From Fimbriimonadales bacterium (GTDB taxonomy: Bacteria > Armatimonadota > Fimbriimonadia > Fimbriimonadales > GBS-DC): a DNA stretch of 64,000 nt. Below are positions 1-64,000 of this stretch, one piece after another. Both the position numbers and the translations under genes were made by a program. The stretch is from NCBI GenBank assembly GCA_025061985.1, contig JANXAW010000008.1:1-64000 (forward strand), given 5' to 3'. Each line of letters starts with the position of its first letter. Position 1 is the first letter of the stretch. Under the pieces are notes generated by a model, which was not told the DNA's origin, ran no database searches, and saw nothing but the letters and a program-made list of their open reading frames with translations.

Positions 1-1
1 G

Positions 2-139
2 ATGGTGATGCCGGGGGATAATGTGAATATGGAGGTGGAGTTGATTTCGCCGGTGGCGATTGAGGTGGGGATGCGGTTTGCCATTCGTGAGGGCGGACGC
101 ACCGTCGGCGCCGGCGTCGTCACCGAAACTTTGGACTAA
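2..139 (+). CDS. tuf: Elongation factor Tu, C-terminal fragment (cut by window edge)
   Basis: The first 45 codons visible, ending in TAA, match the last part of domain III of EF-Tu, including the near-invariant stretch [17 protein letters not shown]-Tu delivers aminoacyl-tRNA to the ribosomal A site as a GTP complex. Only the end of the beta-barrel is visible; the GTPase domain lies outside the window. A tuf gene directly before rpsJ is the classical str-S10 arrangement, but a separate promoter-like box lies between them, so rpsJ need not depend on tuf read-through. Confidence 0.95.
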
Positions 140-167
140 GCTTTCGCTACTCTTGTGGGGCGAGCAG

Positions 168-175
168 GGTATAAT
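168..175 (+). promoter_or_regulatory. -10 box of the S10 operon (GGTATAAT)
   Basis: GGTATAAT lies 32 nt before the rpsJ ATG in the 68-bp gap after tuf. No good -35 hexamer is seen at 16-18 nt. Unlike the leaderless-type genes elsewhere in the window, the leader here is long enough to carry a Shine-Dalgarno site (GGAGGCGAGAAGG). Confidence 0.6.
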
Positions 176-207
176 TCCCGCTTGCCCCACCCCTGGAGGC
201 GAGAAGG

Positions 208-516
208 ATGAAACGTGACAAAATCCGAATACGACTGCGTGCCTATGACCACCGCGTATTAGACGATTCTGTGAAACGGATTATTGAGCAGGTGCAGAGC
301 ACGGGCGCGCGTGTGCGCGGCCCAGTGCCCCTGCCCACTGATGTCCGTCGCTTCTGCGTCATCCGCGGACCGCACATTGACAAGATCGGGATGGAGCACT
401 TCGAAATCCGCACTCATAAGCGACTTATTGATATTCTGGAACCGAATAACCGTACCATCGACGCCCTTATGCGCTTAGACTTGCCCAGCGGTGTAGATAT
501 TGAAATCAAGCTCTAA
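208..516 (+). CDS. rpsJ: 30S ribosomal protein S10
   Basis: The 102-residue protein is full length for S10, which binds 16S rRNA in the 30S head and also serves as NusE in antitermination. Recognisable segments are [14 protein letters not shown] near the N-terminus, the loop GPVPLPT, and the C-terminal block with [13 protein letters not shown]. An AAGGAGGC site overlapping its end serves rplC. It is the first gene of a tightly packed operon running to rplE. The start is set by the GGAGG-containing sequence just upstream. Confidence 0.98.
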
Positions 517-529
517 GGAGGCAGTAGCA

Positions 530-1333
530 ATGCAAGAAGAGAAACCAACTCCTGAGTCGGGCGCGCAGGTAGAGGCGGCGCAGCCTGAGCCCACCTCTGC
601 TCCCGAGCAAGCTTCGGGCGGAGGTCAGACACCTGTCGCTACCGGGGAAGCGCCTTCTGCAGCTGCTGAAGCTGCTCCTGCGCCACCCAAGCGCGAATTG
701 CCCCCACCTCCTGTGTTGAAGGGTCTCATTGGGCGCAAACTCGGGATGACCCACATCTTCGACGACCAAGGTCGGATGGTTCCTGTTACGGTTGTGGAAC
801 TGGGCCCATGCTACGTGGTGCAGGTGCGCACCCCTGAGAAGGACGGCTACTACGCTGCCCAAGTAGGGTTTATGCCCACTAAGACCCAGCGTGTCAACAA
901 ACCCATGCTGGGCGTCTTCAAAAAAGCAGGGCTGGAAAAGCCGTTGCGCTACCTCAAGGAGTTTACCGTGTTAGAGGGGCAAGCGGTGCAGGGGCAGGAA
1001 ATCCGCGTTGAGCACGTGTTCAAAGAGGGTGAGACTGTCAAGGTCACGGGTATCTCGAAGGGTAAGGGCTTTGCGGGCGTAGTGCGTCGCTATAAGTTCG
1101 CAGGCGGTCCAAAAACGCACGGCTCAATGGTACACCGTCGTCCGCTCTCCAGTGGTGCCACGGGTCCGCAGCGCGTGTTCAAAGGAAAGCCGATGCCCGG
1201 TCGCATGGGCGGCGACCAAGTCACTGTTCGCAACTTGACTATTGTCAAGATTTTAGCCGAGAAGAACTGTGCGCTCATCAAAGGCGCCGTGCCCGGTGCT
1301 CGCAACTCCATCGTATACGTGCAGAAGCAGTAA
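530..1333 (+). CDS. rplC: 50S ribosomal protein L3 with N-terminal low-complexity extension
   Basis: L3 sits near the peptidyl-transferase centre and is an early assembly protein. The canonical fold begins around residue 64 (GLIGRKLGMTHIF) and continues through FAGVVRRYKFAGGPKTHGS and RVFKGKPMPGRMGG. Before it lie about 60 residues rich in Ala, Pro, Glu and Gln that ordinary L3 (about 205-210 aa) lacks, giving 267 aa. The ATG at 530 follows the AAGGAGGCAGTAGCA leader; an in-frame codon at 500 lies inside rpsJ and is unlikely. The tail has coding-like composition and no frameshift, so it looks genuine. Confidence 0.96.
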   Translation: MQEEKPTPESGAQVEAAQPEPTSAPEQASGGGQTPVATGEAPSAAAEAAPAPPKRELPPPPVLKGLIGRKLGMTHIFDDQGRMVPVTVVELGPCYVVQVRTPEKDGYYAAQVGFMPTKTQRVNKPMLGVFKKAGLEKPLRYLKEFTVLEGQAVQGQEIRVEHVFKEGETVKVTGISKGKGFAGVVRRYKFAGGPKTHGSMVHRRPLSSGATGPQRVFKGKPMPGRMGGDQVTVRNLTIVKILAEKNCALIKGAVPGARNSIVYVQKQ

Positions 1334-1346
1334 TGAGGTGATCTGT

Positions 1347-1979
1347 ATGCCGAAAGCCAGTTTGTGCAATGCGCAAGGGCAAGTCATCGGCGAGGTGGAG
1401 CTGAGCGAACGCCTGTTTGGAACGAAGGGCAGGCTCAGCGTAGTGCATCGCGCGGTGGTAGCGGAACTTGCCCACCAACGCCAAGGCACCCACAGCACCA
1501 AGACCCGCGGCGAGGTACGCGGAGGTGGGCGCAAGCCATGGCCCCAGAAACACACAGGGCGCGCTCGCCAAGGCTCCATTCGCGCCCCTCAGTGGCGCAA
1601 AGGGGGTATTGTGCACGGACCTAAGCCCCGTGACTACGACCTCATTGTCAACAAGAAAGAGCGACGCCTTGCCTTCCGCACCGCCCTCACCGACAAAGTC
1701 GAAAACGGCGCCTTGCTCGTTGTAGATAACTTGGACTTCCCTGAGATTAAGACGAAGCACGCAGTTGCCTTTCTGAAAGCGCTCGGAGTAGAAGAAGGCG
1801 AGCGCGTACTTGTCTTGCTGCACGAGCCGAACGAGCGCGTGTATAAGTCATTCCGCAACATTCCGAATGTGCTGGTGCGAATTGCTCCTGCCTTTGCTCT
1901 GCACGAACTTATCCCTGCGCAACGCGTGATCGCCACCCAACAGGCTATCGCTAAGATGGAGGAGGTTTGGGCGCGATGA
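1347..1979 (+). CDS. rplD: 50S ribosomal protein L4
   Basis: The 210-aa protein lines the polypeptide exit tunnel and in some bacteria represses its own S10 operon. The extended loop GGGRKPWPQKHTGRARQGS and the following RAPQWRKGG are diagnostic. The ATG at 1347 follows GAGGTGATCTGT and gives the expected N-terminus; the longer reading frame from 1269 overlaps rplC and is rejected. Its TGA overlaps the start of rplW as ATGA, suggesting translational coupling. Confidence 0.97.
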   Translation: MPKASLCNAQGQVIGEVELSERLFGTKGRLSVVHRAVVAELAHQRQGTHSTKTRGEVRGGGRKPWPQKHTGRARQGSIRAPQWRKGGIVHGPKPRDYDLIVNKKERRLAFRTALTDKVENGALLVVDNLDFPEIKTKHAVAFLKALGVEEGERVLVLLHEPNERVYKSFRNIPNVLVRIAPAFALHELIPAQRVIATQQAIAKMEEVWAR

Positions 1980-2266
1980 AACACCCTACCCAAGTCATCA
2001 TTCGCCCTGTCATTACCCAAAAAAGCACGATGCTGCGTATGCAGCACAACCAATACGTCTTTGAGGTGGCGGATGATGCTACTAAGATCGATATCAAAAA
2101 CGCCATTAGGCAGCTGTACAACGTGGATGTAGTCAAGGTGCGCACGATGTGGGTCAAGCCTAAGCCTAAGCGGTTCGGCATCCGCAGCCAAGGACACACG
2201 AAGGCTTGGAAAAAGGCTATTGTGACCCTCAAGCCCAACCAGACGATTGAGGACTTCAATCTGTAA
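1976..2266 (+). CDS. rplW: 50S ribosomal protein L23
   Basis: The 96-aa protein surrounds the exit tunnel and docks trigger factor and SRP. The sequence [10 protein letters not shown] near the N-terminus and the core [16 protein letters not shown] are typical. The ATG overlaps the rplD stop (ATGA) and has GGAGGAGG about ten bases upstream inside rplD; a TTG at 1967 is possible but less likely. Confidence 0.97.
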
Positions 2267-2283
2267 GATGGAGGAAAGTAGCG

Positions 2284-3108
2284 ATGCCAGTCAAGAAGTG
2301 GAAGCCGACCTCGCCCGGCAGACGCTTTATGGTGACCTCCACCTACGAGGAGATCACCAAGGATGAGCCGGAAAAGCGCCTGACCGTAGGGCTGCGCAAA
2401 ACTGGTGGGCGCAACAATATGGGGCGCGTCACAGCCCGCCACCGCGGTGGAGGCAACAAACGCCTCTATCGCATCATTGATTTCAAGCGCGACAAGGACG
2501 GGATTCCCGCGAAAGTAATCGCGATTGAATACGACCCGAACCGCTCGGCTCGGATCGCCTTACTAGAGTACGAGGACGGCGAGCGCCGCTACATCCTAGC
2601 GCCAGTGGGGTTGGAAGTGGGGATGACCGTAATGAGCGGTCCTGATGCGGACATTCTGCCAGGCAATGCGCTGCCCCTACGGAACATCCCCGTTGGCACG
2701 CTGGTGCATAATGTAGAACTGTATCCGGGCAAGGGTGGGCAATTAGCACGCAGCGCAGGCGCAGCTGCCCAAGTTTTGGCGAAAGAGGGCAACTACGCAA
2801 CCTTGCGAATGCCCTCGGGCGAAATACGGCTGGTTCATCTCGACTGTCGCGCTACGATTGGGCAAGTCGGCAACCTCGACCATGAGAACGAGGTGTGGGG
2901 CAAGGCAGGTAAATCGCGCTGGATGGGGCGCCGTCCCCACGTGCGCGGTTCCGCGATGACCCCGCGCGACCACCCACACGGCGGTGGCGAGGGTAAAGCC
3001 CCCATCGGCTTGCCACACCCCAAAACTCCATGGGGCAAGCCTGCTCTTGGCGTCAAAACCCGTCGCAATAAGCGCACAGACCGATTCATCATCAAGCGGA
3101 GGAAGTAG
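2284..3108 (+). CDS. rplB: 50S ribosomal protein L2
   Basis: The 274-aa, full-length L2 is a primary 23S rRNA-binding protein needed for subunit joining and peptidyl transfer. It carries the OB and SH3-like folds: [19 protein letters not shown] early and the conserved C-terminal [14 protein letters not shown] with the functionally important histidine. It starts after ATGGAGGAAAGTAGCG and ends three bases before rpsS. Confidence 0.98.
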
Positions 3109-3111
3109 CGT

Positions 3112-3402
3112 ATGGCACGCTCGCGCAAGAAGGGACCTTATGTAGACCCGAAGCTGATGAAGAAGGTGCTGGCAATGCGGGAGCTGCCACCAGCGCAGCG
3201 ACGCCCCATCAAGACTTGGTCGCGCCGCTCGACCATCGTGCCAGAAATGATTGGGCTCACCTTCGCCGTGCATGACGGGCGCAAGCACGTGCCCGTGTAC
3301 GTCACTGAACAGATGGTCGGGCACAAGCTAGGTGAGTTCGTGCCCACACGCACCTTCCGCGGTCACAAAGGCGCTGAGAAAACTGTCAAGATCCAAAAGT
3401 GA
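3112..3402 (+). CDS. rpsS: 30S ribosomal protein S19
   Basis: The 96-aa S19 forms a complex with S13 in the 30S head near the A-site tRNA. Signature segments are [13 protein letters not shown] at the start, [16 protein letters not shown] in the middle and [13 protein letters not shown] near the end. The preceding rplB end contains AGCGGAGGAAGTAGCG, which serves as ribosome binding site. Confidence 0.98.
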
Positions 3403-3412
3403 GGCGATCACG

Positions 3413-3802
3413 ATGAGAGCTGTAGCACGCTATGTTCGGATCCCGCCGCGTAAAGCGCGGTTAGCCATCGATTTGGTGCGCGGTAAGCAGGTTGATGAGG
3501 CGCTGGCGATTTTGCAGCGCCTGCCCAACAAGTCTGCCCGCATCGCTCGCAAAGTGCTCGAATCGGCGATTGCCAATGCGATGCACAACTACAACCTGTC
3601 GCCGAATACGCTTTACGTCCATCGCGCATATGTTGATGAAGGACCGCGCTGGAAACGCATCCTGCCCAAAGACCGAGGGCGGGCGTTCCGAATTCTCAAG
3701 CGCACCAGCCACATTACGATTGAATTAGGCGTTGGGGCGCCACAAGCGCGCTCGCGCCGTAAACAAACTCCCGCGCAACAAGTGCAGGAGGCGCAGAGCT
3801 AA
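3413..3802 (+). CDS. rplV: 50S ribosomal protein L22
   Basis: L22 binds several 23S rRNA domains and its beta-hairpin reaches into the exit tunnel, where macrolide-resistance changes map. The 129-aa product has VRIPPRKARLAIDLVRGK at the start and GRAFRILKRTSHITIEL near the end. The ATG at 3413 follows GAGGCGATCACG; an upstream in-frame start at 3332 lies within rpsS and is discarded. The stop overlaps the rpsC start as TAATG. Confidence 0.97.
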   Translation: MRAVARYVRIPPRKARLAIDLVRGKQVDEALAILQRLPNKSARIARKVLESAIANAMHNYNLSPNTLYVHRAYVDEGPRWKRILPKDRGRAFRILKRTSHITIELGVGAPQARSRRKQTPAQQVQEAQS

Positions 3803-4653
3803 TGGGTCAGAAAATCCATCCGATCGGTTTTCGGGTAGGGATCACACGCGACTGGGATAGTCGCTGGTACGCTCCTAAAAAGCTGTACCGACACTTTGTG
3901 TATGAGGACTACCTGATTCGGCGCACGATCAAAGAGGGTTGGTACAGCGCTGGCATCTCACGTATCGAAATCGAGCGCGCTGCCAACATTGTGCGTGTGA
4001 TTATTAACGCAGCGCGCCCGGGGCAGATCATTGGGCGCGGCGGGCAAGGGATTGAGGAAATAACGAAGGCGATTTACAAAGCTATCTACCCCAGCAAGCC
4101 TGAACTGCGCATTGATGTAGTAGACGTACGCAATCCTGAACAAGACGCGCAACTAATAGCAGAGAACATCGCGAGCCAGTTGGAGCGACGTGTGTCGCAC
4201 CGCCGCCTGATTCGCCAAGTTATCGCCCGCGCCAAGCGCATGAATTGGCGGGGTGTGAAGGTGATGGTGTCAGGGCGTCTAGGCGGTGCCGAGATTGCTC
4301 GTACGGAGTGGGATCGGTGGGGGCGCGTGCCTTTGCAGACCCTGCGCGCCGATATCGACTACGGTTTTGCCGTTGCCTACACGATCTACGGCACCATAGG
4401 CGTCAAGGTGTGGATTTACAAGGGCGATATTCCTGCCACTGAGCGGCGCATTTTCCTTTCTTCTTCTATGGCTGTGCCTGAAACGACAGGATTACCTGCC
4501 GAAGCGCGGCGCGGTGCACGCCCTGCTGCGGCGGGGCGGGCGGAACGCCCTACGGGGCGACGCCGACGCGGACGCGGAGGACGAGGGCGCCGCGGTGGTG
4601 CAAGCGAGCGTCCCCCAAGCGGAGGCGCTCCAGAGACGCCTGTTGAAGAGTGA
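3802..4653 (+). CDS. rpsC: 30S ribosomal protein S3 with long C-terminal tail
   Basis: S3 lines the mRNA entry channel. Residues 1-215 carry the KH type II domain (IIGRGGQGIEEIT) and the C-terminal domain (SGRLGGAEIART, GVKVWIYKGDI). The last roughly 60 residues are an Ala/Arg/Gly/Pro-rich, probably disordered tail with RGRGGRGRRGG-type repeats. The total of 283 aa exceeds the usual 210-240. Start and stop overlap or closely abut neighbouring genes. Confidence 0.97.
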   Translation: MGQKIHPIGFRVGITRDWDSRWYAPKKLYRHFVYEDYLIRRTIKEGWYSAGISRIEIERAANIVRVIINAARPGQIIGRGGQGIEEITKAIYKAIYPSKPELRIDVVDVRNPEQDAQLIAENIASQLERRVSHRRLIRQVIARAKRMNWRGVKVMVSGRLGGAEIARTEWDRWGRVPLQTLRADIDYGFAVAYTIYGTIGVKVWIYKGDIPATERRIFLSSSMAVPETTGLPAEARRGARPAAAGRAERPTGRRRRGRGGRGRRGGASERPPSGGAPETPVEE

Positions 4654-4664
4654 GGTGAACCACG

Positions 4665-5114
4665 ATGCTAATGCCAAAGCGTACAAAGTATCGCAAGCAA
4701 CAACGCGGGCGGCGCAAAGGGATTTCTAAGGGCGCGCGCGAGCTGCACTTTGGCGATTTCGGGCTGGTCGCTTTAGAACCAGCCTGGATCACGAACCGCC
4801 AGATGGAGGCTGCGCGCGTGGCGATCGTGCGTTACCTTCGCCGCGGCGGCAAAATCTGGTTCCGAATCTTCCCCGATAAGCCCTACACAAAGCGCCCCGC
4901 CGAAACGCGCATGGGGTCAGGAAAGGGCAACGTGGAAGGCTGGGTCGCCGTTGTGCGCCGCGGACGCATCATTATAGAGCTTGGTGGCGTAGACGAGGAA
5001 CGCGCCCGCGAAGCCCTGCGCCGCGCTGGGCACAAGCTCCCCATCAAAACCAAAATCGTTTCTAAAGCCGATTTCGCGCTTGGCGTAGAAACCGCAGGAG
5101 GTGAGACCGCATGA
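4665..5114 (+). CDS. rplP: 50S ribosomal protein L16
   Basis: L16 helps position A-site tRNA. Conserved parts are [14 protein letters not shown] at the start, [20 protein letters not shown] and [21 protein letters not shown]. The ATG at 4665 is seven bases after GAGGTG; a second ATG at 4671 gives the more conventional MPKRTKY start, so two residues are uncertain. The stop overlaps the rpmC start as ATGA. Confidence 0.97.
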
Positions 5115-5320
5115 AGCCTCTCAAGCCAGACCAGCTCCGCCGAATGACTATGGCTGAGCTGCAAAAAGAGCTGGACAACATGCGGATGGAACTCTACCGC
5201 CTGCGCGTGCAAAAAACTATCGGACAGCTCAAAGATACTGACTCTATCCGTCAGCTCAAGCGCAACATCGCGCGCGTGCTGACCATCATTAACGAGAAAC
5301 GACGACAAGCAGGTAACTAA
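5111..5320 (+). CDS. rpmC: 50S ribosomal protein L29
   Basis: The 69-aa, two-helix protein lies next to L23 at the tunnel exit. [20 protein letters not shown] and [15 protein letters not shown] match the family helices. Start overlaps the rplP stop, with AGGAGGTGAG in the end of rplP as ribosome binding site. Confidence 0.96.
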
Positions 5321-5335
5321 GTGGGGTAAACTGCC

Positions 5336-5668
5336 ATGGGCGAGGAAGTCATTCAAGCAGAAGCGACGACCGAGACGCCCACAGCGGCGGCTGCCGAGAG
5401 CGCGGAAACGCGCCCTTACCGTGGGCGACGCAAAGTGCGCGTTGGCATCGTCGTGAGCGACAAAATGGACAAAACCGTAGTGGTGGCAGTAACGCGCAGC
5501 TTTCGCCACCCACTTTACAAGAAAACAATTCGGCGCACCAAGAAGTACATGGCTCATGACGAACACAATCAGTGTCGCGTGGGCGATCGTGTGGAGATCG
5601 TGGAGACGCGCCCGCTCAGCCGCCATAAACGCTGGCGCGTCCGCCGCATCTTAGAACGCGCGCAGTAG
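5336..5668 (+). CDS. rpsQ: 30S ribosomal protein S17 with N-terminal extension
   Basis: S17 is a primary 16S rRNA-binding OB-fold protein. The canonical domain begins near residue 33 ([20 protein letters not shown]) and continues to [21 protein letters not shown]. The first roughly 30 residues are Glu/Ala/Thr-rich and absent from typical 80-90-aa S17. The start follows a weak GGGGTAAACTGCC sequence. Confidence 0.96.
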
Positions 5669-5680
5669 GAGGGATAAGCG

Positions 5681-6085
5681 ATGATTCAGCCGTTCACTCG
5701 TCTGAAGGTGGCTGACAACTCGGGGGCACGCGAGGTGATGTGCATCCGCGTGCTCAAAGGCTCGAACGCCCGCTATGGCTATGTGGGCGATGTTATCGTA
5801 GCATCGGTCAAGGATGCTGCCCCTAGTGTTCCCAGCAAGAAGGGCGAGGTGCGCCGCAGCGATATCGTGCGCAAGGGCGATGTCGTGCGTGCCGTGATCG
5901 TGCGCACGCGCTACCCAATTCGTCGCCCCGACGGAAGCACGCTGCGGTTCGACGATAATGCTTGCGTAATCATTGACCCGCGTACAGGGGAGCCAAAAGG
6001 CACGCGCATCTTCGGACCCGTAGCACGCGAGCTGCGCGATAAGCAGTTCATGCGCATCATTTCGCTGGCGCCCGAGGTGCTCTAA
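5681..6085 (+). CDS. rplN: 50S ribosomal protein L14 with internal insertion
   Basis: L14 lies at the intersubunit face and forms part of bridges B5 and B8. The start [20 protein letters not shown] and the end [22 protein letters not shown] are canonical. At 134 aa it is about 12 residues longer than usual (122); the extra residues fall around 48-60 ([14 protein letters not shown]) before [12 protein letters not shown]. Strong AGGAGG upstream. Confidence 0.97.
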
Positions 6086-6098
6086 GGAGGCGAGGCAT

Positions 6099-6449
6099 AT
6101 GGTTCGCAAGTTAGAAAAGCCATTGCGCATGAAAATCCGCACAGGCGACCTCGTGCAGATCATCTCTGGCAAAGATAAGGGGCAGCGTGGGCGCGTTCAG
6201 CGCGTCTTCCCACGCGAGAACCGCGTCATTGTCGAGGGGCTAAACCTCGTGTGGAAGCACCAAAAGCCCCGCCGCTTAGACCAGAAGGGCACAAAGATCC
6301 AAATCCCCGCTCCCCTGCACGCCAGCAAAGTGATGTTGGTTTGCCCGCACTGCGATAAGCCCACGCGCGTGGGGCGCGTGCGCGGACAAGACGGAAAGCT
6401 CCACCGCGTGTGCAAAAAGTGCGGCGAAATGATCGACGCCACGAAGTGA
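6099..6449 (+). CDS. rplX: 50S ribosomal protein L24
   Basis: L24 starts 50S assembly. A KOW motif is seen at residues 11-40 ([19 protein letters not shown]). The C-terminal part has two cysteine pairs, CPHC and CKKC, forming the zinc-ribbon element seen in one L24 subtype. The length of 116 aa is normal. The ATG follows AAGGAGGCGAGGCAT. Confidence 0.96.
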
Positions 6450-6459
6450 GGGAACAGCC

Positions 6460-7113
6460 ATGGCAAAGCAAAAAACGCCACCACCGCCACAACAGCCACA
6501 GGGCAAGAAGGCAGGTAAGGAACAAAAGCCTGTACAGCTATATGAGACGGGCGACGGCGAGATTGTGCGCCTGCGCCCACGCCTACGCATCCACTACGAA
6601 CAAGTCGTGCGCCCACAACTGCAACAACAGTTTAACTACAAAAACCCGATGCAAATTCCACGCTTGGAGAAAATCGTCATCAACATGGGTGTGGGCAAGG
6701 GCGAGCAAGAACCCAAGCAGCTGGAAAATGCGATGCGCGACCTCGCGCTCATTTCTGGGCAAAAGCCCGTCGTAACGCTCGCGAAGCGCTCTATCTCTAA
6801 CTTCCGCATCCGCAAAGGGCACAGGATTGGTTGCAAAGTCACCTTGCGTGGCGACCGTATGTACGTGTTTTTGGAGAAGCTTATCAACATCGTGTTGCCG
6901 CGCATTCGCGACTTCGTGGGTCTTTCGCGCCGGTCGTTCGACGGGCGCGGTAACTACTCGATGGGATTGCGCGAGCAAATTCTGTTCCCAGAGATTGTGT
7001 ATGACCAAGTAGATCGCATCCGTGGGATGGACATTACGATTTGCACCACCGCTAAGACCGACGAGGAAGCCTACGCGCTACTCAAAGCGCTAGGCATGCC
7101 CTTCCGCGATTAG
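6460..7113 (+). CDS. rplE: 50S ribosomal protein L5 with N-terminal extension
   Basis: L5 binds 5S rRNA and contacts P-site tRNA. The canonical region starts around residue 40 and contains [32 protein letters not shown] and [19 protein letters not shown]. About 25-30 Lys/Gln/Pro-rich residues precede it, giving 217 aa against about 180. It is the last ribosomal gene of this operon here: the usual rpsN-rpsH-rplF continuation is absent and a strong hairpin follows directly. Confidence 0.97.
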
Positions 7114-7119
7114 CCTAAC

Positions 7120-7147
7120 GGTGCGACGACATCCTTGTCGTCGCACC
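7120..7147 (+). terminator. Perfect 12-bp hairpin ending the ribosomal operon
   Basis: GGTGCGACGACA and its exact complement TGTCGTCGCACC flank a 4-nt loop seven bases after the rplE stop. There is no U-tract, so it may act with Rho, stabilise the mRNA 3' end, or be a terminator type that does not need uridines. Confidence 0.6.
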
Positions 7148-7159
7148 CCCTGGTAAGGA

Positions 7160-8311
7160 ATGTACGAGAGTTGCCTCATCTTCCCGCGGGATGGCTGGCA
7201 TAACCACGCGCCCAGCCTCGTGGAGTACCCCAATGGCGATTTGCTGGTGTGTTGGTACAGCGGTTCGGGGGAACGCACTGCCGATGATGTGTGCATCCTT
7301 GGCGCGCGCTTAGTATGGGGTGCCTCGGAATGGAGCGCGCCTTTTCTGCTTGCCGACACCCCGAACTACCCCGACTGCAACCCCGTCTTGTTCCTTGATG
7401 CCCGCCAGCGACTGTGGCTTGTTTGGCTTACCGTAATCGATCATCGTTGGGAGAATGCCCTACTGAAGTACCGCATTAGTACCGACTATGAGCAAGCGCT
7501 TGCGCCCCGTTAGACAGCAGGTGGGGTGCTGCACATTTTGCCTGGCGCGGAGTTTGTGGAGCAGGTAGAGGCGTGGCTGCAGCGGCTGGAAGCGCACGCG
7601 AGCCAGTTGCCCGTCGCTAAGCGCGTTCGGTTAGAGGTATATGCGCGCACAGTTCGGCATCGTCTGCACAACGGCTTGGCGCGTCAACTGGGATGGATGA
7701 CGCGCCTCCCACCGCTTGTTGAGGGCGAGCGTTTGCTGCTACCGCTGTACTCGGATGGATTCGGCTTTTCGCTGATAGCGATCAGCGAGAACTCAGGCGA
7801 GAGCTGGCAAGTAAGTGCTCCGATTCTGGGCGTTGGCGCTGTTCAGCCTACTCTGCTGCGCCGTTCCGATGGCACGCTGGTGGCTTTCATGCGCGATAAC
7901 GGCGCGCCCCCTAATCCGCGTGTTTGTTGCGTACTCGTACGACGGTGGCAAGCACTGGACCGAGGCGCAGAAAACAGCCTTGCCTAACCCTGGTGCCAGC
8001 ATTGCTGCGCTAGCACTACGCACGGGCGAGTGGCTGCTGATTGGCAACGACACAGAGCAAGGCCGCCATCAGTTAGCCATCTGGCTTTCGGAGGACGAGG
8101 GGCGTACGTGGTACGCTATCTGGAGCGCAGCGCACTCGGGCAGGCACGCTATGCCTATCCTTGCGCTATTCAGGCGCGGGATGGGACGATCCATGTTGTA
8201 TATAGCTATGCGCTAGAGCAGGGCGACTTGCCTAAAGACGAGCTCGGACGCTCCAAGCGTAGTAGCATCAAATGGGTGCGGTTCACGCGCGAGTGGCTGC
8301 TCAGCGTGTAA
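7160..8311 (+). pseudogene. Sialidase/BNR-repeat family protein, broken by one stop and two frameshifts
   Basis: Joined across frames, the product resembles intracellular-type sialidase-like (BNR_2) proteins: SLVEYPNGDLLVCWYSG, Asp-box-like SENSGESWQ, SYDGGKHW and SEDEGRTW, and near the end ARYAYPCAIQARDGTIHV. A TAG at 7511 interrupts where the frame otherwise continues (probably TGG to TAG). Near 7918 the frame shifts, and near 8105 it shifts back. No signal peptide is visible. Three lesions argue for decay, though two single-base shifts could be assembly errors. It lies where the rest of the spc ribosomal operon would be expected. Confidence 0.8.
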
Positions 8312-9140
8312 GACGCGCAGCGCGCTCCAGCGCCTCTATCAGTCCCAGCATGCGCGCAAAGTAGTCATGCTGAGGGTTTGGCGTTTCCAGAGTGTCGGCA
8401 ATCACCAAGGGCACGCGCAGGGTGCGTGCCAGCGTGGTTGCTATAGGAGAAGGGGCTGGGGTAAGTATCATTGCAACGCCTTCGCGACGCGCTTCCGTGA
8501 TGAAGTGGCGCATCGCCGCTATTGTAGACATTGCCCCGTGGTCGTGTTCATGGACGTGCCCGTGCCCGTGAAAGTGTTCGTGGGGATGCGGATGGGCGTG
8601 CTGATGGGCGAAGTGGCGGCGAAAACCTCTGATGCTGAGGCTACCTAGCGAGCGCATGCTTAGTTGTCGTGCGAGGGGCAGGTAGGCGTCGTGAGTAGCA
8701 AGGTAAGCTTTGCCGCGCAAAGTGCGTCGCGCCTCGCGAATGCGCACTTGAATTTGGCGTAGCTGTAGCTGAAACCGTTGCCACGCCTGGCGTTGGGTTG
8801 CACTTATCAGCTCGTCTTGAGCTGCCCATCGCAAGATTTGCGCTCCGCACTGGCGCACATAGCGCACATCCAGCCAGATGTGCCCATCTTCGGGCGGAGG
8901 TTGCAAATACGCTACCAGTCGGTAAATCGGCACGCGCCCTTGCAGAACCCGCTCTAGCGTGGACAGATACCCTTCCACTAAGCCTGTGGCAATTACGCGC
9001 CGCGCCCTGAGAGCCTGCTGAACCATTCGCACTGTAAGCGATGTTTCGTGGGCATCTGCCCCACGGGGCTGGATCAGCACCACGGGCAGTTCCAGAAGCC
9101 GAATCCAGTCGGCGATCACGGCAAGCGTTGCAGCGTACAT
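8301..9140 (-). CDS. ZnuA/TroA-like metal-binding protein without signal peptide
   Basis: The fold resembles substrate-binding proteins of zinc/manganese ABC importers: GADAHETSLT with a ligand-like His31, GHIWLDV with His87, THDAYLPLARQL with His150, and an acidic ligand region near VIADTLETPNP. A strongly histidine-rich stretch covers about residues 176-201, after the third ligand rather than between the first and second as in ZnuA. The protein starts directly with the mature domain; an in-frame stop 13 codons upstream leaves no room for a signal peptide. No permease or ATPase gene is adjacent. It overlaps the broken sialidase gene tail to tail. Confidence 0.75.
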   Translation of the reverse strand: MYAATLAVIADWIRLLELPVVLIQPRGADAHETSLTVRMVQQALRARRVIATGLVEGYLSTLERVLQGRVPIYRLVAYLQPPPEDGHIWLDVRYVRQCGAQILRWAAQDELISATQRQAWQRFQLQLRQIQVRIREARRTLRGKAYLATHDAYLPLARQLSMRSLGSLSIRGFRRHFAHQHAHPHPHEHFHGHGHVHEHDHGAMSTIAAMRHFITEARREGVAMILTPAPSPIATTLARTLRVPLVIADTLETPNPQHDYFARMLGLIEALERAARLTR

Positions 9141-9176
9141 AGGCTTCCCCAGTGTGCTGTGTCGGGATTTATGCCT

Positions 9177-10679
9177 TCACCCCTCGCGCATCTGCGGGAA
9201 GAAAATGACTTCGCGGATAGAATCTGCCCCCGTTAGCAGCATCGCCATTCGGTCAATCCCGATTCCTAATCCGCCTGCAGGAGGCATGCCGTATTCCATT
9301 GCCAGCAGGAAGTCTTCGTCGAAGGGGTGGGCTTCTTCGTCGCCCGCTTGACGCAAGCGCAGCTGTTGCTCGAACCGTTCGCGCTGCTCTATGGGGTCAT
9401 TCAACTCCGAGAAGGCGTTGGCGACCTCCTTGCCGAACACATAGCCCTCGAAACGACGAACGAAACGCGGATTGCTTGGCTCGCGCTTGGCAAGAGGAGA
9501 GGTGTCTACGGGGAAGCTGTATACAAAGGTTGGCTGCTGCAGGTGCTCTGCGACACGCTTTTCCAGCACCTTCTCGATGATGCCGCCGATGGTATCTTTG
9601 CGTTCCACGTGAATGCCCAGCTTCTCGGCAGCTTGTACGGCGCGTTCCAAGGTTTCAAAGTCCTCCTCAGTTAGCCCCGTGTAGTGGTGGATGGCGTCCA
9701 TCAAGCGGATGCGTTGCCATGGTTGGCTGAAGTCCACTCGTACGCCATGCATCTCGAACACTGTTGTGCCGAAAACCTCTTGGGTCACGGCGCGGAATAG
9801 GTCTTCCACCAGCGTCATGATGTCTTCAAGGTTTGCGTAGGCTTGGTAAAGCTCCAACATCGTGAATTCGGGGCTGTGGCGTGTAGAGATACCCTCGTTG
9901 CGGAACACGCGTCCGATTTCGTACACGCGGTCAATGCCCCCAATCAACAGGCGTTTGAGGTGCAGCTCTAGCGCGATGCGCAGTTGGAACTCGCGCCCTA
10001 AGGCGTTGTGATATGTAACGAATGGGCGTGCTGCAGCGCCCCCTGCCAAAGGCTGCAACACAGGTGTTTCGACTTCTAAAAAGCCCCGCTCGTCCAAAAA
10101 GCGACGAATAGCGCGCACTATTTGGCAGCGGGCGATTAGGCGTCGGCGCGAGTCAGGGTTCACCAGCAGGTCCAAGTAGCGCTGGCGGTAGCGCTGTTCC
10201 ACATCGTGCAACTCGTACCAGCGTTTCTCGCCTTTCTCTTTGGGAAACGGCACGGGGCGGAGGGCTTTTGCCAGCATCACAAATGAGTGCACATGCACAG
10301 TGATCTCGCCCGTGCGTGTTTTGAACACGAACCCCTGCACGCCTAAATAGTCGCCCAAGTCCCATAGGTCAATCAGGTCATACCTTTCGCGTAGCTCGTC
10401 TGCCTTGAGGTAAATCTGAAGTCTGCCAGTGGCATCAAGGAGGTCGGCAAAGGTGACCTTGCCCATCTTGCGTAGGGCGGCGATGCGTCCTGCGACCGAC
10501 ACCGTTTGCCCTTCTAGTTGCTCGTAGCGTTCGTGGACTTCGCGCAGGGTGTGCGTGATTGCGTAGCGCTCGTTTGCAAATGGGTCCAAGCCCAGTTCGC
10601 GCAAGCGTTGAAGTTTTTGCAGGCGGATCTGAACCAGCTGGTTCTCGTCTTCAAGGGCGTGGTGGATTGGCTCGTGCAT
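9177..10679 (-). CDS. lysS: Lysyl-tRNA synthetase, class II
   Basis: The 500-aa enzyme charges tRNA-Lys. An N-terminal OB-fold anticodon domain (VSVAGRIAALRKMGKVTF) is followed by the class II core: motif 2 FRNEGISTRHSPEFTMLELY and motif 3 GGLGIGIDRMAMLLTG. The usual TGxEI region contains FLEVETPVLQPLAGGAAARPF. The ATG is preceded by TACAAT nine bases upstream and no Shine-Dalgarno. The ZnuA-like gene follows 36 bp downstream on the same strand. Confidence 0.97.
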   Translation of the reverse strand: MHEPIHHALEDENQLVQIRLQKLQRLRELGLDPFANERYAITHTLREVHERYEQLEGQTVSVAGRIAALRKMGKVTFADLLDATGRLQIYLKADELRERYDLIDLWDLGDYLGVQGFVFKTRTGEITVHVHSFVMLAKALRPVPFPKEKGEKRWYELHDVEQRYRQRYLDLLVNPDSRRRLIARCQIVRAIRRFLDERGFLEVETPVLQPLAGGAAARPFVTYHNALGREFQLRIALELHLKRLLIGGIDRVYEIGRVFRNEGISTRHSPEFTMLELYQAYANLEDIMTLVEDLFRAVTQEVFGTTVFEMHGVRVDFSQPWQRIRLMDAIHHYTGLTEEDFETLERAVQAAEKLGIHVERKDTIGGIIEKVLEKRVAEHLQQPTFVYSFPVDTSPLAKREPSNPRFVRRFEGYVFGKEVANAFSELNDPIEQRERFEQQLRLRQAGDEEAHPFDEDFLLAMEYGMPPAGGLGIGIDRMAMLLTGADSIREVIFFPQMREG

Positions 10680-10688
10680 AGCGGGCGA

Positions 10689-10696
10689 ATTGTACC
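10689..10696 (-). promoter_or_regulatory. GGTACAAT box 9 nt before lysS
   Basis: The reverse strand reads GGTACAAT with a 9-nt gap to the ATG. No Shine-Dalgarno fits between them, so the transcript would be leaderless or nearly so. Confidence 0.5.
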
Positions 10697-10704
10697 ACAG
10701 CGCG

Positions 10705-11172
10705 CTATTCCTCGCTGAGCGGGCGCAGGTAGGCGATTACCTGCCCATACTGCACAGGCTGTCCCGCCTCCACCGCCCACGCTTCCAGCACCCCAGGCAG
10801 CGGTGCCACCACTTCATTGGGAATGCCTAGCACCGTCACGGTTGCCAGCACTTGCCCTCGCTCGACGGTGCTGCCAACCGCAATGGACGCGGGCGTGCAA
10901 TACCCCACGTACTCTGAGCATACTGCTAATGGCGCAGGCGGTTGCCACGCGCTCGGCTCAGAGGCACTGGAAGAGCCTTCAGCACTGGCATAACCGCTTA
11001 CGAACAGAGGGGGCATCCCCTCTTCGCTGGAAGAAGGCGACTCTGCACCCTTAGGGCGACTTAGTGCGATTCGCAGTGCGCCCTCACGCCACTCCAAATG
11101 CGTGGCGTTGTGCTGCGCCATTAGCTGCGCCAATCGCTCCACTTGCTCCAGTACCGCGTCTAAAGTTTCCAT
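10705..11172 (-). CDS. Biotin/lipoyl-attachment-like protein lacking the modified lysine (BCCP-like)
   Basis: The 155-aa protein has an AccB-like layout: an N-terminal helical segment (LAQLMAQHNATHLEWREG), a Ser/Glu/Pro linker, and a C-terminal 75-residue barrel (VGYCTPASIAVGSTVERGQVLATV to GQPVQYGQVIAYL). At the hairpin where BCCP has EAMKLMNE it reads TVLGIPNE, so the biotinylated lysine is replaced by glycine. It is therefore probably not a carboxyl carrier but a relative with a structural or binding role. It overlaps the upstream membrane-protein gene by 13 bp, suggesting joint expression. Confidence 0.8.
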   Translation of the reverse strand: METLDAVLEQVERLAQLMAQHNATHLEWREGALRIALSRPKGAESPSSSEEGMPPLFVSGYASAEGSSSASEPSAWQPPAPLAVCSEYVGYCTPASIAVGSTVERGQVLATVTVLGIPNEVVAPLPGVLEAWAVEAGQPVQYGQVIAYLRPLSEE

Positions 11173-12266
11173 TTGAAGATGACCAGCTCCACCAGTCGTA
11201 GTGAGTAGCTCAAGACGACAATCACTGCTGAGACGTATAGCACCAGCGAGGCAATCTCGCTGGTTTGCGCAGCAGCTTTGAGCACGCTCTCACTTGCTTG
11301 CGCGGGGCTAAGTGTGAACCGCGCCAGCAGTGAATCAAGCATACCCAATAGGTCGAGCACTGCGCCTTGCAACGGCTCGCGGAAAAAGTACGCTGCACCC
11401 ACCACTGCCCCGATGGTTAGGGGCGCGAACAGTTGGTACTTTTGGCGTTGGTGTTCGTTGTAAATAATGCACTCGCCGCATCGCTGTCTGAGTTCCCAAC
11501 GGCTGAGCGTTGTGTTGCGAGGGATGTACTTTGCATTTTTCTCAGGATCGCTGCTGATACGGGCTTCCTTGAAGGCGGTAATGATGGCTTTCTCCTCGCA
11601 CATGCAGCCTACGCCTTCGCGCCAGCAGGTGCGCCGCGCATGGTAGATTGGGCAGCGTGCGCGAACGTAGTCTCGGCAATATGGTAGCTGCCAGCATTTG
11701 CCCAAGAATCGGCGCTGTACCTGTTGCTGCGCTACATCTGTGCCAAGGCGCAGTGGCTGATCTAGCCCCACCCCGTAGCGCAGTCGCTTGATTGCGTGTG
11801 CCAAACTCACAAACACGGTCAGTAGCAAGCCAGGTGGGAACAGCACCCACGCAGTGTTGCGAATGCGTTCCAGCGCGAAGTCGCGCAGGGTACCGGGCGT
11901 AGGTAGCGCGCCGAGCTGCCCAATCAGAAGGGGTAGCCCCCAGTAAAAGCCCGCTGCTAAAAGTAGCAGTATCACCCCCACTAGTGGCTCTTCCAAGTAG
12001 TTCCATGCCACTCCAATCACAACAAAGCCTGCACCCAGCAGCATCATGTTTCCCGCCAGCCCCAAGTTGCCGCGAATGCGAATCTGATCCTGCACCGTGT
12101 ACTGCTGCGAGTCTAGGCCCGCAAACAAGACAGCGTACAAGAGGTAAACAAACCCCAGCACGAACATAATCGCACCAAGGGTCATCATCCAGTGGGTAAC
12201 CGTCGTGATCCAACTGAGGATAAGCTGTCGGCGGTACTCCTTGTAGACAGACGGCTGCTTGGGCAT
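11160..12266 (-). CDS. Cysteine-rich multi-pass membrane protein, function unknown
   Basis: The 368-aa protein has about four hydrophobic segments in the N-terminal half and two near the C-terminus. Between them is a hydrophilic region with many cysteines (CWQLPYC, CPIYHARRTC, CMC, CGEC) that could bind a metal or iron-sulfur cluster. I recognise no family. It starts at ATG after GGGGAGGTAAGCTG and overlaps the start of the BCCP-like gene, so the two are probably co-translated. Bacterial zinc-ribbon membrane proteins are an alternative description. Confidence 0.75.
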   Translation of the reverse strand: MPKQPSVYKEYRRQLILSWITTVTHWMMTLGAIMFVLGFVYLLYAVLFAGLDSQQYTVQDQIRIRGNLGLAGNMMLLGAGFVVIGVAWNYLEEPLVGVILLLLAAGFYWGLPLLIGQLGALPTPGTLRDFALERIRNTAWVLFPPGLLLTVFVSLAHAIKRLRYGVGLDQPLRLGTDVAQQQVQRRFLGKCWQLPYCRDYVRARCPIYHARRTCWREGVGCMCEEKAIITAFKEARISSDPEKNAKYIPRNTTLSRWELRQRCGECIIYNEHQRQKYQLFAPLTIGAVVGAAYFFREPLQGAVLDLLGMLDSLLARFTLSPAQASESVLKAAAQTSEIASLVLYVSAVIVVLSYSLRLVELVIFKWKL

Positions 12267-12569
12267 CAGCTTACCTCCCCACTCCTACCTTATCCTACGG
12301 CTTCTGCTGCGAAAAGTTTCGGGTAGCCATACGAAAGGCGCATCAATTTGCTACTTGTGCATCGAGGGCGAATTTCCTCTTTTCTTGCTTACAAGCCACA
12401 ATGCAAGTTGAGCTTGCTGGGCAAGTTCCCCTTGCAATTGCCCCTGAATTTTGCTGGGATCTGCCATAGATCGCCCCACTTGTCGAGTGAAACCCTGTCA
12501 CGGAGTGATTGTAAATTGGGGGCAGAAGCCACGGGTGTGGCTAGTCTGTGCGATGAGCAATCGGAGGTT
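12267..12569. other. Non-coding stretch between divergent genes
   Basis: No convincing gene is seen. The left end carries the leader and ribosome binding site of the minus-strand membrane-protein gene. A hairpin-capable segment GGGCAA...TTGCCC lies at 12419-12443. The right end grades into decayed repeat-protein sequence. Confidence 0.5.
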
Positions 12570-15243
12570 GTGCAAGGATGCGAGCGGGAAAGGTAGCGGT
12601 TGCTGGAGTTCCCGAAATTGCCGCATGACCGCCCGTTCACGCTGATTGGTTCGGCAGCGGGCTACAGCTCGGTGCAAGTGACCAATGTGTGGCCTCCTTT
12701 GAACGGTGAGGTGTGGGTGAACCTTCGGCTACCGCCGTCGTGGGGCGGGCTGTTGATGGGGCGCCGCCTGCATGGTCGCGTACAGCTGGACGGCTACTTT
12801 GGTGATCCGCAGCAAGTGTGGCTTACAGTAGAAGCGTATCAGCACAATGCCCTTGTTTGGCGTCAGGATGTGCATCCTAACGCTGACGGCTCGTTTGCGG
12901 TGGACTGCCCGCTGCGCGAGACGGTTGATCTGCGTCTAAAGGCAGATCGCTGGATTAGCACATGGGTTCGCAACGTGGATTTGAACACCACCACTGAAAG
13001 GCACACTCTACGTGCAAGTTTACGACCTTTTCACGGGCGCCACCGTGAACAACGCGAACGTGCAAGTGGCAAGCGACGATAATCAGATCAACCGCACCTA
13101 CACGGTTACGGTTTCCCATCTGAACTACCGCACACGCACTTTGAGAGGGATTATCCTCCGGCGCGACGCGACTACCTACTGTGACGTTTACCTCACCCGC
13201 ACGCTACAAACCGTGGGGCGCATATCGGGCACCGTGCGCAACGCAATGAACGGGCAACCGATAGCGAACGCCTACGTAAGCGTAACGTTGAATAACCGCT
13301 CCGTGTGGACCTTTACCGACTCTGCCGGGCAGTACACGACTGACAACTTGCCACGCGCGACCTACACCGTTCTTGCGGACGCACGCAACTATCACTCGCA
13401 GCGCGTCTCTGCTGCTGTGGTGCCGAACCAAACTACCACCGCTGACCTTGTGCTTACGCCCCTGAGCGAACCCGTAGGCAACTTGTACGGCCACACGTAT
13501 GACATCATATCGGGCAACAATGTAAATAACGCGACGGTCACGCTCATCAGCGACCTCGGCTGGAGCTTGACCGTCAGCACAGGCAATGGCAACTACTACA
13601 GCTGGGAGAATTTGCCTGTGCGCACGCGCTACAAGCTGGCGGCTGCTGCGGAGGGGTATCGCAGCACCAACCGTGTGAACATTGAGCTGTCCACTGCCTA
13701 CGATACAAGGGTTGATCTGTTCCTCCCCTCTGCAGGCACGCCTGCGGCGAATCTCAGTGGGCGCGTCTATGACATTCGCACGGGCAACCCGATTTCGAAC
13801 GCTTTTGTGCAGCTGACGCATCAGGGGCGACCTGTAAGCGTGTTTGCTAATGAGCAAGGTGTGTTCCAGTTTAATGGTCTTGTTCCTACGAGCTACGATC
13901 TGTATGCATGGCATCCAAACTACAATGACCAGGTGCTCAATAATGTGCCTCTCCGGGCAGGTGATAGCTCTGCCGATATCTTGCTCACTGCGGATGGCAC
14001 GCCCGTAGGTGGCTTTGAGTTCTACGGCTACAATTTTGCTACGGGCGGTGCTGTGAACAACGTTAGAATTCGCATCACTGCGCCTAGTGGACACTCGATG
14101 ACTACCTACAGTGGCGCGGGAAGCTACTATGAGTTTGTGAGCAACTTACCTGTGGGCGTTCCGTTGCGGATTGAGGCGTTTGCACCAGGCTTCCGCAGCC
14201 GCCTCTACGCCAATCGCTATGTGCGCTTAGGGCGAACTGACAGGATCAACATCTGGTTTGTGCCCGAAGACATCAATGTGGGGCGGCTCACGGGGCGTGT
14301 CACTGACCTGTTCACGGGCGCAGGGATCGCGAATGCCTACGTGTTCATGGAGCAGGTGGGCACGGGGCGCTGGGCACCCACCTATACCGACGCCAGTGGT
14401 AACTTCACCATCGATGAGCTGTTCCCCACGACCTACAATGTGTCCATCGGTGCGCCTGGCTACTATGAGTCGGTTGCCTACAACGTCCCGATTGCTATCG
14501 GCGATAATGCGATAGAGTTCGCGCTTACGCCGTATAACTATCCGTCTGGGCGGCTTTATGGCGATGTGGTGAACGCTGCCAACAACCAAGGCATCAATAA
14601 CGCCGTGGTGCTGCTAATCAGCAGCACGGGCACGACACGCATCACCTACACGGGCAACGGCAGCCGGTTTGACTTCGATAACCTAGCGTACGACCAGCGC
14701 TACACGCTGGTTGGGCAAGCGGCAGGCTTCCAGCCTGGGCAGGTAAGCAACGTTGAGGTGCCTGCGTTTGGTGAGGTCTACGTGCGTCTCCCGCTGAACG
14801 CTGGTAGTGGGGGGCTGATTGGGCGCATCGTGCTGCAGGGGTTCACGGGTAATCCTGCAGGGCGCGTGCAAGCGCGCGTGCAAATCCGTAGCGGCAATCA
14901 GCTTGTGCGCGAGGCTACTGTGACCTTGGGTGACTCTGGCGCGTTCGTTGTGCCGAACGTGCCTAACGGCACCTACAACATCTGGATTAAGCCGCGCGGT
15001 TGGTTGGCATCTCTTACGAACGGCATTACTATCCCGAACCTGCTGCCGATTGCGTTTCTGTCGGGTGCACACGGTGATGTGAACGACGATAATGTCATCA
15101 ACAACGCCGACCTGTTGGAGATCCTGTTCAACTTCGGGCAGAGCGGTTCGAACCTGGCTGCTGACCTCAACTACGACGGAAGTGTGAACAACGCGGACCT
15201 ACTGATTGTGTTGTTCAACTTCGGGCAGCAAGGCCCACCGTAG
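12570..15243 (+). pseudogene. Secreted carboxypeptidase-regulatory-like repeat protein with dockerin-like tail, 5'-truncated and frameshifted
   Basis: The long intact frame 13012-15243 (743 codons) encodes seven or so repeats of about 85-95 residues of the carboxypeptidase regulatory-like (CarboxypepD_reg) type, each with a phrase such as GRVYDIRTGNPISNAFV and a G-x-Y/F-x-F-x-N-L-P turn. The end has two Ca-binding dockerin-like loops, GDVNDDNVINNADLLEILFN and DLNYDGSVNNADLLIVLFN. Upstream codons 12600-13000 are homologous to the last domain before the dockerin but lie in another frame; an extra A near 13000 would explain it, and a second shift lies near 12600. No signal peptide or start is seen. 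Confidence 0.75.
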
Positions 15244-15279
15244 CGCTTGGGCATGCCCTTACGCAGCGGTGTGCTTGAA

Positions 15280-15315
15280 GGGCGTGGGGGTTGCCCCCAC
15301 GCCCTCAAACTTTTT
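15280..15315. terminator. Rho-independent terminator between convergent genes
   Basis: GGGCGTGGGGG pairs perfectly with CCCCCACGCCC around a TTG loop (15280-15304), followed by CTCAAAC and a five-T run at 15311-15315. It ends the dockerin-tailed gene. Confidence 0.75.
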
Positions 15316-16424
15316 CATTCCCCCTCTACGCATGTGTGGGGGCGGTAGCCTGCTGCTTCTGCCTCCTGGGCGGAGCGGAATCGAACTTGGTTCTCAGGTT
15401 TCGGCAAACCGGGGCAGTCGGGGGCATGGTACACCTTGCTGCGGCGGTTGCCGATCACGGCGAATGTTGGTGCTGGGGCGCGTGTGGTGGTAGCCGTCGG
15501 CGACATACGAGAGGTGCGCGTGGTGGCGATGTAGAGCTTTCTGTCGGCGCCAAGGCGCATTACGATGTCGCCGTGGAGGTCGGTACGGTACACACGCAGG
15601 TTGCGGAGCAACGCGAGGGTTTCGCGATGAGGATGCCCATAGCGATTGCCCGCTCCTACCGAAATCACTGCAACCTTGGGGCGCACGCGCTTGAGGAAGG
15701 CGCGATCCGTGCCGTTCGCTGCGCCATGGTGCGAGACTTTGAGGATGTCCGCTTGCAGGTTTTCTCGTGCCGCATACAGACGCTTTCGCCCCTCTCGCTC
15801 AATGTCGCCTACAAATAGGAAACTAGCCTCTGGTGCGTCGAGGCGCAGTACAAGGCTGTTGTTGTTGGGGTCTGAGCGTGTGCCTTGCAAAAGCGGTTCG
15901 CTAGGTGCAAGCACACGGATGCGTACTCCGGGTGATGGTTCCAGTGTCAGCCCGCGTCGCACGATGCGGAACTTGGGGCGTTTCCCATCGGGTGTGCGTG
16001 CCCGCTGTACGGCGCGTAGGAAGTCGCGATACACGGGCGACTCGTAAGGCATGCCGATGTCCCATACCTCCACCACAGGGAGGGTTCGCAGCACTTCAAT
16101 CAAGCCCCCGATATGGTCGCTGTGGGGGTGGGTTGCTACTAACCAGTCAATCTGGCGCACGCCCAGCCGTTCCAACTTGCGTACCAACGCGCGCCCTTGC
16201 TCCACCTCGCCCCCATCGATGAGCATCGTTCTGCCGTTGGGGAAGGTGATGAGAGCGCTGTCGCCCTGCCCCACATCCAAAAAAGCGACTTGCAGCGTGC
16301 CCTCAGGAGCGGGTTGTAGTGAAGCAAGTGTTTCAGCGGGCGCGCCCGTAGAGGGCTTAGAGGGCGGGCTACACGCTTGGAGCGCCAGTATAGCCAGCGT
16401 TAGGAGCCACAACGCAGCACGCAT
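15315..16424 (-). CDS. ComEC/Rec2-like metallo-beta-lactamase-fold lipoprotein
   Basis: The 369-aa protein has a lipoprotein signal (LALQACS, lipobox cysteine near residue 18). The MBL domain at about residues 45-300 has LDVGQGDSALITFPNG, the metal site HPHSDHIGG, FVGDIEREG and SHHGAANGTDRAFL. This is the stand-alone version of the ComEC extracellular nuclease-like domain. The last 50 residues hold a small Cys/His motif (VYHAPDCPGLP ... HTCVEG) like the metal-binding tail of some secreted nucleases. A role in processing extracellular DNA or phosphodiesters is plausible but unproven. Confidence 0.85.
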   Translation of the reverse strand: MRAALWLLTLAILALQACSPPSKPSTGAPAETLASLQPAPEGTLQVAFLDVGQGDSALITFPNGRTMLIDGGEVEQGRALVRKLERLGVRQIDWLVATHPHSDHIGGLIEVLRTLPVVEVWDIGMPYESPVYRDFLRAVQRARTPDGKRPKFRIVRRGLTLEPSPGVRIRVLAPSEPLLQGTRSDPNNNSLVLRLDAPEASFLFVGDIEREGRKRLYAARENLQADILKVSHHGAANGTDRAFLKRVRPKVAVISVGAGNRYGHPHRETLALLRNLRVYRTDLHGDIVMRLGADRKLYIATTRTSRMSPTATTTRAPAPTFAVIGNRRSKVYHAPDCPGLPKPENQVRFRSAQEAEAAGYRPHTCVEGE

Positions 16425-16455
16425 AGTCGCTGATTATTGTACCGCCTGCCGCGCC

Positions 16456-18456
16456 TTATAGCTCCAACGGCGTGATAATCTTGAGCGCAAAGCGGTTCTG
16501 CGTACGGGTAGCGTTGGGCAAGCCGTAGATGAGGTACAGGTCAAAACCACTTCGCACGCGCTGGAGGTAGGTTAGATAGAAGTTGCGCGTGGTCTCCACT
16601 GCGCCCCCGAACTCAAGGCGATTGAGGATTAGCCGTCCGCCTAGCGCACGCTCAGGGTCAATCTCATAGTTGAGCGTGAGCACCAGTTGGCGGGCGCGGT
16701 CAGTGGGGGCATTGGCGTAATCGATCTCAAGGTTTTCGATATCCAAGCGCAGGCGCAAGCGCGGCACCAGTTCGTAGGATTGCACTAAGCGGGCGTAAAA
16801 GCTGCGCCCGCCGTTTTGCTCGCCCGCTCGCAGTTCTATACTGCCTACGCGGTAGTTGTCCAGCACATTCCACGCATACTCCAGCCCGACAGTGCGGTCT
16901 ATGTTAGGCGGGCGGTTGAGGTAGTCGGTTGTGAGCGTGAGCCGATGCTGCGAGCGATAGAGCCACTGGTGGCTCAGGGTTGCGCCTTCGTCTAGCCGCG
17001 CGCCACCGTAGCGCGTGCGACGGCTCAGCTCTACGCGCGTCTCGGTGTAGAGTACGTGCGCTCCCTCAGGGCGGTCAAACCAAAGGATCCCAAACCGCAG
17101 TCCCCGATAGCCCACCTCGGGCACAAAGCCTAATCGTGGGCGATAACTTGGTTCAATATCAGTGTACTGAAGCAGATAGTTGGGCAACCGCTCGGCAGCG
17201 TTGCGAATGAGAGTATACTGCTGATGCACGCCGCGGTGCATCCCGCTGTATCTGTAGTAAGCCCCTGTGAGACGCACTTCGCCGACGCTTGAGATGTACT
17301 GCGTGTCTAAAATCGCGCCTAGCACCTCTTCGGTGACGTCGCCTTGCAAGCGCACGCCCAGCAGGTTCACAAACGAGCGCTCTGCGAACTGATAGCGGAT
17401 GCGCCCCACGCCAAACTGCCGAATCCGCCCGTTATGGGCGTATTCGCCTAGCATCAGTCCGTAGCGCCAGTCACCTGCTGTGCCGAACGCCTTGAAGCCT
17501 GCGTTCAAATCCTGTACGCGCAGGCTGTAGAATGTGGCGCGGGGCGGCATGTACTCGCTCCCCTCTTGGAAAAAGGGGCGTGTTTCGGCAAGCACCTTTT
17601 CGGTGTAGGAGAAGTCCACATCGGCGACATCGGCAGCGATGTTGCGGAAGTCTGGCTTGAGCGTGAGCAGGGCGGTAAGTGTATCGCCTGCGATGTAGCG
17701 CACATCCAGTCCGCCGCGCGAATGCGTGGCTGCTTGGTTGCGGTCGCTCGTAAGGTAGGGCAACAGGATAATCGGGTAGCGCGGTGGGGGCAGCTCCAGC
17801 CCTGTCCACAGGCTCTGGCGTCGCGGTGAGTAGTACGCGCCCATGTTGGGGAAGGTGTAAATCTCGTTGAGGCGAGGGATGTAGCGCTCCAAGATGATGC
17901 CAAAGCGCGTTTGCTTAGGCGGGTAGCGCAAGATTCGGAACGGGATGCGCAGCTCTGCGCTCCAGCCGTTTTCAAGAAGGCGCGCTGCTGCTTGCCAGTC
18001 GCCGCGCCAGCGGATGTTTTCGGTGGTGCCCGCAGGAAAGTCGTCGGCTTGGACGCCGCGTGCGTTCACCGTGAAGGTGTAGGGTTCCAATCCGCGTGCG
18101 TATGGCTCCACCAGTACGGCTACGGTGTCATCGTTCTCCAAATCGCCACCGCGCTTAGTTTCTCGGGCTTGAATCTGGCGTGGGTTGGGGTCTTCGCAAA
18201 TAAACGCCACATAGATTGCCTCGGAGTCATAACCGATGTAGGCGCGCGTGGGAAACGCACCCCATCGTTGGCGCGAAGGCGACCAGAATCGCTCTACGGC
18301 GTATGCCTCTGCCCACTCTTCGGGGCTGACAATACCGTCGATGGTGGGCGGGCGGCTAAGCTTGTGCGCAGGAAACTGTGGGGGATCGACAGGTTGCGCA
18401 TAGCCTACAGCCCACGCTCCGATGAGCAGCGCCAGCCACTGCCCCAACCTCCGCAC
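16456..18456 (-). CDS. Outer-membrane protein with CBM9-like domain and DUF5916 barrel
   Basis: The 666-aa protein begins with a signal peptide ending near VGYAQP. Residues about 30-210 resemble the CBM9-like domain (TIDGIVSPEEWAEA, YIGYDSEAIYVAFICED). The remainder matches DUF5916 proteins: FRILRYPPKQTRFGIILERYIPR, FSYTEKVLAETRPFFQEGSEY, then many alternating aromatic strands ending in FALKIITPLEL, consistent with an outer-membrane beta-barrel. Ligand unknown; CBM9-like domains suggest sugars. It supports a diderm envelope. Confidence 0.85.
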   Translation of the reverse strand: MRRLGQWLALLIGAWAVGYAQPVDPPQFPAHKLSRPPTIDGIVSPEEWAEAYAVERFWSPSRQRWGAFPTRAYIGYDSEAIYVAFICEDPNPRQIQARETKRGGDLENDDTVAVLVEPYARGLEPYTFTVNARGVQADDFPAGTTENIRWRGDWQAAARLLENGWSAELRIPFRILRYPPKQTRFGIILERYIPRLNEIYTFPNMGAYYSPRRQSLWTGLELPPPRYPIILLPYLTSDRNQAATHSRGGLDVRYIAGDTLTALLTLKPDFRNIAADVADVDFSYTEKVLAETRPFFQEGSEYMPPRATFYSLRVQDLNAGFKAFGTAGDWRYGLMLGEYAHNGRIRQFGVGRIRYQFAERSFVNLLGVRLQGDVTEEVLGAILDTQYISSVGEVRLTGAYYRYSGMHRGVHQQYTLIRNAAERLPNYLLQYTDIEPSYRPRLGFVPEVGYRGLRFGILWFDRPEGAHVLYTETRVELSRRTRYGGARLDEGATLSHQWLYRSQHRLTLTTDYLNRPPNIDRTVGLEYAWNVLDNYRVGSIELRAGEQNGGRSFYARLVQSYELVPRLRLRLDIENLEIDYANAPTDRARQLVLTLNYEIDPERALGGRLILNRLEFGGAVETTRNFYLTYLQRVRSGFDLYLIYGLPNATRTQNRFALKIITPLEL

Positions 18457-18532
18457 GACGCACCTCCCCTCTGCGTTGCAAATTCTGCTGAACGAGCGTT
18501 TTTCCTACTTAGAGGGCGCAGGCAACGGGGTG

Positions 18533-19051
18533 CTAGCGCTTTCTTTTGCTGAACTCCTGCTCGATCGCCTGTAGTACGGCTGCGTATTCGGGTGTATCCA
18601 GCCCTTCCAGCCACATAATCAGGGCGTCTTCCGTGTTGTCGTAGTATTTGGGGCGAATGGCGACTGGGCGGAAGCCAAACTTCTCGTAGAGCTTTTGGGC
18701 AGGGGTGTTGCTAATACGCACCTCTAAGGTGGCTTTCACGCAGCCGCGCTGGCGCGCGATGGTGAGCAACCGATGGATGAGCCGTTTCGCGAAGTTGCGT
18801 CTCCGATACTCGGGTTTGACTGCCACATTGGTGATATGCGCTTCGTCCAGCACCAGCCACATTCCTGCGTAAGCGACGAGCTTGCCATTCAGCCGTAAAA
18901 CTAAGTAGAGCGCTGCGGGGTTGCGCAAGTCGTTGCGGAATGTCTCCTCTGACCAGCCGGGCGCAAACACTTCGCGCTCGATGGGCATTACTTCGGGCAG
19001 GTGCGCCTCGGTCATGCGCTCGATGGTCAGCACTTCGCCGTTTTCAATCAC
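18533..19051 (-). CDS. rimI: Ribosomal protein S18 alanine N-acetyltransferase-like GNAT protein
   Basis: The GNAT acetyltransferase has IERMTEAHLPEVMPIEREVF at the start, the acetyl-CoA loop PEYRRRNFAKRLIHRLL, and the RimI-typical VRISNTPAQKLYEKFGFRPV with YYDNTEDALIM. The start is uncertain: GTG at 19051 gives 172 aa and overlaps the stop of the upstream lytic transglycosylase by a few bases; ATG at 19018 or ATG at 19096 are alternatives. Family members acetylate S18 or other N-termini. Confidence 0.85.
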   Translation of the reverse strand: MIENGEVLTIERMTEAHLPEVMPIEREVFAPGWSEETFRNDLRNPAALYLVLRLNGKLVAYAGMWLVLDEAHITNVAVKPEYRRRNFAKRLIHRLLTIARQRGCVKATLEVRISNTPAQKLYEKFGFRPVAIRPKYYDNTEDALIMWLEGLDTPEYAAVLQAIEQEFSKRKR

Positions 19052-20081
19052 GGACTCCGCAAAGTCGTTTGTAGACTTGGATGACTTTGCGCACATAGTT
19101 TTGCGTTTCCTTGTAGGGTGGCACGCCGCCGTACTTGCGCACGGCACCCGAGCCGGCGTTGTAGGCTGCTAATGCCAAAACCACATACTCCCAGCTGTAG
19201 GGGTTGCCTGTGCGTGCCCAGTACTTTTCCAGATGCCCGCGAATCAGGCGCACGGTGCCGTACAGGTTTTGCACGGGGTCGTAAGGGTCTACGATTCCTA
19301 GTCCGCGGGCGGTGGCAGGCATCAGTTGTCCTAGGCCTGCGGCGCCTTTGCGCGAGGTGGCGTTCGGGTTGAAGCCCGACTCCACCAGCACAATGGCGAC
19401 GATGAAGCGCGGGTCAACGCCGTAGTATGCGCTAAAGCGTAGGATTGCCCAGGCGATTTGATCGGCAAGCTCTTTGGAAAGGCGGGGGTTGACGCATCGA
19501 ATGAAGTGGGCGTAGATGGGCTGGTATCGATGGAGGTTGGCGCGGAAGGTGTCCCAATCGGCGGCGGGGTTGAGCGGGGGCGATGCGGAGGAGCGTTTAC
19601 CGCGACTGGTGAGCGTGTGAGCACGCGGGTAGCGGCGCGTAGTAGGCGGTTGCGACGCTTGGGCGGCTTGTTTGGCGCGTTGCTCGGCTTCCCAGCGTGC
19701 CATCAGACTGGCGTAGGTAGCCCCCAGCAGCCGATAGGTGGGGGTAACGAGTTCGCTTTCGCGTTCCACTTGCACTACGGCGCGAATGCGCACTTGCCCG
19801 CGCGTCAGCCAGCTGTGCCCCTCGCCAATCGTGATCACCACGCTGCGCCCCGGCTCCACCTCCATTAGGATGGAGCGGTGCTGGTCTACAGTGATGGAGC
19901 CGACCACGGTGCCCTCTACTTCCAGCACACGCTTGCCCACCGCCAGCTCCAGCCCTGCAATCGGGGTGGGGGCTTTGATGTGATAAGCGGCGCGTAAGCG
20001 CAAATAAGGTTCCAGCTCCTGCGCCCCTACGCTTCCGCAGAGCCACCCGCCGATCAGCCACAGCCACGCACGTCGTAGCAT
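19044..20081 (-). CDS. Lytic transglycosylase (SLT domain), secreted
   Basis: The 345-aa protein starts with a signal peptide (LWLIGGWLCGSVGAQ). Residues 25-130 form a beta-rich region of unknown type, followed by a Lys/Arg/Ser/Pro linker. The C-terminal SLT domain has the catalytic Glu in VLVESGFNPNATSRKGAAGL, then GQLMPATARGLGI, NLYGTVRLI and LALAAYNAGSGAV. It cleaves peptidoglycan to 1,6-anhydro products. It overlaps rimI downstream. Confidence 0.93.
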   Translation of the reverse strand: MLRRAWLWLIGGWLCGSVGAQELEPYLRLRAAYHIKAPTPIAGLELAVGKRVLEVEGTVVGSITVDQHRSILMEVEPGRSVVITIGEGHSWLTRGQVRIRAVVQVERESELVTPTYRLLGATYASLMARWEAEQRAKQAAQASQPPTTRRYPRAHTLTSRGKRSSASPPLNPAADWDTFRANLHRYQPIYAHFIRCVNPRLSKELADQIAWAILRFSAYYGVDPRFIVAIVLVESGFNPNATSRKGAAGLGQLMPATARGLGIVDPYDPVQNLYGTVRLIRGHLEKYWARTGNPYSWEYVVLALAAYNAGSGAVRKYGGVPPYKETQNYVRKVIQVYKRLCGVRD

Positions 20082-20265
20082 GCCAAGCTACCTATTCCAC
20101 ATTTGCTAACGGTTTCCTGCTTGAAAGGATCGGGTGAGGTTTGCCCAATAGTAAAGCTAGAGAGCGCAATCACCTCTGTCGGGCTTGAGCACTGCGCGAG
20201 AGGGTTTTGGGGAGGGGTGCTCCTGCTTCAAAGGCGGATGGGCAATTTCCATAATTTTCGCAGGG

Positions 20266-20856
20266 ATGTCTGCGGCGTACAGAGACCAAGCGGTGGGGCT
20301 ACGCCAGCGGGTGATGCAGCGGGCGCGGGCGGCTGTTTTTGTGCCACCGGTGATTTGTGCGGACTTCGTGCTGTTTCAGGGAGCGCCTGTGGCGTTTCCT
20401 AAGAGCACTTTGGTTTGGCATTGGCGGAGGCGCGCCGAGCCAGCCGTCGGATGGGATTTGCACCGCCGACTGCACGTGGTGGGCTTGCCAGAGCAGTTTC
20501 AGGTTGCAGAGTTGCGCCGTTGGTGCGGGCTGTTTCCTCTGTGGCATGTGGTAGGGCATCAGCTTGAGCTTTTGGTGGTTGCTGATATCGCGCGTGTGTG
20601 GCTGAGGGCGGGCGATAGCTTACTGCCGCGTCTAAAACCGTTGCTTGCATGGCTCTGCAAAAATCGCCCTGAGATGCCGATAATTTTTGCAGGAGTAGGG
20701 AGTAGCGTCGCTCAACGGCTACAGTTTTGGGCGCAGTCCAGGTATTCTTTACGGTGCTTTGCTCCCGCGCAGGAGCCGATGGCAGTGCCGCGGGCGGGCT
20801 ACTATCGGCTCCTGCGTTGTGCTTATCAAGGTCGGAATGAAGGGCGAACTTCATAG
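20266..20856 (+). CDS. Hypothetical protein upstream of glgA
   Basis: The 196-aa frame has no family I recognise. It is Arg/Leu/Trp-rich with no signal peptide, and contains FPLWHVVGHQLELLVVADIARVW-like hydrophobic stretches. The ATG at 20266 follows GCAGGG; an earlier in-frame start at 20185 adds 27 unlikely residues. It runs in the same direction as glgA with a 21-bp gap containing the glgA ribosome binding site, so it may share a transcript. Confidence 0.5.
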   Translation: MSAAYRDQAVGLRQRVMQRARAAVFVPPVICADFVLFQGAPVAFPKSTLVWHWRRRAEPAVGWDLHRRLHVVGLPEQFQVAELRRWCGLFPLWHVVGHQLELLVVADIARVWLRAGDSLLPRLKPLLAWLCKNRPEMPIIFAGVGSSVAQRLQFWAQSRYSLRCFAPAQEPMAVPRAGYYRLLRCAYQGRNEGRTS

Positions 20857-20877
20857 CCATACGAGGAGGCTTTTAAG

Positions 20878-22362
20878 ATGCAAGAGCGTTTTTATCGAGT
20901 GTTAGTTGTTTCGGCGGAGGTTGCGCCGTTAGCGAAGGTTGGCGGTCTGGCAGATGTAGCGGGTGCGTTGCCGAAGGCGCTGTATGCTTTAGGGCATGAC
21001 GTGCGGATCCTTATGCCTGCCTACCCGATGGTAGAATCTGATGCTCGCTGGCAGGTTGAGCTTTTAGCCGAGTTCGAGGTTTGTATTCATCCTAACTGGT
21101 GTGAGCGGGTTCAGGTCAAGCAACTTCGGCTTCCTTCGGGTGTGCCTGTGTACTTGCTTCGGGTGGGGGAGTGGTTTGCGGAGGCGAGTGAGTCGACGAA
21201 AATCTACGCTGTGTCTCCTCGGGCGTATGTGGCGTTTTGTCGAGCGGCGGTGGAGTGGCTCGCTCGCTTCAGCGATTGGACGCCTGAGGTTGTGCACTGC
21301 AATGATTGGCACACGGCGCTGATCCCGGTGTACTTGCGGGTGCTACGCTCTGAGCGCACTGCGGAGATTGCGACAGTGTTCACTATTCACAACTTGGCGT
21401 ATCAAGGGGTGTTTGAGCGCGAGTTCTTTGGCGAGCTGGGGTTGCCAGAGTACCTGTTTGACGTAGAGGGGCTAGAGTTTTACGGCAAGGTCAACCTTAT
21501 GAAGGGCGCCTTGCTTTATAGCGATCGTATCAATACGGTAAGCCCCACCTACGCTGTCGAGATCCAGACGCCTGAGTATGGCGAGCGGTTGGAGGGGCTG
21601 CTGCGTCGTTTAGCAGATGAGCGACGCTTGATGGGCATCCTCAACGGTATTGACTACGAGGAGTGGAATCCTGCGACGGACCCATACATTCCTGCGCGCT
21701 ACTCAGCCGATGACCTGTCGGGCAAAGCGGTGTGCAAGGTGGAGTTGCAGAAAGCATGTGGGTGGCAGCCTGCTCCTGATAAGCCCTTGATTGGGCTGGT
21801 GTCGCGCCTAACTGATCAGAAGGGGCTGGATTTGCTCAAGGCGTTGGGTGCGAAGTTCCTGCAGTTGCCGATGCAGTTTGTGCTGCTAGGTACAGGCGAT
21901 CCGGCTTACGAGCGGTATTTCCGGGCATGGCATAGGCGTCATCGGGTGAAGGTGCACGCCACCATAGGCTTTGATAACGCTTGGGCGCATCAGATCTATG
22001 CTGGTGCTGATATGTTCTTGATGCCTTCCCGGTTTGAGCCGTGTGGGCTGGGGCAGATGATAAGCCTGCGGTATGGAACAATTCCCATAGTGCGCCAGAC
22101 TGGGGGCTTAGCGGATAGTATCGCGCCGTATGATGCTGTTCAGGGCACAGGTAACGGGTTTGTGTTTCGGGAGTACACGCCCGCGGCGCTTTACGAGGCG
22201 GTGCAGCGCGCGTTAGCGACCTATCAAGACCAGCGCGCGTGGCGGGCTTTGGTGCAACGCGTGATGCGTCAAGACTGGTCGTGGGCGCGCTCAGCGAGAG
22301 CGTATGTGGATTTGTATGCTGAGGCACTTGCAGCGCGTGCAACGCCTTCCATTGCGCGCTAA
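20878..22362 (+). CDS. glgA: Glycogen synthase (ADP-glucose, GT5)
   Basis: The 494-aa GT-B glycosyltransferase elongates alpha-1,4-glucan from ADP-glucose. The ADP-glucose-binding motif KVGGLADVAGALPKAL is at residues 20-35; HCNDWHTALIP and the C-terminal MPSRFEPCGLGQMISLRYG with RQTGGLADSI are conserved. The start follows ACGAGGAGGCTTTTAAG. No other glycogen genes are nearby. Confidence 0.97.
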   Translation: MQERFYRVLVVSAEVAPLAKVGGLADVAGALPKALYALGHDVRILMPAYPMVESDARWQVELLAEFEVCIHPNWCERVQVKQLRLPSGVPVYLLRVGEWFAEASESTKIYAVSPRAYVAFCRAAVEWLARFSDWTPEVVHCNDWHTALIPVYLRVLRSERTAEIATVFTIHNLAYQGVFEREFFGELGLPEYLFDVEGLEFYGKVNLMKGALLYSDRINTVSPTYAVEIQTPEYGERLEGLLRRLADERRLMGILNGIDYEEWNPATDPYIPARYSADDLSGKAVCKVELQKACGWQPAPDKPLIGLVSRLTDQKGLDLLKALGAKFLQLPMQFVLLGTGDPAYERYFRAWHRRHRVKVHATIGFDNAWAHQIYAGADMFLMPSRFEPCGLGQMISLRYGTIPIVRQTGGLADSIAPYDAVQGTGNGFVFREYTPAALYEAVQRALATYQDQRAWRALVQRVMRQDWSWARSARAYVDLYAEALAARATPSIAR

Positions 22363-22409
22363 CATATCCCTAACCCAAGCAGCCCTAATGGAGAGGCGCA
22401 CAATGGCGC

Positions 22410-22688
22410 ATGAACTGGGCAGTTGTGCCCCGCATCACAGGCGGGCTGGGCTGTATGCTGGTGCTGACAGTGGGTATCCTCACAGGGACCGACCCACTGC
22501 TATGCACAGTGCGTGGACTGATTGCGGGAATGGTTGGTTGGGTCGCAGGGGCACTCTGGGCATTTGTGATGAGTCACCTTATGCCTACCCCCACCTTTTC
22601 CGAGTCGGCTTCTTCTACCGCTACCCACAGCAACGCTGCCGAACCCGAGACTGCCTCGTCCGAGGACGAAGACGCAGCTGCTGCCTAA
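22410..22688 (+). CDS. Small membrane protein next to the FliA-type sigma factor
   Basis: The 92-aa protein has two hydrophobic helices (about 8-28 and 34-56, GLIAGMVGWVAGALWAFVMS) and an acidic, Ser/Thr/Glu-rich C-terminal tail ending in EDEDAAAA. No family is recognised. It ends 26 bp before the sigma-factor gene, so the pair is probably one unit. The start ATG at 22410 has only a poor ribosome binding site. Confidence 0.65.
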   Translation: MNWAVVPRITGGLGCMLVLTVGILTGTDPLLCTVRGLIAGMVGWVAGALWAFVMSHLMPTPTFSESASSTATHSNAAEPETASSEDEDAAAA

Positions 22689-22714
22689 CCTAACCAGTAG
22701 GAGGTACCCTTACG

Positions 22715-23497
22715 ATGATGGATGCCCATCAGATTCAGGAAGCGTGGAAACGGTTCAAGGTCTACGGCGACCTGAAAGCTCGTGAGCAGCTCATCCGCCA
22801 GTACGCTCACTTGGTCAAACTCACGGTCAACCGTATCGTGCCCTATCCCCCAAACGGGATGGAATGGGAGGATTTGTATGGCTATGGAGTGATGGGGCTA
22901 ATCCGCGCTGTAGACCTTTACGATCCTACGCGCAATGTGAAGTTCGAGACTTACGCAATTGCCCTGATTCGTGGGGCGGTGTTGGAGGCGCTACGCTCTG
23001 AGGATTGGATGCCTCGCTCGGCGCGTGATAAGCAGCGGCAGCTGGAGCGCGTATGGGTGCAGTTGGAAGCTAAGCTAGGGCGCCCCCCAACCGAAGAAGA
23101 AGCTGCCGAAGCGCTGGGGATTTCCGTTGAGGACTACCGCCAGCTGCTGATTGCTTACGCTCGCAACGCTGTGCTCTCGTTGGAAAGCTGTTTGCTGAAT
23201 GGGGATGAGGATGACGGCAACTCTCTTGCCGAGACACTTGCCGACGCCGAAGACCCCTTCGAGGAGCTTATGCAGCGCGAGCAAACGCACGCGCTTGTAC
23301 GCGCGATTGAGAATCTTGGGGAGCGCGAGCGGATGGTTATCCAGCTTTACTACTACGAGGGTTTGACTTTCAAAGAGATTGGGCAGGTGATGAACATTTC
23401 AGAGTCGCGCGTGTATCAGATTCATACGCGGGCGCTTGCGCGGTTGCGTAGCCAGCTCTGTGGCACCGCGGCGGATCCTTATGCTGGCGAGGGCTAA
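22715..23497 (+). CDS. fliA: RNA polymerase sigma factor FliA/WhiG (sigma-28 family)
   Basis: The 260-aa protein has sigma region 2 (MEWEDLYGYGVMGLIRAVDL, FETYAIALIRGAVLEALR), region 3 (LGRPPTEEEAAEALGISV) and region 4 (YYYEGLTFKEIGQVMNISES). The WMPRSARDK stretch after region 2 is characteristic of FliA/WhiG/SigB-like factors. FliA drives late flagellar genes in many bacteria, yet no flagellar gene lies in the window. The ATG follows AGGAGGTACCCTTACG. Confidence 0.9.
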   Translation: MMDAHQIQEAWKRFKVYGDLKAREQLIRQYAHLVKLTVNRIVPYPPNGMEWEDLYGYGVMGLIRAVDLYDPTRNVKFETYAIALIRGAVLEALRSEDWMPRSARDKQRQLERVWVQLEAKLGRPPTEEEAAEALGISVEDYRQLLIAYARNAVLSLESCLLNGDEDDGNSLAETLADAEDPFEELMQREQTHALVRAIENLGERERMVIQLYYYEGLTFKEIGQVMNISESRVYQIHTRALARLRSQLCGTAADPYAGEG

Positions 23498-24402
23498 ATG
23501 CTCGAAGCCCACTCTTCTAATCGGATGCGCATTTCGGGGTGCCAGTCGTGTCCCAAGTCTTCGTAGATGAGCAGTCGTTTGGGTACGCGCAGCGCCTCGT
23601 ATAGCGAGAACACCACAGGTGGGCGGATACCGGGGTCTTTGAGCGCAAGGCTGAGCTGGGTGGGTACGCGCACAAACGGCGCGTGATTGACCGCATCGAA
23701 GTACTGAAGCACTGCCAACACTGCCTCACGCGAGACGCCTGTTGCTTGCATGTAGTCGGTGAACTCCTTGATGGGGTAGCGCCATGCGGGTTTGCCCAAC
23801 AGGTATTCCCAGTAGCTGAGCGCAGGCAGCTCGGCGACCACGCATGCCACCAGCGCACACCATGCCCCTAACATCACTGCCAAGCCGCCCCCTTGGCTTA
23901 GCCCTGCTGCCACCAACTTGTTGGGGTTGACCTCTGGTTGCGCTGCCAATACGCGTATTGCCAAAATGCTTTCCTGCACAAGGCGCCGGTAGATGTAGGT
24001 TTGAGGCGACTCTATACCCCGCGTGAAGTAGCCCACTTCGGGGCTATACGGCACATTTGGCTCAACGGCGTAGCCGTGTAGGTTGATGGAGAAGGTGATG
24101 AACCGCTCGAACTTGGTGTTCTCGTTGATGGGCACGGTGCCGATGCCGTAGCCTGGCAAGTACAGAACAGCGGGCGCAGGAAGCGTGAGGGCGCGGGGGA
24201 TGGCGTACCAGCCCTCACGCCCTCGCCCATCCATTCCTCGCCATCGCATTCGAAATACTCGGTGCGTGGGGTGGTCGTCGTCTGCTCGGTGCACCCGTTC
24301 AAAATGAAGGGGGGCCTGATACGCTTCCGCAGCGGTGGCTTGCCAGAACGCTGCAAAGTCGCTTGGGGGCTGAGGCGTTTTGAGCAGAACCGCGGGCTCC
24401 AT
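23494..24402 (-). CDS. Acetyl-xylan-esterase-like alpha/beta hydrolase (AXE1 family)
   Basis: The 302-aa protein resembles AXE1/cephalosporin-C deacetylases. It has the nucleophile elbow GLSQGGG, an acidic candidate in ALKDPGIRPP, and the catalytic His in LGHDWHPE; the N-terminus contains PPSDFAAFWQ typical of the family. There is no signal peptide, so deacetylation of sugars would be cytoplasmic. The ATG at 24402 overlaps the stop of the NIL gene (TGATG), suggesting co-translation. Confidence 0.85.
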   Translation of the reverse strand: MEPAVLLKTPQPPSDFAAFWQATAAEAYQAPLHFERVHRADDDHPTHRVFRMRWRGMDGRGREGWYAIPRALTLPAPAVLYLPGYGIGTVPINENTKFERFITFSINLHGYAVEPNVPYSPEVGYFTRGIESPQTYIYRRLVQESILAIRVLAAQPEVNPNKLVAAGLSQGGGLAVMLGAWCALVACVVAELPALSYWEYLLGKPAWRYPIKEFTDYMQATGVSREAVLAVLQYFDAVNHAPFVRVPTQLSLALKDPGIRPPVVFSLYEALRVPKRLLIYEDLGHDWHPEMRIRLEEWASSI

Positions 24403-24644
24403 CACTCCGACACCGAGCGCTCTACTGGCTCTACATGCAGCCCTGTGGTATGAAGCCATGCCGTGGCGCGTTGGATTTCCTCCGCGGGACCTTCCAGCTC
24501 CACAAATGCCCAGCCAGAATCCTCAGTGATGTTCGCTCTGAGGATGTTCACCTTTATGTCGAAGTTGCGTCCCAGTTGCCACAGCCACGGCACTTGTACC
24601 TGCTCGCGGTTAGTTGTCGCAATCCGCATATGCACTTTTGCCAT
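24402..24644 (-). CDS. Stand-alone NIL-domain protein
   Basis: The 80-aa protein is almost entirely one NIL domain, the ACT-like module found at the end of MetN methionine ABC ATPases: VPWLWQLGRNFDIKVNILRANIT and GWAFVELEGPAEEIQRATAWL. The ATG at 24644 follows GGGAGGTAATCCAACG. Free NIL proteins may bind methionine or act as small regulators; the partner is unknown. Confidence 0.85.
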   Translation of the reverse strand: MAKVHMRIATTNREQVQVPWLWQLGRNFDIKVNILRANITEDSGWAFVELEGPAEEIQRATAWLHTTGLHVEPVERSVSE

Positions 24645-24734
24645 CGTTGGATTACCTCCCTTACCGTTATCTCGGTATGACGGCATCTTGCTGTCAAAGG
24701 CTAGAGCTTAGAGACTTAACGCTCTAACAAAGGG

Positions 24735-24754
24735 CGACGGCGTTCGTGCCGTCG
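24735..24754. repeat. Hairpin in the 170-bp gap before the NIL gene
   Basis: CGACGGC and GCCGTCG flank a 6-nt loop. With no T-run it may be a weak terminator for the AhpD-like gene region or part of the NIL gene's leader. Confidence 0.35.
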
Positions 24755-24814
24755 ATAGGTTTCGGAGCGAACTTAGTGGTTTCGCTCGTGCGCTTCGTTA
24801 GCGGGACGCCGACG

Positions 24815-25216
24815 CTATAGGCTTGTCTGGGAAGGTTCCTCTGTGGAAGCAGCTTCCGCGTTGCGTTGCGCTTGCTCTGCAAAGAGCGCCTCCATCATCT
24901 CGTAGGCATAGCGCAAGTGCGGAATCACGATAGAGCCGCCGATGATGAGGGCGATGTTCATCGCCTCGTGAAGCTCCTCGCGCGTTGCGCCCTCTTGCAC
25001 GCAGCGGTCTAAGTGATAAAAAATGCAGTCGTTGCAGCGCAATACCATCGAGCCAACCAGCCCCATCATCTCTTTGTACTTGACGGGGATGGCGCCTTCG
25101 GTATAGGCGCTGGCGTCAAGCGCGAAGAACCGCTGAAACGGCTTGAAGCCGCTGTTTAGGATCCGCTCGTTCATCTCTTGCCGATACAGGCGTGTTTCGT
25201 GGGGTTTGCGTGTCAT
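24815..25216 (-). CDS. AhpD-like carboxymuconolactone decarboxylase family protein
   Basis: The 133-aa protein has the CMD fold with the redox CxxC in LRCNDCIFYHLDR followed by GATREELHEAMNIALIIGG. Such proteins act in peroxide or thiol metabolism or as small decarboxylases. The ATG at 25216 gives the family N-terminus; earlier in-frame codons up to 25390 lie in non-coding sequence. The C-terminus is Glu/Ser/Thr-rich. Confidence 0.85.
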   Translation of the reverse strand: MTRKPHETRLYRQEMNERILNSGFKPFQRFFALDASAYTEGAIPVKYKEMMGLVGSMVLRCNDCIFYHLDRCVQEGATREELHEAMNIALIIGGSIVIPHLRYAYEMMEALFAEQAQRNAEAASTEEPSQTSL

Positions 25217-25329
25217 CGGGTAAAGTGTACCTTGCCTTGGGGGCTGTTTGCAAAGTCGTCCGCTGGCTAAAGCAATTGCTGTGCCTCTGTGCCCTTGCGC
25301 GTTGCCCATAGCTTCGGCATTGCTGAAGG

Positions 25330-25354
25330 GGGCAAAGCAAGTAGTGCTTTGCCC
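25330..25354. terminator. 10-bp hairpin downstream of dnaB
   Basis: GGGCAAAGCA and TGCTTTGCCC pair exactly around AGTAG, just beyond the dnaB stop. No clear U-run follows on the minus strand. Confidence 0.5.
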
Positions 25355-25386
25355 GCGCGGGCGAGACTGGTTAAGGCAAAAGCCTC

Positions 25387-26775
25387 TCAATAGACTTCGG
25401 TGTATTCGCGTTCAATAGCGACGAAGCGTGAGAAATCAGGTTGGAAGAGGAGCTTGACTCTGCCTGTGGGTCCGTTGCGTTGCTTAGCGATGATGATTTC
25501 CACCTCTTGTTGGTGGATTTGGTCGGGCGGAAGATCGGCGGGAGGGGCGTCTCGGTAGTACTCTTCGCGGTGGATGAACATGACCACATCGGCTTCGGCT
25601 TCAATAGAGCCGCTGTCGCGCAGGTCGGAGAGCATGGGGCGCTTGTTTTCGCGTCGCTCGATGGAGCGCGAGAGTTGCGAGAGCACCAGCACGGGCACAT
25701 GGAACTCGCGGGCGATTTGCTTGAGGGCACGGGCGATTTCGCCGATTTCTTGGTTGCGGTTTTCCATGCGCCGATGGGAGCGCATCAGTTGCAGGTAGTC
25801 TACCACGATCAGCCCCAGTTCGCGCCCTGCTAAGCGTGCCTTGAGGCGTCGGCACTTGGCACGCATCTCCATTGGGGAAAGGCTTCCTGAGTCGTCAATG
25901 TAAATGGGCGCATCGAAGAGGCGTTCGGCTGCTTGCTGGAGGCGCAGCCATTCTTCGGGGCCCAGCTGAAGGCGGCGGAGGCGTTGGGCGCTTACCGCTG
26001 CTTGCGAGCAGAGCATCCGCTGCACCAGTTGCTCTGCTGCCATCTCTAGGCTGAAGATGGCTACCGCCTTGCGTGCCCGCAGCGCCACATGCTCAGCGAT
26101 GTTGATTGCCAGTGAGGTTTTGCCCACGCTGGGGCGCGCAGCTAGGATAATCAGCTCCGACGGCTGCAGACCTGATAGCATTCGATCCAGTTCGCGATAG
26201 CCTGTGGAGACGCCCAACAGAAACTCACCAGTGGGGTTTTGCTGCATAAGCAACTGGCGCTCTTCGAACTGCCCCAGCACGTCCAGCACCAGTTGGTTCA
26301 CGCTGCTGAACTCTTTGCCGAGTTGGCGTTCTGCTACTTGGTAGACGGCTTGCTCGGCTTGGTCTAGTATCTGTTGCAGCTCCAGCTCAGGCTCTTCTAC
26401 TAAGCGGATGATTTCGTGTGCGGCTTGCACCAGTCGGCGCAGAATGGATTTTTCTTGCACGATGCGAGCGTAGTACTCTGCGTTTGCTGCAGTGGGTACG
26501 CTTTCGACGATGTTTACCAGGGCGGGCAATCCGCCCACATCCTCCAACTGCTCGCGTCGGCGCAGCTCTTCCTGCACGGTGACTAAATCCACTGCGATGT
26601 TGCGCTCGTGCAAGGAAGAGATGACATCAAACAAAATGCGGTGTGCGGGGTGATAAAAGTCTTCTGGTTTCAGGATTTCTAAGACGCGCTCCAGCGCCTC
26701 GGCACTAAGCATCATTGAGCCGAGTACGCTCATCTCCGCTTCGGTGCTGTGGGGTTGTACTGTGCCGACGCGCAT
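25387..26775 (-). CDS. dnaB: Replicative DNA helicase
   Basis: The 462-aa hexameric helicase unwinds DNA at the fork. The N-terminal DnaB domain (HSTEAEMSVLGSMMLSAEAL) precedes the RecA-like domain with Walker A (ILAARPSVGKTSLAIN), Walker B-like LIVVDYLQLMR, and VLSQLSRSIERRENKRP. The length is normal and no intein is present. GGTACAAT lies 24 nt upstream. Confidence 0.97.
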   Translation of the reverse strand: MRVGTVQPHSTEAEMSVLGSMMLSAEALERVLEILKPEDFYHPAHRILFDVISSLHERNIAVDLVTVQEELRRREQLEDVGGLPALVNIVESVPTAANAEYYARIVQEKSILRRLVQAAHEIIRLVEEPELELQQILDQAEQAVYQVAERQLGKEFSSVNQLVLDVLGQFEERQLLMQQNPTGEFLLGVSTGYRELDRMLSGLQPSELIILAARPSVGKTSLAINIAEHVALRARKAVAIFSLEMAAEQLVQRMLCSQAAVSAQRLRRLQLGPEEWLRLQQAAERLFDAPIYIDDSGSLSPMEMRAKCRRLKARLAGRELGLIVVDYLQLMRSHRRMENRNQEIGEIARALKQIAREFHVPVLVLSQLSRSIERRENKRPMLSDLRDSGSIEAEADVVMFIHREEYYRDAPPADLPPDQIHQQEVEIIIAKQRNGPTGRVKLLFQPDFSRFVAIEREYTEVY

Positions 26776-26815
26776 AGCGATCCACTCGCCCTGTGGCTAA
26801 TTGTACCTTCGCATA

Positions 26816-26823
26816 GGTATAAT
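26816..26823 (+). promoter_or_regulatory. GGTATAAT box 6 nt before trmD
   Basis: GGTATAAT ends six bases before the GTG start, leaving no room for a Shine-Dalgarno. The divergent dnaB box (reverse GGTACAAT at 26800-26807) lies 8 bp away, so the two promoters share one short region. Confidence 0.6.
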
Positions 26824-26829
26824 CGGGTT

Positions 26830-27567
26830 GTGTTGCGGATTGATGTGATCACGCTGTTTCCCGAGGTGATAGAGGCGGGCACGAACTACAGCATTGTGGG
26901 GCGGGCGCAGGAATGGGGGTTGGTGCAGATTCGCGCCATTCAGTTGCGTGATTTCGCCGAGGGCAAGCACAAGAAGACTGACGATGAGCCATACGGCGGT
27001 GGCGCAGGGCTGGTGATGAAGCCTGAGCCGATTTTCAAGGCGGTGGAAGCGTGTCAGCCCACGGCTCGAACGCGGATTATCTTGCTGGAGCCTCAGGGTA
27101 GGCTTTATACGCAAGCCCTCGCCTACGAACTGGCGGAGCAGGAGCACCTGATTCTCATCTGCGGGCACTATGAAGGGGTAGACGCGCGCGTGCGCGATCA
27201 TTTGGCAACTGATGTGATCAGTATCGGCGACTATGTGCTGACAGGCGGCGAGTTGCCTGCGTTGGTGATTATTGACTCAGTCGTGCGGTTGTTGCCTGGG
27301 GCTATCCATTCGCCGGAGTCGTTGGGGCAGGATTCGTTTGCCGATGGGCTGCTGGGGTACCCGCAGTACACGCGCCCTGAGGAGTTTCGGGGGTTGCGTG
27401 TGCCGAGTGTGTTGCTTTCGGGCAATCATGGGGCGATTGCACGCTGGCGACGCAAGGAGCAACTACGCCTAACGCGCCAGCTGCGCCCTGATTTGTTTGC
27501 GAAGGCATGTTTGACTGCCGAGGATGTGGCGCTTTTGAAGGAGTTGCACGCTGAGGGCAAGCTTTGA
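26830..27567 (+). CDS. trmD: tRNA (guanine-N1)-methyltransferase
   Basis: The 245-aa SPOUT methyltransferase makes m1G37, guarding the reading frame. It starts RIDVITLFPEVIEA and contains DDEPYGGGAGLVMKPEP, the knotted cofactor site LICGHYEGVDARV and SIGDYVLTGGELPALV, ending with LRGLRVPSVLLSGNH-like and ELRPDLF-like parts. The GTG at 26830 (TTG at 26833 possible) lies directly after a -10 box. In many bacteria trmD follows rimM; here rimM is 34 kb away. Confidence 0.96.
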   Translation: MLRIDVITLFPEVIEAGTNYSIVGRAQEWGLVQIRAIQLRDFAEGKHKKTDDEPYGGGAGLVMKPEPIFKAVEACQPTARTRIILLEPQGRLYTQALAYELAEQEHLILICGHYEGVDARVRDHLATDVISIGDYVLTGGELPALVIIDSVVRLLPGAIHSPESLGQDSFADGLLGYPQYTRPEEFRGLRVPSVLLSGNHGAIARWRRKEQLRLTRQLRPDLFAKACLTAEDVALLKELHAEGKL

Positions 27568-27577
27568 AACGCAATAC

Positions 27578-27599
27578 GCCGCAGTGAGTTCGCTGCGGC
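27578..27599. terminator. Hairpin after trmD
   Basis: GCCGCAG and CTGCGGC flank an 8-nt loop eleven bases after the trmD stop, between the convergent trmD and Uma2 genes. It lacks a good T-run. Confidence 0.45.
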
Positions 27600-27671
27600 A
27601 ACCCCACCACACTTGTAGTGCCAAGAGGTACTCTCAGCACTCCTGTTGCAGACTATACCCAACGCTATGCG

Positions 27672-28204
27672 CTACTCAAAAACCTCCCGAACCGTTAGCT
27701 CAAGCCCTGTCAACACTGGGTCACCGTGTAGAGTGTCGGTTTCGGTAAGCACTTGCGCCAGCGTGTCGGGGGGCTGCCATACCTCTACTACGCGCCGCTC
27801 GAGGTCTACTACCCACACTATTTGCACGCCCCCTGCCAGCCACTCGCGGACTTTAGCCCGCACCTTGTTGTACGAGTCGTCGGGCGAGACGACTTCTACC
27901 ACCAAGTCGGGCACGACGCGTGAGAAGCCTTTTGGCGGCTCCTCTTCGGGCAAACGCTCCTTGCGGATGAATGCAACGTCAGGCGCAAGCACACTCTCGC
28001 CTTCTGGGGTGCGGATGACGAAGCCTGTTCCAGTGGCGTAGGTCTTGCCAAGGCGATGCTGCTTCACGAAAGAGCCAATCGCCACGCCAATGCTCATTGC
28101 TACTTCGCCGTGCTGTGCGCCTGCAGGCGTATACTCGCGTCCTCCCCGCGCCAAAGCTCCGCGCGTTTGCCGATGTAGGCGCGCTCAAACTCCTCTACGC
28201 TCAT
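27672..28204 (-). pseudogene. Uma2 family putative endonuclease, frameshifted near its 5' end
   Basis: The frame to 28154 encodes most of a Uma2 (DUF820) domain of the PD-(D/E)XK type: EYTPAGAQHGE, LAPDVAFIRKERLPEE, PDLVVEVVSPDDSY and GVQIVWVVDLERRVVEV. The normal N-terminus, MSVEEFERAYIGKRAELWRG, is encoded just upstream from ATG 28204 in another frame. One missing base near 28140 would join them. This is either a lightly damaged gene or a sequencing error. GGTACAAT lies upstream at 28248-28255. Confidence 0.75.
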
Positions 28205-28273
28205 CCGCTGCTCGACAGCAGTTGCCACGCCTCGCTCACCCGCGGGGATTGTACCAGCCCTATAGTTGCCGCA

Positions 28274-28281
28274 GGTATCCT
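28274..28281 (+). promoter_or_regulatory. GGTATCCT box 12 nt before the MATE-like gene
   Basis: The same form of box (GGTATCCT) also precedes the DNA methyltransferase and the SDR gene in this window. A second TATACC lies at 28281-28286. No Shine-Dalgarno precedes ATG 28294. Confidence 0.45.
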
Positions 28282-28293
28282 ATACCCAGCGTT

Positions 28294-29628
28294 ATGAAAA
28301 CCGTCGTTTCGCAACGCGCACTGTTTTGGATTTGGTTTCCGCTGGCGTTGAGTTTCACGCTGATGATGCTGGAAGCTCCTACTACAAATGCCGTGCTGGC
28401 GCGATTTGCTGAGCCGTCGGTTCAGATTGCGGGCTTTGGAGTCGCGCTGGGACTATCGCTGTTGATTGAAAGCCCCGTGATTATGCTGTTAGCCACTGCG
28501 ATTGCGCTGGTAAGTGGGCGTGAGTCGTTTTTTGCGGTGCTGCGGTTTGTGCTGACGCTGATTGCTGGTCTCACCGCGCTCACAGCACTCATTGCGTTCA
28601 CGCCCTTGTATGACCTGATTGCGTTCCGTTTGCTTGGTTTGCCAGAGCGGGTGGCGCAGGTGGGGCGGGTTGCGATGCAGGTGATGCTTTTGTGGACGGC
28701 GGCGATAGGCTGGCGACGCTTTTTACAGGGGGTGTTGGTGCGCTACGGCAGGGCGCAGTTTGTTAGTTGGGGCACGGCGATACGGCTGGTGAGCATTACC
28801 TCCGTGGGCATAGGGCTACTGTGGTGGAGCCAGCTGCCAGGTGCAGTAGTAGGTGCGTGCATGGTGATGGCGGGCGTGCTTATTGAGGCGCTGATGGCGA
28901 CGCTGTTTGCGCTGCCGCTGTTGCGCGAGCGCGTGCTGAGCCATTCCGAGGCGACTACGCTTTCGCAGCGTGCGATTTGGAAGTTCCACCTACCGCTGGC
29001 GGGTACGACGTTGCTCACCCTGTTGGCGCACCCACTGACAACCGCTGCGTTGGCGCGCTTGCCCCAGCCCGAGATAGCAATCGCCGCTTGGCAGGTGGTG
29101 TTCGGCACGCTGTTGGCGTTCCGCAGTTGGGGGTTGGCGTTACAGGAGGCGAGCGTGGCTGCGCTTCAGCACCACACACCGATGCCCACCTTGAACGCAT
29201 TCGCCCACAAAGTCGCAGTGGGCACAACTATTGCGCTGTTTGTGCTAGCGTTTACGCCCCTTGCGAGGCTGTTCAGCGAGCGCGTGTTAGCTTTACAGCC
29301 TGAGTTAGCTGCCCCTACCGTGCTTGGTTTGCAGGCGTGTCTGCCATTGCCCGCGCTTACCGCTTACGGCTCCTACTTGCGGGGTGTGCTCATCTACGCG
29401 AGGCTCACGCCTGCGGTCTATCGGGGGATGGCGCTCAACCTTGCTGTGAACGCGCTTGGGTTGGGTGTAGGGATTAGCATCGCACGTGCGTTGCAGGTAA
29501 GCAGTGCCGAAGCCTCCTTGCTGGTAGCCGTGGCGGCGTTTCAGGGGGCTGCGCTGGCAGAGGTAGCATATCTCTATCGCGCGAGTGCCTATGCTGTGCC
29601 GAACTCCCGCGCACAGGAAGCGTCATAA
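28294..29628 (+). CDS. Multi-pass membrane transporter, MATE/MOP-flippase-like
   Basis: The 444-aa protein has about 12 hydrophobic segments with the two-fold repeat seen in MOP-superfamily exporters; the motif PTTNAVLARFAEP in the first half is echoed by PLTTAALARLPQPE in the second. This inverted similarity suggests a MATE- or ANKH-like transporter rather than an MFS protein. The substrate is unknown. The ATG at 28294 is chosen because upstream codons in frame are antisense to the Uma2 gene. The macB-like gene follows 19 bp downstream. Confidence 0.75.
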   Translation: MKTVVSQRALFWIWFPLALSFTLMMLEAPTTNAVLARFAEPSVQIAGFGVALGLSLLIESPVIMLLATAIALVSGRESFFAVLRFVLTLIAGLTALTALIAFTPLYDLIAFRLLGLPERVAQVGRVAMQVMLLWTAAIGWRRFLQGVLVRYGRAQFVSWGTAIRLVSITSVGIGLLWWSQLPGAVVGACMVMAGVLIEALMATLFALPLLRERVLSHSEATTLSQRAIWKFHLPLAGTTLLTLLAHPLTTAALARLPQPEIAIAAWQVVFGTLLAFRSWGLALQEASVAALQHHTPMPTLNAFAHKVAVGTTIALFVLAFTPLARLFSERVLALQPELAAPTVLGLQACLPLPALTAYGSYLRGVLIYARLTPAVYRGMALNLAVNALGLGVGISIARALQVSSAEASLLVAVAAFQGAALAEVAYLYRASAYAVPNSRAQEAS

Positions 29629-29647
29629 GGCGAAGGAGGTGCGCAAG

Positions 29648-30865
29648 ATGAGTATCTTGGAAAACTTTCTGACTGCTCTTGATAGCCTGCGAGCGAACAA
29701 GTTGCGCACGCTGCTTACGATGTTGGGCGTGATTATCGGTGTTGCTGCCGTGATCACGATGATTGGGATTGCGCAGGGTGCGCGCCACGCTACCTTAGAG
29801 CAAATCCAGCGATTGGGAGCGAATGTGCTGATGGTGCGCCCTGGTCAGGCGCGGCGCGGCGGCGCGTTTTTGGGCTTTGGCAGCGTGCAAAGCCTCAAGT
29901 TGGAGGATGCGGATGCGATCCTTAAGTCTTGTGGCGACCTTGTTGCTCGCGTTTCGCCTGAGGTTTGGACTGCGCAGCAGGTGAAGTATCTCAACCGCAA
30001 TATGCGCACCAGCATTTCTGGCGTCACGCCGGAGCTTTTGCAAATTCGCAACTTCGTCGTGGAGGAGGGGCGGTTTATCAATGAGCAGGATATGGAGGGC
30101 ATGGCGCGTGTTGCGGTGATAGGGCATACTGTGTGGCAGGAGCTGTTTCAAGGGGGGGCGTGTGTAGGCAAAACTATCCGCATTGGCGGGCAGAGCTACG
30201 AAGTCGTTGGGCGCCTTGCTTACAAAGGCGACACCGGCTTTCGCAGCTTCGATGACCGCGTGTACATCCCATTGCCGACGGCAATGCGTCGTTTGATGGG
30301 ACAACGCCATTTGGATGCAATCAACATCCAAGCGCGTCGTTCTGACCAGATGCGGGAAACGCAAACATGCGTGGAAGAGGCACTGATGCGCGCCCACAAC
30401 ATCCCTCCTGATGGCGACCCCGATTTTCGCGTGTTTAATCAGGGCGATTTTGTGGAAACGGTAGAAACCACTGCCCGCACTTTCACCTTCTTGCTGGCGG
30501 GTGTTGCGCTTGTGTCGCTGATTGTAGGGGGAATTGGGATTATGAACATTATGTTAGTGTCTGTGACTGAGCGTACGCGGGAGATTGGGCTACGCAAAGC
30601 GATTGGTGCGACGAAGTTCAACATCCTGCTGCAGTTCCTGATTGAGTCGGTGGTGGTTAGCGTTTCGGGGGGCTTGATCGGGATTGTGTTGGGTTACTGG
30701 GCTGCGAGCTATATTAGCGCGCAGGCGAACTGGAAGGTGATTGTGCCGGTGGAGGGGGTGTTGCTCGCTTTCAGTTTCGCGGTGCTGGTTGGTATCTTCT
30801 TTGGGCTGTATCCGGCGTGGCGCGCGGCGCAGCTGCAGCCGATTGAGGCACTTCGCTATGAGTAA
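29648..30865 (+). CDS. MacB/FtsX-type ABC transporter permease
   Basis: The 405-aa permease begins ENFLTALDSLRANKLRTLLTMLGVIIGVAAVITM (first helix), has a roughly 220-residue extracytoplasmic MacB_PCD domain, and three C-terminal FtsX helices with IGGIGIMNIMLVSVTERTRE and GLRKAIGATK. It lacks its own ATPase domain and no ATPase gene is adjacent, so the partner must be elsewhere. The ATG follows AAGGAGGTGCGCAAG. Related systems move macrolides, lipoproteins or peptides. Confidence 0.92.
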   Translation: MSILENFLTALDSLRANKLRTLLTMLGVIIGVAAVITMIGIAQGARHATLEQIQRLGANVLMVRPGQARRGGAFLGFGSVQSLKLEDADAILKSCGDLVARVSPEVWTAQQVKYLNRNMRTSISGVTPELLQIRNFVVEEGRFINEQDMEGMARVAVIGHTVWQELFQGGACVGKTIRIGGQSYEVVGRLAYKGDTGFRSFDDRVYIPLPTAMRRLMGQRHLDAINIQARRSDQMRETQTCVEEALMRAHNIPPDGDPDFRVFNQGDFVETVETTARTFTFLLAGVALVSLIVGGIGIMNIMLVSVTERTREIGLRKAIGATKFNILLQFLIESVVVSVSGGLIGIVLGYWAASYISAQANWKVIVPVEGVLLAFSFAVLVGIFFGLYPAWRAAQLQPIEALRYE

Positions 30866-30876
30866 GTGAGCTTGCT

Positions 30877-31728
30877 TTAGGGACTATCCGGCCCGACAAT
30901 TGCTGGCTCGGCGAACGCCAGGCGGCGCGCCATGATGGCGATTGCTTCGGGGTGGTTGTCTATTAGCACGAAGCGTCTGCCCAATCGCGCGGCAGCTTCG
31001 CCTGTGGTGCCGCTGCCTGCGAAAAAGTCCAGCACCCAGTCGCCTGGATGCGTGTGCACGCGCACGATTCGCTCCAGCAGCTTCAGGGGCTTCTGAGTGG
31101 GGTAGCCCGTTTTCTCTTTGCTGTTGGTGGGCACGATGGTGAGCCACCACACATCGGTGGGCGTTTTGCCGCGGCTTGCTTTCTCAATGCCCACTAGCGA
31201 GGGTGCCATGTATGGGATGCGGTCAATCGCCTCGTAGTTGAACACATAGTGCTTGGGGTCTTTGGCGTACCAAAGGATGTTGTCGTGTTTGGTTGCCCAG
31301 CGTCGCTTGGTGCGCCCGCCGTAGTCGTACGCCCAGATAATCTCGTTGAGAAAGCATTCGCGCCCGAAAATTTGGTCTAGCAACACCTTCACATAATGCA
31401 CTTCGCGATAGTCTAAGTGTACAAACAGGGAGCCGTCGGGGGTAAGCAGGCGGTGTGCTTCCACCAAGCGTGGGCGTAGGAACTCTAGGTAATCCTCAAA
31501 CTCGTCTGGGTAGGCGGGCGACTCGTAGGTCTGCACGAGGTAGCGGCGGTTTGCGAAACCGATGCGTACCCCCTCGTCACTGGCTGTTGCCCGAATGCGG
31601 GTGCGCTTTTGTACCTTGCCTGTGTTGAAGGGGGGATCGATGTAGATAAGGCGGAACGCGCCACTGGGCAGCCGAGGCAAATACAGCATATTGTCGCCGA
31701 AGAGGATGAGGTTTGTGTCCAGCTGCAT
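30877..31728 (-). CDS. DNA methyltransferase (N6-adenine/N4-cytosine type, DPPF)
   Basis: The 283-aa enzyme has the catalytic motif IYIDPPFNTG near the N-terminus and the SAM-binding FAGSGTTGEAAARLGR near the C-terminus, the beta-class order of the N6_N4_Mtase family. A TQKPLKLLERIVRVHTHPGD motif X region is present. No restriction enzyme or specificity subunit is adjacent, so it is an orphan methylase or part of a distant system. The ATG 31728 lies seven bases after GGTATCCT, without Shine-Dalgarno. Confidence 0.9.
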   Translation of the reverse strand: MQLDTNLILFGDNMLYLPRLPSGAFRLIYIDPPFNTGKVQKRTRIRATASDEGVRIGFANRRYLVQTYESPAYPDEFEDYLEFLRPRLVEAHRLLTPDGSLFVHLDYREVHYVKVLLDQIFGRECFLNEIIWAYDYGGRTKRRWATKHDNILWYAKDPKHYVFNYEAIDRIPYMAPSLVGIEKASRGKTPTDVWWLTIVPTNSKEKTGYPTQKPLKLLERIVRVHTHPGDWVLDFFAGSGTTGEAAARLGRRFVLIDNHPEAIAIMARRLAFAEPAIVGPDSP

Positions 31729-31735
31729 AGCCTTT

Positions 31736-31743
31736 AGGATACC
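31736..31743 (-). promoter_or_regulatory. GGTATCCT box 7 nt before the DNA methyltransferase
   Basis: The reverse strand reads CGGTATCCTAAAGGCT then ATG. The spacing and sequence closely match the SDR gene's box at 48044-48051. Confidence 0.5.
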
Positions 31744-31885
31744 GCTTTCGTGTCGGCGCTGATTTGGCACCCAGCGAGGATGGGGGCATCTGTGAGAAGC
31801 AGCATGCAAGGGCGCTTGCGGAGCGGTTCGGGATAAACATTTTGGTTGGCGTAGCCGACAATTTGCTACGCGGAGGTTTGTGCAG

Positions 31886-32800
31886 ATGGCATCGCTGCAA
31901 CGGTTTATGGGCGTTGGTAAGCATCCCGCGTATGACAGCGCTCTTGCTCATTATGAGGCGGGGCGCTACAGCGAAGCGATTCCGCTCTTTGAGACTGCCT
32001 TGCGCGAGTGCCAAGACTCCTTGGTTCAGAAGTTGGCGCGAAATTACCTTGCGGAGTCGTATGCGCGTGTAGGGTATCGGCGGCTCAATCAAGGCGAATG
32101 GGAGCGTGCCTACGCATACTTTACGATGGCGACCGACTTTGTGCCTGAGTTTGCCGATTGGTGGTTTCAGGCGGGTTTTGCTGCGTACAAGCAGGGCGAC
32201 TATGGGGCGGCAGCGAAGGCGTTGGAAGCGGCGTTGCGAATCAACCCGAAGTTTGTTCGTGCCCAGCTGCTCAGGGGCTTAGTTCAGTACGCCAGTGGGC
32301 AGCGGGAAGAGGGATTAGATGCTATTCAGCAATGGGCGGAGCAGGCGAGCCTTTTCTCGGAGCACCTGCAAGAGGCGTTGCAGCTCCATCGTGAGCAGCG
32401 ATATAGCGAAGCGCAGCAGGTGCTGGAGTCGTGGATTCGCGCGTTGGAGGATAACTACGCGGAGTACATCCAGCAGGGCGATGAGGCGTATCGGCGTGGT
32501 GACTTGCAAACTGCAGAGGCGTGTTTCCGCCATGTGCTGAATGCTCGCCCTCACTATGCCGATGTTCGCAATCGGTTAGGTGTGGTGCTTACTGCGCAGG
32601 GGCGCCTTGAAGAGGCAGTGGAGCAGTTCTTGGCGGCGCTGCGCATTAACCCGCGCTACGTGGAGGCGCATATCAACTTAGCGATTGCCTACCACGAGTT
32701 AGGCAACTACGAGCAGGCGCGTGAAGTGTACCAGCAGGTGCTTGCTATTGACCCTGAGAATCGGATTGCTCGCGAGGCGCTTCAGCGCATGGCGGCTTAG
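31886..32800 (+). CDS. Tetratricopeptide-repeat protein
   Basis: The 304-aa protein contains six to seven TPR-like helical repeats, for example YDSALAHYEAGRYSEAIPLF, AAYKQGDYGAAAKALEAALR and HINLAIAYHELGNYEQAREV, which form protein-binding solenoids. There is no signal peptide or enzyme domain. ATG 31886 lies nine bases after GGAGG; an in-frame GTG at 31880 is too close to it. Confidence 0.9.
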   Translation: MASLQRFMGVGKHPAYDSALAHYEAGRYSEAIPLFETALRECQDSLVQKLARNYLAESYARVGYRRLNQGEWERAYAYFTMATDFVPEFADWWFQAGFAAYKQGDYGAAAKALEAALRINPKFVRAQLLRGLVQYASGQREEGLDAIQQWAEQASLFSEHLQEALQLHREQRYSEAQQVLESWIRALEDNYAEYIQQGDEAYRRGDLQTAEACFRHVLNARPHYADVRNRLGVVLTAQGRLEEAVEQFLAALRINPRYVEAHINLAIAYHELGNYEQAREVYQQVLAIDPENRIAREALQRMAA

Positions 32801-32816
32801 GCACGCCTTCGCAGGG

Positions 32817-32824
32817 GGTATATT
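32817..32824 (+). promoter_or_regulatory. GGTATATT box 9 nt before the MFS gene
   Basis: GGTATATT is followed by CGATGTGGC and the GTG start, with no Shine-Dalgarno. Confidence 0.4.
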
Positions 32825-32833
32825 CGATGTGGC

Positions 32834-34093
32834 GTGGCGAACCCGTCGTTAGAAACTGAGGTTTCTGAGCGCGGCTTAGTATCGGCTCGGCGGAATAGCA
32901 CGTTTCAGGCAATGCGCTCACCCATGTTTCGGCGTTATTGGGTGGGCGCGTTTCTGTCGTTTGTTGGTTCGTGGATTCAAAACGTGGCTCAGAGTTGGCT
33001 TGTGTATGACCTTACGCGGTCGGAGTTTTTGTTGGGGATGGTGGGGTTTGTGCAGGGGTTGCCGATGTTGCTAGCGCCAGTTGGGGGTGCGCTTGCCGAC
33101 CGCTGGAATCGGCGTGGTATCTTGCTGGTTACGCAGAGCTTGTTTGCGCTGAGTGCGCTTGTGCTTGCTATCCTCACTTATGCGGGGCGGGTTCGGTACG
33201 AGTTTATCTTGGCGTTAGTAGCGCTCAATGGCGTCGTGTCGGCGGTGGACTTGCCAACGCGCCAGTCGTTAGTTGCGCATTTAGTGCCTCGCGAGGACTT
33301 GGCAAACGGGATTGCGCTGAACGCAGCTGCGTTCCACACGGCACGCATAGTGGGACCTGCGCTGGGCGGGTTGTTGCTTGAGTGGGTGGGTCCTGCCACG
33401 TGTTTTTTGGTGAACGCCTTAAGTTTTGGGGCGATTTTGATTGCTTTGGCGACAATTCGGATTTCCTCTGTGAGCGATGGTCGCCAGTCGGAGGGGCTAT
33501 TTCGCTCGTTGCGCGAGGGGTTTGCGTTTATACGGGCGCGTCGTGGTTTGATGATGCTGTGGCTGGATGTGTTTGTGCTAAGTACGTTCGGGTTGCCCTA
33601 CTTGGTGCTGCTGCCTGTGTTTGCCGCTGAAGTTTGGCAAATTGGCAAGACGGGGTTAGGGCAGCTGTATACCTTTGCGGGGATTGGCTCGCTGGGAGGG
33701 TTGCTGATTACGGCGCGGTTGGGTAATGAAGTGCCTCGTGGGTGGCTAATCATTTTGGCGGCGAACGGGTTTGGTTGGAGCGTGCTGGGGTTTGCGCTGG
33801 CAGATTCGCCGTGGCTGGCAAAAGGGTTGCTGGTGCTTGCGGGGATGTTTGGGATTATGCAGCTTGTTAGCACCAATACGGCGTTGCAGATGGCGGCTCC
33901 TGACTATCTGCGGGGGCGTGTGGTGTCGCTGCACACGTGGGCGATCAATGCGCCTGCTCCGTTTGCGGCGTTGATGATTGGCAAGTTGGCGCAGCAGTGG
34001 GGAGCGCCCGCGGCTGTGGCGGGGTGTGTGAGCATCTGTATAGTGTTTGCGGCTGTGCTGGCATTCCTAAGGGAAGTGCGAGGTGTAAGGTAG
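32834..34093 (+). CDS. MFS transporter (EntS/MFS_3-like)
   Basis: The 419-aa protein has about 12 hydrophobic helices. The signature FRRYWVGAFLSFVGSWIQNV followed by QSWLVYDLTRSEFLLG, and GGALADRWNRRGIL between helices 2 and 3, are typical of the MFS_3/enterobactin-exporter-like group. AVDLPTRQSLVAHLVPREDL is also conserved there. It is probably an exporter; the substrate is unknown. The start is GTG. Confidence 0.9.
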   Translation: MANPSLETEVSERGLVSARRNSTFQAMRSPMFRRYWVGAFLSFVGSWIQNVAQSWLVYDLTRSEFLLGMVGFVQGLPMLLAPVGGALADRWNRRGILLVTQSLFALSALVLAILTYAGRVRYEFILALVALNGVVSAVDLPTRQSLVAHLVPREDLANGIALNAAAFHTARIVGPALGGLLLEWVGPATCFLVNALSFGAILIALATIRISSVSDGRQSEGLFRSLREGFAFIRARRGLMMLWLDVFVLSTFGLPYLVLLPVFAAEVWQIGKTGLGQLYTFAGIGSLGGLLITARLGNEVPRGWLIILAANGFGWSVLGFALADSPWLAKGLLVLAGMFGIMQLVSTNTALQMAAPDYLRGRVVSLHTWAINAPAPFAALMIGKLAQQWGAPAAVAGCVSICIVFAAVLAFLREVRGVR

Positions 34094-34131
34094 GCAGCTC
34101 AAGAGGGGGCGTCTTCGCGGGCACGAACGCA

Positions 34132-34166
34132 CGCCCCTGCGGGGGCAGGGGCGCGTTGTGGCTTTT
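34132..34166 (+). terminator. Terminator after the MFS gene
   Basis: CGCCCCTGC pairs with GCAGGGGCG around a GGGG loop (34132-34153), followed by CGTTGTGGC and a four-T run. Confidence 0.55.
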
Positions 34167-34237
34167 GTAGGTGGCCAGTTAGTTGCCGTTGTGAGCAGGG
34201 CTTGCTTTGAGTGGGCTGTCTGGTTCTGCGCTTAGTC

Positions 34238-34816
34238 TCACTCGGTGCCCTCAAGCAGGTCGTACACGCCTTTTTCCACCTGTACCAGGACGCATGGGGT
34301 GTTTGTGTCGGCGTCGTGGAACATAAACACGTGTGCGTTTTCCATGTCGGCTTGGAGCAGCGCTTCTTCTAAGGTCATAGGTTTGAGGGGCACACGCACA
34401 GTGCGGCGGATGGTGGCACCGCTGGTGGGAGTCGATTCCTCTATGGTGGGGGTTTCGCTGAGTGCTGCTTCGATTAGCTCTTCACGGGATTTGCGTCCGC
34501 GCTTTTGCAAGCGTTCCTTGTAGCGTGCCAGTTGGTGCTCCAAGTGGTGCACTACGGCGTCTACGGCGGCGCGGAACTCGTGGGCGCGGTCATCGTAGTG
34601 GAACTTCTGCCCGTCGGCGTCGACTGTCACTGACACGTAGTGTTGTCCGCGCGAATGCTCGTAGGTTACTTCCAGCGCCCACAGTTTGTGGAAAAAGCGT
34701 GCCAGTTTGCTGAGTTTGCGTCGCACGTACTCCTTTTCGGCTTCGCCCAGTTCTTGGTGGGGGCTGCGAAAAGTAACATCGACCATTTCGATCTGTTTGC
34801 GTCGATTTTTACTCAT
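34238..34816 (-). CDS. hpf: Ribosome hibernation promoting factor, long form
   Basis: The 192-aa protein joins an N-terminal HPF/RaiA domain (residues 8-105, DDRAHEFRAAVDAVVHHLEHQL) to the C-terminal dimerisation domain (residues 130-192, MTLEEALLQADMENAHVFMFHDAD), the layout that forms 100S ribosome dimers. The ATG at 34816 follows GGAGGGGAAAGCT and overlaps the end of ispDF by 8 bp. Confidence 0.95.
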   Translation of the reverse strand: MSKNRRKQIEMVDVTFRSPHQELGEAEKEYVRRKLSKLARFFHKLWALEVTYEHSRGQHYVSVTVDADGQKFHYDDRAHEFRAAVDAVVHHLEHQLARYKERLQKRGRKSREELIEAALSETPTIEESTPTSGATIRRTVRVPLKPMTLEEALLQADMENAHVFMFHDADTNTPCVLVQVEKGVYDLLEGTE

Positions 34817-35990
34817 AGCTTTCCCCTCCGTTGAGTGGATAAATGGTGGCGATGGCGTAGCAGGCGATGGCGCGGTGGGCGCCAATAGCGTCTACGCCTT
34901 CATTCGTCGTTGCCTTGAGGCTTACTTGCTCAGGCAGAATGCCCAGTGTGTGGGCGATTTGTTGGCGCATGGTGGGGATGTAGGGGGCAAGCTTAGGGGC
35001 TTCGGCGATGATTGTTGCGTCCACTTGCAGGGGTTGCCAGCCGTGCGCGTGGAGCAGGGTCTTTACTTGAGCTAGCAGGGTGAGGCTGGAAGCATCCTTC
35101 CAGCGTGGGTCAGTGTTGGGGAAGTGGTGTCCGATATCGCCGAGCGCTGCGGCGCCTAAGAGCGCGTCGCAGATTGCATGCAAGACTACGTCGGCATCGG
35201 AGTGCCCTTCCAAGCCGAGCGGGTGTTCGATCTCCACACCTCCTAAGATCAGCGCGCGCCCTTGCGTCAATTTATGGATATCATACCCGATGCCGATGCG
35301 CGGGATGGTTGCCTCGCCTGTGAGGGCGCGCAAGAGGTGCAAATCGTCAGGTGTGGTGAGCTTGAGGTTATGAGGGTCACCTGGCACTAAGTGTACGGGG
35401 TAGCCCGCGTGTTCCAGCAGTTGGGCGTCGTCGGTGGCTTCTGTAAGCAGGTGTGTGTCGACGCGGTCGTAGGCGGTGCGGAGCCAATCCGTGCGGAACA
35501 CTTGGGGGGTTTGCACGCAGTACAGCCCCTTGCGCGGTACGGTGGTTTCTACGTGTGTTCCGTCGGGGGCGCGTTTGAGGGTTTCTTGCACAGGCAGGGC
35601 AGGGATGGCTGTACCATAGGTTTGAGCGACTTCAAACAGCCTATCCAGCAGGGTCGGGCTTAGCAAGGGGCGCGCTGCATCGTGGATTGCCACCAGGGTT
35701 GCTTCAGTAGGGAGGTAGGCTAAGGCGTTTCGTACGGTTTGCTGGCGCGTGGCACCGCCGCATGGGATAACTTGCAGGGGCTTGGGGGCGGGATACTCGC
35801 GCAGGTATGCTTCGTAAGGGGCGGCGCTGTTGGGAGCAACGGCTAAGGTGCCTGAGTGTACTTTTGGGTGGCTCAGCAGGCGCCATACGGCGTGGCGCCA
35901 CACGGGCGCTCCTTGCAGTCGCTGCCACAGTTTGTCGGGTCTACCGAATCGGGCGCCGCTTCCGGCTGCCAAAATAAGGGCGTGTAGTAT
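34809..35990 (-). CDS. ispDF: Bifunctional IspD-IspF (MEP isoprenoid pathway), probable AUA start
   Basis: The N-terminal half is IspD, the CTP:MEP cytidylyltransferase ([36 protein letters not shown]). The C-terminal half is IspF, the cyclodiphosphate synthase (GIGYDIHKL with metal ligands, [39 protein letters not shown]). The two reactions flank IspE. The first ATG/GTG/TTG is TTG 35972, which would remove part of the conserved LILAAGSG strand. AAGGAGGG at 35998-36005 sits seven bases before an in-frame ATA at 35990, giving [12 protein letters not shown]; this is my preferred start. The gene overlaps the PIN-TRAM gene. Confidence 0.92.
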
Positions 35991-37080
35991 ATTCGGTCCC
36001 TCCTTCTGTGCTACTGTCGCTCAGTTTTGGTTCGGCGAAAATCATTTTGCCTCGCGCCGATTGCAGCACGCTGGTCACAACTACCTCAATCGCTTGGTTG
36101 ATGTAGTCGCGACCGTTTTCCACCACCACCATTGTGCCGTCTTCTAGGTAGGCGATGCCTTGGTTCGGCTCTTGCCCCTCGCGGATTGGGATGACGGTGA
36201 GTTCCTCGCCGGGTAGCACGTTGATTCGCACAGCTTCTGCCAGCTCGTTGATATTGAGTACGCGCACGCCTTGCAGTTCGGCGACGCGATAGAGGTTGTA
36301 GTCGTTGGTGATGATGTCGGCGCGCATGGCTTTAGCGAGGCGCACTAAGCGCGAGTCGACTCCGTCGCCTGCAGGGGGTGCGAGGCGGTCGTGCGTGCGC
36401 ACTTCCAAGTTCTCGCCCAGTTCGGCTTGGAGCTGTTTGAGCACGTCTAAGCCACGTCGCCCGCGTGCCCGGCGTAGAGGGTCTTCGGAGTCGGCGATGT
36501 GTTGTAGCTCGTCCAGCACGAAACCGGGCACGTAGAGTTTGCCTTCTAAAAATCCTGTGCGCAGGATGTCGCGGATGCGTCCGTCAATGATAACGCTGGT
36601 GTCCAGCACTTTGATGCCTGTGGAGCGGCGCGCCATTTTCGCAGTGAGAGGCAGGTGTTCCCTCATACTCAAGAAGCTTACGATGCTAAAGTAAATCAAG
36701 ATTACAAGTGCCAACAGTATAAGTGCCCACCCTAGGCGCGCGCCGCCGATTGCAGATAGCAGAGGGGAGAGTGCGACAGTAATAATCGCTGCTGAGATTA
36801 TGCCCAAGCCGATAGCCAACTTCTCGTCAGGTTCTGCCTCCTCTAAATAGCGTGCAACTCGCGAAAGCAGCTGAAAGCTGTAGTTTGCTGCCAAAATCCC
36901 CATTAGTAGCCCTGCAGTGGTCAGTCCGATGCGTGTCCACAGCGGCTCAATCGGTGGGTTGCCTGCAAACCACTCCGTGACCGCTTTTAGAAACGGATCG
37001 GCAGTTAAAAAGCCGATTCTGGCGAACAGCACCATCCCCACCGCGAGGAACAACCAGTACATCAGGCGATGGATTGTCAT
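35941..37080 (-). CDS. PIN-TRAM domain membrane protein (YacL-like)
   Basis: The 379-aa protein has four N-terminal transmembrane helices, a PIN-like nuclease domain ([65 protein letters not shown]) and a C-terminal TRAM domain, the standard YacL layout. PIN domains are RNA nucleases; the family's substrate is not settled. A TATAAT (reverse, 37099-37104) and CTGGAGGG precede ATG 37080. Its end overlaps ispDF, as in many bacteria where the yacL-like gene precedes ispD. Confidence 0.93.
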
Positions 37081-37327
37081 TGGACCCTCCAGCACTATAT
37101 TATACGCTGCTGGTTTGTTCGAAGTCGCGCGTATGCGAGGAGGGGCGACTTTGCTGCGCGAACCCTGCACAAAACCTAAGGGAATTCGAGCGAATTTCCT
37201 TCAAAACCTGTCCGGTTTACGGGGGATGTTGAGTCTTTAAGTGGTGGATGCTGGGGATTCTGTGGCGCGTCATTGTATGCCGTGCCCAGGGGCATCCAAA
37301 TTTGTGCGATTTGGAGGTACGCCAAGG

Positions 37328-38020
37328 ATGAAAGGGCTGAAAGTTCTCGGTACCGTGCTGTCCGCGTTTGTGGTCTCTGCAGCGCTGGCATCTGGCTGGA
37401 CGGTGAACGTGAGCATTAGTCGTGGTCTGCTGTTTAAGCCGAGTCAGCCAGCTATCACCACGAACGTGCCGTTCAACATCAACAGCACCACGTTCAGTAG
37501 CGCTCCTGTGACCCACACTGTGGATACGCTGCCTCAGATTACCTTCCTCACGGCAGCGTCTATCCCGCCAATAGTTGCGGGCAACGGTCAAGACTATACA
37601 GGTACGACCTTTACTGCTGTTTACACGATTACCAGCAGCAGAGGTCCGCTGACGGGTTTCAACTTCGTGGTCTTTGGCTCCGTGTTTGGCTTGGGTCAGA
37701 TCACCTGGACGAAGAAGGTGGTTGACCGGAATACGAGCCAGGTGCTGTACGTCGCCAGCGGCGTTTTCAGCGGTAGTAGCTATCCGGGTGGCTCTGACGG
37801 GATTGTGGGGTTCAGCCGGTTTATCGCGTTAGCGCGTCCTTCCACGAATGTGCAAGTGATCGAGTCGTTCATTTTGCACATTGATGGAGCGCGCGTCCCT
37901 GGTGCTGACACCGCGGCGCTGGCGTTTGTGCAGCAGGACTGGGTACCTGAGCCTGCCAGCCTAGGAGTGCTGGGGGCAGGACTTGCGGGGTTGATCGGAC
38001 TACGTCGCCGCATGAAGTAG
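37328..38020 (+). CDS. PEP-CTERM sorting-domain protein
   Basis: The 230-aa secreted protein has a signal peptide (GTVLSAFVVSAALASG) and a Thr/Ser/Val-rich beta body without a recognised domain. The C-terminus is a canonical sorting signal: VPEPASLGVLGAGLAGLIGL then RRRMK. Such proteins are cleaved by exosortase and are tied to exopolysaccharide/outer-membrane bacteria. No exosortase gene is in the window. Only a weak AAGG precedes the ATG. Confidence 0.9.
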   Translation: MKGLKVLGTVLSAFVVSAALASGWTVNVSISRGLLFKPSQPAITTNVPFNINSTTFSSAPVTHTVDTLPQITFLTAASIPPIVAGNGQDYTGTTFTAVYTITSSRGPLTGFNFVVFGSVFGLGQITWTKKVVDRNTSQVLYVASGVFSGSSYPGGSDGIVGFSRFIALARPSTNVQVIESFILHIDGARVPGADTAALAFVQQDWVPEPASLGVLGAGLAGLIGLRRRMK

Positions 38021-38065
38021 TTGACTTGCAGATTTGCTGTAGTCCAGCGACGCTGCGAAAGTTTT

Positions 38066-38104
38066 TTGCCCTGCCCACTACGGGCAGGGCAAGTGCTTTT
38101 TTAA
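38066..38104 (+). terminator. Strong Rho-independent terminator after the PEP-CTERM gene
   Basis: TTGCCCTGCCC and GGGCAGGGCAA form an 11-bp perfect stem with an ACTAC loop (38066-38092), followed by GTGC and a six-T run. A T6 run also precedes the stem, but that gives no U-run on the opposite strand's 3' side other than A6/T6 symmetry. Confidence 0.85.
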
Positions 38105-38159
38105 AGCGCGTGAGGGTTGCGAGATCTGTTGTTGTGGACGGCGGCTTTCCAAAAGGGAG

Positions 38160-39752
38160 CTATTCGAACACGAACAGTAGGTACTGGGCAATCCCTAGGT
38201 CGCCTTCTACTTGGAGTTCGCCTAAGTTGTAGGCTTCTAGGGGGTCGCGCTTGCCGTTGATGATGTCTAGGAACACTTGGGCAGGAGCTTTGATGGTGAC
38301 TGCTGCTTCGGCGGGGCTACCCTGTTTGCTGAGGGTGGCTTTGCCATCAGCGATTCGCAGGTAGAACTCGCCCACGCCCTCGAGCACCAGACGGTAGGTG
38401 GCTCGGAAGTTGCCTGCTCGATCGGGGCGGAACCGTCGGAGGTACTTTTCCAGCTCCTGCTCGATAGGTGATTTATCTCCCGCGGAAGCAGCTACAGTGG
38501 GCGTGCGGGGTGTTAGTTGTGCCATCATCTGGCGCGCTGCTTGCAGCATTGCAGGTCCGATTTCGATACCAACCGACATGCTTCGTTCATAGCTGTATAG
38601 GTCGAGGTAGTAGTCGGCTTCGCTAAGGATGTAGCCCAGTTCGTCGTTTGCCAGCCCAAATAGGAACACGGGATCGCCGTAGGGCGCCAGCAGTTGCTTG
38701 AGCAAAATGCCGAGATTAGGGAGCACTTCGCCAGGCATTGTGAAGATAACCGCTTCGCCCAGTCGAATCAGGTGCGATTCGGTAGTGACGGTGTTTTCGA
38801 CCACGGAGGGGCCGCGGGGGATGATGCCTGCTTCTAACGCGGCGCGGAACCGTTCATTTTGGAGGGGTACAGTGTAGGTTGCGGAGCGGTGTTCAATCGT
38901 TGCGGTGTCGGTGAAGCGTGCGTTGGCGATGGCTTCCAGTGCTCGCTCGGCAATGCGTTTGCCGTAGCGTTCGGCGCGTGCCCAGTCGCGCCCTTTGGGC
39001 GCAGGGGAGTTGGGATCGGGGGCGGGCGAAATCATCCCACCTAAGGCGCCGTTGGCGAAGATTGCTACACCACCCACCTGGGATTCCACTGTTTGGTAGT
39101 ACCAGTGGCAAAAGTCGGAAGTGAGCTGGTCGTTATTCAGCACCTCTGGGTGGCACGCGAAGTTGGTAAGGGTTGCGATCACTTTGCCGTCTGCCTTGCT
39201 TCGGAACTGCATCACTGCGGCTTCAGTGTCCACGATTTTCTCTACGCGGAAGTTGTAGGCTACGCCTTCGATGGTGGTTTTGGCAAAGCCTACGGTGGCG
39301 GGTTGCATCTTAGCGGCAGCTTCGTCGACGGCGCGAGCAGCGGTTTCAATCACGAATTGCATGTACTCTTCGTCGCGCCCAGACTGCGTAGGGGAGGGGC
39401 CCCAGAGTCCAATCGTGTCGGGTCCAGAGTGCGTGTGCGTGCAGAGCACCATAACGCGCTCTGGGGGCACAGTTTTGACACGCTGGCGGATTTTTTGTAC
39501 GTCGTCGCGGAGCAAGCCGAGCAAGTCGCATACCACAATCGCAAGGCGCTCTTGCCCTGCTTGTACAACTAGTGCTCGTGCCCAGATGTCGTCGTGAACG
39601 CCCCCTGTGTTAGGGCGGTTTGGTGAGTAGCCAGCCAAGAACACTTGTTTAGTAGGGGTGATCTTGAGGGCGGCGGCGCCCGCTTGCAAGCTCTGCGCCC
39701 AGCTTACGAGCAAGAGTGTTAGCAAGCTCAGGGTCGTCATTATCCGTCGCAT
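38160..39752 (-). CDS. Neutral-ceramidase-like hydrolase fused to an SCP2-like lipid-binding domain
   Basis: The 530-aa protein has a signal peptide (LSLLTLLLVSWAQSLQA). Residues about 28-420 match the neutral/alkaline non-lysosomal ceramidase-like family: FLAGYSPNRPNTGGVHDDIWARA, the metal-site-like CTHTHSGPD at 104-112, and NFACHPEVL. Residues about 430-530 resemble an SCP2 sterol-carrier domain (GEFYLRIADGKATLS, FLDIINGKRDPLEAYNLG, LQVEGDLGIAQYLL). Hydrolase and lipid-binding modules in one secreted protein suggest a lipid or N-acyl amide substrate. The start follows AGGAGGTATAGCCCT. A LexA-like palindrome lies 20 nt upstream. Confidence 0.82.
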   Translation of the reverse strand: MRRIMTTLSLLTLLLVSWAQSLQAGAAALKITPTKQVFLAGYSPNRPNTGGVHDDIWARALVVQAGQERLAIVVCDLLGLLRDDVQKIRQRVKTVPPERVMVLCTHTHSGPDTIGLWGPSPTQSGRDEEYMQFVIETAARAVDEAAAKMQPATVGFAKTTIEGVAYNFRVEKIVDTEAAVMQFRSKADGKVIATLTNFACHPEVLNNDQLTSDFCHWYYQTVESQVGGVAIFANGALGGMISPAPDPNSPAPKGRDWARAERYGKRIAERALEAIANARFTDTATIEHRSATYTVPLQNERFRAALEAGIIPRGPSVVENTVTTESHLIRLGEAVIFTMPGEVLPNLGILLKQLLAPYGDPVFLFGLANDELGYILSEADYYLDLYSYERSMSVGIEIGPAMLQAARQMMAQLTPRTPTVAASAGDKSPIEQELEKYLRRFRPDRAGNFRATYRLVLEGVGEFYLRIADGKATLSKQGSPAEAAVTIKAPAQVFLDIINGKRDPLEAYNLGELQVEGDLGIAQYLLFVFE

Positions 39753-39769
39753 AGGGCTATACCTCCTAT

Positions 39770-39789
39770 CTTCGAACGCTTGTTCGAAG
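39770..39789. promoter_or_regulatory. Palindrome matching a Gram-positive-type LexA box (CGAAC-N4-GTTCG)
   Basis: CTTCGAAC-GCTT-GTTCGAAG is an 8+8 perfect inverted repeat with a 4-nt centre, 18-38 nt upstream of the ceramidase-like gene's ATG on the minus strand. It contains CGAAC-N4-GTTCG, the half-site layout of DinR/LexA boxes in Bacillus-like systems. It could instead be a hairpin in the mRNA leader. Confidence 0.5.
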
Positions 39790-39812
39790 GCAAAGGCGCG
39801 ATTCCTACTAAG

Positions 39813-39841
39813 GAAGGGCGCGCCTGCTTGACGCGCCCTTC
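39813..39841 (-). terminator. Hairpin after cheW
   Basis: GAAGGGCGCG and CGCGCCCTTC pair around a 9-nt loop, with an outer ATTCC/GGAAT pair (39801-39805 and 39842-39846). It lies just beyond the cheW stop and before the next minus-strand gene's promoter. Confidence 0.6.
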
Positions 39842-39881
39842 GGAATGGGAAGAGGATTAGCGGCATGCTTCCCGCTGAGTG

Positions 39882-40379
39882 CTATGCAGCTGTAAGTTGT
39901 TGCAGTGCTTCGAGGTCGAAGATTTCGCGTAGGTTGAGCAGGATCACCACGCGTTCGCCTACCTGCACTACGCCGCTGAGGAACCGTTGGGTGGCTTCGG
40001 AGGCGATTGGCGGAGTGGGCTGGATTTGGTCTACTGGAATGTCTACGACGTCGGAGACGGAGTCTAAGCGTAGCCCGAAGGTTTTGCCATCGACCTGCGC
40101 CACGACGATGACAGTGGTTTCCTCGTTGGGTAGGGGTGGTAGCCCGAAGCGTGTGCGGGCGTCTATCACTGCGATGATGTTGCCGCGCAGGTTGATAACG
40201 CCCAGCACGTAGTCGGGAGCGTTGGGCACGCGCGTTGCAGGGGTGTAGTTGCGAATCTCTTGTACCTGCAGCAGTGGCACGCCATAGGTCTCGTTGCCGA
40301 CTTGGAACACTAGGTACTTTTCGGTGGTGACGTCCGTGGGTTTTTCTTGGGTTTTAGGTGTGTTGCCTATGAGGTTCAT
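39882..40379 (-). CDS. cheW: CheW-like coupling protein
   Basis: The 165-aa protein is a CheW SH3-like double barrel: YLVFQVGNETYGVPLLQVQEI, APDYVLGVINLRGNIIAVID, then FGLRLDSVSDVV and a C-terminal LLNLREIFDLEAL. CheW links receptors to CheA. A 20-residue N-terminal lead precedes the domain. It follows cheA by 23 bp on the minus strand and ends the cluster. Confidence 0.95.
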   Translation of the reverse strand: MNLIGNTPKTQEKPTDVTTEKYLVFQVGNETYGVPLLQVQEIRNYTPATRVPNAPDYVLGVINLRGNIIAVIDARTRFGLPPLPNEETTVIVVAQVDGKTFGLRLDSVSDVVDIPVDQIQPTPPIASEATQRFLSGVVQVGERVVILLNLREIFDLEALQQLTAA

Positions 40380-40402
40380 GGGCTACCTCCTTCTGGTGAA
40401 GT

Positions 40403-42433
40403 TCAGGCGACTGCGGCAAGTCGTTCTGTAGAGGAGTAGGAGCGCCGGATGAGATCCGACACGTCCAAAATTAGCGCGACTCGTCCGTCGCCCAAGATAG
40501 TCGCGCCTGCAAATCCGGGCACGCGCACGAAGTTCTCTTCGAGGCTTTTTAGCACTACTTGCTGCTGTCCCGCGATGCTATCGACCAGCAATGCTAGTTG
40601 TCGCCCTTCCTGCTCCAGTACGACGATTAGACCGTTGCGGTGGTGCGTATCGGGCAGCCCCACGAATTGGCGCAGTCGCAGGAGCGGGATGAACGTGCCT
40701 CGCACGTTGACCATTTCGTAGCGGTCGAACAGTGCCGTATGCTGGAGGCTTTCGTACTCTAGGGCTTCTACAACGGCAGTGAGGGGCACGATGTAGTGCT
40801 CATCGGCGACTACCAGTCCCAGCCCGTCCATGATTGCGAGGGTCAGTGGTACGCGCAGCACGAAGCGTGTGCCCTCGCCTCGCTTGGAGTAGACGCTGAT
40901 GCTACCGCCAAGGCTTTCCACGTTTCGCTTGACCACGTCCATGCCGACGCCGCGTCCTGAGAGGTCGCTTACTTGCTGGGCGGTTGAGAAGCCGGGTTGG
41001 AAGATGAACTCGTAGAGGGTCTCTTCTGGAGGGTAGTCGTGTTCGCTGATCCAGCCGAGTTGGATAGCTTTTTGGCGCACGCGCTCGGTGTCGATTCCTC
41101 TGCCGTCGTCGCTGACTTCGATGTAGATGCGCCCTTCAGACTGGTAGGCGCTGAGTTTGATGGTGCCTGTTTCGGGTTTGCCAAGCCGACGTCGCTCCTC
41201 GGGCGGTTCGATGCCGTGGTCTATGGCGTTGCGGATGAGGTGGGTCAGGGGGTCGCTGAGGGCTTCCAGCAGGGTGCGATCCAGTTCGGTTTCTTCGCCT
41301 TCCATCTCCAGATTTACTTTTTTGCCCAGTTTAGTAGCGGTGTCGCGCACCATCCGCGGGAAGCGGTTAAAGAGGTAGCCTACGGGCAGCAGTCGGATCG
41401 CCATTACGCGCTCGTGCAGTTCGCGAACATGGCGTTCCATTTGGGTGATGGCAGCGCGGATGCGCTCATCGGAGTGGGCGGTTGCTGCACTGCTAAGCAT
41501 AGACTGGGCGATCACGATTTCGCTCACCAAGTTCATTAGGGCGTCGATTTTTTCGGTGGAGACTCGGATGCTTTGTGTTTCGCTCTTAGGGGCAGACGGG
41601 GCGACTAGGGCGGTAGTAGAGGGCGCGAGTGTCTCTGTGGCAACGGTGGGCGTGGAAGGTTGAATGGGTGCCTCGCGAGGTTGCTCGGCGGGCTCTTGGG
41701 ACAGGGGTTCGATACGCACTTCTGCGCCTTCGGCGGCTAGCTCCAGCAAGGCGCGGGCGATTGCGGGCTCGAAGGCGGTCTCGTAGATAAGCTCCCAGCT
41801 GCCGTAGCACGCATCGGGTTTGAGCTGGGGCACGGGCGGAATCTGCTCACGGAAATAGCACTCTATGACTTGCCCATATTCGTTAAGCTCGCAGAGCAGT
41901 TGGAGGGGATCGTGTTCGGCACTCAGTGTGGGGGCGGGCTGATAGAAGACTCGGTAGCGTGGCATCTTGGAGGGCGGTTGTTGTGTGGCGTTAGCCTGAG
42001 GGGGTTTTGCCTTTGCTGCGTTAGAGGTGGGGGCTTCGGGTGCTGGAGTTATTGGCTGTCCGCTGGTGGCGGCTTGGATTTGCTGGAGCAAAGCATCGCA
42101 AGCGGGGTCACCTACATCGCCTTCGGTGCGCGTGCGTTCTAAGAGCGTCCGAATGAGGTCTACGGCTTGCAGTAGTAGTGTTGCTAGTTCGGGCGTTAGT
42201 GGGCGTTGTTCTTTGCGCAGCACCTCCATGGCGCTTTCCAGCCCGTGGGTGAATTTGCTTAGGTGGGTGAAGCCCATGGCGGCGCTGTTGCCCTTGAACG
42301 AGTGGGCGTAGCGAAATAGGGCGTTGACGGTTTCGGGGTTGGGTTCGCCTGTCTCTAACGCAAGGAGCACTTGCTCCATTCCTTCCAGCAGTTCGTTTGC
42401 CTCGTCGTAGAACAGTTGAATCAGGCTGTCCAT
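40403..42433 (-). CDS. cheA: CheA histidine kinase
   Basis: The 676-aa kinase has an HPt domain with phospho-accepting His44 (LFRYAHSFKGNSAAMGF), a linker and P2-like segment (YRVFYQPAPTLSAEHDPLQL), the dimerisation helices (IRVSTEKIDALMNLVSEIVI), the ATPase domain (NAIDHGIEPPEERRRLG, VSDDGRGIDTERV, GRGVGMDVVKRNVESLGG) and a C-terminal CheW-like regulatory domain. All catalytic boxes are intact. No CheY, CheB, CheR or chemoreceptor is in the window, so inputs and outputs must be encoded elsewhere or be non-motility. Confidence 0.96.
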   Translation of the reverse strand: MDSLIQLFYDEANELLEGMEQVLLALETGEPNPETVNALFRYAHSFKGNSAAMGFTHLSKFTHGLESAMEVLRKEQRPLTPELATLLLQAVDLIRTLLERTRTEGDVGDPACDALLQQIQAATSGQPITPAPEAPTSNAAKAKPPQANATQQPPSKMPRYRVFYQPAPTLSAEHDPLQLLCELNEYGQVIECYFREQIPPVPQLKPDACYGSWELIYETAFEPAIARALLELAAEGAEVRIEPLSQEPAEQPREAPIQPSTPTVATETLAPSTTALVAPSAPKSETQSIRVSTEKIDALMNLVSEIVIAQSMLSSAATAHSDERIRAAITQMERHVRELHERVMAIRLLPVGYLFNRFPRMVRDTATKLGKKVNLEMEGEETELDRTLLEALSDPLTHLIRNAIDHGIEPPEERRRLGKPETGTIKLSAYQSEGRIYIEVSDDGRGIDTERVRQKAIQLGWISEHDYPPEETLYEFIFQPGFSTAQQVSDLSGRGVGMDVVKRNVESLGGSISVYSKRGEGTRFVLRVPLTLAIMDGLGLVVADEHYIVPLTAVVEALEYESLQHTALFDRYEMVNVRGTFIPLLRLRQFVGLPDTHHRNGLIVVLEQEGRQLALLVDSIAGQQQVVLKSLEENFVRVPGFAGATILGDGRVALILDVSDLIRRSYSSTERLAAVA

Positions 42434-42451
42434 GGCTGTTTCCCTCGTTTT

Positions 42452-42751
42452 CTAAGGTTGTACGAGTGCATGCCATACGCCGAAGGTGCGCAGTTGCTGG
42501 TAGAGGTCTGGGCTTGGTTCGAGGCATTGGAGTGTGCAGCCGTGGTCTTCTAAGGTCTTGCGGAGGGCGATGAGCATTTGCACGCCGGCGAAGTGAATGC
42601 GGTTTAAGTTGCTCCATTCGAGGGTGGTGTCTTTTGGGTGCTGGGCGATGTGTTGGATGGCTTCCCAGAGCTGGGCGGTCTCTGAATAGCCTATTTCGCC
42701 CGATAGAGTTAGCCTATGCGTTTTCTGGGTAGTTTTCAGCGTTGTTGGCAT
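42452..42751 (-). CDS. STAS-domain protein upstream of cheA
   Basis: The 99-aa protein is a single STAS domain: HRLTLSGEIGYSETAQLWEAI, TTLEWSNLNRIHFAGVQML and GCTLQCLEPSPDLYQQLRTFGV. At the usual DSSG phosphorylation loop it has HFAG, so the phosphorylatable serine of anti-anti-sigma factors is missing. It is first in the STAS-cheA-cheW cluster and may be a non-phosphorylated binding partner, like MlaB-type STAS proteins. Confidence 0.88.
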   Translation of the reverse strand: MPTTLKTTQKTHRLTLSGEIGYSETAQLWEAIQHIAQHPKDTTLEWSNLNRIHFAGVQMLIALRKTLEDHGCTLQCLEPSPDLYQQLRTFGVWHALVQP

Positions 42752-42846
42752 CGGGGGAGCCTCCTGCCGATATTATCGGCGTGGATGGTGAAATCTGCAG
42801 GGCTGGGTAGGCGATGGAGGGGGTGGGCTGCGAGCGTGTGTTTTGG

Positions 42847-42854
42847 GGTATACT
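42847..42854 (+). promoter_or_regulatory. GGTATACT box before tRNA-Thr
   Basis: TATACT with preceding GG ends ten bases before the tRNA 5' end, the expected distance for transcription starting just before the mature tRNA. Confidence 0.55.
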
Positions 42855-42864
42855 ACAGTGTGGT

Positions 42865-42936
42865 GCCGGCGTAGCTCAGCGGTAGAGCGGCCGCCTTGTA
42901 AGCGGAAGGTCGCCGGTTCGAATCCGGCCGCCGGCT
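42865..42936 (+). tRNA. tRNA-Thr (anticodon TGT)
   Basis: A cloverleaf folds with a perfect 7-bp acceptor stem (GCCGGCG/CGCCGGC), D-arm GCTC-GAGC, anticodon loop CTTGTAA giving TGT, and T-arm GCCGG-TTCGAAT-CCGGC. The outermost anticodon-stem pair is a G-A mismatch. CCA is not encoded. Confidence 0.93.
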
Positions 42937-42949
42937 CGCTGATTTGCTT

Positions 42950-43399
42950 TTATCGTCCTGTGTGTCCGAACCCCCCTTCGCCGCGTGCTGTTGGGGGCAG
43001 CTCAGGCACTAGTTCCCATTCTACGCGTGCGACGGGGGCGACCACCAGTTGTGCGATCCGTTCTCCCCGCCGAATCACGAAGGGCTCTTGTCCCCAGTTG
43101 ATGAGGATAACTTGGATTTCCCCGCGGTAGTCGCTGTCAATAGTGCCGGGGGCATTTAGCAAGCCGATGCCGTGACGAATGGCTAGGCCGCTGCGGGGGC
43201 GTACTTGGGCTTCGTAGCCTGGGGGTAGGGCGATGCGGATGCCTGTGGGCACAAGCGCGCGTTCGCCCGGCTGTAGGATAACTGGTTCTTTGACTGCCGC
43301 GTAAAGGTCAACCCCTGCCGCGCCTTCGGTTTGGTAGTGCGGCAGGGGCAGATCGGTTGCGTCAGGCTCTTGCGTGATGGCTACACGCACTTTGTTCAT
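42950..43399 (-). CDS. dut: dUTP diphosphatase
   Basis: The 149-aa trimeric dUTPase hydrolyses dUTP to dUMP. Family motifs are visible: [55 protein letters not shown], and a Gly-rich C-terminal arm [11 protein letters not shown]. The ATG at 43399 overlaps the sensor-kinase stop as ATGA; the longer upstream frame is antisense-like. Confidence 0.96.
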
Positions 43400-45117
43400 T
43401 TTTCTACTTGCTCTTTGCCTTCCTTCACGGCGGGGGGCACTTTGGGTAGGCGCACGTAGAAGGTGGAGCCGACGCCGACCTCGCTTTCTACCCAAATCTG
43501 TCCGCCGTGAATCACTTCTACCAAGTGTTTCACTAGGTACAGCCCCAGTCCTGTGCCGTACTGCTTGCGCGTGTCGGTGTTGTCCACGCGGTGGAACTTC
43601 TCAAACACCTTGGTGAGGTGTTCTTTGGGGATACCGATGCCTTGGTCGGAGACATAGAAGATGATGTGGTCGGGATCTTCTTCCCAGGCTTTCACGCGGA
43701 TTTCGCCGCCGTTTGGCGAGTATTTGATGGCGTTGTTGAGCAAGTTGGTAAGGATTTGATCCAGTTTGTCTTCGTCGGCAATAATTTTGGGTAGGTTTTC
43801 TGGCACATCGTGGATGATGGTGTGTTTGTTGGTTGCCTGGCGATGGATCATGACTATCTTCTTGGAGAGGGTGTAGAAGTCGACCAGTTTGTAGACGGGC
43901 TTGAGCGACTCGCCCGCCTCAATGCGTGCGATGTTGAGTAGGTCGTTGATGAGGCGGGTGAGGCGATCGGTTTCTTGGTCAATGATGGAGTAGAACTCGC
44001 GTCGTTCTTCGGGGGTGAAGGCGTCTTCGGAGTCCATTAGGAGGGTGGAGATGAAGCCTTTGATAGCGGTAAGGGGTGTGCGCAGTTCGTGGGAAACGGT
44101 TGCTACGAAGGCGGATTTCATTCGCTCTAGGTTGCGGATCTCAGTGATATCGTTGAAGATCATCACCGTGCCCATCGGCTTTTGGTCTTCGCCGCGCACG
44201 ATGGCGTTTTGCACTTGGTAGATGTGTTCTTTGCCGTCTAGTTGGACGGTGATTTCCACGAGGTCGCCTTCTTTTTCTTCCTCGAGGGCGGTGCGGATCA
44301 TGCCACTGATGACCTCGTTGGTGATGACTTCTGTGTAGTGCTTGCCGAGTACGTCAGGACCCAAGCCGAACACGCGCCGTGCGGCGGCATTCATTTGGTT
44401 GATGCGCCCGCTCTGGTGTACTAGGATTAGCCCTGCTCGCAGGCTCTCAATGGTGTGTACCAGTTCTTCTTTCTCTTCCAAGATGGCTTGGTAGAGGCGC
44501 ATGCCTGCGATGACGGCGGCGGCGTTGCGTGCCATTCGCTCCAGCAGGCGCACGTCTTCGTCGATGAAGTTGCCTCCTCGTTGCTTGTTGAAGGCATGCA
44601 GAACGCCGATGGTTTGGCGCTCGACGACGCGGTTTTCCTCGTCGCGTTTTTCTAAGATGAGGGGTACGCACACGAGGTTGCGGATATGTAGCATTGCCAC
44701 CAGTTCTTTAGCGGTGCGGGGATCGGTGACGGCATCGTGGACGATCACGGGTTTGCCTTCGCGAAATACCTCGCCTGAAACGCCTTGTGTAGCGCGGATG
44801 CGCAGCAGGCGGATTTCATCGTCGGTTAGTCCGTAAGCAGGGGGGTAGGCGCGCAGTTCGCCCTCTTCGGGGTCGTAGAGCATAAACACGACCTTTTCCG
44901 CCTGCAAGATGGCGCCGATTTGCTTGACCAGCCTTCTGAGTGTGGCTTCGTAGTTGGCGGGGCTGGCGACTTCAGTAGCGATTACTTCAGGGGCTTTTGT
45001 TGCGCCGTTGCGCGGCTGGCTCTCCAGCTCGCGGATGCGCTGGAGCGCCCGCTCGTATTCAGTCTTTACTCGGCTATACTCCTTCCATAACTCGCGGTAG
45101 GCTTGCTCCCAGTTCAT
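43396..45117 (-). CDS. Sensor histidine kinase with GAF and PAS domains
   Basis: The 573-aa, apparently soluble kinase has an N-terminal coiled coil (residues 5-35), a GAF domain (about 55-215), a PAS domain (about 225-330, [21 protein letters not shown]-like), and HisKA/HATPase domains with the H-box [20 protein letters not shown]-box [12 protein letters not shown] and G-boxes [11 protein letters not shown] and [14 protein letters not shown]. No response regulator is adjacent. A TATAAT with preceding TGC (reverse, 45169-45174) lies upstream, and GTGAGGAG precedes the ATG. It overlaps dut. Confidence 0.94.
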
Positions 45118-45168
45118 TGCTCGTACTCCTCACCACAATCGGGAATGAGTGCTCTAATAGGTATGGCA

Positions 45169-45177
45169 ATTATAGCA
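45169..45177 (-). promoter_or_regulatory. Extended -10 (TGCTATAAT) of the sensor kinase
   Basis: The reverse strand reads GTGTGCTATAATTG, a TGn-extended -10, about 50 nt before the ATG. Confidence 0.45.
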
Positions 45178-45211
45178 CACGGAAGGTTCCCGGGCAGAGC
45201 TGCGAATTCCC

Positions 45212-46012
45212 TTAGGGTTTAGACGGTGGTGCGGGTGCGTTGTCGCGCATTGTGGTGTCCAGTAGCGGTCGGATCAGTTCCATGGGGATGGGGAAGACCA
45301 CGGTGGAGTTACGTTCGCTGGAGATTTCGGAAAGCGTTTGTAGGTAGCGCAGTTGCAAGGCGGCGGGCTGTTGTGCAATCATTTGTGCTGCTTGCACGAG
45401 TTTTTCGGCGGCTTGGTATTCGCCTTCGGCAGCGATGATTTTGGCGCGTCGCTCGCGCTCGCTTTCTGCTTGGCGTGCTAGTGCCCGCTTCATCTCCTCT
45501 GGCAATACCACATCACGAATTTCCACACTTGTCACCTTCACACCAAATGACTCGGTCTGTTCGTCGATGATGCGCTGGAGTTGCTGATTGATTTTGTCGC
45601 GCCGTGCTAGTAGGTCGTCCAGTTCTACCTGACCGATGACGCTTCGGAGGGTGGTTTGGGCAATCAGGCTTGCTGTTTGGATGTAATCGGTGATTTGCAC
45701 CACGGCGTCTTTAGGGTCCATTACGCGGAACAGCACTACGGCGTCCACGCTTACTGACACGTTATCGCGGGTGATCGCCTCTTGACGAGGCACGTTCATC
45801 GTTACGATGCGGGTGTCTACAATTCGCGCGGTGTCAATGATGGGGATCAAGAAGATTAGCCCGGGCCCTTTGACGGCTTGGAAGCGTCCTAATCGTAGGA
45901 TGACGGCTCGCTCCCACTCAGGGAGCACGCGCAGCGAAGCTCGCAACAGGATAATCAGGAACAGTATCAGCGCGATTGTTGTGGTTGAGAATGGGTTGTC
46001 TAGGAAGTTCAT
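45212..46012 (-). CDS. Slipin/stomatin-like SPFH membrane protein
   Basis: The 266-aa protein has one N-terminal membrane helix ([17 protein letters not shown]) followed by an SPFH domain: [44 protein letters not shown]-like [20 protein letters not shown], and the coiled-coil [18 protein letters not shown] typical of bacterial stomatins. These form membrane microdomain scaffolds, often with an NfeD protease partner, which is absent here. The C-terminus is Pro-rich. Confidence 0.93.
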
Positions 46013-46046
46013 TGTCTCGTCCTCCCTCGACTCAAGTATACCTTGC

Positions 46047-47330
46047 TTAGTGGGGGAGCCACTGCAGTAGGCGTTGGACGCAGCGTTGGGCGGCGCCTTG
46101 GTGTTTTTGGACGAGTTCAGTCGCGCGTTGGGCGATTTGCTCGCGCAGCTTGGGGTCGTGCAGTAGGCGTAGGATGCCTTCTGCCAGTTGCTCGGCGGTT
46201 TGTACTTCAAAGCCCACCCCTGCGGCTTTGGCTAAGTGGGCGATGTCGCGGAAGTTGTGCGTGTGGGGCCCGAAGAACACGGGTTTGCCGTGCGCTAAGG
46301 GTTGGAATAGGTTTTGCCCGCCCAAGGGAGCGAACGCGCCGCCTACTACTGCCACATCTGCTACACTGTAAAGGCTTGCCAGTTCCCCGAAAGTGTCCAC
46401 GATGACCACTTGGGTGTGCTGACCTTCGGGTAGAGGTAGGGCACTGCGACGGTAGGGATGTAAGCTGTGCGCTTGGAGGAGCTGCTCTAGCTCGCCTACG
46501 CGCTCTAAGTGGCGCGGCGCGATCACCAAGCAAGTATCAGGCAAGGCACGCAGGATTTGCTGGTAGGCATTAATGATAAGTTGCTCCTCTTCTGGAGCGC
46601 GTGTACTGCCAACGACGATCACTGGTGCGTTTTTTGGGAGCGACAGGATGTGGCGCCACTCTTCTGCGCTTCGGTTTACGGCGCTTAGAGCTTGGTCAAA
46701 CTTAGTGTTGCCGCATACCTCGATTCGCGCGGGCGAGGCGCCCAAGGCGATGAATCGCGCTGCGTCGGTGGGCGACTGGGCGCAGATAAAATCCACTTGG
46801 CGCAGCATGTGGGCATACAGGGCGCGCAGTTTGGGGGCGCGGCGGGCGGTGCGGTCGCTGATGCGTCCGTTCATGATCATGATGCGTCCCCCACGGCGCT
46901 TCTGCTCGGCTATTAGGTTTAGCCACAGCTCGGTCTCAAACAGAACCAGCAGCTGAGGTTGGATGCGTGCAAGGGTGCGTCGCACGGCAAACGGCACATC
47001 GAGGGGGGAGTAGATCAGGTAATCCACGTTATCGCGCAGGGTGCTTTGTGCCGTTTGCTGTCCGGTGGGGGTGGTGGTGCTGAACACCAGTTCGTAGTGG
47101 GGTAGTTGTTGGCGCAGCAGTTTGACGACGGGCTGTGCTGCGAGCGTTTCGCCGACCGAAACGCAGTGGATCCAAATCCGTGGCTTGCTTGAGGGTGGGG
47201 GCACAGGGATGAAGCCGAACCGCTCGTGCCAGCGCTCGCGCCAGTTGCCAAGCAGCACGCGCTGCGCCACGTAGGTCATCCATAGGGGCGCACTTAGTAC
47301 CAACCCCAGGTTGTACAATGCTCGAATCAT
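46047..47330 (-). CDS. waaA: 3-deoxy-D-manno-octulosonic acid (Kdo) transferase
   Basis: The 427-aa GT30 enzyme adds Kdo to lipid A precursors. [41 protein letters not shown] with the catalytic-type Glu, and [21 protein letters not shown] with GPHTHNF are conserved. Its presence implies LPS and an outer membrane. It overlaps the DUF374 gene as TAATG. Confidence 0.95.
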
Positions 47331-48001
47331 TAGGTACGCCCTCGCACGATTGCCTCGGCACGCGCTTCCAGCGCGTTGATGGCTGCTTCTAATTGCTCGG
47401 CAAGGCGCGCGAAGTCGTCTTTGTCAGCCTCGGTAGGAACCCACACTGGCTCTCCAATCAGAAACGCTCCGCGTGCAAACGGTAAGGGGATCAGATAGCG
47501 GTCCCATGTGGGTAGTAGAATGCGCGGGTAGGCGCTGATTCCTGCGGGGTAGATGGGGGCGTTCGCTTTTTGAGCGATTAGCAGCGCGCCGGGCTGAAAT
47601 TTCCTGCTGGGGCCGCGTGGTCCATCAGGGGTGAAGGCTAGGATGGCGCCCTTTTTCACTTCGCGTGCTGCTTCTAAAGCGGCGCGTACGCCGCCTCGAC
47701 TGGTGGAGCCGCGCAGTGTGCGGAAGCCGAGGCGTGTGAAGATTTCGTTTTGGATGTCGCCGTCGCGCGAAAGCGAAATCATTGCCAGAATGCCCATCCC
47801 TCGCATGAAGTTTGCGGGGATCAACGTACGCCCGTGCCATGAGACCATTACTGCGCCTGTGCCTGCGCGCCGATGGGCCTCGATTTGCTCCCAGCCCTCC
47901 ACATAGAGGCGGATTGTGCTGCCGATTGTGCGCACCAATAGGTACCCCAGCGCGCCTAGCCGACGCGCCCGACGCTTATCTTGTTCCGAACGCTCTACCA
48001 C
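47330..48001 (-). CDS. DUF374 lysophospholipid-acyltransferase-like protein
   Basis: The 223-aa protein matches DUF374: VSWHGRTLIPANFM with an altered HX-type motif, MISLSRDGDIQ, STSRGGVRAALEA and AFTPDGPRGPSRKFQPG. The family resembles LpxL-type and lyso-lipid acyltransferases and is often found beside kdtA/lpx genes, as here; a role in lipid A or membrane lipid acylation is inferred. The GTG start follows a reverse TATAAT by eleven bases. Confidence 0.9.
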   Translation of the reverse strand: MVERSEQDKRRARRLGALGYLLVRTIGSTIRLYVEGWEQIEAHRRAGTGAVMVSWHGRTLIPANFMRGMGILAMISLSRDGDIQNEIFTRLGFRTLRGSTSRGGVRAALEAAREVKKGAILAFTPDGPRGPSRKFQPGALLIAQKANAPIYPAGISAYPRILLPTWDRYLIPLPFARGAFLIGEPVWVPTEADKDDFARLAEQLEAAINALEARAEAIVRGRT

Positions 48002-48012
48002 TGCGGTAAGGG

Positions 48013-48020
48013 ATTATACC
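48013..48020 (-). promoter_or_regulatory. GGTATAAT box before the DUF374 gene
   Basis: The reverse strand reads CGGTATAATCCC eleven bases before the GTG start. It faces the divergent SDR promoter box at 48044-48051. Confidence 0.5.
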
Positions 48021-48043
48021 GAGTGGGGTGCTTTTAGCGATGA

Positions 48044-48051
48044 GGTATCCT
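48044..48051 (+). promoter_or_regulatory. GGTATCCT box 7 nt before the SDR gene
   Basis: AGGTATCCTAACCGCT then ATG. No Shine-Dalgarno fits. The layout is nearly identical to the DNA methyltransferase gene. Confidence 0.5.
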
Positions 48052-48058
48052 AACCGCT

Positions 48059-48904
48059 ATGCATGCAGAAGCGCCGCTTGTTGGGCGTGTGGCAATCGTT
48101 ACGGGTGCAAGTCGCGGGATTGGGCGCGCGATTGCGCTTAAGCTGGCAAAAGAAGGCGCTGCAGTGGTGATTGCTGCGAAGACCGCCGAACCGGACCCTC
48201 GCTTGCCAGGTACTATCTACACGGTAGCGGAGGAGGTGCAGGCGTTGGGCGGGCGCGCTTTGCCGTTGCGAGTGGATGTGCGCGACGAAAGCGCGCTCCA
48301 AATGATGGTGGAGAAGACCATTGAGACCTTCGGGCGGATAGACATCCTTGTGAACAACGCGGGCGCGCTTTGGTGGTACCCTGTGCTGGAGACGCCTCCT
48401 AAACGCTTCGACTTAGTGATGCAGGTAAACTTGCGCGCGGCGTTTATTGCTTCGCACCTCGTGTTGCCTTATATGATCGCCCAGCGTTGGGGGCATATCC
48501 TCAATATGTCGCCGCCGATAGACCTGCGGGTGCTGCCTGGCAAGGTCGCATATATGATTTCCAAGTTTGGCATGACGATGCTGGCGCTGGGGTTGGCGGA
48601 GGAAGTGCGTGAGCATAATGTGGCGGTGAATGCCCTTTGGCCGCGCACGCTGATCGAAAGCCAGGCGACTATCGCATGGGGGTTGGGTACTCCCAAACAG
48701 TGGCGCAAAGCCGATATTATGGCGGATGCGGTGTACGAGATCGTGCGGCGGGAGCCACACACCTGCACGGGTAATGTGTTTATTGACGAGGAGGTATTGC
48801 GTGAGGCAGGGGTCACGGATTTCTCTGTTTACAACTGTACGCCAGATGGCGAGCCGATGGAGATTGTGTGGGAGGGGGTACGGGCGGGCAAGCGTGAAAC
48901 GTGA
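48059..48904 (+). CDS. Short-chain dehydrogenase/reductase (HSDL2-like)
   Basis: The 281-aa SDR has the NAD(P) motif VTGASRGIGRAIALKLA, NNAG at 97-100, the catalytic Ser in NMSPP and the YMISK (YxxxK) pair. The insert AKTAEPDPRLPGTIYTVAEE is characteristic of the HSDL2/citronellal-dehydrogenase-like subgroup of unknown substrate, and NALWPRTLIESQA is also typical of that subgroup. It lacks the SCP2 domain of eukaryotic HSDL2. Confidence 0.92.
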   Translation: MHAEAPLVGRVAIVTGASRGIGRAIALKLAKEGAAVVIAAKTAEPDPRLPGTIYTVAEEVQALGGRALPLRVDVRDESALQMMVEKTIETFGRIDILVNNAGALWWYPVLETPPKRFDLVMQVNLRAAFIASHLVLPYMIAQRWGHILNMSPPIDLRVLPGKVAYMISKFGMTMLALGLAEEVREHNVAVNALWPRTLIESQATIAWGLGTPKQWRKADIMADAVYEIVRREPHTCTGNVFIDEEVLREAGVTDFSVYNCTPDGEPMEIVWEGVRAGKRET

Positions 48905-49047
48905 TGCCTGCCTGTGCCTACCCCCTGATTTGACCCAAATTGTGCCTATTCCCCCGCAGATTTAGCAGGAATCTGGGGCAGTATCTGGTATAGAATAGGC
49001 AGACGCAGGCATAGGTGTCTGCGAATCTGGGCAGAGGAGGGAGGCAT

Positions 49048-49239
49048 ATGCAGTTCTACAGCGTGAAGGAGCGTCGCATGGTAGAGGTGCCCGACGACCA
49101 AGTCAAGCCGGTCAAGTATGAGCGCACGACGAAGTCGGGTGCTAAGCAGGTGCGCTATGCTCTCAAAGCCGAGTACAACGGGCAGAAGCTCACCAAGTTC
49201 GTTGACGAGGCGACCTACAAGAAGTTCGGCGGTAAGTGA
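49048..49239 (+). CDS. Small basic protein, function unknown
   Basis: The 63-aa, Lys/Tyr-rich protein begins MQFYSVKERRMVEVPDD and has KSGAKQVRYALKAEYNG. It has an ideal ribosome binding site (AGAGGAGGGAGGCAT). I do not recognise the family; the fold may be a small beta-rich nucleic-acid binder. A TATAGAAT-like box near 48987 and TTGACC near 48930 suggest its own promoter. Likely highly expressed. Confidence 0.75.
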   Translation: MQFYSVKERRMVEVPDDQVKPVKYERTTKSGAKQVRYALKAEYNGQKLTKFVDEATYKKFGGK

Positions 49240-49327
49240 GGCATAGCGCGGGGAGTCCTTACCTCGCCAGCCGATGGGCGAGGGGGGACTCCTGCTTGTA
49301 GGCGTTACGTTCCCGCAGGGTACACTT

Positions 49328-49912
49328 ATGGCTGTGGAAGCGGCGACGCGAGTTGAGCCAGCGTTGCCTCCGATCATTCAGCGCGTTTGGCTTGATGAGC
49401 GCAAAATTAGGCGCGCGGTACGGCGCATCGCGAGACAGATTGACCGAGACTACGCGGGATTGATGCCCCACCTGGTGACGATTATGAAGGGTGGGCTGTT
49501 TTTCCTTACCGATCTTGCCCGGGCGCTTACTATCCCTCACACGCTTGACTTTTTAGCCATCACCAGCTATAACACCACATCCACCTCGGGCGAGGTCCGC
49601 ATCACTAAGGATTTGGATGAACCGATCGCAGGCAGGCATGTGATTATCGTGGAAGACATTTTGGATACGGGGCTGACCCTTGCTTATATTTACAAGAACT
49701 TGGAACGGCGTAGGCCTGCCAGCCTCAAGGTCTGTGTGTTCCTAGACCGCCCTTACCGACGGCTGATCGATATCCCTATTGCTTACAAGGGTTTCGACGC
49801 TCCCGATGAGTTCTTGGTAGGGTATGGGTTGGATTGGCGTCAGCAGTACCGAAGCCTGCCGTACATTGGCATTGTTAAGCCAGAGGTGCTCCGCGCGGAA
49901 GCGCAGGGTTGA
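49328..49912 (+). CDS. hpt: Hypoxanthine phosphoribosyltransferase
   Basis: The 194-aa type I phosphoribosyltransferase salvages hypoxanthine/guanine with PRPP. The PRPP site VIIVEDILDTGLTLAY, the flexible-loop region SYNTTSTSGEV and IMKGGLFFLTDLAR are canonical, as is FLVGYGLDWRQQYRSLPYIG. The ATG at 49328 gives a 15-residue lead before the core. The following membrane-anchored gene overlaps or abuts its stop. Confidence 0.95.
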   Translation: MAVEAATRVEPALPPIIQRVWLDERKIRRAVRRIARQIDRDYAGLMPHLVTIMKGGLFFLTDLARALTIPHTLDFLAITSYNTTSTSGEVRITKDLDEPIAGRHVIIVEDILDTGLTLAYIYKNLERRRPASLKVCVFLDRPYRRLIDIPIAYKGFDAPDEFLVGYGLDWRQQYRSLPYIGIVKPEVLRAEAQG

Positions 49913-49917
49913 AGCGC

Positions 49918-50388
49918 ATGCGAGCGAACTTCGCTATGTGGCTGGTGATGTTAGCGATTGTAGTGCTATTTACTGTTTCGTTGGTGGTGACGTTTCGCGT
50001 GACAGGGGGTGGCGCGATTACGGGTGCGAACAAGCCTGTAGTTTCGCCTGAACGATTGGTACTGGACGTGCATGACCTCGTGATTGAGGGTTGCTATGTG
50101 CCACTGCCTTCGGGTGAGCAGGAGGTGCGCTTGCGCTTGTATAACACGGGCTTGACTGCGCTGCGCGAAGTGAAGTTGGAGATCACCTTAGACGGTACGC
50201 CGCCCAAAGCGCCGAAGACGCCGATTTATATTCGTCGCTTCCCGCGCCATCAGAAGCCCGAGGTGCGATTGTTGTTTGACAGAACTCAACGTCCATACTT
50301 AACCGTGCGTGTGCAGTATCAGTGGGGGTTGCTGGCGACGGGCGCTGGGGGGGCACAAAGCAGTAAGTTGCTTAGTCGCTGTCCGTAG
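49918..50388 (+). CDS. Membrane-anchored protein of unknown function
   Basis: The roughly 156-aa protein has one N-terminal hydrophobic helix (FAMWLVMLAIVVLFTVSLVV) followed by an extracytoplasmic beta-rich domain resembling Ig-like or FxLYD modules (EVRLRLYNTGLTALREVKLE). An in-frame TTG at 49909 overlaps the hpt stop; ATG 49918 is my choice. No enzyme motif is seen. Confidence 0.75.
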   Translation: MRANFAMWLVMLAIVVLFTVSLVVTFRVTGGGAITGANKPVVSPERLVLDVHDLVIEGCYVPLPSGEQEVRLRLYNTGLTALREVKLEITLDGTPPKAPKTPIYIRRFPRHQKPEVRLLFDRTQRPYLTVRVQYQWGLLATGAGGAQSSKLLSRCP

Positions 50389-50401
50389 CCAAGGGCTGGC
50401 G

Positions 50402-50409
50402 AGTATACT
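50402..50409 (+). promoter_or_regulatory. AGTATACT box 6 nt before the peptidase C26 gene
   Basis: TATACT is followed by TGTGTT and ATG, with no Shine-Dalgarno. Confidence 0.5.
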
Positions 50410-50415
50410 TGTGTT

Positions 50416-51129
50416 ATGCCGTCTACAAGACCCCTTATTGGGATCACTGTGGATTGGAACCCAGGGGATGAGCTTGGTGGCAAGGTTAGCCTAAACGATG
50501 GGTATGTGCGCGTTGTGGTGGCTGCGGGGGGCGTGCCTGTGCTCATCCCGCCGTGGGCAGATGTTGAGACTTTGGCAGATACGCTGGATGGCTTGCTTAT
50601 CCCTGGTGGTGCGGATATTGATCCCAAGCATTATGGGGCGGTACGTCATCCAAAGACGGAGCTGATTAGCGAGGCGCGCTTTGAGCAGGAGTGGAGGCTT
50701 TTGAGCGCGTTTGAGCAGCGTCGCAAGCCGATTTTGGGCATCTGCTATGGCTGCCAGTTGCTGAATGTGTGGCGTGGAGGGACGTTGCACCAGCACTTAC
50801 CTGACTTGCCAACTGTGACCCTCACGCACCAGCGCGCAAGCCAACAAGAGCCCTACCCGCGCCATCTTGTACAGGTGGATACCCGCTCTAAGTTGTTTGA
50901 GAGCATGCGCTTAGCGCAGTTTGAGGTGGTGAGTGCGCATCACCAAGCAGTTCGGGATTTAGGGCGTGGGCTGGTGATTAGTGCCCGCGCTTCTGACGGA
51001 GTGGTTGAGGCTATTGAAGACCCCAATCTGCCGTTTTTGATTGGCGTGCAGTGGCATCCTGAGCGTGATCCTGACGCGCCTGCAACCCGCGCCTTGCTGA
51101 CGGCATTTGTGCGAGCGTGCAAAGCATAG
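50416..51129 (+). CDS. Class I glutamine amidotransferase-like hydrolase (peptidase C26)
   Basis: The 237-aa protein belongs to the gamma-glutamyl-GABA hydrolase (PuuD-like) group: PRIGITVD-like start, PGGADIDPKHYG, the nucleophile cysteine in ILGICYGCQLLNVWRGG, and the His/Glu pair in GVQWHPERD. It cleaves gamma-glutamyl amides, but the natural substrate is not shown by context. Confidence 0.92.
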   Translation: MPSTRPLIGITVDWNPGDELGGKVSLNDGYVRVVVAAGGVPVLIPPWADVETLADTLDGLLIPGGADIDPKHYGAVRHPKTELISEARFEQEWRLLSAFEQRRKPILGICYGCQLLNVWRGGTLHQHLPDLPTVTLTHQRASQQEPYPRHLVQVDTRSKLFESMRLAQFEVVSAHHQAVRDLGRGLVISARASDGVVEAIEDPNLPFLIGVQWHPERDPDAPATRALLTAFVRACKA

Positions 51130-51296
51130 GCGTTGCACTAATCTACGCCGATGCCCTGCTGTTCCTGCCAAGCTCGCTGCTAAGGTTACCGATGCTGGTT
51201 GGTTTGGGTACCGAGGTGCCTTGGGTGCGCAGGATCAAGTTAAGGTTTATGGTCACGCTCACCTTATTGCAGCGTAAGGTGTAGGGCAGGGTGCAT
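51130..51296. other. Gap with possible decayed coding sequence
   Basis: One frame across about 51158-51285 reads as a hydrophobic peptide without a start or ribosome binding site. It may be a remnant; nothing else is seen. Confidence 0.3.
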
Positions 51297-51926
51297 TTAC
51301 GGAAGGATGCGCACGCGCCGTCCTTCTACGCGCAACTTGCCTTGCACAAACAGCCGTATCGCCTCGATGTAGGTCTCGTGTTCAATTGGCAGCAGGCGCG
51401 CAGCTAAGGTTTCTGGCGTGTCGTCGTCGTAGACGGGGATGCACCGTTGCAGGATGATGGGTCCTGTGTCGTAGTTTTCGTCTACGAAGTGCACGGTGCA
51501 GCCTGTGACTTTCATGCCGCTTTCCAGCACGGCTTGATGCACGCGCAAGCCGTACATTCCTTTGCCGCCGAAGAGAGGTAGCAGGGCGGGGTGGATGTTC
51601 ATAATTTGCATTGGGTAGGCTTGCACGATGGGGGCGGGCAGCAAGCGCATATAGCCCGCCAAGCAAATTAAGTCAGGCTGGGCTTTTTGGAGCGTCCACA
51701 GCAGGGCATCGGCGTACGTTTGAGGCTCAGGGAACTCCTTAGGGTTTACCACGGCAGTGGCGACGCCGAGAGCGCGGGCTTTTTGGAGGGCAGGGGTGTC
51801 ATCGCGTGTGCCGATGACCGCTACCACGCTGCTATCAGGGATGTGCCCTTGTTGGCACGCTTCAATAATCGCGTGCATGTTGGTGCCGCGTGCGGGTCCT
51901 GAAACTAAGATTACGATTCGTTTCAT
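51297..51926 (-). CDS. purN: Phosphoribosylglycinamide formyltransferase
   Basis: The 209-aa GART transfers formyl from 10-formyl-THF in purine synthesis. IMNIHPALLPLFGGKGMYGL carries the catalytic Asn/His, and VHFVDENYDTGPII the catalytic Asp. The phosphate loop reads VSGPARGTNMHAI, differing slightly from SGNGSNLQAI. The ATG overlaps the acpS stop as ATGA. Confidence 0.95.
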   Translation of the reverse strand: MKRIVILVSGPARGTNMHAIIEACQQGHIPDSSVVAVIGTRDDTPALQKARALGVATAVVNPKEFPEPQTYADALLWTLQKAQPDLICLAGYMRLLPAPIVQAYPMQIMNIHPALLPLFGGKGMYGLRVHQAVLESGMKVTGCTVHFVDENYDTGPIILQRCIPVYDDDTPETLAARLLPIEHETYIEAIRLFVQGKLRVEGRRVRILP

Positions 51927-52282
51927 CGGTTCACCACCCACAGTGCGATTGCTTGGGCGAGTGTGCGTGTGTGCGTGATGCTTACTAGCAGCTCGCCTTC
52001 GGGTACAAGCGTGGCGCTAGTTCCGTAGAGGTGCACCACGGGCTTACCGTAGGGGTCGGGCAGGATTTCCACTTCTTGCCAGCGCAGGGGGCGTCCGACG
52101 GCTTTGGCGATGGCTTCTTTCGCGCACCACCTGCCTGCGATGTGTTGGACGGCGCTTGCGGAGTGGCTCAAGCAATAGGCGCGCTCGGCAGGGGTCAAAA
52201 TCCGCTCCACAAAGCGGGGGTGGCGGGCGCAGGCGCGAGCAATTCGCTCCAGCTCTATTAGGTCAATCCCCACGCCTCGCAC
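51923..52282 (-). CDS. acpS: Holo-[acyl-carrier-protein] synthase
   Basis: AcpS attaches 4'-phosphopantetheine to ACP. VGIDLIELERIARA near the N-terminus holds the metal Asp, AGRWCAKEAIAKAVG the second metal Glu, and LLVSITHTRTLAQAIAL the end. GTG 52282 gives a normal 119-aa protein; an ATG at 52369 would add 29 residues and overlap the upstream gene by 61 bp, so it is less likely. Confidence 0.92.
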   Translation of the reverse strand: MRGVGIDLIELERIARACARHPRFVERILTPAERAYCLSHSASAVQHIAGRWCAKEAIAKAVGRPLRWQEVEILPDPYGKPVVHLYGTSATLVPEGELLVSITHTRTLAQAIALWVVNR

Positions 52283-52308
52283 GAGCGCTGTTTGCGTGGG
52301 CAGCGTGG

Positions 52309-52671
52309 CTACGGTGTGGTTGGTTGCGCGGGCTTGGGTGGCTCGGTAGAGATCGGGGGTGCTGTCCATAGGGGTTGATCCTCCGCGTCGACGAACATCA
52401 TGCGTGCATTGCCTGCGCTATCCAGCAGCACCCACGCGCGGGCTTTGCCCTTGGAATCGTACAAGAATAGGGCGGGGGTGCCGAACGCCATCCCCAACTC
52501 GGCGCGCACGGTGCCGTTCTCGTCAACGACGCGGAAGCGTCGCGCGTCGATGGTTTCGGGGATGCGGCGTCGTTGCGCTTCACGCGCCTCTGTGAGGGCT
52601 ACGCCTGTTAGGAATCCAAACAGCCCAACGATTAGCGCCAGCACCAAGCTTCTAAGAATCTCTGGTCGCAT
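52309..52671 (-). CDS. Small membrane-anchored repeat protein
   Basis: The 120-aa protein has an N-terminal helix (LVLALIVGLFGFLTGVAL) and a repeat domain of the form RRFRVVDENGTVRAELGM and LFLYDSKGKARAWVLLDSAG, a pattern seen in several envelope proteins of unknown function, followed by a Pro-rich tail. No family name is certain. Its end overlaps the long-start version of acpS. Confidence 0.7.
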   Translation of the reverse strand: MRPEILRSLVLALIVGLFGFLTGVALTEAREAQRRRIPETIDARRFRVVDENGTVRAELGMAFGTPALFLYDSKGKARAWVLLDSAGNARMMFVDAEDQPLWTAPPISTEPPKPAQPTTP

Positions 52672-52748
52672 CGTGTCTCCCCGATGATATGACGCTTAGG
52701 TCGGCTTATGGTTTGGGGGCGAGGGAGGGTTCCCCCGCCTTGTGTGGG

Positions 52749-54389
52749 CTACTGAAGGTTGGGCGGCAACACGGTTGCCATCAGCGACACGCGCAGCGTA
52801 GGTTGCTGTGGGTCGTCGGTTTCGATGACTAAGTTGCGGCGTATGGTGCCTTGTTGCCAGCCGCCTTTGTAGCGCAAGATGAAGCGATGTTGCTTGCCGT
52901 CTTCTGAGGCTTCGTGGCGCACTTCGATGCTGGGATCGTCTACCTCATAGCGTTTGACTTGGATGGGCTTGTCGCTACGGCTGATGGTTACTATGCGCTC
53001 AATCGGTAGCGGAGTGGTTGCGTTGATTGCCCCGAAGAACACGGTGGTTGGCACGACGATGATGCCCTTCTCGTAGGTGAGCATAAAGTTGACTTGGGGC
53101 GTTGCTGTGGAGTTGAGGCGTGCCATGCCCACGATGGTGTTGCGTCCTGGGGGCGCGTCGGGGTTGATGGTGATGATTACCTTGGTGCGCTTGGGGTCGA
53201 TTTTCTCGGTTTTAGCGGTGGCAAATGGCACGTTGAGCCGCACTTCTTGCACTTCTAGGGGCTCGTTGGTGTTAGAGACGATCTCCAGTTCTTGGGTGGT
53301 AGGTGCATTTGGATTGAGCGTGACGGGGATTTGCTCGCTGGGGCGCACCTCGACTGCTGTGCGGATGAAGGTTGAAAGGCGCAGTGTGAGGTTGGGATTG
53401 TCGGGGTCGTTGGTGATTACTTGGATGGTCTTGACTTGGGTGCCTCGGAAGCCTGCGGTGCGCAGTTCGGCTTCGATTTTGCCTTGCTGTCCGGGTTGGA
53501 TGACTTTGTCGTAGTAGGGTGTGAGGCAGCCGCAGCTGGGGCGCGCCTCAATGGTCAAAGGTGCATCGCCTTCGTTTTTGACGATGAAGGTGTGTTTGAC
53601 CACGTCGCCTTGCCTGGTTTCGCCGAAGTCGTATTCCATTGGCTCAATGCGGATTTTAGGCTTGGGCAGATAAACCATCACTCGTCGCTTAGCGTAGTCG
53701 GTTGCGATGGTGCGTACCTCGTTGAGCGCACGCACTCGCTGCAATTCAGCGGGGGTGGGTGCGATCAGCTGGTCTTCGGTGTTCCACACGGGTCCCATAA
53801 GGTCGTTGTCGCTTTGGCTTTCGCCCAATCCTAAGTAGGTGCCGATTGCTTGTGCCACCAAGCGAGCCACGGTGCGTGGCGACTGCGGAAGTTCGGTGTA
53901 GGGGATGTAAGTGGCGATTCGGGCGCGTACGCGCCGCCGTTCGCCTTGCGTGGGGGGTAGGAACAGGCGTGCTTTGCCGTGCATCAGGCGAAACTGCCCC
54001 GCGGTGATTTCTGCTACATCTTCTTCAAACACAATTTGCACGTCTGCGTTGCGTTCGTCTTCCGTCCATTCTAAGCGTGGCGTGCCTCCTAAGGCTTCGT
54101 TCCACTTTTGGAGCGCTTCTTGGGCTGCTTTGCGGAAGGTTTCGCGTAAATCAATGGGGATTGTTGCCCAACTCCCATAAACACGGATCACGCTTGGGAT
54201 GGCAAGGGGTTGGAGTAGCTTTTCTGCCTCAGTGAAGTCGCCCTTCGAGAGGAGGTTGATGGCGCGTGCGAGTTGGTCGTGTTCTGCTTTAACGACATTT
54301 TCAGGCAATGTGGGTGCTTTTGGCATGCTTTGCGCGTATGCTAATCCCATTCCTACGAGCAGCAACGCGATGGAGTGCGAGGCTCGCAT
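52749..54389 (-). CDS. Secreted protein with degenerate metzincin-like domain and DUF1573
   Basis: The 546-aa protein has a signal peptide ([14 protein letters not shown]). Residues about 65-200 follow matrixin-like metalloproteases: ALQKWNEAL helix, ADVQIVF strand, then [13 protein letters not shown] (179-191) in place of HExGHxLGLxHS and LMGP in place of the Met-turn IM.P. All zinc and catalytic residues are lost. Residues about 245-345 are a DUF1573 immunoglobulin-like domain ([38 protein letters not shown]), followed by further beta domains. A reverse TATAAT (54409-54414) and GGAGGG precede the ATG. Confidence 0.82.
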
Positions 54390-54441
54390 GGGCGTACCCT
54401 CCGCCAATATTATAGCCTACGCCCTGCCTCCCTTATGGCGG

Positions 54442-54449
54442 GGTATAAT
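54442..54449 (+). promoter_or_regulatory. GGTATAAT box 6 nt before the truncated uvrA
   Basis: GGGTATAATCGTGAC then ATG. The box lies between the start of the divergent DUF1573 gene and this start, so a new transcription start has been fitted to the shortened gene. Confidence 0.55.
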
Positions 54450-54455
54450 CGTGAC

Positions 54456-56618
54456 ATGCCTCAGTTGCTACCGATGTTAGAAACGCCTATCGCACCGGGT
54501 GTAGAGTTGCATTTTTCTGAGCATTTCGCGTGTCCGGAGTGTAGCGTTAGTTTAGGCGAGTTGGAGCCGCGCAACTTCTCGTTCAACAGCCCGTATGGGG
54601 CTTGTCCGGAGTGCAGTGGGCTGGGCACAAAAACCGAGTTTGACCCTGACCTGATTGCTCCTGACCGTTCGCTTTCCATTCGTCAAGGTGCGCTGCGCCC
54701 GTTTGTCAAGCGGGATGGCGAGATGACCGAGTGGCGGTTGGCGATGCTGGAGGGCGTCGCTCGCAAACTCGGTTTTACGCTTGATACTCCCCTCAAAGAC
54801 CTCACTCCGGAGCAGTTTCACGCGCTGATGTACGGCACGGAGGGGAACGTCACGATTGCTTTTCGCAACCGGTGGGGGCGCACGCGGTACATCGACACGG
54901 AGTTTGAGGGCGTTATCAACATCCTCAAGCGGCGCTATGAGGAGACGGAGAGCGAGTACCTCAAGCAGGAGCTGGAGCAGTATATGGCGACGCGCCCGTG
55001 CCCTGCATGTGGGGGCAAGCGGCTTAAGCCCGAAAGCCTTGCCGTGACGGTTGCGGGCAAGAACATTGCCGAAGTGACTGCGATGAGCATTGAGGAGGCG
55101 GCGCGTTGGTTTGACGAGCTAGAGGCGCAACTTACCCCGCGCGAGCGCGCGATTGCCGAGCGCATCATCAAGGAGGTGCGCACGCGCCTCAAATTCTTGT
55201 TGGATGTGGGGTTGGGCTACCTTACGCTGGATCGGGCTGCGAACACGCTTTCGGGGGGCGAGGCGCAGCGCATTCGCTTAGCCACTCAAATCGGCTCTGG
55301 GTTGATGGGCGTGCTTTACGTGCTGGATGAGCCGAGCATCGGGCTGCATCAGCGCGATAATCAGAAGCTCATCAATACGCTCAAGCGCCTGCGTGATTTG
55401 GGCAACACCGTAGTGGTTGTGGAACACGACGAGGAGACCATTCGCTCTGCTGACTACATCATTGACTTGGGACCGGGGGCAGGCGAGCACGGCGGGGAGG
55501 TGGTGGTAGCAGGCACTGTAGAGGATGTGATGAACTGCCCCGAGAGCCTCACGGGGCAGTATCTGTCGGGCAAGCGACGGATCGAGATTCCCGAACGGCG
55601 TCGCCCCCCGCATCCTGACCGATGGCTGGTGCTTTATGGGGCACGCGCGAATAACCTCAAGAACATCACCGTGCGCATCCCGCTGGGGCTGTTTGTTTGC
55701 GTGACAGGCGTTTCTGGCTCGGGCAAGAGCACGCTTATCCAAGAGACGCTTTATCCGCGCCTGATGTACCATGTGTACGGCACGCGGCGCGTGTGGGGCG
55801 AGCATGACGGCATTGAGGGGCTGGAGTATGTTGATAAGGTGGTCGACATTGACCAGTCCCCGATTGGGCGCACGCCGCGCAGCAACCCTGCTACTTACAC
55901 GGGTGTGTTTGACCCCATTCGCGAGTTGTTTGCCAGTACGCCTGAGGCACGCGCTCGCGGCTACACGCCTGGCAGGTTTAGCTTCAATGTCAAGGGTGGG
56001 CGCTGCGAGGCTTGTCGCGGGGACGGGATGATCAAAATTGAGATGCAGTTCCTGCCTGATGTGTATGTGCCGTGTGAGGTGTGCAAGGGGCAGCGCTATA
56101 ACCGCGAGACGCTGGAGATCAAGTTCAAGGGCAAGACGATTGCCGATGTGCTGAATATGACTGTTGAGGAGGCGTTGGCGTTTTTCGCGCCGTTCCCTGC
56201 GATTGCCCGCAAATTGCAAACGCTTTACGATGTGGGGCTGGACTATATTCGGCTGGGGCAGCCTGCCCCTACGCTTTCGGGCGGGGAGGCGCAGCGCGTC
56301 AAACTCGCTACCGAGCTTAGCAAGCGCGCCACAGGCAACACGGTCTACATTCTGGACGAGCCGACGACGGGCTTGCACTTTGAGGATGTGCGCAAGTTGC
56401 TGAATGTGCTCCATCGCTTGGTGGACGCGGGCAACACGGTGATTGTGATTGAGCATAACTTGGATGTCATCAAGACTGCCGACTGGATTATTGACTTGGG
56501 TCCTGAGGGGGGTGATGCTGGGGGCTGGATTGTGGCGGAAGGCACGCCTGAGCAGGTCGCTCAAGTGGAAGCCAGCTACACGGGGCGGTTCTTGCGCCGC
56601 GTGTTGGGGATGGAGTAA
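54456..56618 (+). CDS. uvrA: UvrA excinuclease subunit lacking the N-terminal ~240 residues
   Basis: The 720-aa frame matches UvrA from the first zinc module onward (CPEC...CPEC at 26-53). It keeps signature I ([19 protein letters not shown], about 265), Walker B I ([13 protein letters not shown]), Walker A II ([15 protein letters not shown], about 418), [20 protein letters not shown], zinc module II and Walker B II ([14 protein letters not shown]). Missing are Walker A I and the UvrB-binding domain, which occupy the first 240 or so residues of normal (about 940 aa) UvrA. Upstream codons show no similarity. It is either a split or rearranged gene, or a damaged one with an intact remainder. 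Confidence 0.9.
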
Positions 56619-56710
56619 GTAATGCTTCATCTGGCGAGGCGTAAGGGAATGTGCCATAATTGAGTCAGCCTCGTGTTTTGCGGTGCGCACCACGCTTGAG
56701 GGTACCGACG

Positions 56711-57787
56711 ATGCTGCTGCTCACGATTGTTTACTTGGTGGGGATGTTCACGCTGTTGGTGGCGGCGCATGAGCTTGGGCACATGTGGGTCGCCAAGCGG
56801 TTCCGAATGAAGGTGGAAGAGTTTGCGATTGGGATAGGTCCTTTGTTGCTGCGTTTGTGGCGGGGTCGCGACGGTACGCAATACACGCTACGCGCGCTCC
56901 CCCTAGGCGGCTTTGTGAAGATCCCTGGGATGATGCCTGACGAGGAGCATATTGAGGGGGGGTTCCAGTCTAAACCGCTGCATGCGCGTTTTCTGACGGT
57001 GCTGGCGGGTCCGCTGGCAAGCATTTTGTTTGGCTTTGTGCTGTTTGTGTTGATTGGGGTTACAGCGGGCTTGCCCTCGCCCGATAAGCCTTTGTTGCAG
57101 GTTAAGCTCGTGATGCCCGATTCGCCGGCGCAGCAGGCAGGCGTGCGGATTGGGGATATCTTGGTCTCCATCAATGGCATACCTGCCAAAAGCATTGAGC
57201 ATGCGACTGAGCTGATTCGTGCGAACCCTAACCGCCCGATTGTGTTGGAGTTGCGGCGTGATGGTCAGCCCGTTCGCTTGACCGTTGTGCCGCGCGAGGA
57301 AGAGATTGAGGAGAAGGGTGTCAAGAAGCGGATTGGGCGGATCGGCGTATTGTGGCACCATGCGCGTCAGCGTGAGCCAATTGGCGTTGCGATTGTTCAC
57401 GCGGGCTATATGACGGTTGGCGTGGTTGTTGGTGTTGTGGAAGGGTTGCGTCGCCTGATTTTTGGGCAGGGCAGCATCCACGAGGTGGGCAGTGTGATTT
57501 CGATTGCCTCGGCTGCTAACGCGATGGCGCGTCTGGGCTTTGCTGAAGTTGCGACTTTCGCGGCGCAGTTTAGCATTATGCTGGGGGTGATTAACCTTCT
57601 GCCGATCCCTGTGCTGGATGGAGGCTATTTGCTGATTTTCGCGATTGAGGCAATTCGTCGGCGCAAGCTCAGCCCTGAGTCGATGGCGCGGGTGCAGTTT
57701 GCGGGGCTGGTGATTGTGCTGATGATTTTCGTTGCGGTGTTCTCACTGGATATCTACAAGTTGCTCACGGGCAAGCTCATTCGCTGA
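56711..57787 (+). CDS. rseP: RseP-like site-2 intramembrane zinc metalloprotease (M50)
   Basis: The 358-aa protease has the zinc motif HELGH in LLVAAHELGHMWVAKRF, the family GIGPLLLRL and ALPLGGFVKIPGM loops, one PDZ domain (SPAQQAGVRIGDILVSINGI) and the second site NLLPIPVLDGGYLL in the last helices. Related proteases cleave anti-sigma factors or remnant signal peptides. The ATG 56711 is chosen; a TTG at 56660 just after CATAAT would add 17 residues. The iscS-like gene overlaps its stop. Confidence 0.95.
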   Translation: MLLLTIVYLVGMFTLLVAAHELGHMWVAKRFRMKVEEFAIGIGPLLLRLWRGRDGTQYTLRALPLGGFVKIPGMMPDEEHIEGGFQSKPLHARFLTVLAGPLASILFGFVLFVLIGVTAGLPSPDKPLLQVKLVMPDSPAQQAGVRIGDILVSINGIPAKSIEHATELIRANPNRPIVLELRRDGQPVRLTVVPREEEIEEKGVKKRIGRIGVLWHHARQREPIGVAIVHAGYMTVGVVVGVVEGLRRLIFGQGSIHEVGSVISIASAANAMARLGFAEVATFAAQFSIMLGVINLLPIPVLDGGYLLIFAIEAIRRRKLSPESMARVQFAGLVIVLMIFVAVFSLDIYKLLTGKLIR

Positions 57788-58944
57788 TGCGCGTGTATTT
57801 AGACCATGCGGCGACCACGCCTTTGGATCCGCGCGTGCGCAAGGCGATGGAGCCGTACTTGCGGGATGAGTATGGCAATCCCTCAAGTCTCCATCGCTGG
57901 GGCAGGCGTGCTCGGACGGCGATTGATGCGGCGCGCGAGACGCTTGCAGCGGCGCTGAACGCAGACCCTGCTGAGATTTGCTTTGTCTCGTCGGGTACGG
58001 AGTCGTGCAACTTAGCGGTTATCGGCTGCGCGCTCAAAGCGCCCCCGAATCGCCGCCATATCTTAGTGTCTGCGGTAGAGCATCACTGCGTGTTGAACGC
58101 TGCGGAATGGCTCGTGCCCTTGGGCTTTGAGGTGGAGCATATCCCTGTAGACCGCTATGGGCAGGTGGACCCTGATGCTGTACGCGCGCGCATTCGTGAC
58201 GATACTTGGCTGGTGTCGGTGATGCATGCCAACAACGAGATTGGCACGCTGCAGCCCGTGGAGGCGATTGCTCAAATCTGTAAGGAGCGGGGGGTGTGGT
58301 TTCATGTGGATGCGGTGCAGACCTTTGGCGTTTTGCCTGTGGATGTGCAGGCGATTGGTTGTGACCTGCTGAGCGTTTCAGCGCACAAGATTTACGGTCC
58401 CAAGGGTGTTGGTGCGCTCTACATTCGTGCGATGACCCCCCTACAGCCTTTGATGGTGGGTGGGGGGCAAGAGCGTGGTCGGCGGGCGGGCACGGAGAAT
58501 GTGGCGGGGATTGTGGGCTTTGCGGAGGCGGTGCGTCTTGCTGAGTCGCTGCGCGAGGCGGAGGCAGAGCGTCAGGCGGCTTTGCGGGATCAGTTCATTC
58601 GCGCGGTGCTGGAGGCGATTCCTGACACGATTTTGACGGGGCATCCCACGGAGCGGCTGCCTGGGAACGCCCACTTTCGGTTTATCGGTGTGCCGTCTGA
58701 CAGTTTGCTGATAGCCTTAGACCGCGCGGGGATAGCTGCTAGTAGTGGTGCTGCCTGCAGTGCAGGCTCGCTGGAGCCGTCGCATGTGTTGCTGGCGTTA
58801 GGGTGGGATGAGGTGGCTGCTCAGGAGGGCGTGCGTTTTACCTTAGGGCGCGGCACGACTTGGGAGGAGTTGGCATACACGGTCGAGGTGCTTCGCACAG
58901 AGGTGGCGCGGATTCGAGCGCGTAGAGCTGTGACAAGTATTTGA
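57787..58944 (+). CDS. Cysteine desulfurase (NifS/IscS family)
   Basis: The 385-aa PLP enzyme releases sulfur from cysteine for Fe-S clusters or tRNA thiolation. YLDHAATTPLDPRV begins it; the PLP lysine lies in SVSAHKIYGPKGVGALYIR, and the sulfur-carrying cysteine in SSGAACSAGSLEPSHVLLALG. The extended loop suits the IscS/NifS group rather than SufS. Start overlaps the rseP stop (TGATG). Confidence 0.94.
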   Translation: MRVYLDHAATTPLDPRVRKAMEPYLRDEYGNPSSLHRWGRRARTAIDAARETLAAALNADPAEICFVSSGTESCNLAVIGCALKAPPNRRHILVSAVEHHCVLNAAEWLVPLGFEVEHIPVDRYGQVDPDAVRARIRDDTWLVSVMHANNEIGTLQPVEAIAQICKERGVWFHVDAVQTFGVLPVDVQAIGCDLLSVSAHKIYGPKGVGALYIRAMTPLQPLMVGGGQERGRRAGTENVAGIVGFAEAVRLAESLREAEAERQAALRDQFIRAVLEAIPDTILTGHPTERLPGNAHFRFIGVPSDSLLIALDRAGIAASSGAACSAGSLEPSHVLLALGWDEVAAQEGVRFTLGRGTTWEELAYTVEVLRTEVARIRARRAVTSI

Positions 58945-58989
58945 GGTACAATACTCGTCTACTGAACAGTCAGTTGGTGAGGTGGAGCG

Positions 58990-60747
58990 ATGGCAGTCAA
59001 CTATCTAAAGGGTGAGCCGCTGGAGTTGCGCTGGCGCAGTGCGTGGTGCGAACATCAGGCGCGTACTATCCCTGGCCTTTTCCAAACGCAAGCGGAGACT
59101 TTAGGAGACTCCACGCTGTATCTGGTCAAGCGGGAGGGGGTGTATCAGCCGATCTCGTGGCGAACGGTGCGTCGTGATGTGGAGACGCTGGCGGCGGCGC
59201 TGATTGCGCGAGGGATTCAGCCAGGCGACCGTGTGGCAATCCTTTCGGAGAACCGCTATGAGTGGGTAGTGGCTGACTTGGCGATCTTGCATGCGGGGGC
59301 GGTTTCGGTGACTTTGCATTTCCCGCTCACGCCCACGCAAGTGGAAGAGCAGTTGCGCGATTCGGAGGCGCGTGCGATTTTTGTTTCAAACGCTCAGCAA
59401 GCGCAGAAAGTTGAACAAATTCGCGCGAACTTGCCTGCGCTGGAGCACTTTTTCAGTTTCGAGGCGGTGAGTGGGTGGACGCCGTTGGGTGCGTTGCAGC
59501 AGGAAGGGGAAGCGGTGCTGCGTGATAAGCCCACGCTGGTGCGCGAAACGGCTGAGACTCTCACTTGGGATAGCTTGGCGACGCTCATCTACACTTCGGG
59601 CACGACGGGGGAGAGCAAGGGGGTGATGCTCTCGCACGGTAATCTGCTTTCCAGTATGTATGCTGCGATGCACACTTTCCCGCCTCAAGGGCGCGAGTAT
59701 GTGCTATTGAACTTTTTGCCCTTGAGCCACATCTATGCGCGCACGTGTGATTACTTGGTAACGTTGGGGCTGGGGGTGCAGATGGCGTTTGCTGAGAGCT
59801 ATGATACTTTGCGCGAGAACCTGCAAGAGGTGCGTCCTCACGTGATCAATGGGGTGCCTCGGTTTTATGAGAAGGTGCGCGAGCGGGTGATGGAGGTGAT
59901 CAATAGCAAGCCGTTTTTGCGCTTGTTGGGGGGTTATGCGCGGCGCATGGGGCTGCGGCGGGCGTTTGGTGGCAGGCTCATTTGGGCAATTAGTGGTGGC
60001 GCAGCGCTGGACCCTCAAGTCGCCGAGTTCTATTGGGAGAACGGCATCCAACTCTATCAGGGCTATGGGCTGACCGAAACATCCCCCGTGCTTGCCAGCA
60101 ATACCCCCAAGCATAACAAGATTGGCACGGTGGGTGTGCCATTTCCGGGTGTGGAGATCAAAATCGCTGAGGATGGCGAAATCCTTGCGCGGGGGCCGAA
60201 TGTGATGAAAGGCTACTGGCGCAAGCCCGAAGCGACTGCCGAAGCGATTGACCCCGACGGCTGGTTCCATACGGGCGATGTGGGCGAGATTGTGGACGGC
60301 AAGTTCTTGCGCATCACCGATCGCAAGAAGGACATTTTTGTGCTGGCGGGGGGCAAGAACATTGCGCCTGTGGCGCTGGAGACAGCTCTCGTTCGCAACC
60401 CTTACATTGAGCAGGCGGTGGTGTATGGCGACAAGAAGAAGTTTGTGTCTGCCTTGATTGTGCCTGACTTTGTGAACTTAGAGGAGTGGGCGCAGCAGCA
60501 GGGGATTAGCTACGACTCGCGCGAAGCCTTGATTCGCGATCCGCGCGTTTACGCCTTTATGGAGACGCAGGTTGCTGAGGCGCTGCGCTCCTTTGCCCCC
60601 TATGAGCAGGTCAAGAAGTTTATCTTGCTTCCAGAGGCGTTTACATTTGAAGCAGGCGATGTGACAGTGACGCTCAAGATTCGGCGTGCGCGGATTATTG
60701 AACGCTATCGCGCGCAGCTCGATGCGCTGTATGAGGAGCGGGTATAA
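58990..60747 (+). CDS. Long-chain acyl-CoA synthetase (AMP-binding)
   Basis: The 585-aa adenylate-forming enzyme has the P-loop-like TLIYTSGTTGESKGVMLSHG, YQGYGLTETSPVLA, DGWFHTGDVGEI and DRKKDIFVLAGGKNIAP. It activates fatty acids to acyl-CoA. A TACAAT lies at about 58948, and GGTGAGGTGGAG precedes the ATG. The next promoter (rpsP) overlaps its stop codon. Confidence 0.94.
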   Translation: MAVNYLKGEPLELRWRSAWCEHQARTIPGLFQTQAETLGDSTLYLVKREGVYQPISWRTVRRDVETLAAALIARGIQPGDRVAILSENRYEWVVADLAILHAGAVSVTLHFPLTPTQVEEQLRDSEARAIFVSNAQQAQKVEQIRANLPALEHFFSFEAVSGWTPLGALQQEGEAVLRDKPTLVRETAETLTWDSLATLIYTSGTTGESKGVMLSHGNLLSSMYAAMHTFPPQGREYVLLNFLPLSHIYARTCDYLVTLGLGVQMAFAESYDTLRENLQEVRPHVINGVPRFYEKVRERVMEVINSKPFLRLLGGYARRMGLRRAFGGRLIWAISGGAALDPQVAEFYWENGIQLYQGYGLTETSPVLASNTPKHNKIGTVGVPFPGVEIKIAEDGEILARGPNVMKGYWRKPEATAEAIDPDGWFHTGDVGEIVDGKFLRITDRKKDIFVLAGGKNIAPVALETALVRNPYIEQAVVYGDKKKFVSALIVPDFVNLEEWAQQQGISYDSREALIRDPRVYAFMETQVAEALRSFAPYEQVKKFILLPEAFTFEAGDVTVTLKIRRARIIERYRAQLDALYEERV

Positions 60748-60748
60748 T
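60741..60748 (+). promoter_or_regulatory. GGTATAAT box of the rpsP operon
   Basis: The box overlaps the acyl-CoA synthetase stop codon and lies 32 nt before rpsP, leaving room for AAGGAGGT. It is the same spacing as for rpsJ. Confidence 0.55.
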
Positions 60749-60780
60749 ACCGTTCCAACTGGCGCTAAGGAGGTTGTTGG

Positions 60781-61065
60781 ATGCTAAGGATTCGGCTGAT
60801 GCGTATCGGTAAGAAGAAGAAGCCAGTGTATCGTGTGGTGGTGGCGCCGAGTCAGAACCCGCGCTCAGGCAAGTTTGTAGAAGTTGTGGGGCACTATAAC
60901 CCGATTACCGATCCTGCTGAGATTCGTTTCAATGAGGAGCGGGTGCTGTACTGGCTGGGGGTAGGTGCTCAGCCGACTGAGACGGTGCAGCATTTGCTCA
61001 AACTTACTGGTATATGGGACAAGTTTCAGGCGAGCAAGAAGCGTGAGGCGGCACACGCGCAGTAA
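60781..61065 (+). CDS. rpsP: 30S ribosomal protein S16
   Basis: The 94-aa protein starts IRLMRIGKKKKPVYRVVVA and contains FVEVVGHYNPITDP and YWLGVGAQPTETV, all diagnostic. S16 aids 30S assembly. It opens an operon with khpA and rimM, as is common. AAGGAGGTTGTTGG precedes the start. Confidence 0.97.
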   Translation: MLRIRLMRIGKKKKPVYRVVVAPSQNPRSGKFVEVVGHYNPITDPAEIRFNEERVLYWLGVGAQPTETVQHLLKLTGIWDKFQASKKREAAHAQ

Positions 61066-61077
61066 GGGGATACAGCC

Positions 61078-61362
61078 ATGTTGCGGGAGTTCTTGGAAGC
61101 CTCGCTCCGGGCATTGGTGGACGATCAGGAAGCGATTCAGATTCGCGAGGAGCGCAGGGGGAAGCGGCTGCGCTATACCATTCAGGTGGCGGAAGCTGAT
61201 CGCGGGCGCGTCATCGGTAAGAATGGGCGCATCGTGAACGCGTTGCGCACTGTTGCGCAAGCAGCAGGCGCGAAGAATCGCGTGCGCGTTCAAATTATTG
61301 TGCTTACCGACGACAGGTCGGCGCAGAGCGCGGGTGAGGCATCTGCTGCGAGCACTGAGTAG
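61078..61362 (+). CDS. khpA: KH-domain RNA-binding protein KhpA
   Basis: The 94-aa protein is one KH domain with the GxxG loop in RVIGKNGRIVNALRTVAQAAG. KhpA proteins bind RNA, often with KhpB, and influence cell size and division in some bacteria. It sits between rpsP and rimM, the conserved position. Confidence 0.94.
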   Translation: MLREFLEASLRALVDDQEAIQIREERRGKRLRYTIQVAEADRGRVIGKNGRIVNALRTVAQAAGAKNRVRVQIIVLTDDRSAQSAGEASAASTE

Positions 61363-61365
61363 CCG

Positions 61366-61971
61366 ATGCCTAAGTCGTACGTTCCCAAGGTTGCCCGTCG
61401 CTGGGTGACGGTGGGAATAGTCAGCCGCCCGTTTGGGATGCGCGGCGAGCTTCGGGTACGGGTGGAAACCGACTTCCCCGAGCGGTTCAAGCCGGGTGCG
61501 CGACTGTTTTGGTGGATACCGCCCAAGCCCGAACAGGAGCACAGTGAGGGTGAGGAGTCTTTATCGGATTCTGTTCCTGTTCATCCGCCCAAGAAGAAGC
61601 TCCCTCGAACCATGCAGCCTCAGCCTTGCACAATCAAGAGCGTGCGCTGGCAACGCGATCAGCTTATTTTGCAGCTGGAAGGTATAGAAACGCGCGCCCA
61701 AGCTGAGCAGTTGCGCGGAGCTTGGCTGCTTATTCCGCCTGAAGAGCGCATGCCCCTTGGGGAAGATGAGTATTATGTGGACGACCTGGTGGGGATGGAA
61801 GTGTTTACCGAAACGGGCGAGCGGGTGGGCAAGCTCAAGCAGGTTCGCAGGGGCATTGTCTACGACTACTTTGAGGTGGGCAAGCATTTGATTCCTGCTG
61901 TTGCTGAATATGTGCTCAAGGTTGACTTGGCTAACAAGCGTATTATCGTGCGTTTGCCTGAGATAGAGTAA
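61366..61971 (+). CDS. rimM: Ribosome maturation factor RimM
   Basis: The 201-aa 16S processing factor has the N-terminal domain (VGIVSRPFGMRGELRVRVETDFPERF), the linker and a C-terminal PRC-barrel-like domain (YYVDDLVGMEVFTETGERVG, VVGKHLIPAV-like end). About 30 extra charged residues (Glu/Ser then Lys/Pro-rich) lie inside the first domain around residues 45-75. trmD, its frequent neighbour, is elsewhere in the window. Confidence 0.94.
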   Translation: MPKSYVPKVARRWVTVGIVSRPFGMRGELRVRVETDFPERFKPGARLFWWIPPKPEQEHSEGEESLSDSVPVHPPKKKLPRTMQPQPCTIKSVRWQRDQLILQLEGIETRAQAEQLRGAWLLIPPEERMPLGEDEYYVDDLVGMEVFTETGERVGKLKQVRRGIVYDYFEVGKHLIPAVAEYVLKVDLANKRIIVRLPEIE

Positions 61972-61987
61972 GGTGCTGTGGGCGGTT

Positions 61988-61995
61988 GGTATAAT
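61988..61995 (+). promoter_or_regulatory. GGTATAAT box 10 nt before plsY
   Basis: TTGGTATAATTTGCCCCACG then ATG. There is no Shine-Dalgarno, indicating a leaderless or very short-leader transcript. Confidence 0.55.
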
Positions 61996-62005
61996 TTGCC
62001 CCACG

Positions 62006-63121
62006 ATGGCATTCGAGGCGCTGCTGCTTGCGTTAGTTGCTGCGTTTTGGGTTGGGGCGTTGCCGTTCGGCTTCTGGGTTGCTCGGCTGCACGGGGTAGA
62101 CATCCGCAAGGTTGGTAGTGGGAACATTGGGGCGACGAATGTCTTCCGCGTGCTAGGGGCGAAGTGGGGGCTAACGGTGTTGGTGCTGGATGCGCTCAAG
62201 GGTTGGCTGCCCACGTGGGTCGTTGTGCGTTCTGGTGCGGATGATGTGTCGGCAATCTTGGTGGGGGTTGCTGCGATTTTGGGGCACACCTTTTCGCCCT
62301 TGATGGGGTTCAGGGGTGGTAAGGGGATTGCGACAGGATTGGGTGCGCTGTTAGCAGCTTCGCCGCTTACGATTGCGATTGCTTTCCCCGTATGGCTGGT
62401 AGCGTTTCTTGCCACGCGCTGGGTTTCGCTAGGCTCAATACTAGCTGCGGCGACGGTGCCGATAGCTGCCTATTTTGTGGGGCACTCCTTGCCAGCGGTG
62501 GGTATTTTGGCTGCTGCGGCGGTGGTTGTTATTTGGAAGCATCGTGCGAACATTCGGCGCATCTTGCGAGGCACGGAGCCGAAACTGCAGTGGCGCAACT
62601 CGCGCGCGAACTTGGAGCAAGCTTGCCTTCAGTTGGCGCGAACTGCTGTGGAGCGGATGGTATTGGAAGGCACGCGGATTGAACCAGACCTTTCGCAGCT
62701 GCCGGATTTGCTGCGTGAGCCAGGGAGTGTGTTTGTGGCGCTGTATCAGGGAGAGCAGTTGCGGGGGCTAATGGGAAGTTTGGTGCCACAGCAGCCCACG
62801 CGCGCCCACGAAATCGTCTATCATGCTACGCGCGCTGCGCTGTTAGACCCCTATCATCCGCCAGTGGACGCTGCGGAGCTGCCCACGCTCAAGTATGTGG
62901 TTTACTTGGTGGAGTCGTACGAGCCGTTGCGCGATTTGGAGCAGGTAGATCCTGCGCACGATGGCTTGTGGGTGGAGTGGCAGGGCAAGCATGCGGTGCT
63001 GGCGCCTCCTGCGCCGAATCGCAGCCCGCAGGATCAGATGTACTATGCCATGACGCGGTGTGGGGTGCCTCGTGGCGAGCGACCTGTGGTGTATCGGGTG
63101 CGCCTCAATCGCATAGGCTAA
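62006..63121 (+). CDS. plsY: Glycerol-3-phosphate acyltransferase PlsY fused to an AMMECR1 domain
   Basis: Residues 1-195 are PlsY, which makes lysophosphatidic acid from acyl-phosphate: several helices, SGNIGATN (38-45), GHTFSPLMGFRGGKGIATGLG (93-113) and KHRANIRRIL (178-187). Residues 200-370 form an AMMECR1-like domain: QLRGLMGSL (251-259), RAALLDPYHPPVDAAELP, LRDLEQVDPAHDGLWVEW and HAVLAP. Ordinary PlsY ends near residue 200. No in-frame stop, start or ribosome binding site separates the parts, so one polypeptide is predicted, with the AMMECR1 part in the cytoplasm. trpF begins 3 bp after. Confidence 0.9.
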   Translation: MAFEALLLALVAAFWVGALPFGFWVARLHGVDIRKVGSGNIGATNVFRVLGAKWGLTVLVLDALKGWLPTWVVVRSGADDVSAILVGVAAILGHTFSPLMGFRGGKGIATGLGALLAASPLTIAIAFPVWLVAFLATRWVSLGSILAAATVPIAAYFVGHSLPAVGILAAAAVVVIWKHRANIRRILRGTEPKLQWRNSRANLEQACLQLARTAVERMVLEGTRIEPDLSQLPDLLREPGSVFVALYQGEQLRGLMGSLVPQQPTRAHEIVYHATRAALLDPYHPPVDAAELPTLKYVVYLVESYEPLRDLEQVDPAHDGLWVEWQGKHAVLAPPAPNRSPQDQMYYAMTRCGVPRGERPVVYRVRLNRIG

Positions 63122-63124
63122 CCG

Positions 63125-63775
63125 ATGTGGGTTAAGATTTGCGGTCTTACGAGCGTTGCTGATGCCCATGCTGCTGCGGGGGCAGATGCACTTGGGTTTG
63201 TTTTTGCACGGAGCAGTCCCCGCTACCTACCTTGCCATAGCCCCGACTGGCACGAGTGGGTTGGCACGCTGAGCCAGGCAACGCGCGTGCTGGTGCTTAC
63301 AGCGCCAGAGGAGCTGCCTGCTCAGTGGCGATGCTTTGATGTGTTGCAGTGGGTTGTGCCGATGGACGCCACGCCCACCTCTGAGCTGCTTCAGTGGCTC
63401 CCTGAGCTTCCTTTGTGGGTGGCGTTTCGTTTGCCGCCGACGCTCGAGGTTGCGGAGGCGCTACGGCTGATGGCGCAGTGGGCGCCGTATGCGGAGCGGT
63501 TCGTGCTGGATACTTATCACCCTGTCTTGCAGGGAGGTACGGGCTTGACGCATGATTGGCAGCGGGCTGCTGCGATTTGCGCTGCTGCGCCTAAGCCGAC
63601 GATTCTTGCGGGTGGGCTGACGCCTGAAAATGTGGTAAGCGCCATTGAGACGGTGCGCCCGGCGGGGGTAGATGTGAGTTCAGGCGTAGAGTTTGCGCCG
63701 GGGCGCAAGGATCCTGAGAAGGTGCGCGCGTTTATTCGGGCTGCGAAGACTGCGCTGGAGGGTGCCCGTGGCTAA
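63125..63775 (+). CDS. trpF: Phosphoribosylanthranilate isomerase
   Basis: The 216-aa TIM barrel isomerises phosphoribosylanthranilate in tryptophan synthesis. The catalytic Cys lies in VKICGLTSVADAHAAAGADALGFVF, the Asp region in FVLDTYHPVLQGGTG, and the phosphate site in LAGGLTPENV and GVDVSSGVE. No other trp gene is adjacent. Its stop overlaps the next gene's GTG. Confidence 0.95.
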   Translation: MWVKICGLTSVADAHAAAGADALGFVFARSSPRYLPCHSPDWHEWVGTLSQATRVLVLTAPEELPAQWRCFDVLQWVVPMDATPTSELLQWLPELPLWVAFRLPPTLEVAEALRLMAQWAPYAERFVLDTYHPVLQGGTGLTHDWQRAAAICAAAPKPTILAGGLTPENVVSAIETVRPAGVDVSSGVEFAPGRKDPEKVRAFIRAAKTALEGARG

Positions 63776-64000
63776 GGTGTTGCCCGTGCGCGAGCAGTAT
63801 GGCTCGGCAGGCGCGGGCGCGGTGGCGATTTTGGTGTTTTTGAACTTGCTGTGGGCGGGAGCGAACCCCGCTGCACTGGTGATGATGCACAATCATCGCC
63901 CCGAATGGGTAGCAGCGTTTCGCTTCATCGGTGCAGCGAGTTTGCTGTGGCTATTGCTGGCTATTCCGTTTGTGCGGCGCACGCTGGCGGATCGTTTTCC
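63768..64000 (+). CDS. EamA/DMT-family transporter, N-terminal fragment
   Basis: The frame opens with GTG overlapping the trpF stop and shows helices VAILVFLNLLWAGANPAAL and FIGAASLLWLLLAIPF, the first half of an EamA module. It runs off the window edge. The substrate is unknown. Confidence 0.8.
   Translation, partial: MAKVLPVREQYGSAGAGAVAILVFLNLLWAGANPAALVMMHNHRPEWVAAFRFIGAASLLWLLLAIPFVRRTLADRF

Follow-up and report, generated by a model that had tools for sequence, protein, structure and literature searches.

PlsY is an essential enzyme that catalyses the first step of membrane-lipid synthesis, and the C-terminus in this family is generally taken to be cytosolic. AMMECR1, a family that spans archaea to humans, has to our knowledge no known function, and we know of no assay of its canonical activity. 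A 2019 survey of dioxygenases, cited in PMC7159879, reportedly describes Memo-AMMECR1 systems. For the Aquifex PlsY, individual residues have been assigned to a clamp for the phosphate of glycerol-3-phosphate (G3P) and to the acyl-phosphate site (PMC5700162). In that same work PlsY carried C-terminal eGFP tags, which fits a C-terminus that lies in the cytosol and can accommodate a globular domain. For AMMECR1 an LRGCIG motif has been described, and a point mutation within it causes human disease (PMC5502304). Here we analyse a bacterial gene in which these two families are joined in a single reading frame.

A single frame encodes a PlsY domain and an AMMECR1 domain

The 64,000-nucleotide stretch of DNA analysed here, referred to as the window, is part of a genome assembled from a metagenome (1.35 Mb, 66% complete; G000) from the order Fimbriimonadales of the phylum Armatimonadota. 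The fused gene plsY::AMMECR1 occupies positions 62006..63121 on the forward strand, as an uninterrupted reading frame of 371 residues plus the stop; it starts with the ATG at 62006, its stop codon ends at 63121, and the frame is nowhere broken. The PlsY half comprises residues 1-195 (62006..62590). In Pfam, the G3P_acyltransf profile PF02660 matches residues 13-186 at 172.7 bits against a cut-off of 24.1, and in NCBIfam the PlsY profile TIGR00023 is passed with a score of 179.2 against an equivalog cut-off of 137.2. A linker follows at residues 196-205 (62591..62620), at the position where unfused relatives have a stop codon and an overlapping start. The AMMECR1 domain itself extends over residues 206-371 (62621..63118), with PF01871 matching residues 208-355 at 77.4 bits against a cut-off of 25. 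This half reaches only 72.3 bits with the NCBIfam profile AmmeMemoSam_A (TIGR04335), below the cut-off of 99, and is therefore a divergent member of the family.

The solved relatives identified by sequence were the Aquifex PlsY (5xj5) and the archaeal AMMECR1 proteins 1zq7 and 1vaj. An AlphaFold model, for which 35 sequences were supplied, had a mean pLDDT of 91 and consisted of two well-formed domains with a single weak spot at residues 198-200, where the confidence in the linker is low; the pTM of the full chain was 0.56, so the model does not fix how the two domains are positioned relative to each other. Using Foldseek, the PlsY half matched structures 5xj5-5xj8, with a TM-score by target of 0.94 and 40% identity for 5xj7, and the AMMECR1 half matched 1vaj (E 6.7e-10), 1zq7 and 1wsc. 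A preliminary description of this locus had proposed that one frame joins a complete PlsY to a complete AMMECR1-like domain. The frame, the PlsY domain and the AMMECR1 fold are borne out, both by the profile searches, in which PF02660 and PF01871 lie far over their cut-offs and AMMECR1 is found where it had been claimed, and by the full-chain prediction, in which both folds are seen. The AMMECR1 domain is not complete in the sense of retaining the invariant residues of its family, which are missing. We considered whether the AMMECR1 half might be translated on its own, from a start within the gene, and rejected this, as the window gene has no start codon near the junction; the first methionine past the junction falls, by sequence and AlphaFold model, within a helix of the AMMECR1 domain.

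A TATAAT hexamer, located inside GGTATAATT, lies at 61990..61995 on the forward strand, 10 nt before the ATG of the fused gene. All of the same-genus genes looked at have it at the same position, and the sequence further upstream differs. Its retention despite unrelated upstream sequence suggests that the fused gene likely has its own promoter and gives rise to a near-leaderless transcript. Boxes of the GGTATAAT type are found in the window at 61988-61996, 26818 and 54444, and on the reverse strand at 48018 and 37104. Each ends 3-11 nt short of a start codon, and five of the ten TATAAT hexamers of the window are so placed, which suggests that near-leaderless transcripts could be widespread in this lineage. 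Downstream, the gene for phosphoribosylanthranilate isomerase (trpF, identified with Pfam; 63125..63775, forward strand) begins 3 nt after the fused gene. The same succession was seen in all 11 loci checked from f1, one Fimbriimonadales family (Armatimonadota) of thermal-spring bacteria. The gene order in the window is rpsP-khpA-rimM-plsY::AMMECR1-trpF, with trmD not directly after rimM. RimM (61366-61971) has an N-terminal Pfam match in which 111 residues are aligned to a profile of 84 positions; the surplus is an insertion of ~27 charged or proline-rich residues.

The fusion is conserved within one family and retains the PlsY substrate-binding residues

The full-length fusion is present in 15 of 18 f1 genomes, representing five genera, at 49-100% identity and with no internal stops. 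The presence in five genera led us to reject a fusion limited to one species. Two genomes from the genus of the window, G006 and G012, have no PlsY match at all, and are therefore probably assembly gaps rather than counter-examples. In a sixth f1 genus, represented by G015, the frame encodes 391 residues; the tail begins as in the other proteins and is then eroded, and Pfam finds PlsY only. This near-erased tail means that the AMMECR1 domain is not indispensable. Other long PlsY reading frames had been flagged by length, and those that were recovered looked, by inspection only, like GC-rich stop-to-stop frames and not like fusions.

Eight residues of the PlsY half, S38, T44, R48, H94, K106, S144, H179 and N182, are invariant in 15 of 15 fused genes. 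They correspond to Ser35, Thr41, Arg45, His92, Lys104, Ser142, His177 and Asn180 of the Aquifex enzyme. The fused gene is the sole PlsY match in every f1 genome with a match, and PlsX was found in six of the eight f1 genomes searched. Given a sole PlsY copy and the presence of PlsX, the fused copy very likely serves phospholipid synthesis. Judged from its sequence, the fused gene is predicted to encode an active PlsY, the acyl-phosphate:glycerol-3-phosphate acyltransferase.

The AMMECR1 half has lost invariant residues and is under purifying selection

We compared the 15 fused AMMECR1 domains with 83 unfused domains, 28 of them from gene-pair or f24 genomes and 55 from elsewhere. In the alignment, the family motif LRGCIG is replaced in the window gene by LRGLMG (62759..62776, forward strand). 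The codon for residue 255 (62768-62770) specifies Leu where all 83 unfused domains have Cys, and that for residue 351 (63056..63058), also on the forward strand, specifies Arg where all 83 have Lys. These replacements are general to the fused proteins: the Cys of LRGCIG is Leu or Met, and the invariant Lys (351) is Arg or Gln, in all 15. An invariant Phe at position 284, present in 83/83 unfused domains, is likewise lost from 15/15 fused domains, and Arg 283, invariant in the 83, is lost from 12 of the 15. The nearest unfused protein, from genome G020, retains the Cys, Lys, Phe and Arg. The fused domains keep the structural-looking residues V244, G257, D281 and P334, and their length and a C-terminal YRVRLNRxG-like ending are kept across genera. 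The dN/dS of the AMMECR1 half is ~0.03-0.11, as low as that of the PlsY half, with the closer, unsaturated pairs being informative and synonymous sites saturated in several others. Purifying selection on the AMMECR1 half is as strong as that on PlsY.

The partners of AMMECR1 were also searched for. MEMO (PF01875) had no match in any of the f1 genomes searched, as against matches in 27 of the 28 genomes that have the gene pair or belong to f24. The radical SAM family TIGR04337 was found in none of 12 f1 genomes and not in G020; among gene-pair and f24 genomes, it passed its cut-off in 14 of 17. LigB-type partners were absent from the f1 genomes searched. The loss of the residues and the loss of MEMO represent a single evolutionary event in one lineage. 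Family f3, of the same order, speaks against a strict coupling of the two, as its AMMECR1 proteins keep the Cys and Lys although f3 genomes are without MEMO.

The context of AMMECR1 in f3 is unrelated to the plsY pair. Nine f3 genomes have a stand-alone AMMECR1, and in 9/9 of them the next gene downstream is large and alpha-2-macroglobulin-like (loci L114-L117, L119, L125, L130, L134 and L135; for example, L205:5790-10570). Most of these proteins have a hydrophobic, signal-like N-terminal stretch, as judged by eye, and they retain the Cys, in a GCRG motif, and the Lys. The f3 AMMECR1 is possibly exported and paired with a protease trap, which seems unusual.

The fusion arose from a plsY-AMMECR1 gene pair

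Gene pairs were called from the positions of PF01871 relative to PF02660 across the phylum, and were then checked on the DNA. A separate AMMECR1 gene lies directly 3' of plsY, on the same strand, in 26 genomes from nine other Armatimonadota families (f4, f16, f19, f26 and f31-f35). In many of these genomes the plsY stop and the AMMECR1 start overlap as ATGA or TGATG, the arrangement expected for translational coupling. The der gene lies upstream in most gene-pair genomes, and maf lies downstream in some. One genome, G222 (L180:1278-5566), has the run der-plsY-AMMECR1-radical SAM-maf, in which the radical SAM protein scores 328 bits with TIGR04337; this is the sole case seen of a radical-SAM member inside the plsY cluster.

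The nearest unfused pair within Fimbriimonadales, the order of the window, is that of G020 (f4). The fused AMMECR1 domains form one clade (100/100 in the tree), and the unfused AMMECR1 of G020 is the sister of this clade (98/94 and 99/92 in two trees). The fusion arose from adjacent plsY and downstream AMMECR1 genes, and, with the fused clade sister to the neighbour gene of G020, the simplest history is therefore a single fusion of the gene pair.

Pairing is not uniform within the phylum or beyond it. In f5, another family of the order, PlsY is present and AMMECR1 is not. In f24 (L195, L196) the genes run der-AMMECR1-maf and plsY is located at another place in the genome, a counter-case to a strict link between plsY and AMMECR1. 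The pair was not seen in 65 PlsY loci or 45 whole genomes of other phyla, a sample without further AMMECR1-bearing groups such as Chloroflexota, Thermotogota and archaea, nor was it seen among the matches listed for 110 Bacillota-type genomes. An AMMECR1 subfamily specific to plsY was considered and rejected, as the LigB-AMMECR1 fusions of Clostridia group with these genes in a clade of poor resolution; the tree therefore does not show that the gene pair arose only once. The deep branching order of the Clostridial LigB fusions and the Armatimonadota pairs is not resolved by the tree. No plsY neighbour of a Clostridial LigB-AMMECR1 gene was present among the matches listed.

Discussion

The reading that we favour, and whose chances we put at about even, is that PlsY is active and that the AMMECR1 domain attached to it has been retired from its former role and persists as a regulatory or scaffolding module in the cytosol. 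The domain would no longer perform the ancestral AMMECR1 activity, and the AMMECR1-fold tail would most likely be located on the cytosolic side, serving PlsY as a regulator, scaffold or stabiliser. It might there bind a ligand, or a partner such as PlsX, which makes the acyl phosphate, close to where the active site of PlsY opens to the cytosol. Since the invariant residues, MEMO and the radical SAM protein are gone, the fusion is not simply the general activity of AMMECR1 applied to lipids, and it may show what remains after that activity is lost. The erosion in G015, the absence of AMMECR1 from f5 and the gene order in f24 count against the regulatory-module reading. A broader proposal, which we regard as tentative and more doubtful, is that AMMECR1 is a dedicated PlsY partner in Armatimonadota, co-translated in many families and fused in one. 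The fused domain would then keep only a PlsY-regulating role, and AMMECR1 would have two functions that can be separated, of which one would lie in phospholipid synthesis.

The tail might instead be a structural leftover of a chance fusion, with AMMECR1 function lost and the domain kept only for the folding or stability of PlsY, regulating nothing. Loss of the invariant residues in the fused domains speaks for such a leftover; other families of the order do without AMMECR1, and with the nearly erased tail of G015 the leftover is the main rival and a serious one. However, selection on the domain equals that on PlsY across the unsaturated pairs, and both its length and its C-terminal ending are kept across genera. 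The selection data favour a needed part and cannot separate stability from regulation. We consider a leftover that regulates nothing rather unlikely.

A different objection concerns the gene pair, in which AMMECR1 might really be associated with a der-maf housekeeping cluster that plsY merely happened to adjoin. Such an association would account for der upstream in most gene-pair genomes, for maf downstream in several and for the f24 order, der-AMMECR1-maf without plsY. That order implies that an ancestral der-plsY-AMMECR1-maf cluster may reflect a general housekeeping order. Against this, the pair occurs with no der detected nearby in f19 and f1 (contigs of G020 and f16 are too short to tell), and plsY was the gene that became fused. 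We judge an association with der and maf alone to be unlikely.

PlsY could also act as a membrane anchor for an AMMECR1 domain that has its own cytosolic function at the membrane, leaving PlsY activity unaffected. That PlsY has been tagged with eGFP at its C-terminus (PMC5700162) is compatible with an anchoring role, as is the existence of other AMMECR1 partners elsewhere, namely in the LigB fusions of Clostridia. With the invariant residues gone and the known partner genes absent, we find an independently acting domain improbable. Still less credible is a true two-enzyme protein in which the ancestral AMMECR1 reaction persists, with other residues replacing the Cys and Lys. The fold and the selection on it are kept, but both residues are present in 83/83 unfused and 0/15 fused domains, and MEMO and radical SAM have been lost. 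Finally, a frame error or chimeric assembly, where related genomes would have two genes, has a negligible probability and is excluded by 15 separately assembled f1 genomes, including G010 (one contig, 3.0 Mb), which repeat the fusion with no stop inside.

The preliminary description had suggested that linkage to PlsY gives AMMECR1 a lipid-related context. Conservation of the fusion, together with the gene pair in nine other families, supports this suggestion. It had also named such a link as one not known to have been described, and our search agrees: no open-access text names both AMMECR1 and PlsY, subscription literature lying outside the search. Neither the fusion nor its precursor gene pair, nor the disappearance of invariant residues from the fused AMMECR1 domain, thus appears to have been described in the searchable literature, while PlsY and AMMECR1 are themselves known families. 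Because the reaction of PlsY is known and can be assayed, being fused to it gives AMMECR1 a concrete, testable context, to which the gene pair with overlapping stop and start, present in many families of the phylum, adds. The fused lineage can be viewed as a natural mutant without the Cys, the Lys and the partners, and suggests that those residues were central to what AMMECR1 did ancestrally.

Four known systems are closest to the fused protein. It shares with PlsY (YgiH; PF02660/TIGR00023; 5XJ5-5XJ9) the whole membrane domain and the eight substrate-binding residues, and differs in having ~170 extra C-terminal residues that fold as AMMECR1. With the AMMECR1 family (PF01871; 1VAJ, 1ZQ7, 1WSC) it shares the fold, the Pfam score and a tree position inside the family; unlike those proteins, it is fused to a membrane enzyme and is without the LRGCIG Cys, the invariant Lys and the invariant Phe. 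Compared with the AmmeMemoRadiSam system (TIGR04335/TIGR04336/TIGR04337), the fused domain descends from a subfamily whose gene-pair relatives have MEMO and radical SAM in the genome, whereas the fused lineage has neither MEMO nor the radical-SAM member and its TIGR04335 score is below the cut-off. The LigB-AMMECR1 fusions of Clostridia belong to the same AMMECR1 subfamily, being ~50-65% identical to the Armatimonadota gene-pair type, but there the partner is a domain of the ring-opening-dioxygenase type and not PlsY.
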